From positions 1 to 45,834 of the forward strand of contig JAQGKM010000185.1 in assembly GCA_028290125.1 (NCBI GenBank): a DNA stretch of 45,834 nucleotides. The letters run 5' to 3'. The notes under the pieces were generated by a model. That model saw only the letters and a program-made list of their open reading frames with translations, ran no database searches and was not told the origin of the DNA. The position numbers and the translations under genes are program-made. The number at the start of each line of letters is the position of its first letter. Position 1 is the first letter of the stretch. Below are positions 1-45,834 of the stretch, piece by piece. The stretch comes from Hyphomicrobiales bacterium. Its GTDB lineage: Bacteria; Pseudomonadota; Alphaproteobacteria; Rhizobiales; Beijerinckiaceae.

Positions 1-249
1 GCGCGGGGCTTCACGCTGCTGGGGAGCCTCGCGCTGCTGGGGGGCCTCGCGCTGGGGCGGAGCCTCGCGCTGCTGCGGCGCTTCGCGACGCTGCGGAGGG
101 CCACCGCGGCGGTCGCCGCCTTCAGGCTCAGCCTGCGCGAAACGAATGGCGGGACCCACGTCGGCGCGCGCGGCGGCGAGCGGAAGGGCGAGTGAAAGCA
201 GGGGGCCGGCCATGATGGTGCCGGCGAGAAGGAGATTTCGGGTCGTCAT
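1..249 (-). CDS. Secreted protein with PQQREA(P) tandem repeats, partial (runs off left edge)
   Basis: Manual reverse-strand translation from ATG at 249: MTTRNLLLAGTIMAGPLLSLALPLAAARADVGPAIRFAQAEPEGGDRRGGPPQRREAPQQREAPPQREAPQQREAPQQREAPR; signal peptide then REAPQQ repeats, open to position 1. Absent from the supplied ORF track because it has no stop in the window. Confidence 0.75.
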   Translation of the reverse strand, partial: MTTRNLLLAGTIMAGPLLSLALPLAAARADVGPAIRFAQAEPEGGDRRGGPPQRREAPQQREAPPQREAPQQREAPQQREAPR

Positions 250-299
250 GTGCGTCCTTATCTGCAAGCCACGATGTCTTCAGACAGCTTGGCTCGGCC

Positions 300-325
300 A
301 ACGAAGGCCCGGGCGACAAGGTTCC
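300..325 (-). promoter_or_regulatory. Putative sigma-EcfG promoter (GGAAC-N17-CGTT)
   Basis: Forward strand AACG 300-303, GTTCC 321-325, 17-nt spacer; oriented toward the CDS starting at 249. Confidence 0.7.
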
Positions 326-339
326 GCGAAACGAACCGA

Positions 340-633
340 TCAGGCGGCGATCGTCACCGTCTCGGAGTCGTAAACGAGGCGCAGCACGCCCGACCGGCCG
401 CAATCGCGCACCGGAACGCCACGATATTTCGAGCCAAAGGCTGGAAAGCGGCCAAGCGGTAGCGAAATTTCGACGAGACGAGCGCCCTTCAGGGCAGCCA
501 TGTCCACCGCCTTCGCGAGCAGGTCGCGAACGCCGGATTCATGCGTCGGGAGATCCGTCACAGTCACTGAGAGGCGGCCTCCCTGACCCGGGAGGGTCGC
601 GCGCAGCAAGCGATCTAGGTCCGACAACGTCAT
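340..633 (-). CDS. Hypothetical protein, 97 aa
   Basis: Intact ORF with a sigma-EcfG-like promoter directly upstream; no family recognised. Confidence 0.6.
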   Translation of the reverse strand: MTLSDLDRLLRATLPGQGGRLSVTVTDLPTHESGVRDLLAKAVDMAALKGARLVEISLPLGRFPAFGSKYRGVPVRDCGRSGVLRLVYDSETVTIAA

Positions 634-671
634 GGCTGAGCTCTCCTTGCCCCAAGGGTTAACAAAGCATC

Positions 672-697
672 AACGTAGGCTTGCCGCAATCGGTTCC
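672..697 (-). promoter_or_regulatory. Putative sigma-EcfG promoter (GGAAC-N17-CGTT)
   Basis: AACG 672-675, GTTCC 693-697, spacer 17; upstream of ORF starting at 633. Confidence 0.7.
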
Positions 698-875
698 GCT
701 CAGGAAGGTAAACACAGTTAGATAAGTGGAAACAGATCGATGCGATTTATGAAGCATACATTTGCGCGATTCTGAACATACGCATTTGATTAAGACAATT
801 GCGGGATGATGAGACGTTCGCGAGAGACCGCCTGGCTCGCGAAAGTGTATTTCTCAGCGTTCCGGACTGCGTAAA

Positions 876-3023
876 ATGTCCCTCATAGTGATTGTCGACG
901 ACCGGGTCACCAACCGGAACATCTTCGCGAAGCTAGCGGCTTCGATCGAGGAAGATGTGACCGTGCAGACCTTCGGCGATCCCGATGAGGCGCTCGTCTG
1001 GCTGGAGGCGCAGTCTCCCGATCTCGTCATCACCGACTACAAGATGCCGCAGATGGACGGTGCGGAATTCATCCGCCGCTTCCGCGAGCTGCCGTCGTCG
1101 GTCGACGTGCCGGTCGTGGTCATTACCGTCTATGAGGAACGCAGCTTCCGTCTTCGCGCGCTGGAGGCCGGCGCGACCGACTTCCTGCACAGCCCCGTCG
1201 ACCACCATGAATTCATCACGCGCGCCCGCAATCTCCTGAAGCTGCACAAGCAGCAGGTGCTTCTCGCCAGCCGCGCATCGACGCTCGAACGCGAGCTCGA
1301 AAACTCCGAACGTTCCCGCGAACGCGCGCTGCGCGACAGCCGCGAGCGCCTGGCGCAGGTCATCGACACCCTGCCGGTCATGATCAGCGCCGCCGGCTAT
1401 GACGGGCGTCTGCTGTTCGTGAACGCCTACCAGATCGCCTTCGCGGGCGTCGATCCCTCGAACGTCATCGGCGAAAACGTCGCCGGGATTTTCGGCGACG
1501 ACCATGGCGCCCGCAGCCATTCGCTCGACCGCATGGTGTTCGAAACCGGCAAGCCGCTGCCGAGCTATGAAGAAGAAATCGTCGACCGCCATGGCGAGGC
1601 GCATGTCTTCGTGACGACGAAATCGCCGCTCAAGGACGCCAGCGAGGTTGTCGCCGGCGTGCTGACCTCGTCGCTCGACATCACGGCCCGCAAGCGCACT
1701 GAAGGTCACCTGCGCCATCTCGCGCACCACGATCCGCTCACCGATCTGCCGAACCGCACGCTGCTGCGCGAGCGCATGCGCCGCCTGATCGCGCGGGCGC
1801 GTCGCGGCGACCAGCCGTTCGCGCTGCATCTTCTCGATCTCGATGGCTTCAAGGCGGTCAACGATCTGCTCGGCCATTCCACGGGCGACCGCTTCATCAA
1901 GACGGTGGGCGAGCGGCTGCGCAACGCGATCCGTCCCGACGACACGCTGGCCCGTCTCGGCGGCGACGAATTCGCGATCCTGCAGTCGCAGGTCAACTCC
2001 ACCGAAGACATCGAGGAATTCGCGCGCCGTATCCTCGAGACGGTTTCCGAAACCTCGGACTTCGAGGATTCCGGCCTTCGCACCACGGCGAGCATCGGCA
2101 TCGCGATCCATCCCGACGATGGCCTCGACGGCGAGGATCTGCTGAAGAACGCCGACTTGGCCATGTATCGCGCGAAAGCCGAGCAGGGGAACCACTTCTG
2201 CTTCTACGCCGCGGACATGCAGGCCCGCGCGCGCAACGAGGCGCTGCTCGATGGCGAACTGCGCCGCGCGTCCGAGAACAACGAATTCGTGCTCTACTAC
2301 CAGCCGCAGGTCGACCTCGCGAGCGGCGAGATCGTCGGCGCCGAGGCGTTGCTGCGCTGGAATCGCCCGGGCGTCGGCATTGTCGGTCCCGGCGTCTTCC
2401 TGCCGCGCGCGGAAGAGAACGGCCTCATCGTTCCGATCAACGAATGGGTGCTGCGCGAGGCCTGCCGCGAGGCGAAGAGCTGGCAGCGCATGGGGCTCCG
2501 GCCAGTGCGCGTCGGCGTCAACCTGTCGCCGGTCCAGTTCCGCAAGCGCCGCATGCCTCTGCTGATCGCGCAGATCCTCGGCGAGACGGGGCTCGACCCC
2601 AACCGGCTCGATCTCGAACTGACGGAGAGCATCGTCGTCGGCGATTTCGACGCTGTCGCGCAGGATCTTCAGCAATTGCTCGATCTCGGCGTGCACATCT
2701 CGATCGACGATTTCGGCACCGGCTATTCGTCGCTCAGCTACGTCAAGAAATTCCCGGTCGATCGCCTCAAGATCGACCAGAGCTTCGTGCGCAATCTCAC
2801 CACCGACGGCAACGACGCCGCGATCATTCGCGCCATCGTGACGCTCGGTCACAGCCTCAACCTCAGCGTCGTGGCCGAGGGTGTAGAGACCGCCGAACAG
2901 CTCGCGCGTCTTCGCGCCGAAGGCTGCGACGAAGTGCAGGGCTATTATTTCGGACGCCCGATGCCGGCTGCGGATTTCATCGCGATGCTGCGGCAGGATC
3001 CGCCGCTCGCCGCCACGGCCTGA
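876..3023 (+). CDS. Response regulator REC-PAS-GGDEF-EAL (bifunctional c-di-GMP enzyme candidate)
   Basis: VIVDD...[12 protein letters not shown] receiver; PAS region; RPDD-N5-GGDEF (I-site plus A-site); [57 protein letters not shown] motifs. Confidence 0.95.
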
Positions 3024-3026
3024 GCC

Positions 3027-5546
3027 ATGTCAGGCACGTCCCGTCACGGCAAGCGCTCTCGCCTGTCGCGCCTCATCGCCATGCTTGAAGCACGGCCCGA
3101 CTCCGAACACGAGCTGACGCTGAGCCGGCTCGCGCTCAGCCTCATCGCATTCTTGTGCCTGTTTGCCGGATATCTGCGCGGCGGCGCCGGACAGCAGTCG
3201 CTGCTGGAAGAGATCGGTCTCTACTTCCTGCTGTTCACCGGCGTCACCATCGCGCTGTTTGCGCATCTGTGCTGGAGGCCCGGCGTTTCTGTGATGCGGC
3301 GCCTGATCGGCATTCCGCTCGACATCGGCGGCGTCGCCTATCTCATGCACCGCGGTGACGAACTCACCGCCTTCACCTATCCGATCTTTCTCTGGGCCAT
3401 CTTCGGCAACGGCTTCCGGTTTGGCGTCAACTACCTGTTCGTCGCCGCGGGCGTCGGCTTCGCGTGTTTTCTTGCCGTCATCACGACGACGCCGTTCTGG
3501 AGCGAAAACCGCGAATTGAGCGGCGGCCTGCTCGCCGGCATCGTCATCCTGCCGATCTATGTCTCGATCCTGATCCGCCGTCTGTCGGAAGCCAAGCGCC
3601 AGGCCGAGGCGGCGAGCCGCGCCAAGAGCCTCTTCCTCGCCTCGATCAGCCACGAATTGCGGACGCCGCTCAACGCGGTCATCGGCCTCAGCGACATGCT
3701 CGTCGGCGGCGGGCTCGACCGCAAGCAGTCGGACATGGCGCGCACGATTGGCCGCTCGGGCCGCTCGCTCCTGTCGCTGATCAACTCGCTGCTCGACGTG
3801 TCGCGCATGGAGCTCGGCAAGAAGCCGCAGATGGGCGCCTTCGACCTGCATGCGCTGCTGCGCGACATTCGCAGCATGTTGTCCGTTCAGGCGACCGGGA
3901 AGGGCATCCGGCTCGCCCTGCACATCGATCCCGCTTTGCCGCGCCAGATCGTCGGCAGCACGCGGCACTTCGAAGAAGTGCTCATCAACCTCGCCGGCAA
4001 CGCCGTCAAATTCACCTCGCATGGCTACGTGCTGATCGAGGCGAAACTCGTCGGCTCCGAATTGCAGGGCGCGCATCGCATGCGCTTCGAGGTCACCGAC
4101 ACCGGCATCGGCATCGCGCCCGAGGCGCAGGCGGTCATTTTCGAGAGCTTCACGCAGGCCGACGAAACCATCATCGACCGCTTCGGCGGCACCGGCCTTG
4201 GCCTGTCGATCGCGCGCCAGCTCGTCGAGGCGCACGGCGGCGAGATCGGCGTCATCAGCGAAGTCGGCAAGGGCTCGACTTTCTGGTTCGAGATGGAGGC
4301 CGGCATCGGCGAGGTTCGCGCCGACCAGGACGCGTCGGATTACGACGCGCAGATCTTCACGCTCGATCCCGCGATGGTCGCCAAGGTGCAGGCGTCAGGC
4401 TGTGCGACGCAGGGCGTCCACACACTTGAAGCGCTCTTCGACATGTTGCGGCAGGAGCCGACCACGCCGCAAATCGTGTTGATCGACGAGCGCATGATCG
4501 AAGCCGATCGCCGCAACGTTCTTTCGGCGCTCGATCATGCAGAGGCTTCGCCGGCGCGCACGTGCCTGCTGGTCAGCGCCGATCCTGGCCGGGTCGAGCG
4601 CGACGTGCGCCGCCGCTTCCACAGCATCCTGCCGGCGCAGCTCGACGCAGCGGCGCTGCGGCACATGTTGCATCTCGCGGCTGCGGGCGAGTGCGAGCCC
4701 GATGCACCTCTCGTGATCGCGCCGGTGTCGCGTCCACTCGATATTCTCGTCGCCGAGGACAATCGCACGAACCAGATGGTCATCGCCCAGATCCTGGCGC
4801 GGGGCGGCCATCGCACCACCATGGTGGACAATGGCGACAAGGCGGTCGACGCCTTGCTGCAGGACACGTTCGACCTCGTGCTGATGGACATCAACATGCC
4901 CGTGATGAACGGGCTCGACGCCTCGAAATTCTATCAGTTCGCCATGCTCGGCCAGAAGGCGACGCCGATCATCGCGCTGACCGCCGATGCGACGCCCGAA
5001 ACCGCCGCAAAATGCCGTGAAGCCGGGATGGCCGATTGCCTGAACAAGCCGATCGAGGCGAATGCGCTGCTGTCTGTCGTGGCGAAATACGCCGCCATGT
5101 CGGAGCCGCGCGACGTTCCTGCGCCCGCGCAAGAAGCGCCGCCGACTGCGCCCGCCGCGCTGGCGGCGATGCCGGCGGCTGCCTCGATCGTGGAAGATCC
5201 GGTCGAGACCGGTCCGCTCGATCCCCGCGCGCTGCGTGATCTTGAAACGCTGGGCGGCGCGGATTTCGTCACCGAGATCGTCACCCAATTCGTCGCCGAT
5301 GCTGCGGGCGTGCTGCAGCGGCTGGCCGAGTCCGTCGCCGAGCAGGATGTCGACGGCTTCCGCGATCATGCGCATGCCCTGCGCTCCTGCGCCGCCAATG
5401 TCGGCGCGCAGGCGGTCTACAAGATGTGCCTCGACCTGCGCGCCATCGAGGCGCACGAGCTGGCCGCCGATGGCGAGCGGCACGTGCGCGAACTCGAGAC
5501 ACGCTTCGAGCAGGCGCGCGCGGCTCTCGCCGACCACGTCGCCTGA
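3027..5546 (+). CDS. rpfC-like: RpfC-like hybrid sensor histidine kinase (5-TM input, HisKA, HATPase, pseudo-REC, REC, Hpt)
   Basis: N-terminus [12 protein letters not shown]...RRLIGIPLD...[17 protein letters not shown]...[16 protein letters not shown] resembles the RpfC sensor domain; [18 protein letters not shown]-box; [30 protein letters not shown]; Hpt [14 protein letters not shown]. Confidence 0.9.
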
Positions 5547-5547
5547 A

Positions 5548-6537
5548 TCAGCTCTTTTCGAGCCGGCGGCGCTGCGCGATGGCGAGCCGCTCCATCTTGC
5601 GCAGGTCGCCGTCCTCCAGCTGCATGGCGGTGTCGACCCAGATCTCGGTGATCTTCTGCAACTCCGCAAAGGTCACCGGGGCGACGCAGCGCTTGGCGCG
5701 GCTGAGCGCATGATGCAGGCGGTACTTCGCCGCGCCGCCGCCCATCAGCTTGCGCACCTCCGCCTCGCCCTGTCCGTCCTCGGCCAGCACGTCGACGACG
5801 CCCATTTCGTAGAGCTCGGTCGCGGTGTAGATCTTGCCGCTCAGGATCATGCGCTCGGCCTTCGCCATGCCGATCTTGCGGGCGAGCAGGCTGAAGGCGC
5901 CCATGCCCGGGAACAGGTTGAACAGAACCTCGGGCAGGCCCATGCGGGCCTTTTTCTCCGCCACCACGATCTGGAACGACAGCGCGCCTTCGAACCCACC
6001 GCCGAGCGCATCGCCCTGCACGAGACCGATGGTGACGACCGGGGTCTCGAAGCCGACCGCCATGTTGAACGACACGTCGCAACAATCGATGGCGTAGGCC
6101 ATCAGCCGGTCGCGATTTTTCGTGCGGATCGAGTCGACGAAATAGCCGAGGTCGCCGCCCAGATTGTAGATGCCGCGCAGGCGCGAGGCGCCGACGAAAT
6201 AGCGCAGGCCGCCGCCGGGCGGCTGGCCGCCCATGTGGTTGGCGATCGCCCGCCGCAGCGAGATCAGCTCACCCAGCATGGAGGGCGTAAAGCTCGGTGG
6301 CCCGTTCGGCCGCATGAAGCACCACAGCGCAGCCGTTGACCCGTCGAGCTCGATGTCGAGCTCGCGGTATCCGCCCGGTGGGAAGTGCAACCCGCAAACG
6401 TCCTGCGTCTCCGGCGCAACTGGCCGATAGACGCGATCCCGTGAAATTGCTGGATTGAATAAAGAGACAGAACTGCCAACGACCGGGGCAGGCCCAGGTC
6501 CAGCCCCGAGGGGCAAATCGAAATACGCCATTCCCAC
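5548..6537 (-). CDS. rpfF-like: RpfF-like DSF-family signal synthase (crotonase/enoyl-CoA hydratase fold)
   Basis: NLGGDLGYFV, LVQGDALGGGFEGALS, MGLPEVLFNLFPGMGAFSLLARKIG, ITEIWVDTAMQLEDGDLRKMERLAIAQRRR, closely matching Xanthomonas RpfF; both catalytic Glu contexts (GGGFE and GLPEV) conserved. Confidence 0.92.
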   Translation of the reverse strand: MGMAYFDLPLGAGPGPAPVVGSSVSLFNPAISRDRVYRPVAPETQDVCGLHFPPGGYRELDIELDGSTAALWCFMRPNGPPSFTPSMLGELISLRRAIANHMGGQPPGGGLRYFVGASRLRGIYNLGGDLGYFVDSIRTKNRDRLMAYAIDCCDVSFNMAVGFETPVVTIGLVQGDALGGGFEGALSFQIVVAEKKARMGLPEVLFNLFPGMGAFSLLARKIGMAKAERMILSGKIYTATELYEMGVVDVLAEDGQGEAEVRKLMGGGAAKYRLHHALSRAKRCVAPVTFAELQKITEIWVDTAMQLEDGDLRKMERLAIAQRRRLEKS

Positions 6538-6603
6538 TCTCCCGCCGCCGCGAGTTGCGCATCTGCGCAGGAGTTAAGGTAAATGGATTTTAATGATTGT
6601 GTA

Positions 6604-6632
6604 CCATTAAGTTACAAAAGGTTACGTAATGG
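6604..6632. promoter_or_regulatory. Dyad-symmetric candidate operator upstream of rpfF-like gene
   Basis: CCATTAAGTTA-N7-TTACGTAATGG imperfect palindrome (9/11 matching arms) in an AT-rich leader. Confidence 0.4.
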
Positions 6633-6751
6633 TTAATTCGACTGTACCTGCCGCTGCGTCAGATTTCGAATAGCCTCGGAGTTGAAGAAGCACACCAAAG
6701 ACTTGGCTCCGATCTATCGCCCATTATAGGCAACTAGACCCGAATCAGGCG

Positions 6752-8218
6752 TCACGGATCCTCGTGGGTTTCCCGCAGTGGCTTTTCTTCCATGCGCGCC
6801 AGGAAGACCAGCGACAGGGCGAGCGACCCTCCTGCAATAAGGAACAGCAGGTCGAACCCGCGCGACAGGCCGGCGACATTCTGGTTGGCGGCCCGCAGCA
6901 GCAGATCATGCGCGGCGCCGCGCGGCGCGCCCGACAGGCCGATCAGGATGGTGCCGAATGCCGCCACCGCGAAGGCGCTGCCGAGCTGCCGGAGGAAGTT
7001 GAGCAGGGCCATCGTGGTGCCCATCTCATGGCGCGGGACGGCGTTCTGCAGGGCCGTGGTGGTCACCGGCAGCATGGTGCCCAGACCCATCGAAAGCGCC
7101 GCGAGCAGCGCTTCCACGACCAGGAAGGGCAGGCTGCGGGCGAACAGCCACAGCAGCAGGGTCGCGGCGATGGCGATCGCCAGACCGATCATCGGCGGGC
7201 GCTTGTAGCTGCCGGCCCGCGCCATCAGCCGACCGGTGATCATGGCGCCGAGCGTCGTTCCGACCACCAGCGGCACCAGCGCGAGGCCGGCATGGTCGGC
7301 GCTGAAGCCGAGCACCACCTCGAAATAGATCGGCAGGTAGACGATCAGCCCGATCAGCACGCTCATGGCGAAACAGACAGAAATCACGCCGTTGAAGACG
7401 ATGCCGTTCGACAGCACCGAGATCGGGATCAGCGGCTCGCGCGCAGTCCGCAGGCGCACGACGAGCCCCGCCACCAGCACGACAGACAGGACGCCGAGCG
7501 CGAGGATGATGGGCGAGGTCCAGTCGTAACGCACGCCGCCCCAGTTGAGCGCCAGCATGGTGGTGACCGACATGCCGACCAGCAGCGCCGCGCCGATCAG
7601 GTCGAGCTCGTGCGGGCGCTCGTGCCGCGGCAGCCGCTTCAGCTTCGAGTTCGTCATAAAGTACGCGAGAGCGCCGAGCGGCAGGTTGATCCAGAAGATC
7701 ATCGACCAATGCGTATATTCAGCGAAGAAGCCGCCGATGATCGGTCCGCCGAGGCCTGCCGCCAGCCAGGTTGTCTGGATGTAGGCCTGGTATTTCGGGC
7801 GCTGCTTGGGCGGGATGATGTCGCCCACAATGGTCTGCGTCAGCGCGATCAATCCGCCGCCGCCCAGTCCCTGGAAGCCGCGCGCCAGCGCGAGCGCGAG
7901 CATGGTCGGCGCCAGCGCGCAGGCGACCGAGCCGAGAATGAACAGACCAATCGACAGGAGAAGCATGGGCCGGCGGCCGTGAATGTCGGCGAGCTTGCCG
8001 TAGAGCGGCGTCACCGCGGTCGAAACCAGCAGATAGGCGGTGACGACCCAGGGCAGCGTCTCGACGTCGCCGAGCGTCCGGCCGAGCGTCGGCATGGCAG
8101 GCGCCACGATGGTCTGGTCGAGCGCACCCATGAACTGGGCGACCATCAGTCCGCTCATGATGGAAATGATTTCGCGGCGGCTCAGCGTGTCTGAGCTCGC
8201 CGTTTCGGAAACGGACAT
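6752..8218 (-). CDS. MFS multidrug transporter, DHA2/EmrB-QacA type
   Basis: LMVAQFMGALDQTIVAPAMPTLGRTLG, YLLVSTAVTPLYGKLADIHGRRPM, ARGFQGLGGGGLI motifs; 488 aa, multiple TMs. Confidence 0.93.
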   Translation of the reverse strand: MSVSETASSDTLSRREIISIMSGLMVAQFMGALDQTIVAPAMPTLGRTLGDVETLPWVVTAYLLVSTAVTPLYGKLADIHGRRPMLLLSIGLFILGSVACALAPTMLALALARGFQGLGGGGLIALTQTIVGDIIPPKQRPKYQAYIQTTWLAAGLGGPIIGGFFAEYTHWSMIFWINLPLGALAYFMTNSKLKRLPRHERPHELDLIGAALLVGMSVTTMLALNWGGVRYDWTSPIILALGVLSVVLVAGLVVRLRTAREPLIPISVLSNGIVFNGVISVCFAMSVLIGLIVYLPIYFEVVLGFSADHAGLALVPLVVGTTLGAMITGRLMARAGSYKRPPMIGLAIAIAATLLLWLFARSLPFLVVEALLAALSMGLGTMLPVTTTALQNAVPRHEMGTTMALLNFLRQLGSAFAVAAFGTILIGLSGAPRGAAHDLLLRAANQNVAGLSRGFDLLFLIAGGSLALSLVFLARMEEKPLRETHEDP

Positions 8219-8251
8219 GGCGTTCCTGACGCGGGGGGAATGTCCCTGTTT

Positions 8252-9556
8252 TTATGGGACTTGAAGCGCGCCGGTCAATGGAGCGGCGCCCAGCGCCGAT
8301 GCGAGAAGTTTGTGCAGGCCGGCGATCGCGGGTCCACCCGTCAAGGCGCGCGCCCGGCGCAGCCCGGCCGCAGCCGTGCGGCGGCGATAGTCGTCATCCT
8401 CCAGCATGCGACGCAAGGCCGCGGCGAGCGCCGTTTCGGAGCCTGCTTCGACGAAATGCGCCGCGCCTTGCCAGAATTCGCGATTGGCGCGCGTGTCCGG
8501 CAGGATCAACGCACAGCCCGTGCAGGCCGCGCGCCAGACCAGGCGCTCGAAGCTCGTGCCGGTGGCGACGCTGTAAAACGCCGTCGCGCGCAGCAGCAGC
8601 GCCTCGGCGGCGGCGACGCCCATGGGCTCCAGCCCGTGGGCGTTTTCAAGACAGATCCCGCGCACGGACTCGCCGTCCGCAACTGACAGCTTCGTGTCGA
8701 ACAGAAGCGTCTGCCCACAGATCTGCCCGGCGGCGCGATCGAGACGCTGCAGGTCGATCGGGTCGGCGATGGCCGCGCCAGCGACGATGAAAGCGGCGTC
8801 GTTGGCGCGTCGCTCGTGAAACTCGGACTTGCGGAACACAGGGGGCAGGACAGACGGTGGCAGCGTCAGGCCGTGCGCCGCAACCAGTTCCGACGCGAAG
8901 GCGCGCGTGGGCGCGACGACGCGATCAGCGGCGTGCAGGCCCAGTCGCTCGAGAGCGCTCGCGGCTTGCACGTCGCCCGGCGCAAGCCTCGACGCCTGGT
9001 GGGGATGCTGCCGTCGCCAGTCCGCAATGCGCGACGCATCGCAGAACACCACGGTGGGCCGCGGATCGCGCCGCGCGGCTGCAAGCGCGGGGTCGTGCAG
9101 CAGGATGAGATCGGCGCGCACGCCGTCGGCCACGGTCTGCAACTCCCGCACGCATGCGGCGGCATCGGTCTGCGGACGGGTCACCGGGCCACCGTTCCAC
9201 GCGCTGACGCCTGGGATGCGGGACAGCAAGCGCAGGTCGTCGGGCGTGAAAGCCTCGCCGACCGCTGCAAGAACGACGTCGAGGTCCAGCGCGGCGAGGT
9301 GCCCGGCGAAGGCCAGCGCATCTTCAAAAGCCATCTCATCGGCAAGCGGGCGCGCTTGGCCCGGCGCGGCCTCGCGCGCGACGGTCATCAGAAAGCGCCG
9401 TCCGGCAAGTGGCGAGAGTGGGCCGGGCGCTCCGGTCAGCATCGGGAGCAGGCTGTTGGCGGAGGGCGGCCGCGACGGGGCCGGTTTGGCGGGCGGCGCC
9501 TGATTCGGCGTCGGGAAAATGTCCGCTTCGATGCGACGGTTCATCCCTTCGGCCAT
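8252..9556 (-). CDS. Glycosyltransferase-like protein (GT4-type C-terminal region)
   Basis: 434 aa ORF; C-terminal GVAAAEALLLRATAFYSVATGTSFERLVWRAACTGCALILPDT...FVEAGSETALAAALRRMLEDDDYRRRTAAAG typical of GT-B donor domains. Confidence 0.6.
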   Translation of the reverse strand: MAEGMNRRIEADIFPTPNQAPPAKPAPSRPPSANSLLPMLTGAPGPLSPLAGRRFLMTVAREAAPGQARPLADEMAFEDALAFAGHLAALDLDVVLAAVGEAFTPDDLRLLSRIPGVSAWNGGPVTRPQTDAAACVRELQTVADGVRADLILLHDPALAAARRDPRPTVVFCDASRIADWRRQHPHQASRLAPGDVQAASALERLGLHAADRVVAPTRAFASELVAAHGLTLPPSVLPPVFRKSEFHERRANDAAFIVAGAAIADPIDLQRLDRAAGQICGQTLLFDTKLSVADGESVRGICLENAHGLEPMGVAAAEALLLRATAFYSVATGTSFERLVWRAACTGCALILPDTRANREFWQGAAHFVEAGSETALAAALRRMLEDDDYRRRTAAAGLRRARALTGGPAIAGLHKLLASALGAAPLTGALQVP

Positions 9557-9761
9557 GTTCCCCCCTGGAGAGCGACTTATTGATCCAGCGGCACAACTCC
9601 GCTTGCAGTTGCGAGTTGCTGCCCGGAAGCGGACGGATTTGTGGCAGGCGGAAAGCCTTGTCGTTTTATCGGCTACGCTTCATATGAGAACGGGCCCGTC
9701 CTGCGGTGGCCCAAAAATTCACGAGACCAGATTCGTCTGGCGCAATGCTCGAGGAGTTCGC

Positions 9762-10157
9762 ATGCAGTTGAAAATTTCCATGGTGGCCGCCGCCGCTTTC
9801 GCCGCCCTCGGGTTTGCCGGACAGGCGATGGCGCAGGACGTCGAAGCTGGCGAGAAGAGCTTCACGAAGTGCCGCGCCTGTCATCAGGTGGGCGAGACCG
9901 CCAAGAACAGCGTCGGCCCCAACCTCAACGGTCTGATCGGCCGCCACTCCGGCACGATCGAGGGATATAATTATTCCGAGGCCAACAAGAATTCGGGCCT
10001 GACCTGGGATGAAGCCACCTTCAAGGACTACATCAAGAACCCGCGCGCGAAAGTGCCCGGCACCAAGATGGTCTTCGCCGGCATCCAGAACGAAACCGAA
10101 ATCGACAACCTGACGGCTTATCTCAAGCAGTTCGGCGCCGACGGTAAGAAGAAGTAA
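9762..10157 (+). CDS. Class I cytochrome c (c2-like), exported
   Basis: Signal peptide MQLKISMVAAAAFAALGFAGQAMAQ, CRACH haem motif, GPNLNGLIGR, PGTKMVFAGI, axial Met region; internal ATG of track ORF 9519..10157. Confidence 0.92.
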   Translation: MQLKISMVAAAAFAALGFAGQAMAQDVEAGEKSFTKCRACHQVGETAKNSVGPNLNGLIGRHSGTIEGYNYSEANKNSGLTWDEATFKDYIKNPRAKVPGTKMVFAGIQNETEIDNLTAYLKQFGADGKKK

Positions 10158-10171
10158 TCGGGAGCGCGCGA

Positions 10172-10534
10172 ATGTCCGATCTGGTCTTGTCCGATGACGA
10201 AATTCGCGCGCGCCTCACGCAATCGCTGCCGCACTGGCGATTGGCGCAAGGCGCCATCGAACGTGTCTACAAAACGGCGGGCTGGAAGGGCTCGCTGATG
10301 GTCGTCAACACCATTGGCCACCTCGCCGAAGCAGCGTGGCATCACCCCGAGCTTCTGGTCGCCTATCCCTCCGTCACAGTGCGGCTGAACACGCATGACG
10401 CAGGCGGCGTGACCGAAAAGGACTTCGCGCTCGCGGCGAAGATCGAAGAGGTCGTGATGTGGCGACCGGCGCGTGACGGCGTGCTGGACGGCACGCCGGA
10501 CGAGCCGGCCTACGCCTACATCAAATACGATTAG
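10172..10534 (+). CDS. phhB: Pterin-4a-carbinolamine dehydratase
   Basis: AEAAWHHPELLVAYPSVTVRLNTHDAGGVTEKDFALAAKIE active-site region. Confidence 0.88.
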   Translation: MSDLVLSDDEIRARLTQSLPHWRLAQGAIERVYKTAGWKGSLMVVNTIGHLAEAAWHHPELLVAYPSVTVRLNTHDAGGVTEKDFALAAKIEEVVMWRPARDGVLDGTPDEPAYAYIKYD

Positions 10535-10537
10535 CCG

Positions 10538-12502
10538 TTACGCCACAGCGTTCTTTGGCGCCTCAGGTTCGGTGACGGTCTTGCGTTTGGCTGCATCGAG
10601 GCAAACTTCCAGAGCTTTCGGCAGCGACGTCGTGCAGACATCCGTGCCGGTGCTGGCGCAGAGTTCGGGCGCACGCTCCTGCGTCTCCTTCGGCATCCAG
10701 AAGCAACCCACGAGACGCGCGTTCGGCAACCGGCGGCGGATGCGCCGCACCGCATAGCGCAGATGCGCGCCCGCGAGATCGGCATCGAAGGCCGACAGAC
10801 ACACGAGCGCGACGCCTTGAGCGGGCAGGCGTGTGATGCGGCCCGGCGCGAGCGTGTCGGCGCTGGCGACCTGTGCGCCGACGCCATGCTTGCGCAGCAT
10901 CTGCGCCAGCACCGTCGCCGCCGCTTCGTCGAGCGGGCTGCGCGCCGAGATACAAAGCACGGCGGTCTCGCTCGAAAACTCTTCCGCGAGCTGCTCAGGC
11001 GTCAGGACCGGCAGCTCCGGCGCAAGCGACAGGACGGGCGAGGGCGCATCGGCGTCGCGCGACTCCGCTTCCGGATTTGTGGGTTCGAGATCGGCGTCGT
11101 CGAGATCGTCGATCACTTCGCCGATCGTGTCGCGAATGCCGGCTTGATGCGAGTTGTCGAGCAGGCCTCGGCGCAGGTCCGCCTGGCCCATCATCAGGCT
11201 CGGCAGCGCGATGTCGTCGTAGAAATCGACCAGACGGCCGGTGCGCAGGAAGTCGGTCGCCTGATCGGCGGCTTCCGACGGATCGCCCGCCAGCATGCGC
11301 TGGTAGAAACTTTCCGATGGCGACAGCGCTGGCGCGTCGCTCAGCACGATGTCGAGGAAGGTCAGTCGTTCGACATGGCGCCCCATCACCACCAGACAAA
11401 CCGTCAGCGGCGTCGACAGCAGCAGGCCGATGGGTCCCCACAGCCATGTCCAGAACGTCGCCGAGACGACGACGGCAATGGGAGAAAGGCCCGTGGAATG
11501 CCCGTAAAGCAGCGGCTCGATGACCTGTCCGACGAGCGGCTCGAGCACGAGGAACAGCGCGAGCGTCAGGAACACCATGCTCCAGCCGGGATCTACGGCG
11601 GCGGCCAGCGCAAGCGGCCCGATGCCGGACGCGATGGCGCCGATGTAGGGCACGAAGCGCAGGATGCCGGCGAGCAGGCCCCACAACATCGGGCTGGGCA
11701 CGCCAATCAGCGACAAGCCAATGGCGATCACCACGCCGAATGCCGCGTTGAGCGCGGTCTGCACGAGGAAGAAGCGGCTGAGGCGCCGCGCCGCGTCGTC
11801 GAGCGCGACGGTCGTGCGATGCAAATCGCCGCCGCCGAACAGCCGGATCATGCGGTCGCGCAGATCCTCACGCTGCATCAGAATGAAGACGATGAAGATC
11901 GCGATGATGCCGACGGTCGCCAGCGGCTCCAGGACGGTCGAGGCGACGGTCTGCAGCATGTCCATCGGGCCGGGCGCCGGCTGATGCACTTCCACCGGCA
12001 CGGGTTCGGGCGCCGAGTCCTGCGAGCCTGACTGCGCCTGCGTGTTGTTCTGGGCGTCGGACCTGCGGCGCGCAAACGGATTTCCGACGCCTTTCATCGC
12101 CTCGGCGATATGCGAGATGAAGCTGTTGCCGGTCGCCGCCGTGCGCATCGTCTCCATCTTTTGCGAGATGGTCACCTGATAGCGCGGGAGCTCGTTGGCG
12201 AGGTCCGACACCTGCCGCGTGATGATCGTGCCGAGTCCGAAGATGAAGCTGAACGCGATGGCGACGACGAGCAGCACCGCGAAGGTGCGCGGCAGCTTCC
12301 AGCGCCGCAATTGCAGGACGGCGGGCGCGAGAACGAAACTGAGAAGCACCGCAATGGCGATCGGCACGAAGATCTGCCGGCCGAGATACAGCGCGGCGAT
12401 GATGAAAGCCGCGACCACGATGGTCGTGAGCGTATCGTCGTTGCGCTTGCCGCCGAGGCGCATTTTCGTGCGCGTCGACGACGGGGAGAGCAGGTCACTC
12501 AT
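10538..12502 (-). CDS. AI-2E family (UPF0118) transporter with about 300 aa C-terminal cytosolic extension
   Basis: Multi-TM core GLLAGILRFVPYIGAIASGIGPL...EPLVGQVIEPLLYGHSTGLSPIAVVVSATFWTWLWGPIGLLLSTPLTVCLVVMGRHV; likely start MSDLLSPSS at 12502. Confidence 0.88.
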   Translation of the reverse strand: MSDLLSPSSTRTKMRLGGKRNDDTLTTIVVAAFIIAALYLGRQIFVPIAIAVLLSFVLAPAVLQLRRWKLPRTFAVLLVVAIAFSFIFGLGTIITRQVSDLANELPRYQVTISQKMETMRTAATGNSFISHIAEAMKGVGNPFARRRSDAQNNTQAQSGSQDSAPEPVPVEVHQPAPGPMDMLQTVASTVLEPLATVGIIAIFIVFILMQREDLRDRMIRLFGGGDLHRTTVALDDAARRLSRFFLVQTALNAAFGVVIAIGLSLIGVPSPMLWGLLAGILRFVPYIGAIASGIGPLALAAAVDPGWSMVFLTLALFLVLEPLVGQVIEPLLYGHSTGLSPIAVVVSATFWTWLWGPIGLLLSTPLTVCLVVMGRHVERLTFLDIVLSDAPALSPSESFYQRMLAGDPSEAADQATDFLRTGRLVDFYDDIALPSLMMGQADLRRGLLDNSHQAGIRDTIGEVIDDLDDADLEPTNPEAESRDADAPSPVLSLAPELPVLTPEQLAEEFSSETAVLCISARSPLDEAAATVLAQMLRKHGVGAQVASADTLAPGRITRLPAQGVALVCLSAFDADLAGAHLRYAVRRIRRRLPNARLVGCFWMPKETQERAPELCASTGTDVCTTSLPKALEVCLDAAKRKTVTEPEAPKNAVA

Positions 12503-12644
12503 TGCGGGCGGGGCTCCATCGGGTCGTGTCGTTTGCAAGCTGCCGCACATCGCGCGCCGTTCGCGTGCAAACTGCCGAGGTGGGGCTAGGTTCCTTGCCT
12601 CTGGATGTCGAGGACGCTAGGAAGCCGTCAGGAGTTCGCGCGCC

Positions 12645-14087
12645 ATGGATCAACGCAGGCCCGATGAAGCGCCGACGGCGCGCCTTGGCGCGCTCGCGAC
12701 CTTGCCGGTGTTCTTCCGGCTTTCCGGCAAGCCCGTGCTGCTGGCCGGCGGCGGCGACGGCGCGGCCTGGAAGGCGGAGCTTCTGGCCGCCACCGGCGCG
12801 CAGGTGCGCGTGTTCGCAGCCGAGCCGGGCGCGAAGATGCGGCAGGCGGCGACCGACCTCGACAACATCGATCTTGTTTCCCGCGCCTGGACGCCGGCCG
12901 ATTTCGCCGGCTGCGCACTGGCTGTGGGCGATGTCGAAAGCGACGATGAAGGCCGCCTGTTTCGCGACGCCGCGCGCGCGGCGGGCGTGCCGGTCAACGT
13001 CGTCGATCGTCCGGCGCTGTGCGATTTCCAGTTCGGCAGCATCGTCGAGCGTTCGCCCGTGGTGATCGGCATTTCGACCGATGGCGCGGCGCCGGTCTTC
13101 GGTCAGGAGATCCGCGCCCGCATCGAGGCGGTGCTGCCGCAGGGCCTGCGGGCGTGGGCGGCGGCGGCCAAGGCCTGGCGGCCTGCGGTCATGGCGCGCA
13201 ACCTCGATTTCCGGACCCGCCGCCGCTTCTGGGAGCGTTTCACCCGCCGCGCCATGGACCAGGCCGATGCGCAACCCACCGAGGCCGATCTCGCGGCGCT
13301 GCTGGCGACCCTCGACACGGATGCTGCCGCCGGCCCGGCGCGCGGTTCGGTCGTGCTGGTTGGCGCCGGGCCGGGCGATCCCGACCTGCTCACCGTGAAG
13401 GCGGTGCGCGCCCTGCAATCGGCGGACGTCGTGCTCTACGACGACCTGGTGTCGCCACGCACCGTCAACGCCGCTCGCCGCGAGGCCACGCGAATCGCGG
13501 TCGGCAAGCGGGGTTACAAGCCGTCCTGCACGCAGGAGGACATTACGGCCCTGATCGTCTCGCTCGCACGCGAGGGCAAGCGGGTGGTGCGGCTGAAGGG
13601 CGGCGATCCGATGATCTTCGGGAGGGCCGGGGAGGAGATCGCCGGCGTCCTCGCGGCGGGCGTTCCGCTCGAGATCATCCCGGGCGTGACGGCGGCGGCC
13701 GGCGCCGCGGCGTCGCTCGGCCTGTCCCTGACCGAGCGCGAGACCGCGCGGCGCGTGCAGTTCATCACCGCCCACGCCCGCAATGGCCGCTTGCCGGACG
13801 ATCTCGCCTGGGCGGCGCTGACCGATCCCCGCAGCACGACGGTCGTCTACATGGGCGTCAAGACATTGCCGGTTCTGGTGGAACGCCTGCTGGCGGAGGG
13901 TCTCGACCCGCAGACCCCGGGCATCGTGGTCGAGCGCGCCACATGGCCCGACGAGCGACGCATCACGGGACCGATCGTCGATCTGCCGGCCAGAGTCGCT
14001 TCCGCCAACCCGGCGGGCCCCTGTCTCGTGCTGATCGGCGCGGCGCTGGGCGGCGCGCCGCTGGCTCTCGACAGATTCCGGGGCTGA
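12645..14087 (+). CDS. cysG: Siroheme synthase (precorrin-2 dehydrogenase/ferrochelatase plus uroporphyrinogen-III C-methyltransferase)
   Basis: N-terminal LPVFFRLSGKPVLLAGGGDGAAWKAELL; C-terminal VVLVGAGPGDPDLLTVKAVRALQSADVVLYDDLVS, VRLKGGDPMIFGRAGEEI, GVTAAAGAAASLGLSLT. Confidence 0.95.
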   Translation: MDQRRPDEAPTARLGALATLPVFFRLSGKPVLLAGGGDGAAWKAELLAATGAQVRVFAAEPGAKMRQAATDLDNIDLVSRAWTPADFAGCALAVGDVESDDEGRLFRDAARAAGVPVNVVDRPALCDFQFGSIVERSPVVIGISTDGAAPVFGQEIRARIEAVLPQGLRAWAAAAKAWRPAVMARNLDFRTRRRFWERFTRRAMDQADAQPTEADLAALLATLDTDAAAGPARGSVVLVGAGPGDPDLLTVKAVRALQSADVVLYDDLVSPRTVNAARREATRIAVGKRGYKPSCTQEDITALIVSLAREGKRVVRLKGGDPMIFGRAGEEIAGVLAAGVPLEIIPGVTAAAGAAASLGLSLTERETARRVQFITAHARNGRLPDDLAWAALTDPRSTTVVYMGVKTLPVLVERLLAEGLDPQTPGIVVERATWPDERRITGPIVDLPARVASANPAGPCLVLIGAALGGAPLALDRFRG

Positions 14088-14152
14088 ATCTCGAAATAGC
14101 TACAAACACTTGGCTTTTCAGCTTTGTAGAACAATGGGTCACCGGCTTTGGG

Positions 14153-14178
14153 GGAACCGTTAACCCTCCCGCTCCGTT
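14153..14178 (+). promoter_or_regulatory. Putative sigma-EcfG promoter (GGAAC-N17-CGTT)
   Basis: GGAAC 14153-14157, CGTT 14175-14178, 30 nt upstream of ATG 14208. Confidence 0.8.
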
Positions 14179-14207
14179 ACGAAGCAGGTCACAGCGAGGA
14201 GGACCGC

Positions 14208-14420
14208 ATGGAGCAGGAGCGCAAATCTACGTCTAACCGGGGGTTCGCATCGATGGATCGCGAAAAGCAGCGAGAGATCGCGCGAAAGGGTGGGCGAAGC
14301 GTTCCCAATGAGAAACGCAGCTTCTCCCAGAACCATCAGCTGGCTTCGGAAGCGGGACGCAAGGGTGGGCATTCTTCGCATGGCAACCGCCGTGCGGCTG
14401 CTAACCCGACTGTATCCTGA
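14208..14420 (+). CDS. KGG-repeat stress protein (YciG/con-10-like)
   Basis: MEQERKSTSNRGFASMDREKQREIARKGGRSVPNEKRSFSQNHQLASEAGRKGGHSSHG. Confidence 0.9.
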   Translation: MEQERKSTSNRGFASMDREKQREIARKGGRSVPNEKRSFSQNHQLASEAGRKGGHSSHGNRRAAANPTVS

Positions 14421-14450
14421 CGCTCTCACGTTTCTTCGACAAAAAGAAAA

Positions 14451-14475
14451 GCGCCGCGGAAACGCGGCGCTTTTT
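14451..14475 (+). terminator. Rho-independent terminator
   Basis: GCGCCGCG-GAAA-CGCGGCGC-TTTTT. Confidence 0.85.
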
Positions 14476-14496
14476 AACTTGCGTAAAAGGTCCAGG

Positions 14497-14775
14497 TCAC
14501 TCGGAAGCCGGGCTCGCAGCCTTTTTGCCACCATGCGAGGCATGTCCGCCCTTGCGGCCGGCCTGCGAGGCGAGCTCGTGGTTCTGGGAGAAGCTGCGCT
14601 TCGAGGGATTCACATTCTGTCCACCCTTGCGGCCAGCTTCAGCGGCCAGGCCCGGGTTCTGCGAGAAGCTGCGCTTCTCGTTCGGCACGCTCTCACCACC
14701 CTTGCGGGCGATCTCGCGCTGGCGCTCAGGGCTCATGGCGGCAAAGCCGCGAAGGGACTTCTTCTTCTCTTCCAT
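14497..14775 (-). CDS. KGG-repeat stress protein (YciG/con-10-like), second copy
   Basis: MEEKKKSLRGFAAMSPERQREIARKGGESVPNEKRSFSQNPGLAAEAGRKGGQNVNPSKRSFSQNHELASQAGRKGGHASHGGKK; start chosen at 14775 downstream of the promoter. Confidence 0.88.
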   Translation of the reverse strand: MEEKKKSLRGFAAMSPERQREIARKGGESVPNEKRSFSQNPGLAAEAGRKGGQNVNPSKRSFSQNHELASQAGRKGGHASHGGKKAASPASE

Positions 14776-14817
14776 GGCAGGTCTCGCTGCGGTTGCGGTC
14801 AAGATTGACATGAGGGT

Positions 14818-14842
14818 AACGCGAAGGATCAGCTTGGGTTCC
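14818..14842 (-). promoter_or_regulatory. Putative sigma-EcfG promoter (GGAAC-N16-CGTT)
   Basis: AACG 14818-14821, GTTCC 14838-14842, spacer 16. Confidence 0.8.
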
Positions 14843-14899
14843 TGCCAAGACGCAGCTTTTTTTGCAAAGTTTCGGCTTTGGTCGCGTCGGCAGCCTCAA

Positions 14900-14924
14900 G
14901 GAACTTCCGTTTTTTTCAACCGTT
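14900..14924 (+). promoter_or_regulatory. Putative sigma-EcfG promoter (GGAAC-N16-CGTT)
   Basis: GGAAC 14900-14904, CGTT 14921-14924; upstream of lipoprotein ATG 14963. Confidence 0.8.
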
Positions 14925-14962
14925 GAGGTCACGTCATCTCGGCGTAGCAATGGAGGACGCCC

Positions 14963-15226
14963 TTGAAAAAGATTCTTTTGGCTTCGACTTTCGCCATAGC
15001 CCTGGCCGGCTGTAACTCTCCTGGCGACCGTGCGCTCGGTGGCGCGGCTCTCGGCGGCGTCGCCGGTGCGGCGATCGGCGGTGCGGCGACCGGTACGGGC
15101 GGCGGCGCTCTTGCGGGCGCGGCCATCGGTGCGGTCGGCGGGGCCGCGATCGGCGCCTCGACGGCTCCGCGCTACGACCGTTGCTACATCGACGATTACG
15201 GCCGCGAGATCTGCCGCCGCTACTGA
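14963..15226 (+). CDS. Glycine-zipper lipoprotein
   Basis: MKKILLASTFAIALAGC lipobox; ALGGAALGGVAGAAIGGAATGTGGGALAGAAIGAVGGAAIGAS glycine zippers. Confidence 0.85.
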   Translation: MKKILLASTFAIALAGCNSPGDRALGGAALGGVAGAAIGGAATGTGGGALAGAAIGAVGGAAIGASTAPRYDRCYIDDYGREICRRY

Positions 15227-15244
15227 TCCGGCAGACGGACCAAA

Positions 15245-15276
15245 AAGAAGGGCGCCTCGATCGAGGCGCCCTTTTT
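15245..15276. terminator. Bidirectional terminator
   Basis: AAAGAAGGGCGCCTCGATCGAGGCGCCCTTTTT; perfect 22-nt palindrome GGGCGCCTCGATCGAGGCGCCC (15250-15271). Confidence 0.85.
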
Positions 15277-15302
15277 CGTGGCTGCTTGCGGTTGGGGCCG
15301 GT

Positions 15303-15440
15303 TCAGTAGACGCCGGAATAAAGAACGATGCCGACGATCACCGCGAGAAGCAGGACGGCTCCAAGTATCATGGTCAGGCGCACACCGCCCTTGCCCTGGC
15401 GCGCATCCTGCTGGTTGAGACGGGTTTGCGGTTCGCTCAT
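15303..15440 (-). CDS. Small single-TM protein, 45 aa
   Basis: Manual translation MSEPQTRLNQQDARQGKGGVRLTMILGAVLLLAVIVGIVLYSGVY*; ends just before the bidirectional terminator; below the ORF track size cutoff. Confidence 0.65.
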   Translation of the reverse strand: MSEPQTRLNQQDARQGKGGVRLTMILGAVLLLAVIVGIVLYSGVY

Positions 15441-15508
15441 GCATGATCCTTTATTGAACTGGCCGCCACCGCGCGAACACGGCGACGGCGCACGACGCCC
15501 CTGGACGA

Positions 15509-15997
15509 TCAGGCGTTCTGGTTGACGGTGTTGATGGCAAGCTCGCTCAGCAGCTTGTCGGTCTTCTTCTCTTCATCGAGCGTCTGCTGCAGAAGCTTGA
15601 TGGAGTTCTTCATGCCGAGCTGCTTCGCCCAGGCGATCAGCGTGCCGTAGCGCGACATTTCGTAATGTTCGATCGTCTGCGCAGCGGCGAGCATGCCGGC
15701 GTCGCGGACCTGATCGTCCTCGACCTCGTCCATGACATCCTTGGCTTCGGCGATGATGCCGTCCATCGCCTCGCAGCGCACGCCGCGCGCGGCGATTTCG
15801 CATTCTTCGAAGACCTGCTCGAGACGCTCGATCTGGCCTTCGGTTTCCTCACGGTGCTTTTCGAAGGCCTGCTTCAGTTCAGGCGACGACGCCTGCTTGA
15901 TCATCTTCGGAAGGCTGCGATAGATGAGCTTCTCGGCGTAGTAGATGTCCTTCAGCGTGTGGACAAAAAGATCCTGCATTGTCTTGACGGCGGCCAT
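15509..15997 (-). CDS. DUF892 ferritin-like protein (YciE/YciF family)
   Basis: MQDLFVHTLKDIYYAEKLIYRSLPKMIKQASSPELKQAFEKHREETEGQIERLEQVFE...AAAQTIEHYEMSRYGTLIAWAKQLG. Confidence 0.92.
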   Translation of the reverse strand: MAAVKTMQDLFVHTLKDIYYAEKLIYRSLPKMIKQASSPELKQAFEKHREETEGQIERLEQVFEECEIAARGVRCEAMDGIIAEAKDVMDEVEDDQVRDAGMLAAAQTIEHYEMSRYGTLIAWAKQLGMKNSIKLLQQTLDEEKKTDKLLSELAINTVNQNA

Positions 15998-16038
15998 GAG
16001 ACGCTCCTGTGTCGCTCAGGTGAAATGGGCGAGCGCCA

Positions 16039-16063
16039 AACGAGTCGAGCGGCGTGAAGTTCC
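16039..16063 (-). promoter_or_regulatory. Putative sigma-EcfG promoter (GGAAC-N16-CGTT)
   Basis: AACG 16039-16042, GTTCC 16059-16063, spacer 16; upstream of DUF892 gene (ATG at 15997). Confidence 0.8.
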
Positions 16064-16072
16064 CGCTCCACC

Positions 16073-18856
16073 TTAGCCGCTTTTGCGCGTGGCCTTGCGT
16101 GGCGCAGACTTTTTGGCGGCCGGCTTTTTCGCCGGCGCTTTTTTGGTGACGGCTTTCTTGGCGACAGCCTTTTTGGCGACGGCGTTCTTGGGGGCGGCTT
16201 TCTTGAGGGGCGGCTTGCCGGCTGTCGCCTTCGCCTTGCCCGCAGGCGCACTGACCGCGGGCAGAACCTGCTTCACCTTGAAGAAGTCCGCCCACGGATC
16301 GGCGCTTTCGAATTCGAGCCGCCGCGCAAGGTTGAGCAACGTGTAATGGTCGCCGCTGCGCAGATCGTCGAGCTCCTCGAAGGTCACGGGAGTCGACACC
16401 CCGCACGATGGACGCGACCGTGTGGAGTAGGCGGCGACCGCCGTCGCGCCGCGCCCGTTGCGCAAGTAATCCACATAGATGCGTCCGCGCCGCGCGGCCT
16501 TCGACATCGTCGACAGATAGGCGGCGGGATTGTCGGCGGCCATTTCCTCGGCGAGCTGCTTGCAGAACGCCTTGGCGGTGTCCCAGTCGGCTGACGGCGT
16601 CAGCGGCACGACCACGTGAAGACCCTTGCCGCCCGTGGTCTTGCAGAAAGACTTCAGTCCCTTGGCCTTCAGCCTGTCGCGCGTTTCACGCGCCGCAGCC
16701 ACGAGGCTCGACCACGGCACGTCCTCGCCGGGATCGAGGTCCATGGTGAGCCGGTCCGGACGCTCGATGTCGTCCACCGTCGAACCCCACGGGTGGATCT
16801 CGAGCACGCTCGCCTGCACGAGGCCGATCAGGCCTGGCAGCGTCTCGACCGAGACCAGCGTCTCGGCATCCTGCGGATCGCGCACCTGCACGATGTCCTT
16901 CGCCATGCCGTCCCAGGCGTGCTTCTGGAAGAAACAATGCGCGATGCCCGTCGGACAGCGCACCAGCGCCAGCGCGCGACCCGCGAGATGCTTCTGCATG
17001 CGCGGCCACACCAGCGTGTAATAATCCGCAAGCGCCTCCTTGGTGACGCCGGCTTCCGGCCACAGCACGCGATCTGGATGCGTGAGACGGACGTCATCGG
17101 GCCGCTTGACTGTCTTCATCGCCGCGCCTTTCGGTTCGCCGGGCGTGTCCTCGCGCACGATCTCGCCCGGTTCCTTGTCTTCGCGCAGGCCCTTGAACGA
17201 TGCCTGCCGCAGCACGCCGCCGCCGGTCCAGCCGCGGAACTCGACTTCGGCGACGCGCGTCGGCGCCACCCAGATCACGTTCTTGCGGACCTCCGCCGGA
17301 AGCTTGTCGCCCAGCGCGCTCTTCGGCGTCTTGTCAGCGGAGAGCTCGCGATAGAGCTCCCTGGCGAGATCGCTCGAAAAGCCCGTGCCGACGCGGCCCG
17401 CATAAACCAGCTTCTTGTTGTCGTAGTAGCCCAGCACCAGCGCGCCGATGCTCTTGGTCGCGGCGCTCGACGGCGTCATGCCGATGACGACGAACTCCTG
17501 CCGGTTCGAGCATTTGATCTTCAGCCAGTCGCCCACGCGTCCGCTGCGATAGGGTGCGTCGGCTCGCTTGGAGATGATGCCCTCGGCGCTGAGGCGGCAG
17601 ATGTGTTTCAGCATCAGGTCGCCATTGGAGTCGAAATGCGCGCTGTAGCGCAGCACGCCGCCCTCCGGCGCGCCGGCGAGCAGCTGTTCGAGCAACGCCT
17701 TGCGGTCCACCAGTTTCAGCTTCGTGAGATCGCGTCCGTTGAGATGCAGCAGATCGAAGGCGTAGAACACCAGCCGGTCGCGCGAGCCTTCCTTCAGCGC
17801 CTTTTGAAGACCTGAGAAGTCGGCCACGCCGTTCTCGTCCTCGACGACGATCTCGCCATCGAGCAGCGCGCTGTCGACGGGCAGATCCGCGAGAGCGGCC
17901 GCGACGGGTTCGAATTTGGCGGTCCAGTCGAGGCCCTTGCGCGTGCGAAGGACGCTGCGTCCCTTGCTGACGGCGCCCTGCATGCGGTAGCCGTCGAACT
18001 TGATCTCGTGCAGCCAGCTCTTGCCCTCCGGCGCGGCTGCTTGCAGCGTCGCGAGTTCGGGCTCGATGAACTCGGGCAGGGCGGCTTTCCGCGCCTCTTT
18101 CGGGATGACGAACTCGGGTTGTTTCGCCACCTTCGCGCGGGCGCCGGTCTTGGCTTTCGCCGCGACCGACGGCTTTGTTTCGAGTGGCGCCGACGCACGC
18201 ACGCGCGGGGAGGTCGCCTTGCGCGGTGGCGGCGTGGTGGCTTCCTTGTCGGAGTGCCAGACCTCGCTCTTGGTGTCGCCGCCGATCTCTTCGATCGTGC
18301 GGCCCGTTTCCACCGAGCGGTTCATCTCGTCGAGAATGTCGGGGTCGCCTTCGTGGCGCGCGGCCTCGTCGTCGCTCTTGATGAGCAGCCAGTTCTCGTG
18401 CTTTTCCTTCGGGTTCTTGCGCATGCGCACAAGGTGCCAGCGGCCCTGCAGCTTCTCGCCCTTCAGCTCGAAATCGAGGTGGCCCTTGGCCATGCCCTTG
18501 TGCGGGTCGAACTCGGGGATCCATTCGCCGCGATCCCACAGCATGACGGCGCCGCCGCCATATTCGCCTTTCGGGATCGTGCCCTCGAAGCCGCCGTATT
18601 CGATCGGGTGATCTTCGACATGCACGGCGAGCCGCTTGTCGCCGGGCACGAGGCTTGGCCCCTTGGCGACCGCCCAGCTCATCAGCACGCCATCGAGCTC
18701 CAGCCGGAAATCATAATGGAGCCGCGACGCCGCATGTTTCTGGATGACGAAGGTCAGCGTCTTGCTGGACTTGCCGGCTTTCACCGCGCCGCCGCGCGGC
18801 TCCGCCGTCACGCCGAAATTGCGCTTCTTGTGATAGGTCTGAAGCGAGCCGGGCAA
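16073..18856 (-). CDS. ligD: ATP-dependent DNA ligase LigD (phosphoesterase-ligase-polymerase)
   Basis: N-terminal FVIQKHAASRLHYDFRLELDGVLMSWAVAKGPS (PE); ligase EIKFDGYRMQ; C-terminal LTHPDRVLWPEAGVTKEALADYY, DLDPGEDVPW, KTTGGKGLHVVVPL (Pol). Confidence 0.96.
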   Translation of the reverse strand: MPGSLQTYHKKRNFGVTAEPRGGAVKAGKSSKTLTFVIQKHAASRLHYDFRLELDGVLMSWAVAKGPSLVPGDKRLAVHVEDHPIEYGGFEGTIPKGEYGGGAVMLWDRGEWIPEFDPHKGMAKGHLDFELKGEKLQGRWHLVRMRKNPKEKHENWLLIKSDDEAARHEGDPDILDEMNRSVETGRTIEEIGGDTKSEVWHSDKEATTPPPRKATSPRVRASAPLETKPSVAAKAKTGARAKVAKQPEFVIPKEARKAALPEFIEPELATLQAAAPEGKSWLHEIKFDGYRMQGAVSKGRSVLRTRKGLDWTAKFEPVAAALADLPVDSALLDGEIVVEDENGVADFSGLQKALKEGSRDRLVFYAFDLLHLNGRDLTKLKLVDRKALLEQLLAGAPEGGVLRYSAHFDSNGDLMLKHICRLSAEGIISKRADAPYRSGRVGDWLKIKCSNRQEFVVIGMTPSSAATKSIGALVLGYYDNKKLVYAGRVGTGFSSDLARELYRELSADKTPKSALGDKLPAEVRKNVIWVAPTRVAEVEFRGWTGGGVLRQASFKGLREDKEPGEIVREDTPGEPKGAAMKTVKRPDDVRLTHPDRVLWPEAGVTKEALADYYTLVWPRMQKHLAGRALALVRCPTGIAHCFFQKHAWDGMAKDIVQVRDPQDAETLVSVETLPGLIGLVQASVLEIHPWGSTVDDIERPDRLTMDLDPGEDVPWSSLVAAARETRDRLKAKGLKSFCKTTGGKGLHVVVPLTPSADWDTAKAFCKQLAEEMAADNPAAYLSTMSKAARRGRIYVDYLRNGRGATAVAAYSTRSRPSCGVSTPVTFEELDDLRSGDHYTLLNLARRLEFESADPWADFFKVKQVLPAVSAPAGKAKATAGKPPLKKAAPKNAVAKKAVAKKAVTKKAPAKKPAAKKSAPRKATRKSG

Positions 18857-18872
18857 GGAAGCCTCCAGTCAG

Positions 18873-19799
18873 TCAGCTGGCCTTGCGCTTGCGCGGCGCA
18901 GTCTTGGCCGCGCTCTTGCCGCCGCGATGGGCGGGCGGCTTGGGTGCGGGCGCAGGCGTCGCGCGCTTCGTGGCGCGCCGTGCGGTCGGGCGCGCCTTGT
19001 CGGACTTGGCGTCGCGCTCGCCTGTCTCGGCTTCGACCGACCGGCGCAGCGCATCCATCAGATTGATGACATTGCCGGGCTTCGCGGGACGCGGCGCCTC
19101 GAACGGCTGGCCGGCGCGCTTGGCGCGGATCAGCTCGACCATCGCGTCCTGATAACGATCCTTGAAGGTCGCGGGATCGAACTTGCCCTTCTTGGTGTCG
19201 ATGATGTGGTTGGCGAGATCGAGCATCTCCTTGGCGACATGCGTGTCTTCGATCTCTTCGAAATAGGCGTCCTCGTTGCGCACTTCGTAGTCGTAGCGCA
19301 GCGTCGTCGCCATCAGGCCCTTGCCGCGCGGCTCGATCATCAGGATGCGCTCGCGGCGAAACAGCACGACGCGGGCGAGGCCCACGACGTTGCGCTTCTT
19401 CATCGCCTCCCGGATCACCGCGAAGGCTTCCTCGCCGACCTTGTCGTCGGGCGCGATGTAATAATGCGAGTCGAAGAACACCTCATCGACCTCGCTGCGG
19501 GGCGCGAACTGTTCGATGTCGATCGTGTGCGTGCTCTCGAGCGCGACTTCCTCGAGCTCCTCGTCGGTCACCGGCACGTATTCGCCCTTGGCGATCTCGT
19601 AGCCGCGCATGCGGTCGGCGGTTTCGACCAGCTCGCCGGTGACGCTGTCGACATATTGTTGCTTCAGGCGGTTGTGGGTCTCGCCGTTGATCAGATGCAG
19701 CGACACACGTTCGCTGGAGCTGGCCGCCGGGTACAGAGCCACGGGGCACGAAACGAGCGAGAGCTTGAGGTATCCCTTCCAATTCGCCCGAGGCGCCAT
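18873..19799 (-). CDS. ku: Non-homologous end-joining protein Ku
   Basis: MAPRANWKGYLKLSLVSCPVALYPA...RMRGYEIAKGEYVPVTDEEL...YYIAPDDKVGEEAFAVIREAM; internal ATG of track ORF. Confidence 0.95.
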   Translation of the reverse strand: MAPRANWKGYLKLSLVSCPVALYPAASSSERVSLHLINGETHNRLKQQYVDSVTGELVETADRMRGYEIAKGEYVPVTDEELEEVALESTHTIDIEQFAPRSEVDEVFFDSHYYIAPDDKVGEEAFAVIREAMKKRNVVGLARVVLFRRERILMIEPRGKGLMATTLRYDYEVRNEDAYFEEIEDTHVAKEMLDLANHIIDTKKGKFDPATFKDRYQDAMVELIRAKRAGQPFEAPRPAKPGNVINLMDALRRSVEAETGERDAKSDKARPTARRATKRATPAPAPKPPAHRGGKSAAKTAPRKRKAS

Positions 19800-19897
19800 G
19801 TCGAATACTCCTGAACGCGAGAACACACACCAAAACGCCCGCAACGCTGCGGACGCTAATGCAATGCTGGAGTCTGTGAGCAGTTCCGGGGCGAGTC

Positions 19898-20042
19898 GTC
19901 CTTCTCCCGCACTGGCGGGAGAAGGTGTCGCGTGAAACGCGACGGATGAGGGCGTTTCAAACGGTGAGAGCTTCACTGATGCGGGCGCCCTCAGCCGTCG
20001 TGCTTCGCATGCCACCCTCTCCCGCGAGCCGCGGGAGAGGGG
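19898..20042. repeat. Intergenic inverted-repeat element
   Basis: CCTTCTCCCGC-actg-GCGGGAGAAGG near one end and CCCTCTCCCGC...GCGGGAGAGGGG near the other. Confidence 0.6.
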
Positions 20043-20061
20043 ACGCGCACGATGGAGTCTT

Positions 20062-20439
20062 CTAGAACGTCCAGTAGGGCTGCGCGCCGTAAAAATCATA
20101 GACGCGCTTGCCGCCGCCTTCCTGAGACCAGTCATAGTCGGTGCCGGCCTTGTAGCTCGGCGCGCCCTGGAGCAGGTCGTCGGAGATGTCGAGTTCGTAG
20201 GCGTCGAGGGCGACGTTATAGGTCAGCTTGTTCCACGGCACGGGGTAGTAGTCCTCGCCCATGCCAAGGAAGCCGCCGAAACTCATCACCGCAAAGGCGA
20301 CCTTGCCTGAGCGCTTGTCGATCATGATGCGCTCGATCTCGCCGATCTTGTCGCCGTTCGGGCGACGGACCGATGTGCCTTCCACCTTGTCGGAGCCGAT
20401 CAGCGTATGGGTTTCGCGCTGGGAGGTCGTCGTCTGCAT
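20062..20439 (-). CDS. PRC-barrel domain protein
   Basis: MQTTTSQRETHTLIGSDKVEGTSVRRPNGDKIGEIERIMIDKRSGKVAFAVMSFGGFLGMGEDYYPVPWNKLTYN. Confidence 0.9.
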   Translation of the reverse strand: MQTTTSQRETHTLIGSDKVEGTSVRRPNGDKIGEIERIMIDKRSGKVAFAVMSFGGFLGMGEDYYPVPWNKLTYNVALDAYELDISDDLLQGAPSYKAGTDYDWSQEGGGKRVYDFYGAQPYWTF

Positions 20440-20470
20440 CTCATCCTCCTTGATGACGTAGAGGCCGTGA

Positions 20471-20496
20471 AACGTGCCGTCCCAGCGCGCGGTTCC
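20471..20496 (-). promoter_or_regulatory. Putative sigma-EcfG promoter (GGAAC-N17-CGTT)
   Basis: AACG 20471-20474, GTTCC 20492-20496; second weaker GGAAC-N17-GGTT at 20524-20549. Confidence 0.75.
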
Positions 20497-20602
20497 GTGA
20501 TCGGGCCGGCGTCGCGCCCCCGGAACCATTATCAAAAAAACGGCGTTCCGATTCTGCAAAGGCGGATGTTCGACCCCCTCCCGAACCTGCTCGAGCATGT
20601 CA

Positions 20603-20640
20603 AACCCGCAACGGCTGCCCCTGCCGTTGCGGGTTTTTTC
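20603..20640 (+). terminator. Terminator-like hairpin
   Basis: AACCCGCAACGGC-TGCCCCT-GCCGTTGCGGGTT-TTTTC. Confidence 0.75.
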
Positions 20641-20678
20641 GTTTGCGCAAAAGCGTGACATTGCGCGTGACCACATTT

Positions 20679-20704
20679 GGAACATTCTTCTTTCACAATG
20701 CGTT
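20679..20704 (+). promoter_or_regulatory. Putative sigma-EcfG promoter (GGAAC-N17-CGTT)
   Basis: GGAAC 20679-20683, CGTT 20701-20704; upstream of DUF3309 ATG 20783. Confidence 0.8.
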
Positions 20705-20782
20705 GACCGACGAAGCGAACGGCAAAGCTGGCTGTCGCTCGCATATCGCCCGCGGAGGGCGAGAGGCCAAAGGAGAACGCGC

Positions 20783-20941
20783 ATGTCACTCGGCACAATT
20801 CTGCTCATCATCCTCATTCTTCTGCTCGTCGGCGCGATTCCGTCCTGGGGTCACAGCCGCAGCTGGGGTTATGGACCGTCGGGCATTCTCGGCGTGGTGC
20901 TGGTCATCGTCATCGTGCTTGTGTTGACTGGCCGCCTGTAA
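20783..20941 (+). CDS. DUF3309 family small membrane protein, 52 aa
   Basis: MSLGTILLIILILLLVGAIPSWGHSRSWGYGPSGILGVVLVIVIVLVLTGRL. Confidence 0.88.
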   Translation: MSLGTILLIILILLLVGAIPSWGHSRSWGYGPSGILGVVLVIVIVLVLTGRL

Positions 20942-20963
20942 AGCGAAACGCCGGTCTGGAACG

Positions 20964-20992
20964 AGAAAAGCCCCGGAAAACCGGGGCTTTTC
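20964..20992. terminator. Bidirectional terminator between convergent DUF3309 gene and phyR
   Basis: GAAAAGCCCCGG-AAAA-CCGGGGCTTTTC. Confidence 0.85.
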
Positions 20993-21016
20993 TTTATTCA
21001 AACGATGGCGGAAGCG

Positions 21017-21838
21017 TCAGGAGACGGCTTCGCTCCGGCCCGGCGCGGCGCGGCGCGAGCGGCGGTCGAAGAACAGCGCCTGGCTGATCACGGCCTTCAG
21101 CGAGTCGACGCCGAACGGCTTGGTGATGAGGAAGGCGGGCTCCGGCGGCTGGCCGGTGAGGAAACGCTCCGGATAAGCGGTGATGAAGATCACCGGCACT
21201 TCCATCGCACCGAGAATCTGGTTCACGGCCTCGAGGCCCGACGAGCCGTCGGCGAGCTGGATGTCAGCCAGGATCAGACCCGGCGTTTTTCCTTCGATCG
21301 TCTTCACGGCCTCCTTGTGGGTGCGGGCGATGCCGACCACATGATGACCGAGTTCCTCGACCAGCGTCTGCAGGTCGAGCGCGATGAAGGGTTCGTCTTC
21401 GATGATCAGCACGTCCGTGCGGATCTGGTCGGCGATCTCCTTGCCGGCGGCGTCGATGAGCGACGCGGCCTCGCCGGGCGAGCAATCGAGCGCGCGGGCG
21501 ACTTCCGACGTTTCGAAGCCCTCGAGCGAGGACAGCAGGAAGGCGATGCGGGGACGCAGCGAGATGGCGTCGAGGTTGCGACGGGCGCCTTCCTCGTCCG
21601 GAAGACCGGAATCATGCTCGGTCTGCGCATTGACCGGCATCGAGCCCCAGACTTTCAGGAAGACGCGATAAAGAGCCGTGCGAACGTCTGCATTGGGTTG
21701 GAACGCGGAGGGGTCCGTGACGATTGCTTCAAGAGTAGCAAGAACATACGCGTCCCCTCCGGCCTGGCTCCCAGACAACGCGCGGGCGAACCGACGCAAG
21801 TAAGGGATGTGCGAGGAGATCGCTTGTGAAACCGACAT
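21017..21838 (-). CDS. phyR: Anti-anti-sigma response regulator PhyR
   Basis: N-terminal sigma-like domain (ISSHIPYLRRFARALSGSQAGGDAYV...RIAFLLSSLEGFETSEVARAL) fused to REC (DVLIIEDEPFIALDLQTLVEELGH...GLILADIQLADGSSG). Confidence 0.96.
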   Translation of the reverse strand: MSVSQAISSHIPYLRRFARALSGSQAGGDAYVLATLEAIVTDPSAFQPNADVRTALYRVFLKVWGSMPVNAQTEHDSGLPDEEGARRNLDAISLRPRIAFLLSSLEGFETSEVARALDCSPGEAASLIDAAGKEIADQIRTDVLIIEDEPFIALDLQTLVEELGHHVVGIARTHKEAVKTIEGKTPGLILADIQLADGSSGLEAVNQILGAMEVPVIFITAYPERFLTGQPPEPAFLITKPFGVDSLKAVISQALFFDRRSRRAAPGRSEAVS

Positions 21839-21881
21839 GCTTGGCGCCCCTAAATGATAAACCGCAGAGCTTCGGTCTATT

Positions 21882-21942
21882 AACCCCGAAACCGCGCATT
21901 GGTTCCAGTCGTCTCTGGAACCAATGTCAACATAAGAGCGTT
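21882..21942. promoter_or_regulatory. Divergent sigma-EcfG promoters sharing a -35 palindrome
   Basis: Plus: GGAAC 21917-21921, N17, CGTT 21939-21942. Minus: GGAAC 21906-21902, N16, GGTT 21885-21882. GGTTCCAG-tcgtct-CTGGAACC palindrome 21901-21922. Confidence 0.85.
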
Positions 21943-22023
21943 GAAGCCTAGATCGCCGAAGAGTTAGATGGGGCTCGGCGATCGATACAGGCCGGACCTA
22001 GTCCGGCGCTGGAGGGGTATTGA

Positions 22024-22383
22024 ATGGACGATAAAACCGGAACGAGGAAGAAGCCGAGCGCGATATCCGCCCGGCCGGCTGTTCGGCCGGTGGGTGGACG
22101 CGGCGTGACTGCTTCCGTAGCGGCGCCGCAAGCGCATGGCCACTCTGTTGGCGAGATGCAGCCGCGAGCTGAAAACATGCAGGTCATCGAAGGCGGCGGA
22201 GCCCAGCAGGGGCCGAACGTGAAAAGCTACATCGAGCGGCAGTTGAAGTCCGTCTACGACGACGTTCTCAACCAGGCCATTCCCGATCGTTTTCTCGATC
22301 TTCTCAACGCGCTCGACGGCCCTGCGGCCGGCAGTGCGAAAAACGCCGCTGCGGCTGGCGCCAAGAAAGAGGAAACCGAGTGA
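22024..22383 (+). CDS. nepR: Anti-sigma factor NepR
   Basis: YIERQLKSVYDDVLNQAIPDRFLDLLNALD NepR core; located between phyR and ecfG. Confidence 0.93.
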   Translation: MDDKTGTRKKPSAISARPAVRPVGGRGVTASVAAPQAHGHSVGEMQPRAENMQVIEGGGAQQGPNVKSYIERQLKSVYDDVLNQAIPDRFLDLLNALDGPAAGSAKNAAAAGAKKEETE

Positions 22384-22979
22384 CACAAGCAACCGGAATC
22401 CTGCAGGCAAGCCCCCAGTTGAAGTCGGATTTGCTCGGCGCAATTCCGAACCTGCGCGCGTTCGCGGTTTCGCTTTGCGGCAATCCTGACCGCGCCGATG
22501 ACCTTGTTCAGGAAACGCTGGTGAAGGCGTGGAGCAACCTCGGCTCGTTCGTCGAGGGCACCAACATGCCCGCATGGCTCTTCACCATCCTGCGCAACAT
22601 CTACTATTCCGAATATCGCAAGCGTCGGCGCGAAGTCGCCGACAGCGAAGGCGCGATCGCCGCTCGTCTCGCGACGGCGCCGGCGCAGAACGGCCACATG
22701 GACTTCCTCGATTTCCGCGAGGCCTTGCAGAAGTTGCCGGCCGACCAGCGCGAAGCGCTGGTGCTGATCGGCGCCTCCGGCATGTCCTACGAGGAAGCCG
22801 CGGGCATCTGCAATTGCGCCGTCGGCACGATGAAGAGCCGCGTGAACCGTGCGCGCAATCGTCTGATCGAACTCCTGTCGATCGGCTCCAGTTCGGATTT
22901 TGCATCCGACGCCAATTGGCAGACGGGCCTCGATACGCTCATCATGGGCCATCGCTTCTCGCGAACCGGCAGCGATTGA
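22380..22979 (+). CDS. ecfG: General stress response ECF sigma factor EcfG
   Basis: IPNLRAFAVSLCGNPDRADDLVQETLVKAWSNLGSF...GASGMSYEEAAGICNCAVGTMKSRVNRARNRL; overlaps nepR stop (GTGA). Confidence 0.95.
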   Translation: MTQATGILQASPQLKSDLLGAIPNLRAFAVSLCGNPDRADDLVQETLVKAWSNLGSFVEGTNMPAWLFTILRNIYYSEYRKRRREVADSEGAIAARLATAPAQNGHMDFLDFREALQKLPADQREALVLIGASGMSYEEAAGICNCAVGTMKSRVNRARNRLIELLSIGSSSDFASDANWQTGLDTLIMGHRFSRTGSD

Positions 22980-23037
22980 GCGCAACCAGCATCGCCTCCG
23001 CCGGATTGCGCATCAGTAATCCGGTGGAGTAATCAAA

Positions 23038-24444
<1,407 letters not shown>

Positions 24445-24513
24445 GGCGCCCGTCATTGCTGTGCAGCGATATCAATTCGCAGATCGAAATCGCTCGCGCA
24501 ACGCATGCCTTAA

Positions 24514-24675
24514 CCCTCCCCCTTGTCGGGGGGCGACTCGCCGAAGGCGAGCGGGGTGGGGGTCGACGCATATTCGGAGAATCCAGGAAGGGGTTGCAGG
24601 CGTTCGCTAGGCGCCTCACGACCCCCACCCCGCTCGGGCTTTCGCCCGAGTCGCCCTCCCCACAAGGGGGAGGGG
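24514..24675. repeat. Long imperfect inverted-repeat intergenic element
   Basis: CCCTCCCCCTTGTCGGGGGGCGACTCGCC...CGAGCGGGGTGGGGGTCG / CGACCCCCACCCCGCTCG...GAGTCGCCCTCCCCACAAGGGGGAGGGG. Confidence 0.8.
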
Positions 24676-24745
24676 ATTCCACGCGTCCCTTGCGAGCAGA
24701 TCCGGTCGGCGGAAATGTTGAACGTGGACAGCAATGTAAACGCCG

Positions 24746-25723
24746 TCAGGGCGCCGGCGGATCGCGGCGGATGCAGGCCTTGGTGATGTCGTCGAACGTC
24801 TTGCGCTGCTCTGTCGAGAGACGGTTCTGCGCAACCGCGCCGCCGATGCCCTTCGCCTGCGCATCCGTCGCGATGCAGCCGCAGGCTCGCGTGCAGAGTC
24901 CTGCCAGACCGCCTGACGTCATGCATTGCTTCTCGCACTCGAGTCGGAAGGTATCGATGCTCGCAGCGAAAGGCGGTTGCACGATTGTCGAGGCGATGAA
25001 GACGAGCGCCAGGAAGATCGGCTGGTGCACAAGATAGAGCAGCAGCGAATGCTGGCCGCCGAGCACGAGCGCACGGCCAGCCACGCCACGCGGGCGCCAT
25101 GCGTCGACCGCGGCGGGCAGGCCGCGCGCGAGCACGGCGCGTCCCGCGAGCACCCCGATCAGCATCACGCCGAACCACGGCAGCAGCGGACGCCAGTCGT
25201 TGGTGAGCGGGATTTTCGATCCGAGCCCGAGCCACAGCAACGCATCGCTGTTGAAGATCGCAGGCGCATCGACGAGCGGCAGCGCGAGGGCGGCGACAGC
25301 GATCACGGCGACGAGCCACGTCGGCGCCCGGAGCAAGGGCAGCGACAGCAGGCCCGCGACGGCGATGAGATGCAGGATGCCGAAGAAAATGTAGGCGTCC
25401 GGGAAGGCGAACCAGGTCGCGACTGTCACGCCCGCCGCGGCGAGCGCGATCTTCCCGATCCGCCGCAGCGCCCGTGGCCAGTCGATCCCGCGCCGCGCCG
25501 CAAGCGTGAGCCCCAGTCCGGCAAGGCCGATGAAGGACACCGCAATGACATGGCCGTAGCCCATGAATCGCGGGTCGGTCACGAGCGTCTGCGGCGCGAG
25601 GCCGAAGGCGGTCAGATCCCAGCCGAGATGGAACGTGAACATCGCGACGAGCGCGACCCCGCGCGCCGCATCGATCGCGGGCCAGCGCGGAGCCTTGGTC
25701 AGCGAGCCGTCAGCCACACTCAT
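24746..25723 (-). CDS. DUF1624/heparan-alpha-glucosaminide N-acetyltransferase-like membrane protein with Cys-rich C-terminal tail
   Basis: AIDAARGVALVAMFTFHLGWDLTAFGL, multi-TM; C-terminus CEKQCMTSGGLAGLCTRACGCIATDAQ. Confidence 0.82.
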   Translation of the reverse strand: MSVADGSLTKAPRWPAIDAARGVALVAMFTFHLGWDLTAFGLAPQTLVTDPRFMGYGHVIAVSFIGLAGLGLTLAARRGIDWPRALRRIGKIALAAAGVTVATWFAFPDAYIFFGILHLIAVAGLLSLPLLRAPTWLVAVIAVAALALPLVDAPAIFNSDALLWLGLGSKIPLTNDWRPLLPWFGVMLIGVLAGRAVLARGLPAAVDAWRPRGVAGRALVLGGQHSLLLYLVHQPIFLALVFIASTIVQPPFAASIDTFRLECEKQCMTSGGLAGLCTRACGCIATDAQAKGIGGAVAQNRLSTEQRKTFDDITKACIRRDPPAP

Positions 25724-25726
25724 GCG

Positions 25727-26731
25727 TCAGGGCGCAGGCTTGTCGCTGAAACGGCCGAACACCATGTCGGGCGCGCTCTTGTTGTGCAGCGAGGGAATGA
25801 CGCGGCCGGCCCAGATCTCGGTGATCGCGCCGCCCTTGTAGGCCAGCACGGGAGACTCGCCCCATGCCTCGACGCCCTTCTCGCGCCACGCCACGCGCGC
25901 GACGTCCGAGTTGAATTCCGTCGCATACATCGAGCGCATGCTGGCGAAGGGATAATCCTTCGGCGCATCGGCCGAGATCGCGACGTCGAGGATCATGCGC
26001 TCCTGATCGATCGTGTCGAGCTTGATGGTCGCCGATCCGCCGCGCGCGAAATCGAGCTTGAAGGTCATCTTGTCGGGATCGAAGGTGATCGTCTTGATGT
26101 CGACGATCGGACGCTGCTGCGTCTCCACGGGGCCGACGAGGAACGACGAGCCATAGGCGGTCCAGCGCATGTCGGCGAAGGGCAGCGGGCGCGCGCGCCA
26201 GTAGCCGTCCGGCGGATAGAACACCAGCACCTCTTCGGCGCGCTCGCGATGCTTCATCCAGAGCTGCACCATGTGCAGGCCCTTTTCCTCGCGGTCGCCG
26301 ACGCGCAGCACCGTGTTGGCTGGGCGCCAGAACGACGGGTAGGTGTAGCCCGTCAGCCAAAACTCCGGCGTCTCCCAGAAGGTGACGCGGCGCGCATCGG
26401 ATTTGAACACCGGATCCTGCGACATGTCACAGGAGGTGAAGTCGGGCGCGTAACGGTCGATGTTTATCGTGCCGATATAGGCCGGATGCACGGCCTGGAT
26501 TCGGAACTGGCGCACGAGCGGCGACGAGAAGGTCAGCTCGATATTGTCCTTCTCGGCGCACAGCACCGGCGTCGACTTGTTGGCGATGTTGACCGAGAGT
26601 TCGGTCGGGTCGATCCCCTTGGTGGGCGGCGTAAAGGGCGCCGGCGGCGGGGTCGGCGTGCGCGGCTGCGCGCTGGCGCCTGCGATCCCGAGCGCGAGTG
26701 TGCAGGAGAGGGCGAAGAAAAGGGATCTCAT
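25727..26731 (-). CDS. Secreted protein of unknown function, operonic with opgH
   Basis: MRSLFFALSCTLALGIAGASAQPRTPTPPPAPFTPPTKG signal peptide; start overlaps opgH stop by 4 nt. Confidence 0.8.
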   Translation of the reverse strand: MRSLFFALSCTLALGIAGASAQPRTPTPPPAPFTPPTKGIDPTELSVNIANKSTPVLCAEKDNIELTFSSPLVRQFRIQAVHPAYIGTINIDRYAPDFTSCDMSQDPVFKSDARRVTFWETPEFWLTGYTYPSFWRPANTVLRVGDREEKGLHMVQLWMKHRERAEEVLVFYPPDGYWRARPLPFADMRWTAYGSSFLVGPVETQQRPIVDIKTITFDPDKMTFKLDFARGGSATIKLDTIDQERMILDVAISADAPKDYPFASMRSMYATEFNSDVARVAWREKGVEAWGESPVLAYKGGAITEIWAGRVIPSLHNKSAPDMVFGRFSDKPAP

Positions 26732-28536
26732 GCGTGTTCCATTGTGTGCGGAGGTGAGGACGGCGCGGAAACATTGTCCAGCATGGCGAGGATCTGGGGC
26801 CGGGTGATGTCTTCGGGAATGGCGCAGAGGCCGCTTCGTTGCAGGAATTTCGTGAACCGCGGTCCGGATGTTTCGACCGCGAACGGAATCGCGAAGAAAT
26901 AGCCCAGCGTCAGGGGCGCCGACCACAGGATGAGCGACGGCGCGAGCCATGCGGCCATGCCGTACAGGTAGACGCCGAAGACAAGCTGCGGCCACAGCCC
27001 CGCAAAAGCGGTCGCGTAAGACAGCTCATGCGCATCGCGCGACTGGCCGCTCCAGATCACCGAGCGCCCGAACAGCAGGCCGATCATGAACAGGCCGGTG
27101 CGCAGCGTCGTCGCGGCGCCGAGCATGAACGAGAAGGCGAGTTCGAACAGCGCGCCGCCGGCGAAGCGCGCCCCGCCGCCATAGCGCGTGAGCCCGTCAC
27201 GCGTCAGCGCGATGTCGAGGAAGCCCGCGAGCTTAGGTGCGAGATACATGCCGAGCCAGACCGCATAGAGGCCAAGCGCCGAGCCCTTGGGGAAGCGCGC
27301 GATGTCCTCGCCGTCGAGCGGCTTCAGCACGGCGAGCGCGATGAGCAGCGTGAAGGCGGGCACGCCGATGAACATCATGATCGCCCACAGCAGCTGGAAG
27401 CGGCTCATGGGCCGAAGGTCCTTCAGGCCAAGCAGCGCCCAGTACTGCATGTTGCCCTGGCACCAGCGCAGATCGCGGCGCGTGAATTCGAGCAGCGTCG
27501 GCGGATTGTCCTCGTAGCTGCCGCTCTCTTCGGGCAGCACGCGGCATTCGTATCCGGCGCGGCGCATCAGCACCGCCTCGACCTGGTCGTGCGACAGGAT
27601 CTGTCCGCCGAGCGGCGGCTTGCCGGGCAGCACGGGCAGATCGCAATGATCGCGGAACGGCGCGATGCGCACGAGCGCATTGTGTCCCCAGAACGGGCCG
27701 CAATCGCCCGCCCACCAGGCGCTGCCCATCGTGTAGGGCCGCATGCCGTGACGCATGCCGAACTGGAACACGCGGGCGAAGCCCGACGTCGCGGGCGCGC
27801 CGACGACGAGGCTCTGCAGGATGCCGAGCTTCGGCCACGCCTGACCCATGCGCACCATCCGCAGAATGGTCTCGCCCGACATCAGGCTGTCGGCGTCGAG
27901 CGGCAGCATGAAGGTGAAGTCGGCGCCCCAGCGTTCGCAGAATTCGCGGACGTTGCCGGCCTTGTAGCCTTCATTGTTCGTGCGGCGTCGGTAATGCAGA
28001 CGCACGGCGGCATGCGGATGGCGGCCGCGCAGCGACTCGACGCCTTGCTCCTCCACGATCGCGACCGTCGCGTCATCGGTGTCGCTCAGGATGAAATAGG
28101 AAAAGCTCGCCTCGTCGTCGGACCTGGCCAGCGACAGCATCATGGTTTCGAGCCGTGCGAGCGCGCGCGCCGGATCTTCATTGCGCACCGTCATGATGAT
28201 CGCGGTGCGCTCCGTGATTGGCGCGCCGGACTCGCCCGCGATGGCGTAGGGCATGACGCTTTCGCGCGCGTCGCGGCGGCCATGCAGCAGCCAGAGGCCA
28301 AGCAGTGCATTCCAGACGCCGAGCACGCTCCACGGCGCCGCGACCGCGAAGCAGACGAACATGGCGACGTCGAGAAAGCTCCAGCCCTGATCGCCGAGGA
28401 TCGACGCGAGCCAGGCGAGCAGGCCGAGATAGGTTGCGATGTTGAGCGCTGCAGCCGCAAGGCGCCGCCTCGTCAGCACGGCGGCGTCTTGCACGCCGGC
28501 GGGCGTCAGGGTCTTGCGTGTCGAAGCAAGCGACAT
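26728..28536 (-). CDS. opgH: Glucans biosynthesis glucosyltransferase (OpgH/MdoH family)
   Basis: TAIIMTVRNEDPARALARLETM, FILSDTDDA, LPLDADSLMSGETILRMV, WWAGDCGPFWGHNALVR, GQILSHDQVEAVLMRRAGYECRVLPEESGSYEDNPPTLLEFTRRDLRWCQGNMQY. Confidence 0.95.
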   Translation of the reverse strand: MSLASTRKTLTPAGVQDAAVLTRRRLAAAALNIATYLGLLAWLASILGDQGWSFLDVAMFVCFAVAAPWSVLGVWNALLGLWLLHGRRDARESVMPYAIAGESGAPITERTAIIMTVRNEDPARALARLETMMLSLARSDDEASFSYFILSDTDDATVAIVEEQGVESLRGRHPHAAVRLHYRRRTNNEGYKAGNVREFCERWGADFTFMLPLDADSLMSGETILRMVRMGQAWPKLGILQSLVVGAPATSGFARVFQFGMRHGMRPYTMGSAWWAGDCGPFWGHNALVRIAPFRDHCDLPVLPGKPPLGGQILSHDQVEAVLMRRAGYECRVLPEESGSYEDNPPTLLEFTRRDLRWCQGNMQYWALLGLKDLRPMSRFQLLWAIMMFIGVPAFTLLIALAVLKPLDGEDIARFPKGSALGLYAVWLGMYLAPKLAGFLDIALTRDGLTRYGGGARFAGGALFELAFSFMLGAATTLRTGLFMIGLLFGRSVIWSGQSRDAHELSYATAFAGLWPQLVFGVYLYGMAAWLAPSLILWSAPLTLGYFFAIPFAVETSGPRFTKFLQRSGLCAIPEDITRPQILAMLDNVSAPSSPPHTMEHA

Positions 28537-28616
28537 CGAGCCTTCTCATGAAGTGATCAGGACAGCCGAACCTGCCGCCAAAATCTGTTGCTAAGCCGGG
28601 CGGGACATTAGAGGGT

Positions 28617-29627
28617 GTGCGCATGGCGGTCGAGACGAAAAACACACATCCAAATGTGCGCCCGGGCAACCGGGCGCTCTGGTACACGGGCAAGGCGCGG
28701 GCCGAGCTGCGGCCTGTGCACGTGCCTGAACCCGGGCCCGGCGAAGCGCTGGTTCTCACCCTGTGGTCGGGCATTTCGCGCGGCACCGAACGGCTCGTCT
28801 ACGACGGCCGCGTGCCGCTGTCGGAATTCGACCGCATGAAGGCGCCGTTTCAGGAAGGCGAGTTTCCCTACCCGGTGAAATACGGCTATTGCGCCGTCGG
28901 CATTGTCGAGCAAGGCCCGAAGGACTGGCTCGGCGTGCCGGTCTTCGCGCTGCACCCACACCAGACGCGCTTCGTCGCGCCAGTCGACAGGTTGGTCGCC
29001 ATCCCGGATGGTTTGCCGCTGCGCCGCGCCGCGCTCGCCGCCAACATGGAGACCGCGCTCAACGCGCTGTGGGATTCCGGCGCGGGACCGGGTGACAGGA
29101 TTGTGATCGTCGGCGCCGGGCTGATCGGCCTGCTGGTCGCCTTCCTGGCCGTGCGCCTGCCAGGCGCCGATGTCGTGGTGGTCGATGTCGAGACCGCACG
29201 TGCGCCGCTCGTCACGGCGCTTGGCGCGGAGTTTCGCACGCCCGGCGCGGTCGCGGGCGATGCCGACGTCGTCTTCCACGCGAGCGCGCAGGAAGACGGT
29301 CTCGTCACGGCGCTCGGCGCAGCGGGCTCGGAGGCGACGATCGTCGAATTGAGCTGGTATGGCGACAAGTTCGTGTCCGTGCCGCTCGGCGGCGCCTTCC
29401 ACAGCAAGCGCCTGCGGCTGATCTCGTCGCAGGTCGGGCAGGTGGCGCCGACGCGCCGCCCGCGCTGGAACTATGCGCGACGCCTGCGCAAGGCGCTCGA
29501 TCTTCTGCAGGACGATGTGATCGACAAGCTCATCACCGGCGAGGTCACGTTCGACATGCTGCCCTTCGCGCTGTTCGACATCTTCAATCCCGACGCGCCC
29601 GCGCTGGCGACTGTCGTGCGTTACTGA
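28617..29627 (+). CDS. Zinc-binding-type MDR dehydrogenase
   Basis: WSGISRGTERLVYDGRVP...PYPVKYGYCAVGIVEQGP, GDRIVIVGAGLIGLLVAFLAVRLPGADVVVVD Rossmann. Confidence 0.85.
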   Translation: MRMAVETKNTHPNVRPGNRALWYTGKARAELRPVHVPEPGPGEALVLTLWSGISRGTERLVYDGRVPLSEFDRMKAPFQEGEFPYPVKYGYCAVGIVEQGPKDWLGVPVFALHPHQTRFVAPVDRLVAIPDGLPLRRAALAANMETALNALWDSGAGPGDRIVIVGAGLIGLLVAFLAVRLPGADVVVVDVETARAPLVTALGAEFRTPGAVAGDADVVFHASAQEDGLVTALGAAGSEATIVELSWYGDKFVSVPLGGAFHSKRLRLISSQVGQVAPTRRPRWNYARRLRKALDLLQDDVIDKLITGEVTFDMLPFALFDIFNPDAPALATVVRY

Positions 29628-29642
29628 GAAAGGTTCTGACTG

Positions 29643-30044
29643 ATGTATGCACTCGAGGTGCGCGAGCACATCATGATCGCCCACTCGTTCAAGGGCGAGT
29701 TCTTCGGACCCGCGCAGAACATGCATGGCGCGACCTTCGTGGTCGATGTCGCGTTCTTCCGCGAGACGCTGACCGAGAATGAAGTCGTCGTCGACATCGG
29801 CCGCGCGCATGATGCGCTGAAAGCGACGCTCGGGCCGATCAACTACCAGAACCTCGACGCGCTGCCACTGTTCACGGGACGCCAGACGACGACGGAATTC
29901 CTGTCGAAATACATCTTCGACGCCATGGCGGGCGCGGCGCGCAAGGGCGAGCTCGGACCGGGCGGCGAGGGCATTGCGAAGATCCGCGTTACTCTGCATG
30001 AATCGCATGTCGCGCGCGCCTGGTACGAAGGCGCGGTCGCCTGA
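29643..30044 (+). CDS. PTPS/QueD-fold protein with altered active site
   Basis: 133 aa, HIMIAHSF, AQNMHGATFVVDVAF, VVVDIGRAHDALK, TTTEFLSKYIFD, TLHES aligning with QueD motifs. Confidence 0.82.
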   Translation: MYALEVREHIMIAHSFKGEFFGPAQNMHGATFVVDVAFFRETLTENEVVVDIGRAHDALKATLGPINYQNLDALPLFTGRQTTTEFLSKYIFDAMAGAARKGELGPGGEGIAKIRVTLHESHVARAWYEGAVA

Positions 30045-30049
30045 CAGGC

Positions 30050-31099
30050 ATGAAAACCGTCTTCGCCATTCCGGGCGATCTCGCGGCTTTGACCGGCGGC
30101 TATGCCTACGATCGCGAGATCATGGCGCGGGCGTCGGACGTCGGCATGACGCATCTTGCTCTCCCGCAGGGTTTTCCGGCGCCCACGCCCGATGATTTGC
30201 GCGAGACGCAGCGTCTGTTTCGCACGCTCGCGCCCGGCGACCTGCTGCTGATTGACGGCCTCGCCTTCGGCGCCTTCACGCCCGAGCTGCTGCGCGCTCT
30301 GCCGCGCCGCACCATCGCCCTCGTGCATCATCCGCTGGCGTTGGAGACGGGGCTTGCGGCGGAGGACGCGCATCGACTGGCCGCAAGCGAGCGCCACGCG
30401 CTGTCGCACGCCGCCCACGTCATCGTCACGAGTGCGACGACGCGCGACCTGCTTGTCGCAGACTATGGCGTCGAGCTGGCGCGCATCACGGTCGCGGTTC
30501 CGGGCGTGGAGCGCATGCCGCGTGCGCGCGGTTCCCGCGCTGCGCCGCAGCTTCTCGCAGTGGGCTCGGTGACGCCGCGCAAAGGCCACGACGTGCTCGT
30601 CGCGGCACTTGCCGAGCAAGCCGACCTCGACTGGCGGCTCACCATCGCGGGCTCGCTTGCGCGCGCGCCGGACCATGCGCAGGCGGTCGCCAGCCAGATC
30701 GACGCCGCAGGGCTTTCCGCGCGCATTGCGCTGGCGGGCGAAGTCAGCGAGGCCGAACGCGATGCGCTCTATGACGCCGCCGACATCTTCGTCATGCCCT
30801 CGCTCTACGAAGGCTACGGCATGGTGCTGGGCGAAGCCATGGCACGCGGGCTGCCCATCGTCACCACAACCGGTGGCGCGGCGGCGCAGACGGTTCCGGA
30901 CGCCGCCGCCCTGAAAGTCGCGCCCGGCAATCCTGCCGCGCTTGCGCAGGCGTTGGCGCGGCTCATCGGGGACGCACCGCTGCGCGCGCGATTGGCGGAG
31001 GCGAGCCATTCGGCTGGACAGGCGCTGCCGTCATGGGATGATACGGCGCGCATCGTCGCTGGCGTTCTCGCCCGCGTGGCAGAAGGAACAGGCGCATGA
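30050..31099 (+). CDS. Family 4 glycosyltransferase
   Basis: LLAVGSVTPRKGHDVLVAALAEQ, AGEVSEAERDALYDAADIFVMPSLYEGYGMVLGEAMARGLPIVTTTGGA. Confidence 0.93.
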   Translation: MKTVFAIPGDLAALTGGYAYDREIMARASDVGMTHLALPQGFPAPTPDDLRETQRLFRTLAPGDLLLIDGLAFGAFTPELLRALPRRTIALVHHPLALETGLAAEDAHRLAASERHALSHAAHVIVTSATTRDLLVADYGVELARITVAVPGVERMPRARGSRAAPQLLAVGSVTPRKGHDVLVAALAEQADLDWRLTIAGSLARAPDHAQAVASQIDAAGLSARIALAGEVSEAERDALYDAADIFVMPSLYEGYGMVLGEAMARGLPIVTTTGGAAAQTVPDAAALKVAPGNPAALAQALARLIGDAPLRARLAEASHSAGQALPSWDDTARIVAGVLARVAEGTGA

Positions 31100-31935
31100 C
31101 CGGCTTTTCACCCGACTGGCTCGCGCTGCGCGAACCCGCCGATCACGCGGCGCGATCGGGCGATGTCGCCCGCGATGTCTTCACGCATTTTGCCGGCAAG
31201 GACTCCATGACGGTCGCGGATCTCGGCTGCGGCACGGGCTCCAACCTGCGCGCCATGGCGGAGCATCTGCCGGCGCGACAGACGTGGCGGCTGGTCGACT
31301 GGGACCGCCATCTGCTCGACGCCGCGCGCGGGCGTCTCGTCGGCTGGGCGGACCGCGCCGAGACGCTGGGCGTCGACATGCGCCTGCTGAAGGGCGATCA
31401 CGACATCACGCTGCGGCTCGAGCAGGCCGACCTTGCGCAAGATTTCGAACGCGTGCTGGAGCGCGACGCCGACCTCATCACCGCGACGGCGTTCTTCGAT
31501 CTGGTCTCGGCCAACTGGATCGACGATTTCGTCGCCGTTCTCGCGCGTCGGAGGCTGCCGCTTTACGCCATCCTGACCTACGACGGCCACGAGCAATGGG
31601 CGCCGCCGCATGGCCGCGACGCGCCGATGCTGGCGGCCTTTCACGCCCACCAGCAGCGCGACAAGGGTTTTGGGCCCGCCGCCGGTCCCTTCGCGGCCGC
31701 GCATCTGGCGCGCGCTCTTGAAGAGCAGGGCTATCGCGTCGCGAGCGCGTCCAGTCCGTGGCGGCTGGACGAGGCGCAGCGCGGGCTGATGGGCGAGCTT
31801 GCGCGCGGAGCGGCGAACGCCGTTGCGGAGACCGGGCTCGTCGGTGAAAGCGACATCGCCTCATGGCGCGCGGCGCGCGAAAGCGCCGAGGCCTGCGTCA
31901 TCGGCCACGTCGATCTGTTTGCGACGCCCGCCTGA
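31096..31935 (+). CDS. Class I SAM-dependent methyltransferase
   Basis: TVADLGCGTGSNLRAMAEHLPARQTWRLVDWDRHLLDAAR; 4-nt overlap with GT4. Confidence 0.9.
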   Translation: MTGFSPDWLALREPADHAARSGDVARDVFTHFAGKDSMTVADLGCGTGSNLRAMAEHLPARQTWRLVDWDRHLLDAARGRLVGWADRAETLGVDMRLLKGDHDITLRLEQADLAQDFERVLERDADLITATAFFDLVSANWIDDFVAVLARRRLPLYAILTYDGHEQWAPPHGRDAPMLAAFHAHQQRDKGFGPAAGPFAAAHLARALEEQGYRVASASSPWRLDEAQRGLMGELARGAANAVAETGLVGESDIASWRAARESAEACVIGHVDLFATPA

Positions 31936-32514
31936 TCAGCTCCGGCCGCGCGGCCACATCCGGGCGAGCACGCCGTCATGCTTGACGAAGCGATGCATCA
32001 ACGCGCCGCCGATGTGGGCGACCAGCAGCGCGACGATCAGCAGCGCCGAGATTTCATGCGCCTTGAACAGCAGCTTCGACAGGGCTTCGTTTTCCGGCGC
32101 GAGCGGCGGCAGCGTGAAAAGCCAGAAGATCGAAACGGCGACCGGGTAGGCCGAGGTCGCGGCCCAGCCCAGCAGCGGCGTGGCGATGAGCAGCACGTAA
32201 AGCGCATGATGCGCGAAGGTGGAGGCGCGCAATTCGAATGGCGTCAATCCCGCGTAGGCCGCCGGAACGCCGTAAATCCTGCGCACGAGGAGCCGCGCAA
32301 GCGCGAGGCAGAGCACCACGAAGCCAAAGGAGCGGTGCAGGTCGTAACCCAGATCCTGCACGCGGCCTTCGGGCAGATCGTCGAGCAGGAACCCCACCGG
32401 TATCTGGCCGAAGATGATGATCGCCGTGATCCAGTGCAGCCATTTCGAGGCGGCTGAATAATCGAGCCGCCCGTTCGCCGTCGTCGCCACGCTCATGTCA
32501 GCCCCCGTCGCCAT
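31936..32514 (-). CDS. Cytochrome b561
   Basis: YSAASKWLHWITAIIIFGQIPVGFLL...DLHRSFGFVVLCLALARLLVRR...HHALYVLLIATPLLGWA. Confidence 0.93.
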   Translation of the reverse strand: MATGADMSVATTANGRLDYSAASKWLHWITAIIIFGQIPVGFLLDDLPEGRVQDLGYDLHRSFGFVVLCLALARLLVRRIYGVPAAYAGLTPFELRASTFAHHALYVLLIATPLLGWAATSAYPVAVSIFWLFTLPPLAPENEALSKLLFKAHEISALLIVALLVAHIGGALMHRFVKHDGVLARMWPRGRS

Positions 32515-33217
32515 TTCGCAGGTCGCAATCGATCAGAAATTCGCGCTCGCCCAGCGCATGCAGCGTCGTGTGCGGCCGCAGCGCGCCCGACAGGTCGTCG
32601 ATCGGCGCGAGGTCGAGTCCGTTGCGGCCCGATCCGATGATGATCGGCGCGAACAGAAGGTGAAGCCGGTCGACGCAGCCCGCATCGATAAAGGACGAGA
32701 TGGTGCGCGCGCCGCCTTCGATGAGAATCTTTTTCATGCCGCGCCGAAAGAGGGCGTCGACGATGGCGCGCGGCGCGATGGCGCCCTGGTCGGCCTCCAG
32801 CCGGATGTGCTGAAGGCCCGGCGGCAGCGACGCGACCGAACAGGCGGTGACGACGAAGCAACTCGCGCCATTGTGTTCGAGCCATTTCGCAGGACTCTTC
32901 AGCCGTCCCGTCGGGTCGATGACGACGCGCGCGGGACTGCGGCCGGGCACGCGACGCACTGTCAATTGCGGGTCGTCGGCCACCACCGTGCCGGCGCCCA
33001 CCACCACCGCGTCGACTTCGGCGCGAATGCGATGCAGATGGTCGAGCGCCGGCGCGCCATTGATATATTTGCTCATGCCGGTGATCGTCGCGATGCGCCC
33101 GTCGAGCGACTGTCCGAGTTGCGCGACCACGAACGGTCGCGCAGGATCGGCGCGCCGGAAGGGCGCGAACGGATCCTGCATCGACTCGTCTGGCATCAGG
33201 TCGGCGGCGGGTCTCAT
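32498..33217 (-). CDS. RibD C-terminal (pyrimidine/dihydrofolate reductase-like) protein without deaminase domain
   Basis: VVAQLGQSLDGRIATITGMSKYINGAPALDHLHRIRAEVDAVVVGAGTVVADDPQLTVR...ILIEGGARTISSFIDAG. Confidence 0.9.
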   Translation of the reverse strand: MRPAADLMPDESMQDPFAPFRRADPARPFVVAQLGQSLDGRIATITGMSKYINGAPALDHLHRIRAEVDAVVVGAGTVVADDPQLTVRRVPGRSPARVVIDPTGRLKSPAKWLEHNGASCFVVTACSVASLPPGLQHIRLEADQGAIAPRAIVDALFRRGMKKILIEGGARTISSFIDAGCVDRLHLLFAPIIIGSGRNGLDLAPIDDLSGALRPHTTLHALGEREFLIDCDLRNGDGG

Positions 33218-33250
33218 GGACGCTCCTAGTTTCCGCCCCAGATATAGGTT

Positions 33251-34453
33251 ATGAGCGGGGCAGGGGAGGGATTGGGAAGGCGATGTCCTGCTCGGATCGC
33301 TTTCCCGACGTGTGAGGGTCGCGTGAAGGATCGTAAGTCTAGTCTAGTCGGAGGCGCAGCCTTCGGCCATATCCAGGTCGAACGCGCGATCGCCGAAGTT
33401 CGCTCGGGCCGTCCCGTACTCGTGACCTCGCCGCAAGGCGCCCTCATCGCCGCTACCTTCGAGGCGCTGGACGAAGCGTTCATGGCAGAGCTCACGCCTG
33501 TGGCGCAAGGGCGCGCGCGCCTGGTGCTCGCAGCGCCGCGTCTGCGCCGCCTCGGCGTCGAGCGCCAGACGGCCGGCCTCATCGCCCTGCCGACTCTCGA
33601 TTTCGCCCGCATCGCAGCGCTATCCGTCGAACTCGACGGACGCATCGACGCGCCGGTCGCGTCTCTCACGCAAGGCGATGAAGCCGCGCTCGAACTCGCC
33701 CGGCTGGCGCTCGTCCTGCCAGCCGTCGTCACCGTGCCGGTGGACGCGGACGCGAGCGAGACCGCCGGGCTGTTGCGCGTCTCCGTCGAAGAGATCTCGC
33801 AGTACCGTTCGCAGGAGCAGCATGCGCTGAAGCTCATCTCGCGCGCGCCCGTGCCGCTCGAAGGCGCGCCCGATAGCGAATTTGTGATTGTCCGCGGCGG
33901 CGAGGGCTTGCGCGATCAGGTGGCGGTGATCGTCGGCAAGCCGGACTTTTCCGCGCCCGTCACCGTGCGTCTGCATTCGGCCTGTCTCACCGGCGATTTG
34001 TTCGGTTCGCTGAAGTGCGATTGCGGCGACCAGTTGCGCCACACCGCGAAATTCATGGCCGAGAATGGCGGCGGCGTGCTGCTCTACCTCGACCAGGAAG
34101 GCCGTGGCAACGGCATCTCCAACAAGATCCGCGCCTATCGCCTTCAGGCGCAAGGCTTCGACACCTACGACGCCGACGAGGTGCTGGGCTTCGATCACGA
34201 TCAGCGTGGTTTTGCCTTCGCGGGTCTGATGCTGAAGCAGCTGGGCGTCACCGCAGTGCGTGTGATGACCAACAATCCGGTGAAGATCGCCGCGCTCGAA
34301 GACGCCGGGCTCGATGTCGCCGGCAACCAGCGCATCATCGGGCGGCTGACCGACCAGAACGTTCGCTATCTCGCCTCGAAGCGGGATCGCGCCGGACATT
34401 TTATCGATGTATTGGACAAGGCGCCGCCTGCGCATGGCGGGGCCAAGGACTGA
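33251..34453 (+). CDS. ribA: GTP cyclohydrolase II with degenerate DHBP-synthase-like N-terminal region
   Basis: VTVRLHSACLTGDLFGSLKCDCGDQL, LYLDQEGRGNGISNKIRAYRLQ, RVMTNNPVKI; in-frame GTG at 33323 is an alternative start. Confidence 0.93.
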   Translation: MSGAGEGLGRRCPARIAFPTCEGRVKDRKSSLVGGAAFGHIQVERAIAEVRSGRPVLVTSPQGALIAATFEALDEAFMAELTPVAQGRARLVLAAPRLRRLGVERQTAGLIALPTLDFARIAALSVELDGRIDAPVASLTQGDEAALELARLALVLPAVVTVPVDADASETAGLLRVSVEEISQYRSQEQHALKLISRAPVPLEGAPDSEFVIVRGGEGLRDQVAVIVGKPDFSAPVTVRLHSACLTGDLFGSLKCDCGDQLRHTAKFMAENGGGVLLYLDQEGRGNGISNKIRAYRLQAQGFDTYDADEVLGFDHDQRGFAFAGLMLKQLGVTAVRVMTNNPVKIAALEDAGLDVAGNQRIIGRLTDQNVRYLASKRDRAGHFIDVLDKAPPAHGGAKD

Positions 34454-34457
34454 TTTC

Positions 34458-36773
34458 ATGCTGGACCGAACGCCAGGCGCGCGTGGCCACTACCCGGCCG
34501 CGTTTTTCATCTACGCCCTCGCGGCTCTGGCGCTTGCATCTCCTTGGCTTTCGGGTCGTTACACGATCCCGTGGGACGCCAAGGCGCATTTCTATCCGCA
34601 GCTCGTGTTCCTCGCGAAGGCGCTGCAGAACGGTGAATCGCCGTTCTGGAATCCGGATGTCTTCGCCGGCTCCTTTCACATCGCCGATCCGCAATCGCTG
34701 ATCTTCACGCTGCCCTTCTGGCTCGTCGCGAAATTTGTGCGCGACCCCGGCTTCATCGCAGCCGACGCCACCGTCTTCGTCATGATCGCGCTCGGCGGAG
34801 CGGCCATCATGCTGCATTTCCGGGATCGCGGCTGGCATCCCGCCGGCGCCATCGTGGCGGCCTTGAGTTTCGCTTTCGGCGGTTCGGCCGCGTGGCGCGT
34901 CCAGCATGTCGGCGAAGTCCTGAGCCTCGCCTTCTTCGCCATCACGTTTCTCTTTCTCGCGCGCGTCCTGCAGCGCGGCGGCCTGATCAACGGCGTCTGC
35001 GCCGGCCTGTTCGCCGGGCTGATGCTGATCGGCCGCGACCAGATCGCCTATCTCTGCGCGATCGTGCTGGCGATCTATGCGGTCGGCGGCCTGCTCGAGG
35101 CGCGCGCGCGCCGCGTCGTCGGTTCGCTGGCGGCGGCGGCCATCACGGGTCTCGCGGTCATCGCCGTGCCGATCCTGCTGACGATCATCCTTGCGCAGGA
35201 ATCCACCCGCGTGCTGATCGACTTCCAGGGTGCTGCGCGCGGCTCCCTGCATCCCGCCGCGTTGCTGACGGCGGTCGTGGCCAACCTCTATGGCGTCGAC
35301 GGTCCGCTGCAGAGCTTCTGGGGGCCGCCCTCGCAACAGGTCTGGGGCGGCGACTACAATCTCGCGCGCAACATGGCGAGCATCTATTTAGGCGCGCTGC
35401 CGCTGATCGGCTTCCTCGGGTTCGGTCTCGCGGCCGCCGCGCTGTTCCGGCGCGAGATGGCGGCGTTGCTCATCGCCTTCGTGCTGATGGTGCTGTATGC
35501 GCTCGGCGACTTCACGCCCTTCTTCAGGCTGGCGTTCCATCTGCCGGGCGTGGATCTGTTTCGCCGCCCGTCGGACGCGACTTTTCCACTGTGCGCGCTG
35601 GCGTCGATCATGGGCGGCTACGCCGTCCATCTCTATGTCACGCAAATGCGTCGCCAGACGTTCGCGCACATCGTCCTGCCGGTCCTCGCCATCGCGCTCG
35701 CCTTCGGCGGCGCCGTCGCGGTGGCGTGGTGGAAAGGGCGCCTCGAGCAGGCCGCCATGCCGCTCGCTGTCGCGGGCGCCTGCCTTCTCGTCTCGATGAT
35801 CACGCTGTGGCTCGCGCGCCTGTTCGCGCCCGAGCGTGGCACGACGGCGCTGGTGCTCGTCGCGCTGTGCATGGCGGGCGACCTCGCGCTCTCCAACGGG
35901 CCGAATGAATCGACCGCGCTGCCGCCCGCCCATTACGACGTGATGCGGCCGGACACGAACAACGAGACGATCTCGCTGCTGCGCCAGCGGCTGGCAGAAA
36001 CCGCCGGACCCGACCGCATCGATCGCGTCGAACTCGCGGCTGTGGGCTTCGACTGGCCCAATCTCGGCATGATCCACGGCTTCCAGCATGATCTCGGCTA
36101 CAATCCGGTGCGCCTCGCCTGGTACGTCGAAGCCACTGGCGCGCAGGATCATGTCGCGACGATCGAGCAGCGCCACTTCTCGCCGCTGTTCCCGTCCTAC
36201 CGCTCGCTGCTCGCCGACATGCTGGGCCTGCGCTTCATCGCCTCGGGCGTGCCGCTGAACGAATTCGACAAGACGCTGAAGCGCGGCGACCTCGTCGAGG
36301 TCGCGCGCACGAAGGACGCCTATGTCTACGAGAACCCGCGCGCGCTGCCGCGCGTGCTGCTCACGACCAAATCCCGCGGCGCCGATTTTGGCGACCTGAT
36401 GAAGACCGGCGCCTGGCCGGCGTTCAACCCGCGCGAGACGGTGTTGCTGGAAGGCGCCGACGTCACCGATGCGCGCGCGCGCCGCGCGGGGTCGGCACGC
36501 ATCCTTGCTTATGAAAACACGCAGGTGCGCGTCGCCGTCGATGCGCCCGATGGCGGCTGGCTTGTGTTGAACGATGTCTGGCATCCGTGGTGGCGCGTCG
36601 AGGTGGACGGCGCGCCAGCGCAGATGCTGCGCGCCAACGTCATCTTCCGCGCGGTCGCGCTGCCGCCGGGTGCCCGGCAGGTGCGCTTCTTCTTCGATCC
36701 GGCCCGCGGCCTGCGCACCAGCGTCAGCGAAGCTTTCGCGAAAACCTGGACGGGCGCAAAGCCGCGCAATTGA
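34458..36773 (+). CDS. YfhO-type large membrane protein
   Basis: YTIPWDAKAHFYPQLVFLAKALQNGESPFWNPDVFAGSFHIADPQSLIFTLPFWL; multi-TM; C-terminal GGWLVLNDVWHPWWRVEVDGAPAQMLRANVIFRAVALPPGARQVRFFF. Confidence 0.85.
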   Translation: MLDRTPGARGHYPAAFFIYALAALALASPWLSGRYTIPWDAKAHFYPQLVFLAKALQNGESPFWNPDVFAGSFHIADPQSLIFTLPFWLVAKFVRDPGFIAADATVFVMIALGGAAIMLHFRDRGWHPAGAIVAALSFAFGGSAAWRVQHVGEVLSLAFFAITFLFLARVLQRGGLINGVCAGLFAGLMLIGRDQIAYLCAIVLAIYAVGGLLEARARRVVGSLAAAAITGLAVIAVPILLTIILAQESTRVLIDFQGAARGSLHPAALLTAVVANLYGVDGPLQSFWGPPSQQVWGGDYNLARNMASIYLGALPLIGFLGFGLAAAALFRREMAALLIAFVLMVLYALGDFTPFFRLAFHLPGVDLFRRPSDATFPLCALASIMGGYAVHLYVTQMRRQTFAHIVLPVLAIALAFGGAVAVAWWKGRLEQAAMPLAVAGACLLVSMITLWLARLFAPERGTTALVLVALCMAGDLALSNGPNESTALPPAHYDVMRPDTNNETISLLRQRLAETAGPDRIDRVELAAVGFDWPNLGMIHGFQHDLGYNPVRLAWYVEATGAQDHVATIEQRHFSPLFPSYRSLLADMLGLRFIASGVPLNEFDKTLKRGDLVEVARTKDAYVYENPRALPRVLLTTKSRGADFGDLMKTGAWPAFNPRETVLLEGADVTDARARRAGSARILAYENTQVRVAVDAPDGGWLVLNDVWHPWWRVEVDGAPAQMLRANVIFRAVALPPGARQVRFFFDPARGLRTSVSEAFAKTWTGAKPRN

Positions 36774-36945
36774 CACGCCTGCGGCGCCGCATCGGCGCCC
36801 TTTCCACGCTTCGCATGCTTTGTGAACGCGCAGCCGCGAGCGTGACGGCGGGGCGGGGGTTGCCCTCGCCAGCTCACGTCGCCATAACGCAGTTGCGCGC
36901 GCCGGGAGCCTTTCCTGCCAGGCGCCGATCGGTCAACGAGGCGAT

Positions 36946-38016
36946 ATGACAAGGTCCATGCGGGATGAAACGGACGGGGCGAAGCGGGCCGGCGCAGATC
37001 ATGCGCCGCAGCTTCCTGTCGTCACGCCCGAGGATCCCCAGCTGGCGCGGCGTCGCCGCCTGTGGAGCCGCATCGGCGCTGGCTTCAGCGTCTGCATCCT
37101 CGCGCTGTCGGTGTGGGTGCTCGGGCGCACCATCGCGGGCCTGCACTGGGGCGAGCTGCGCGCCGCCATCGCGGCGACCAGCCTCGAGCAGATCGTCGCC
37201 GCATCTCTGCTGACGGCGGTCTCCTACATCTCGCTCACCGGCTACGACGCCGTCGCGCTGCGCCAGTTGCGCATCCGCGTGCCCTATCGCACGACGGCGC
37301 TGGCGTCGTTCACCAGCTATGCGATCTCGTTCACGCTCGGCTTTCCGCTCGTGACGGCCGGCACGGTGCGCTACTGGATCTACTCACGCGTCGGCGTCAG
37401 CGCCGGAAAGGTCGCGAGCCTGACGGTGATCGCCGGACTCACCTTCTGGCTCGGCATGGCGCTTGTGATCGGCGTGGCGCTCACCATCCAGCCCGACGCC
37501 ATTTCGGTCGTGAACCGGCTCAAGGGCTGGGCCAATCTGCTGATCGGCCTCGGCGTGCTTAGCGCCATCATGTTCTATCTGGCGTGGATCTCGCGCGGCC
37601 ATCGCCGCGTCAGCCTGCAGGGGCTGCGGCTCGAAGTTCCGGGCCTCACCCTGACGCTGAGCCAGATGCTGCTCGGCGTGGTCGACCTCGGCTGCGCCGC
37701 CGGCGCGCTCTACGTCATCCTGCCGGCGGGGCATGAGCTCGACTTCATCAGCTTCTGCGCGACCTATGTCTTCGCCTGCCTGCTCGGCATCGCCAGCCAC
37801 ATGCCCGGCGGCATCGGCGCCTTCGAGGCGACCATGCTCAACACGGTCCCGGCGCCGTCGCCCGAGGCCCTGTTCGCCTCGCTGCTGCTGTTCCGCATGA
37901 TCTACTACGTCGCGCCGTTCGTGCTGGCGCTGGCGCTGCTTGGCGCCAACGAGAGCATCCGCCGCTGGAACAGCCTGCGCGCCGCCATGAGCCGTCCGGA
38001 CGACGAGGGCGCCTAG
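36946..38016 (+). CDS. Lysylphosphatidylglycerol synthase TM-region / YbhN-like flippase-domain protein
   Basis: GYDAVALRQLRIRVPYRTTALASFTSYAISFTLGFPLVTAGTVRYWIYSRVG; ASHMPGGIGAFEATML. Confidence 0.88.
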   Translation: MTRSMRDETDGAKRAGADHAPQLPVVTPEDPQLARRRRLWSRIGAGFSVCILALSVWVLGRTIAGLHWGELRAAIAATSLEQIVAASLLTAVSYISLTGYDAVALRQLRIRVPYRTTALASFTSYAISFTLGFPLVTAGTVRYWIYSRVGVSAGKVASLTVIAGLTFWLGMALVIGVALTIQPDAISVVNRLKGWANLLIGLGVLSAIMFYLAWISRGHRRVSLQGLRLEVPGLTLTLSQMLLGVVDLGCAAGALYVILPAGHELDFISFCATYVFACLLGIASHMPGGIGAFEATMLNTVPAPSPEALFASLLLFRMIYYVAPFVLALALLGANESIRRWNSLRAAMSRPDDEGA

Positions 38017-38915
38017 CGGTCGGGTTCGCCGCCGTCGCGCAAATAAGCTTGAGCGTCGAGGACGATGCGGTCGTCGGCCTCGCCGATAGCCTTCTTGTCC
38101 TTCCCCTCATAATCGACGCTGAGCAGGATGTGGCGGATCACCTCCAGTCGCGCGCGCCGCTTGTCGTTGGCGCGGATGATGGTCCAGGGCGCCTCGGCGC
38201 GGTCGGTGGCCTCCAGCATGGCGTCATAAGCGCGCGAATAGTCGTCCCATTTCTCGATCGCCTTGAAGTCGATGTCCGACAATTTCCAGCGGGCCAGCGG
38301 GTCGCGCCAGCGCGCGTGCAGGCGCTTCATCTGCATCTCGCGCCCGATCGTCAGGAAGATCTTGATCAACCGCACGCCGTCGCGCGCCAGCATGGCCTCG
38401 ACGTGCGGGGCCTCCTCGAGGAACTTCGCGGTCTGCTCCGGCGTGCAGAAACCGAACACCGGCTCGACGCCGGCGCGGTTGTACCAGGAGCGGTCGAAGA
38501 TCGCGATCTGCCCGGCGGTCGGCATGTTGGACAGGTAGCGCTGGAAATACCATTGCCCGGCTTCGGTCTCGGTTGGCTTCGACAGCGCGATGACGTGAGC
38601 GGAGCGCGGGTTGAGATGGGCGGTGAGGCGGTTGATCGCGCCGCCCTTGCCGGCGGCGTCGCGTCCCTCGAAGACCACAACAACACGCGCGCCGGCTTTC
38701 TTGATGCTGGCGAGCATGTGGACGAGCTCGACCTGCAGCTTGCGCAACTCCTTCTCGTAGGCCTCCGCCTTCAACTTGTCGGCGTAGGGGAAGCCGCCCG
38801 AGGCGAGCGCCTTGTCGTCGATCTCCTTGGGCAGCTCATCCAGCGTGATGTCGAACTTGCGCCACGGCGCCTTCGCGCCGGACCTGCCATTCTTGCGCTG
38901 CTTGTCGTCGGCCAT
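38013..38915 (-). CDS. ppk2: Polyphosphate kinase 2
   Basis: VVVFEGRDAAGKGGAINRLTAHLNPRSAHVIALSKPTETEAGQWYFQRYLSNMPTAGQIAIFDRSWYNRAGVEPVFGF. Confidence 0.96.
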   Translation of the reverse strand: MADDKQRKNGRSGAKAPWRKFDITLDELPKEIDDKALASGGFPYADKLKAEAYEKELRKLQVELVHMLASIKKAGARVVVVFEGRDAAGKGGAINRLTAHLNPRSAHVIALSKPTETEAGQWYFQRYLSNMPTAGQIAIFDRSWYNRAGVEPVFGFCTPEQTAKFLEEAPHVEAMLARDGVRLIKIFLTIGREMQMKRLHARWRDPLARWKLSDIDFKAIEKWDDYSRAYDAMLEATDRAEAPWTIIRANDKRRARLEVIRHILLSVDYEGKDKKAIGEADDRIVLDAQAYLRDGGEPDR

Positions 38916-39029
38916 CAGTCAATCTCCTTGCAGGCTTGAGCGTGCCCCCGCCGCCGAAAACCTGCAAGCTTGATCCAGACCGCGCTCTGCCGTCATAAAG
39001 ACATCACGTGACGCGCGCAGGAAACAGGC

Positions 39030-40070
39030 ATGCCCGGCAGACTGGACATCTTCGTGGAGGCGCTGCCCGATCCGGTGCTGGTGATCGGGCGGGGGCAGCG
39101 CATCGTTGCGGCCAATATCGCCGCGCGCCATCTGTTTCCGGCCCTGCTCGAGCACATTTCCCTGCCAATGGTGATCCGCTCGCCCGACCTGCTCGACGCC
39201 ACGGCGCGCGTCTTTGCAGGCGGCGCGGCGACCACCACGATGCTGCACGAGCGCGTGCCGGTCGAACGCGTCTTCGAGGTCCATGCCGCGCCATTGCGCG
39301 ACGATGGCGTCGATTTCGCCGTGCTCACGCTCCGCGACCTCACGGCGGCGCGCAGGGTCGAAAAGATGCGCGTCGATTTCATCGCCAACGCAAGCCACGA
39401 ACTGCGCACGCCGCTCGCCTCGCTGCTCGGTTTCATCGAGACGCTGCAGGGCGCGGCGAAGGACGATGCGGCTGCGCGCGAGCGGTTTCTCACCATCATG
39501 CGCGACCAGGGTCAGCGCATGGCGCGGCTGATCGACGATCTCCTGTCGCTGTCGCAGATCGAGCAGCAGCAGCATCTGCGTCCGCAATCGCCGGTCGATC
39601 TGGTCGAGATCGTGCGTCATTGCGCCGACGCGTTGACGCCGGTTGCGCAAGAGAATGCGGTCACGATTTCAATCGAGGCGCCCGACAGGCTCGTGGTCGC
39701 CGGCAATCGCGACGAACTGACCCGCGTCGCCGAGAACCTGATCGAAAACGCCATCAAATACGGGGCGAGCGACAGCGGCGCGCCGAGCAGCGTCGAGGTG
39801 GTGATCTCGCTGGTGAAGCTCGGCGAAACCCGCACCGGCGCGCGCTTGTCCGTGCGCGACCATGGCGCCGGCATCGCCGCCGAGCATCTGCCGCGACTGA
39901 CCGAACGGTTCTATCGCGTGGACGCGGGCAAGAGCCGCGCGAAAGGCGGCACCGGCCTCGGGCTGGCGCTGGTCAAGCACATCGTCGCCCGTCATCGCGG
40001 CCAGCTGCGCGTCGCGAGCCGGCCGGGCGATGGCGCAGAATTCACGGTCGATCTTCCGCTCGACACCTGA
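39030..40070 (+). CDS. PhoR-like sensor histidine kinase without an obvious TM region
   Basis: [102 protein letters not shown]. Confidence 0.9.
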   Translation: MPGRLDIFVEALPDPVLVIGRGQRIVAANIAARHLFPALLEHISLPMVIRSPDLLDATARVFAGGAATTTMLHERVPVERVFEVHAAPLRDDGVDFAVLTLRDLTAARRVEKMRVDFIANASHELRTPLASLLGFIETLQGAAKDDAAARERFLTIMRDQGQRMARLIDDLLSLSQIEQQQHLRPQSPVDLVEIVRHCADALTPVAQENAVTISIEAPDRLVVAGNRDELTRVAENLIENAIKYGASDSGAPSSVEVVISLVKLGETRTGARLSVRDHGAGIAAEHLPRLTERFYRVDAGKSRAKGGTGLGLALVKHIVARHRGQLRVASRPGDGAEFTVDLPLDT

Positions 40071-40082
40071 CGGGCGAAATGA

Positions 40083-40109
40083 AAAAGGCCGGGTCGCCCC
40101 GGCCTTTTC
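40083..40109. terminator. Bidirectional terminator
   Basis: AAAAGGCCGGG-TCGC-CCCGGCCTTTT. Confidence 0.85.
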
Positions 40110-40127
40110 TCCGTTCCACTCGCGTCG

Positions 40128-40652
40128 TCAGCCGATGCGCGTGAGTTGCTGGGCGCGACGTTCGCGTTCCCGGCGGCGCTCCTGCGCCGGCTGGTAGGCG
40201 ATGCGCGCGTGATGCATGCAATAGGGGCCGCCGGCGGGGCTCCGGGATCCGCAGAAGCGGAATTCCGGGGTGGTCGGGTCGCCGACCGGCCAACGGCACA
40301 TGCTTTCACGCAGGTCCATGATCTCCACCATTTCCGACATGGGAATGACCACGTCTTCCATCGGGAGAGGCTCGGGGGCTTCCATCGGGCGGAAAGCGAC
40401 CGCCAGATTGCCTCGAGAGATCGGAGCCGCAGGGCGCGGGCTCGCGGGACGCGGAGCCGGAGCCCGCGTGCGCTGCCGGGGCGTGGCCGCCGCGGGAGCT
40501 TTCACCCGGCCGGAAAGGCCGAGTCTATGCACTTTGCCAATGACGGCATTGCGCGTGATGCCGTGGGAGAGCTCCGCCGCAATCTGACTGGCGCTGAGGC
40601 CGTCGAGCCAGAGTTTGCGAAGTAGGTCCACACGTTCATCGGTCCAGGACAT
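40128..40652 (-). CDS. gcrA: Cell-cycle regulator GcrA
   Basis: MSWTDERVDLLRKLWLDGLSASQIAAELSHGITRNAVIGKVHRLGLSGR; C-terminal CRWPVGDPTTPEFRFCGSRSPAGGPYCMHHARIAYQP. Confidence 0.96.
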   Translation of the reverse strand: MSWTDERVDLLRKLWLDGLSASQIAAELSHGITRNAVIGKVHRLGLSGRVKAPAAATPRQRTRAPAPRPASPRPAAPISRGNLAVAFRPMEAPEPLPMEDVVIPMSEMVEIMDLRESMCRWPVGDPTTPEFRFCGSRSPAGGPYCMHHARIAYQPAQERRRERERRAQQLTRIG

Positions 40653-40680
40653 GATGTCGTCCTCCAAGGTCCGCCAAATA

Positions 40681-40883
40681 GAATCCGGGAGCGCACGCTG
40701 CGCCGGACAAAGCCGGCGTCGTTAAACGCTAATGCACTCTCTCGGAAGGTCCGCCGCACGAGATGTCGTATTCGACGGATTGAACGCTACACTAGTGGTT
40801 GAATCTGGCGCAAGACTCGGGGCCGTTAAGGATTTGTTTTCCCCAGCGAGTTGCATTTTCGACTCACTTTGAGCCATGGAATC
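40681..40883. promoter_or_regulatory. Cluster of five GANTC (CcrM-type) sites upstream of gcrA
   Basis: GAATC 40681, GAATC 40801, GACTC 40814, GACTC 40861, GAATC 40879. Confidence 0.6.
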
Positions 40884-40992
40884 GGGCGTTTCCGCGTGTT
40901 TTCGTGTCATTCGCACAATAGTCGCAAGGCTTTCTGCACGCAGGACGTCAATTGACCGGGGACGCCGGAGAAACTACACTTGACATCCAGAT

Positions 40993-41046
40993 GCCGCCCT
41001 TCCGGGGCGGCACTTTCTTTTCTGGATCCGCCTTTGTTGCGGATCC
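40993..41046 (+). promoter_or_regulatory. Two-hairpin argD leader
   Basis: GCCGCCC-ttccg-GGGCGGC followed by ACTTTCTTTTCT (40993-41022), then GGATCCG-N9-CGGATCC (41024-41046), just upstream of the GTG at 41070. Confidence 0.45.
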
Positions 41047-41069
41047 GTCGTCGCATCGGAGTGAGACCC

Positions 41070-42266
41070 GTGATTTCGCCTGTGTTGCCAACCTATGCAC
41101 GCGCCGACATCTCGTTCGAGACGGGCGAGGGGGCGTGGCTCACGTCCACGGACGGCACGCGATATCTCGATTTCGGCGGCGGCATCGCGGTCGCCTCGCT
41201 GGGCTATTCGCATCCCCATCTCGTCGAGGCGTTGACCGAGCAGGGCCGGAAGATCTGGCACACGTCCAATCTCTTCCGCATTCCGGACGGCGAGCGCCTG
41301 GCGCAGCGCCTTGTCGACGCGACCTTCGCCGACACGGTGTTCTTCACCAACTCCGGCGCCGAGGCGATGGAATGCGCGATCAAGATGGCGCGCAAATATC
41401 AGTCCGCGAGCGGGCATCCGGAGAAGTACCGCATCATCACCTTCGACGGCGCCTTCCACGGCCGCACGCTGGCGACGATCGCGGCCGGCGGCCAACAGAA
41501 GTATCTCGAAGGCTTTGGCCCCAAGGTCGACGGCTTCGACCAGGTGCCGTTCGGCGACCATGACGCGCTGAAGGCCGCCATCGGGCCGGCGACCGGCGCC
41601 ATCCTGATCGAGCCGATCCAGGGCGAGGGCGGCATCCGTCCCGTGCCGGCGCAATGCCTGCGCGGCCTGCGCGAGCTGTGCGACGAACACGGCCTGCTGC
41701 TGATCTTCGACGAAGTGCAGACCGGCGTCGGCCGCACCGGGAAATTCTTCGCGGGCGAATGGTCGGGCGTGACGCCCGACATCATGGCGGTCGCCAAGGG
41801 CATCGGCGGCGGTTTCCCGCTCGGCGCGTGCCTTGCGACCGAGGAGGCCGCCAAGGGCATGACCGCCGGCACGCATGGCACCACCTACGGCGGAAATCCG
41901 CTCGCCATGGCGATCGGCAACGCCGTGCTGGATGTTGTCCTGTCGGACGGCTTTCTCGCGCACGTGGAAGAGATGGGCCTGCTGCTGAAGCAGCGGCTCG
42001 CGGAGCTGCAGGACCGGCACCCCAAGATCGTCGAGCTGGTGCGCGGCGAGGGCCTGATGCTGGGCGTGAAGCTGCGCGTCAACAACGGCGATTTCGCCGC
42101 GGCCGCGCGCGCCGAGCATTTGCTGGTGATCCCGGCGGGCGACAATGTCGTGCGCCTGCTGCCTCCGCTGGTCATCACGGAAGCGGACGCGCTGGAAGCG
42201 ATCCGCCGTTTCGACGCCGCCTGCGTGCGGATGGAAAACGATTTGAAGAACGGAGCCAAGGCGTGA
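41070..42266 (+). CDS. argD: Acetylornithine aminotransferase
   Basis: GTG start; [73 protein letters not shown]. Confidence 0.95.
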
Positions 42267-43213
42267 GCACCGCGACACCGACGGGCAGCCCCCGCCACTT
42301 CACCGATCTGTCCGACGTCGACGCGCATCAGCTGCGCCACATTCTCGACGTCTCGGCGTCGATCAAGTCGAAGCGCGTCAAGGGCATGAAGTCGTCCTAC
42401 CGTCCGCTCGAGGGCAAGGTGCTGGCGATGATCTTCGACAAGCCGTCGACGCGCACGCGCGTGTCGTTCGATGTCGCCATGCGCGAACTCGGCGGCGAGA
42501 CGATCATGCTGACCGGCGCGGAAATGCAGCTCGGCCGCGGCGAGACGATCGCCGACACGGCGCGCGTGCTGTCGCGCTTCGTCGACGCGATCATGATCCG
42601 CATTCTCGACCATGACGACATGCTGGAGCTGGCGCGCCACGCCACCGTCCCGGTGATCAATGCGCTGACCAAGCGCTCGCATCCCTGCCAGGTGATGGCG
42701 GATGTGATGACCTTCGAAGAACACATCGGTCCGATCAAGGGCCGCACCGTCGCGTGGACCGGCGACGCCAACAACGTACTGGCGAGCTGGGTCGAGGCCG
42801 CGCAGCGCTTCGACTTCACCATCAATGTCGCCACCCCGCCCGAGCTCGCGCCCGGCGCCGCGCTGGTCGACTGGGCGAAGCGCAACGGCGCCCGCATGAA
42901 TGTCATGACGGACCCGCTCGAAGCCGTGAAGGGCGTCGACTGCGTCATTTCGGACTGCTGGGTTTCTATGGGCGACGAGGACGAGGCACGTCGGCGCCAC
43001 AATCTGCTGGCACGCTATCAGGTGAACGACAATCTGATGGCGGTGGCCGGTTCGCAGGCCATCTTCATGCATTGCCTGCCGGCGCACCGGGGCGAGGAAG
43101 TGACGGACGCGGTCATCGATGGCCCGCAGTCGGTCGTCTTCGACGAGGCGGAAAACCGCCTGCATGCGCAAAAGGGCGTGCTGGCCTGGTGCATGGGAGC
43201 AATCTCTTCGTGA
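42263..43213 (+). CDS. argF: Ornithine carbamoyltransferase
   Basis: [51 protein letters not shown] start overlapping argD stop. Confidence 0.96.
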
Positions 43214-44190
43214 ATGAACAGACGACGCGCGCGGTCTCGGATCTCGGGCTGGACGATATGGTCCTGCCGTTTGTGGTCGAGCCGCTGGAAAGCCGTGGCC
43301 GCGTGGTGCGGCTTGGACCCTCGGTCGACCGCATCCTTTCCCGCCACGCCTATCCGGCCCCGGTCGCGCGGCTGGTCGGCGAAGCGACGGCGCTCACTGT
43401 GCTGCTTGGCTCCGCGCTGAAGTTCCAGGGCCGGTTCCAGGTGCAGACGCGCACGAACGGCGTGGTCGACATGATCGTCGTCGATTTCGACGCGCCCGAC
43501 CGCGTGCGCGCCTTCGCGCGTTTCGACGCTGACAATCTCGCGCGCGCGATCGAGAGCGGCGAGGCCTCGCCTGCGCAATTGCTCGGTTCAGGCCATCTCG
43601 CGCTGACCATCGAGCAGGGCCAAGAGAATTCGCGCTACCAGGGCGTCGTGCCGCTGGAAGGGCAGGGGCTCGAGGAGGCGGCGCACCAATATTTCCGCCA
43701 GTCGGAGCAGATCCCGACGCTGGTGCGGCTCGCGGTCGCCGAGAACCTGACCGGCGAGGGCAGCCAGTGGCGCGCCGGCGGGCTGATGGTGCAGTTCCTG
43801 CCGCAATCCGCGGACCGCATGCGGCAGGCCGATCTCCACCCCGGCGACGCGCCCGAAGGCGCCGAGGTGCACGAGCTCGCCGGGGACGACGCGTGGACCG
43901 AGGCCAAGAGCCTCGCCGCCACGGTCGAGGATCACGAACTCGTGGATCCGACGCTGTCGAGCGAGCGGCTGCTCTATCGGCTTTTCCACGAGCGTGGCGT
44001 GAAGGTGTTCGAGGGTCAGTCGGTCATCGAGGCGTGCCGCTGCTCGTCAGCGAGGATCGAGGACATGCTGCGCCGCTTCACGCCGGAGGAGCGCCGCGAC
44101 ATGGTCGGTGACAACGGCCGCATCGGCATCACCTGCGAATTCTGCTCGACGCATCGCGAGTACGACCCGGCGGATTTCGATCCGGTTTAG
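43210..44190 (+). CDS. hslO: Redox-regulated chaperone Hsp33
   Basis: [48 protein letters not shown] (CXC...CXXC); GTG start overlapping argF stop. Confidence 0.95.
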
Positions 44191-44192
44191 CT

Positions 44193-44287
44193 CGTCATTG
44201 CGAGGAGCCGTAGGCGACGCGGCAATCCATCTTCGAGTGGCTGCCTTTCAGATGGATTGCCGCGTCGCTGCGCTCCTCGCAATGACG
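44193..44287. repeat. Intergenic palindromic repeat element
   Basis: CGTCATTGCGAGGAGCCGTAGGCGACGCGGCAATCCATC...AGATGGATTGCCGCGTCGCTGCGCTCCTCGCAATGACG. Confidence 0.88.
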
Positions 44288-44437
44288 ATTGCTAAACATC
44301 CCCAATCTCAGTATCCAAGATGCAGGATCGGGCGGCCTAGAGCCCGGCGACAACAAGACCAGCATCGGGGAGGTTGACGCGCCGGCCTGCGCCCGCAGCG
44401 CCGCCCCTTTGGCTTTGAGTGGAGGGCGGGCCTTTCA

Positions 44438-45268
44438 ATGTCTGATACGATGACGCTGGCTTCGGCGGCGGCCACGGATGTGAAGATCCGGCTGCGCGAC
44501 CTTTCGAAAACCTTCTACACGAAGTCCGGCCCCTTCACGGCGCTCGAGCCGATGAACCTCGACATTCCGACCGGCTGCTTCTTCATGATCGTCGGCCCCT
44601 CGGGCTGCGGAAAGACGACGCTGCTGCGCATTCTTGCCGGCCTCGAAAAGCAGACCGGCGGCACGCTCGACATCACCGCGCCGCCCAAGGATCGTCCGTC
44701 GAACTCGATGGTGTTCCAGGGCGACTCTCTCTTCCCGTGGATGACGGTGTTCGAAAACGCGGCCTATGGCCTGCGCATGCGCAACCGGCCTTCAGGCGAA
44801 ATCAAGGACGTGGTCGGGCACTATCTGCAGCGCACCGGCCTGTCGCGTTTCCACAATTCCTATCCGCATCAATTGTCGGGCGGCATGCGCCAGCGCGTCT
44901 CGATCGCGCGCGCCTTCGCCAACGATCCCGACATCCTCTTGATGGACGAGCCCTTCTCGGCGCTCGACGAACAGAACAAGATCCTTCTGCAGGAAGAGCT
45001 TCTGCGCATCTGGGAAGAGACGCGCAAGACCGTGATGTTCATCACTCACTCGGTCGACGAGGCCGTGACGCTGGGCGACCGCATCATGATCATGACGGCG
45101 CATCCGGGCCGCTCAAAACTCATCGTCGACGTGCCGTTCGAGCGTCCCCGCAAGGTGCTGGAACTGCGCGCCAAGCCGGAATACGGCGAGCTTGTCTACT
45201 CGATCTGGGGCCATTTGCGTGACGAGGTGCAGCGGGCGCGCGCGCAGGATGAAGGAAGCGCGAAATGA
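44438..45268 (+). CDS. ABC transporter ATP-binding protein (SsuB/TauB/NrtD type)
   Basis: Walker A GPSGCGKTTLLRILAGL; LSGGMRQRVSIARAFANDPDILLMDEPFSALDEQ. Confidence 0.95.
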   Translation: MSDTMTLASAAATDVKIRLRDLSKTFYTKSGPFTALEPMNLDIPTGCFFMIVGPSGCGKTTLLRILAGLEKQTGGTLDITAPPKDRPSNSMVFQGDSLFPWMTVFENAAYGLRMRNRPSGEIKDVVGHYLQRTGLSRFHNSYPHQLSGGMRQRVSIARAFANDPDILLMDEPFSALDEQNKILLQEELLRIWEETRKTVMFITHSVDEAVTLGDRIMIMTAHPGRSKLIVDVPFERPRKVLELRAKPEYGELVYSIWGHLRDEVQRARAQDEGSAK

Positions 45269-45834
45269 CCCAGAACATCTCGACCTCCGCCGGCAAGTCG
45301 CGCCGTCCTGTCTCCAGCTTCCGCATCAGCCAGGACGCGATCGAGCGCATGCTCGGCTTCGCCTCCCCGGTGATCCTCCTGCTGATCTGGGAGATCTGCG
45401 CGCGCCTCGGCTGGATCGACGTGCGGTTTTTTCCAGCGCCCTCGAAAATCTTCAGCCAGCTGATGATCCTTGCGGAAAACGGCCAGCTCTGGCGCCATTT
45501 CGCGGCGTCGATGCAGCGCCTGTTCTGGGGCTTCCTGTTCGGCGGCGTACCGGCGCTGATCCTCGGCGTCAGCATGGGCCTGTCGCGCACGTTGCGCATG
45601 CTCGTCGAGCCGCTGATCTCGGCGACCTATCCGGTGCCCAAAAGCGCCATCCTGCCGCTCGTGCTGCTGATCTTCGGGCTCGGCGAAGCGTCGAAAATCT
45701 TCATGGTCGGCATCGGCATCTTCTATCCGATCGTCATCAACTCGATGGCCGGCGTGCTGGAGATCAACAAGATTCACTTCGACGTCAGCCGCAACTTCGG
45801 CGCCAGCCGCTGGCAGGTGTTCAAGACGGTGGCG
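45265..45834 (+). CDS. ABC transporter permease (SsuC/TauC type), partial at right edge
   Basis: ATG overlapping ATPase stop; ASPVILLLIWEICARLGWIDVRFFPAPSKIFSQL...PKSAILPLVLLIFGLGEASKIFMVGIGIFYPIVIN. Confidence 0.92.
   Translation, partial: MTQNISTSAGKSRRPVSSFRISQDAIERMLGFASPVILLLIWEICARLGWIDVRFFPAPSKIFSQLMILAENGQLWRHFAASMQRLFWGFLFGGVPALILGVSMGLSRTLRMLVEPLISATYPVPKSAILPLVLLIFGLGEASKIFMVGIGIFYPIVINSMAGVLEINKIHFDVSRNFGASRWQVFKTVA

Follow-up and report, generated by a model that had tools for sequence, protein, structure and literature searches.

In Escherichia coli, the inner-membrane protein OpgH and its periplasmic partner OpgG, a member of GH186, are encoded in one operon, opgGH (also named mdoGH). 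Whether an OpgH can work without OpgG is a question raised by Caulobacter, from which OpgH in the absence of OpgG is already known: opgH is the only opg gene there, and the bacterium has a cyclic glucose hexamer (PMC11389396). An opgGIH-opgC operon of Rhodobacter sphaeroides is cited in PMC10514313. Proteins of the TmAT superfamily, HGSNAT among them, are described as carrying acyl groups through the membrane to glycan acceptors (PMC12423673). The locus described here lies in a 45,834-nt stretch of DNA (the window) from the metagenome-assembled genome (MAG) of a Hyphomicrobiales bacterium, and the data support a distinct OpgH operon that contains no OpgG and encodes, besides OpgH, a secreted partner that is conserved and a membrane-spanning protein of an acyltransferase family.

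When the open reading frames of the window were called with a codon-position GC caller, a tight minus-strand operon was obtained, in which opgH (26728..28536) is followed by a gene for a secreted protein of 334 amino acids, hereafter SEC (25727..26731), and by a gene for an HGSNAT_cat (DUF1624) membrane protein of 325 amino acids (24746..25723). The junctions are those given in the preliminary description: opgH ends and SEC begins within a shared ATGA at 26728-26731, and the HGSNAT start at 25723 lies just past the SEC stop (25727-25729), with 3 nt in between. The naming of the three products as OpgH, a secreted protein and a DUF1624-type protein was likewise borne out by the family and signal analyses.

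The 602-residue OpgH of the window is an inner-membrane GT2 glucosyltransferase by its matches to NF003963 and PF13632/PF00535 and by its place in the tree. It reaches 887.2 bits against NF003963 (glucans biosynthesis glucosyltransferase MdoH; cut-off 884), lies above the cut-offs of NF003958 and NF003962 too, and carries the GT2 catalytic motifs D214-A-D216, S315-H-D317 and R357-W-C-x-G-N362, which are invariant in the alignment, E. coli OpgH included. By their NF003963 score, the OpgH proteins of the order fall into two main groups, one above about 650 bits (type A, to which the protein of the window belongs) and one below about 460 bits (type B), and when a tree of 56 type A and 14 type B sequences was rooted with E. 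coli OpgH, each type resolved as a clade of its own, with support values of 0.87 and 1.0. OpgG adjoins type B opgH wherever upstream sequence is available, no OpgG match was found in any type A locus, and all OpgH-linked OpgG matches stand beside type B. Type A occurs in 61 of the 249 sampled genomes, 11 of which have no detected OpgG; these absences, like those of SEC, are provisional, since scoring was confined to a few top candidates in each genome and some genomes are incomplete. Three of the 11 (G124, G242 and G114) encode SEC and eight do not, so that neither protein need accompany type A OpgH. The trio that combines type A OpgH with SEC, of which G124 is rated 100% complete, makes an OpgG-independent pathway plausible.

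The preliminary description had called the locus an opgH operon lacking opgG. This holds for the operon, as no opgG adjoins this opgH, but not for the genome. The MAG (74% complete, 484 contigs) contains six matches to PF04349, two of which may be parts of a single gene divided by a contig break. Its second OpgH is located on contig C472. The end of contig C355 and the start of C472 have exactly 127 nt in common, and the terminal opgG of C355 runs into the start of opgH on C472; together, the two contigs carry a canonical opgG-opgH operon. A genome without OpgG is thereby rejected, and the search for opgG that had been proposed shows that the normal pathway is not missing. The preliminary description would have given up a separate glucan pathway if a canonical opgGH operon made all glucan and the present operon had no glucan phenotype; of these two, it is the canonical operon that has been found.

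The second gene encodes an exported all-beta protein that belongs to no named family. SEC carries a Sec-type signal peptide, as judged by eye, and gave no match in Pfam, NCBIfam, the PDB sequences or plasmid records; its 60-member family likewise gave none in Pfam, searched member by member, or in the PDB sequences. The AlphaFold2 model (pLDDT 87) is almost all beta, and none of the best 50 matches listed in a comparison with PDB folds reached E <= 0.001. Across the 60 sequences, 49 positions are invariant, among them two cysteines as well as numerous acidic and aromatic residues, and export is conserved, though by two routes (Sec here, apparent Tat in Methylocystaceae). Relatives were found in 23 of 24 same-genus genomes, at 62 loci of a wider genome collection (mostly Beijerinckiaceae, Methylocystaceae and Aquabacter), in 39 of the 249 genomes sampled within the order and, among those sampled outside it, in four genomes that keep the link to opgH. 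SEC as an OpgG homologue was rejected: in the HHpred-type check that had been suggested, the profile-profile probability in hhalign was 0.4%, and there is no PF04349 match; a counterpart of OpgG by descent is thus not supported for SEC.

SEC and type A OpgH are associated across the order. Type A OpgH is present in 34 of the 39 SEC genomes vs 27 of the 210 genomes without SEC (Fisher 5e-20, relatedness ignored), which leaves five SEC genomes of the order without it. The SEC gene is directly downstream of type A opgH in 22 of the 39, always on the same strand (22/22) and at a distance of 90-1,597 bases as measured from the match to opgH, and it stands away from type A opgH in the other 17. Overall, the link was found in at least 12 genera. 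In most of the 22 genomes, the gap between the two genes holds an FkbM methyltransferase gene, which lies between both in many genera and whose link to opgH was not found described in the literature searched; the HGSNAT gene joins opgH and SEC only in the lineage of the window. Since the operon is kept in most same-genus genomes and all 22 linked SEC genes follow type A opgH on the same strand, its conservation is far beyond chance. OpgG is also present in 36 of the 39 SEC genomes, that of the window included.

Other surroundings of SEC were seen as well. The pair of SEC and HGSNAT genes in Methylosinus and Methylocystis is often preceded by genes for an FAD oxidoreductase, GtrA and a membrane protein of 600 amino acids, or by other genes. 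At six loci (L053, L054, L056, L059, L066 and L155), which come from Methylosinus, Methylocystis and a genome of the same family as that of the window, the FAD oxidoreductase, mostly GtrA and the 600-residue membrane protein, for which no Pfam match was obtained, are located about 1-5 kb before SEC. Furthermore, a quinone-oxidoreductase-like gene adjoins SEC away from opgH in genus g24, where this concerns a second paralogue, and in genus g39 (loci L158 and L160, and L171, L173 and L174).

The product of the third gene matches PF07786 (HGSNAT_cat, E 1.1e-64), which we take to be the family formerly called DUF1624. It is a transmembrane acyltransferase-like protein with an invariant DxxR motif (D18/R21) and four invariant histidines in the alignment of its relatives. 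Seven apparent membrane helices are seen in its model (pLDDT 92), along with a helical tail that bears twin CX3C motifs, and the top three PDB fold matches are all human HGSNAT (prob 0.99, TM 0.36-0.39), though at E values of 0.09-0.14. The Cys-rich tail remarked on earlier (24767..24958, minus strand; CX3C-X9-CX3CXC...C) is real, as six cysteines are invariant in 32 relatives. With seven predicted helices, the tail would be periplasmic if the N-terminus is cytoplasmic, and its cysteines could form disulfides. The tail as a special adaptation of the operon was rejected, because 18 of the 29 HGSNAT proteins examined elsewhere in the order have the same pattern with no SEC or opgH nearby. More generally, the CX3C..CX3CXC..C tail is widespread on the HGSNAT_cat proteins of the order (loci L258-L287), some members being entirely without it, and most of these proteins are encoded apart from opgH and SEC.

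Upstream of opgH, an intergenic region of 86 bp (28537..28622), which presumably holds promoters for both directions, separates the operon from a divergent plus-strand cluster. The latter comprises genes for a BchC/zinc-dehydrogenase-like protein (28623..29627; TIGR01202, 49 bits, below the cut-off), a PTPS/QueD-like protein (29643..30044; PF01242, E 1.5e-19), a GT4-family glycosyltransferase (30050..31099; PF00534, E 4.7e-30) and a SAM methyltransferase-like protein (31096..31935; PF13649, E 6.9e-6), past which RibD_C (32498-33217, minus) and RibA (33482-34453, plus) genes are found. Of 62 type A opgH genes, 57, in 16 families, have a PTPS-like gene at a distance of 1.05-1.56 kb, divergently oriented in all 57 cases, and such a gene is present in 57 of 61 type A genomes vs 11 of 188 others (Fisher 7e-40, relatedness uncorrected). 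Type A opgH thus pairs more tightly with the PTPS/GT4 cluster than with SEC. In 45 of 45 aligned sequences, the PTPS-like protein has alanine at positions 24 and 30, which we take to correspond to the catalytic Cys and the third zinc His normally present in PTPS/QueD. The closest solved structure is SCO6650 from Streptomyces (3d7j), deposited as uncharacterized. A link of opgH to 6-pyruvoyl genes or to a PTPS cluster was not described in the literature searched. One MAG titled Lautropia mirabilis also carries an Alphaproteobacteria-type opgH together with the PTPS cluster; labelled as a betaproteobacterium, it is probably misnamed or a mixed bin.

From our point of view, these findings are best explained by a second, OpgG-independent OpgH locus, in which SEC would handle the glucan and HGSNAT would acylate it, although as a whole this account is tentative and stands slightly below an even chance. 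At the inner membrane, type A OpgH would use UDP-glucose for the polymerization of glucose and deliver a short glucan into the periplasm, where the exported SEC may bind or process it and where the HGSNAT-family protein would place acyl groups carried through the membrane from cytoplasmic acyl-CoA. The substituent probably differs between lineages, since an FkbM methyltransferase gene takes the place of HGSNAT in the operon of other lineages. The data show the gene identities, the conservation of the operon and the co-occurrences, whereas it is our inference that OpgH makes a glucan here, on which SEC acts and to which HGSNAT adds acyl groups; a processing of the glucan by SEC is a guess, as the protein has no recognized fold or catalytic signature. 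In favor of this account are the family membership and motifs of OpgH, the two clades with OpgG beside type B only, the co-occurrence and linkage of SEC with type A opgH, the FkbM gene between both in many genera, the kept export signal, the three SEC genomes with type A but no detected OpgG, the case of Caulobacter and the acyl transfer to glycans described for TmAT proteins. Against it are the incomplete SEC-opgH link, the type A genomes free of both SEC and OpgG, the SEC-HGSNAT pairs placed beside the FAD oxidoreductase/GtrA cluster instead, the mostly unlinked HGSNAT proteins and a divergent cluster that it does not account for.

Alternatively, SEC and HGSNAT may serve another envelope glycan, such as lipopolysaccharide, capsule or the product of another membrane glycosyltransferase, their operon with opgH being a lineage-specific assembly. 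The pairs without opgH beside GtrA and the membrane protein in Methylocystis and Methylosinus, the SEC genomes without type A OpgH, and the non-glycan contexts of the g24 paralogues and the g39 SEC are all consistent with this, the main rival. Against it, SEC follows type A opgH in about 12 genera, other orders included, and always on the same strand; we regard it as rather unlikely. The preliminary description had instead proposed that SEC takes the place of OpgG. As a non-homologous functional replacement that is required for synthesis of the glucan backbone, SEC would suit the three genomes in which it stands with type A opgH and OpgG was not detected; however, SEC is not detectably related to OpgG, OpgG accompanies it in most SEC genomes, that of the window too, and with eight sampled type A genomes that have neither protein, such a replacement is not obligatory. 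We therefore consider this idea improbable.

The tight divergent pairing with the PTPS-like gene, conserved in distance and orientation over 16 families and matched by the co-occurrence of the two genes (relatedness uncorrected), could also mean that type A OpgH makes no ordinary periplasmic glucan and works with the divergent cluster on another glucosylated product. We give this little credence: eleven genomes have a PTPS-like gene and no type A opgH, the closest solved relative of the PTPS-like protein stems from Streptomyces, where no periplasmic glucans are to be expected, and divergent neighbors may share a promoter region only. As for a chance or inherited co-location of functionally unrelated envelope genes, one could point to the incomplete linkage and to the presence of HGSNAT in the operon of a single lineage, but the ATGA overlap, the gene order and strand kept across families and the association statistics render it very hard to believe.

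SEC, an unnamed exported family, is a candidate partner of OpgH, and the OpgG-free OpgH operon is found beside the classical pair in some genomes and alone in others. That type A opgH and the PTPS-like/GT4 cluster almost always stand divergently side by side offers a concrete clue to what each of them does. One could speculate further, with somewhat more doubt than for the locus itself, that Alphaproteobacteria may possess two parallel glucan systems, namely (i) OpgG-OpgH and (ii) an OpgG-independent type A OpgH with SEC as a new periplasmic glucan-handling family, lineage-specific methyl or acyl decorators and a co-regulated divergent cluster with a catalytically altered PTPS homologue.

Compared with the known systems, the locus shares with E. 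coli opgGH the combination of an inner-membrane OpgH and a periplasmic partner in one operon. In contrast to that system, its OpgH belongs to a separate clade, comprises 602 instead of 847 amino acids and has 31% identity to E. coli OpgH, and the partner is SEC, which is not detectably related to OpgG and is encoded downstream instead of upstream. With Caulobacter, compared here by its description, it has in common an OpgH without opgG beside it and a short OpgH without the extensions of the E. coli protein, whereas the operon with SEC is a feature of the present locus and none is reported in Caulobacter (PMC11389396). The third protein resembles the HGSNAT/YeiB branch of the TmAT superfamily (PMC12423673) in its PF07786 domain and the DxxR motif in TM1, and human HGSNAT heads its fold matches, at E 0.09-0.14; it differs in its seven predicted helices and the Cys-rich tail, and it is not of the OpgC family. 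Lastly, as far as the opgGIH-opgC operon of R. sphaeroides is described where it is cited (PMC10514313), both cases place an alphaproteobacterial OpgH in an operon with a gene for a substituent transferase, a role that is putative here, whereas the R. sphaeroides operon includes OpgG and its transferase is OpgC, which represents another TmAT family.
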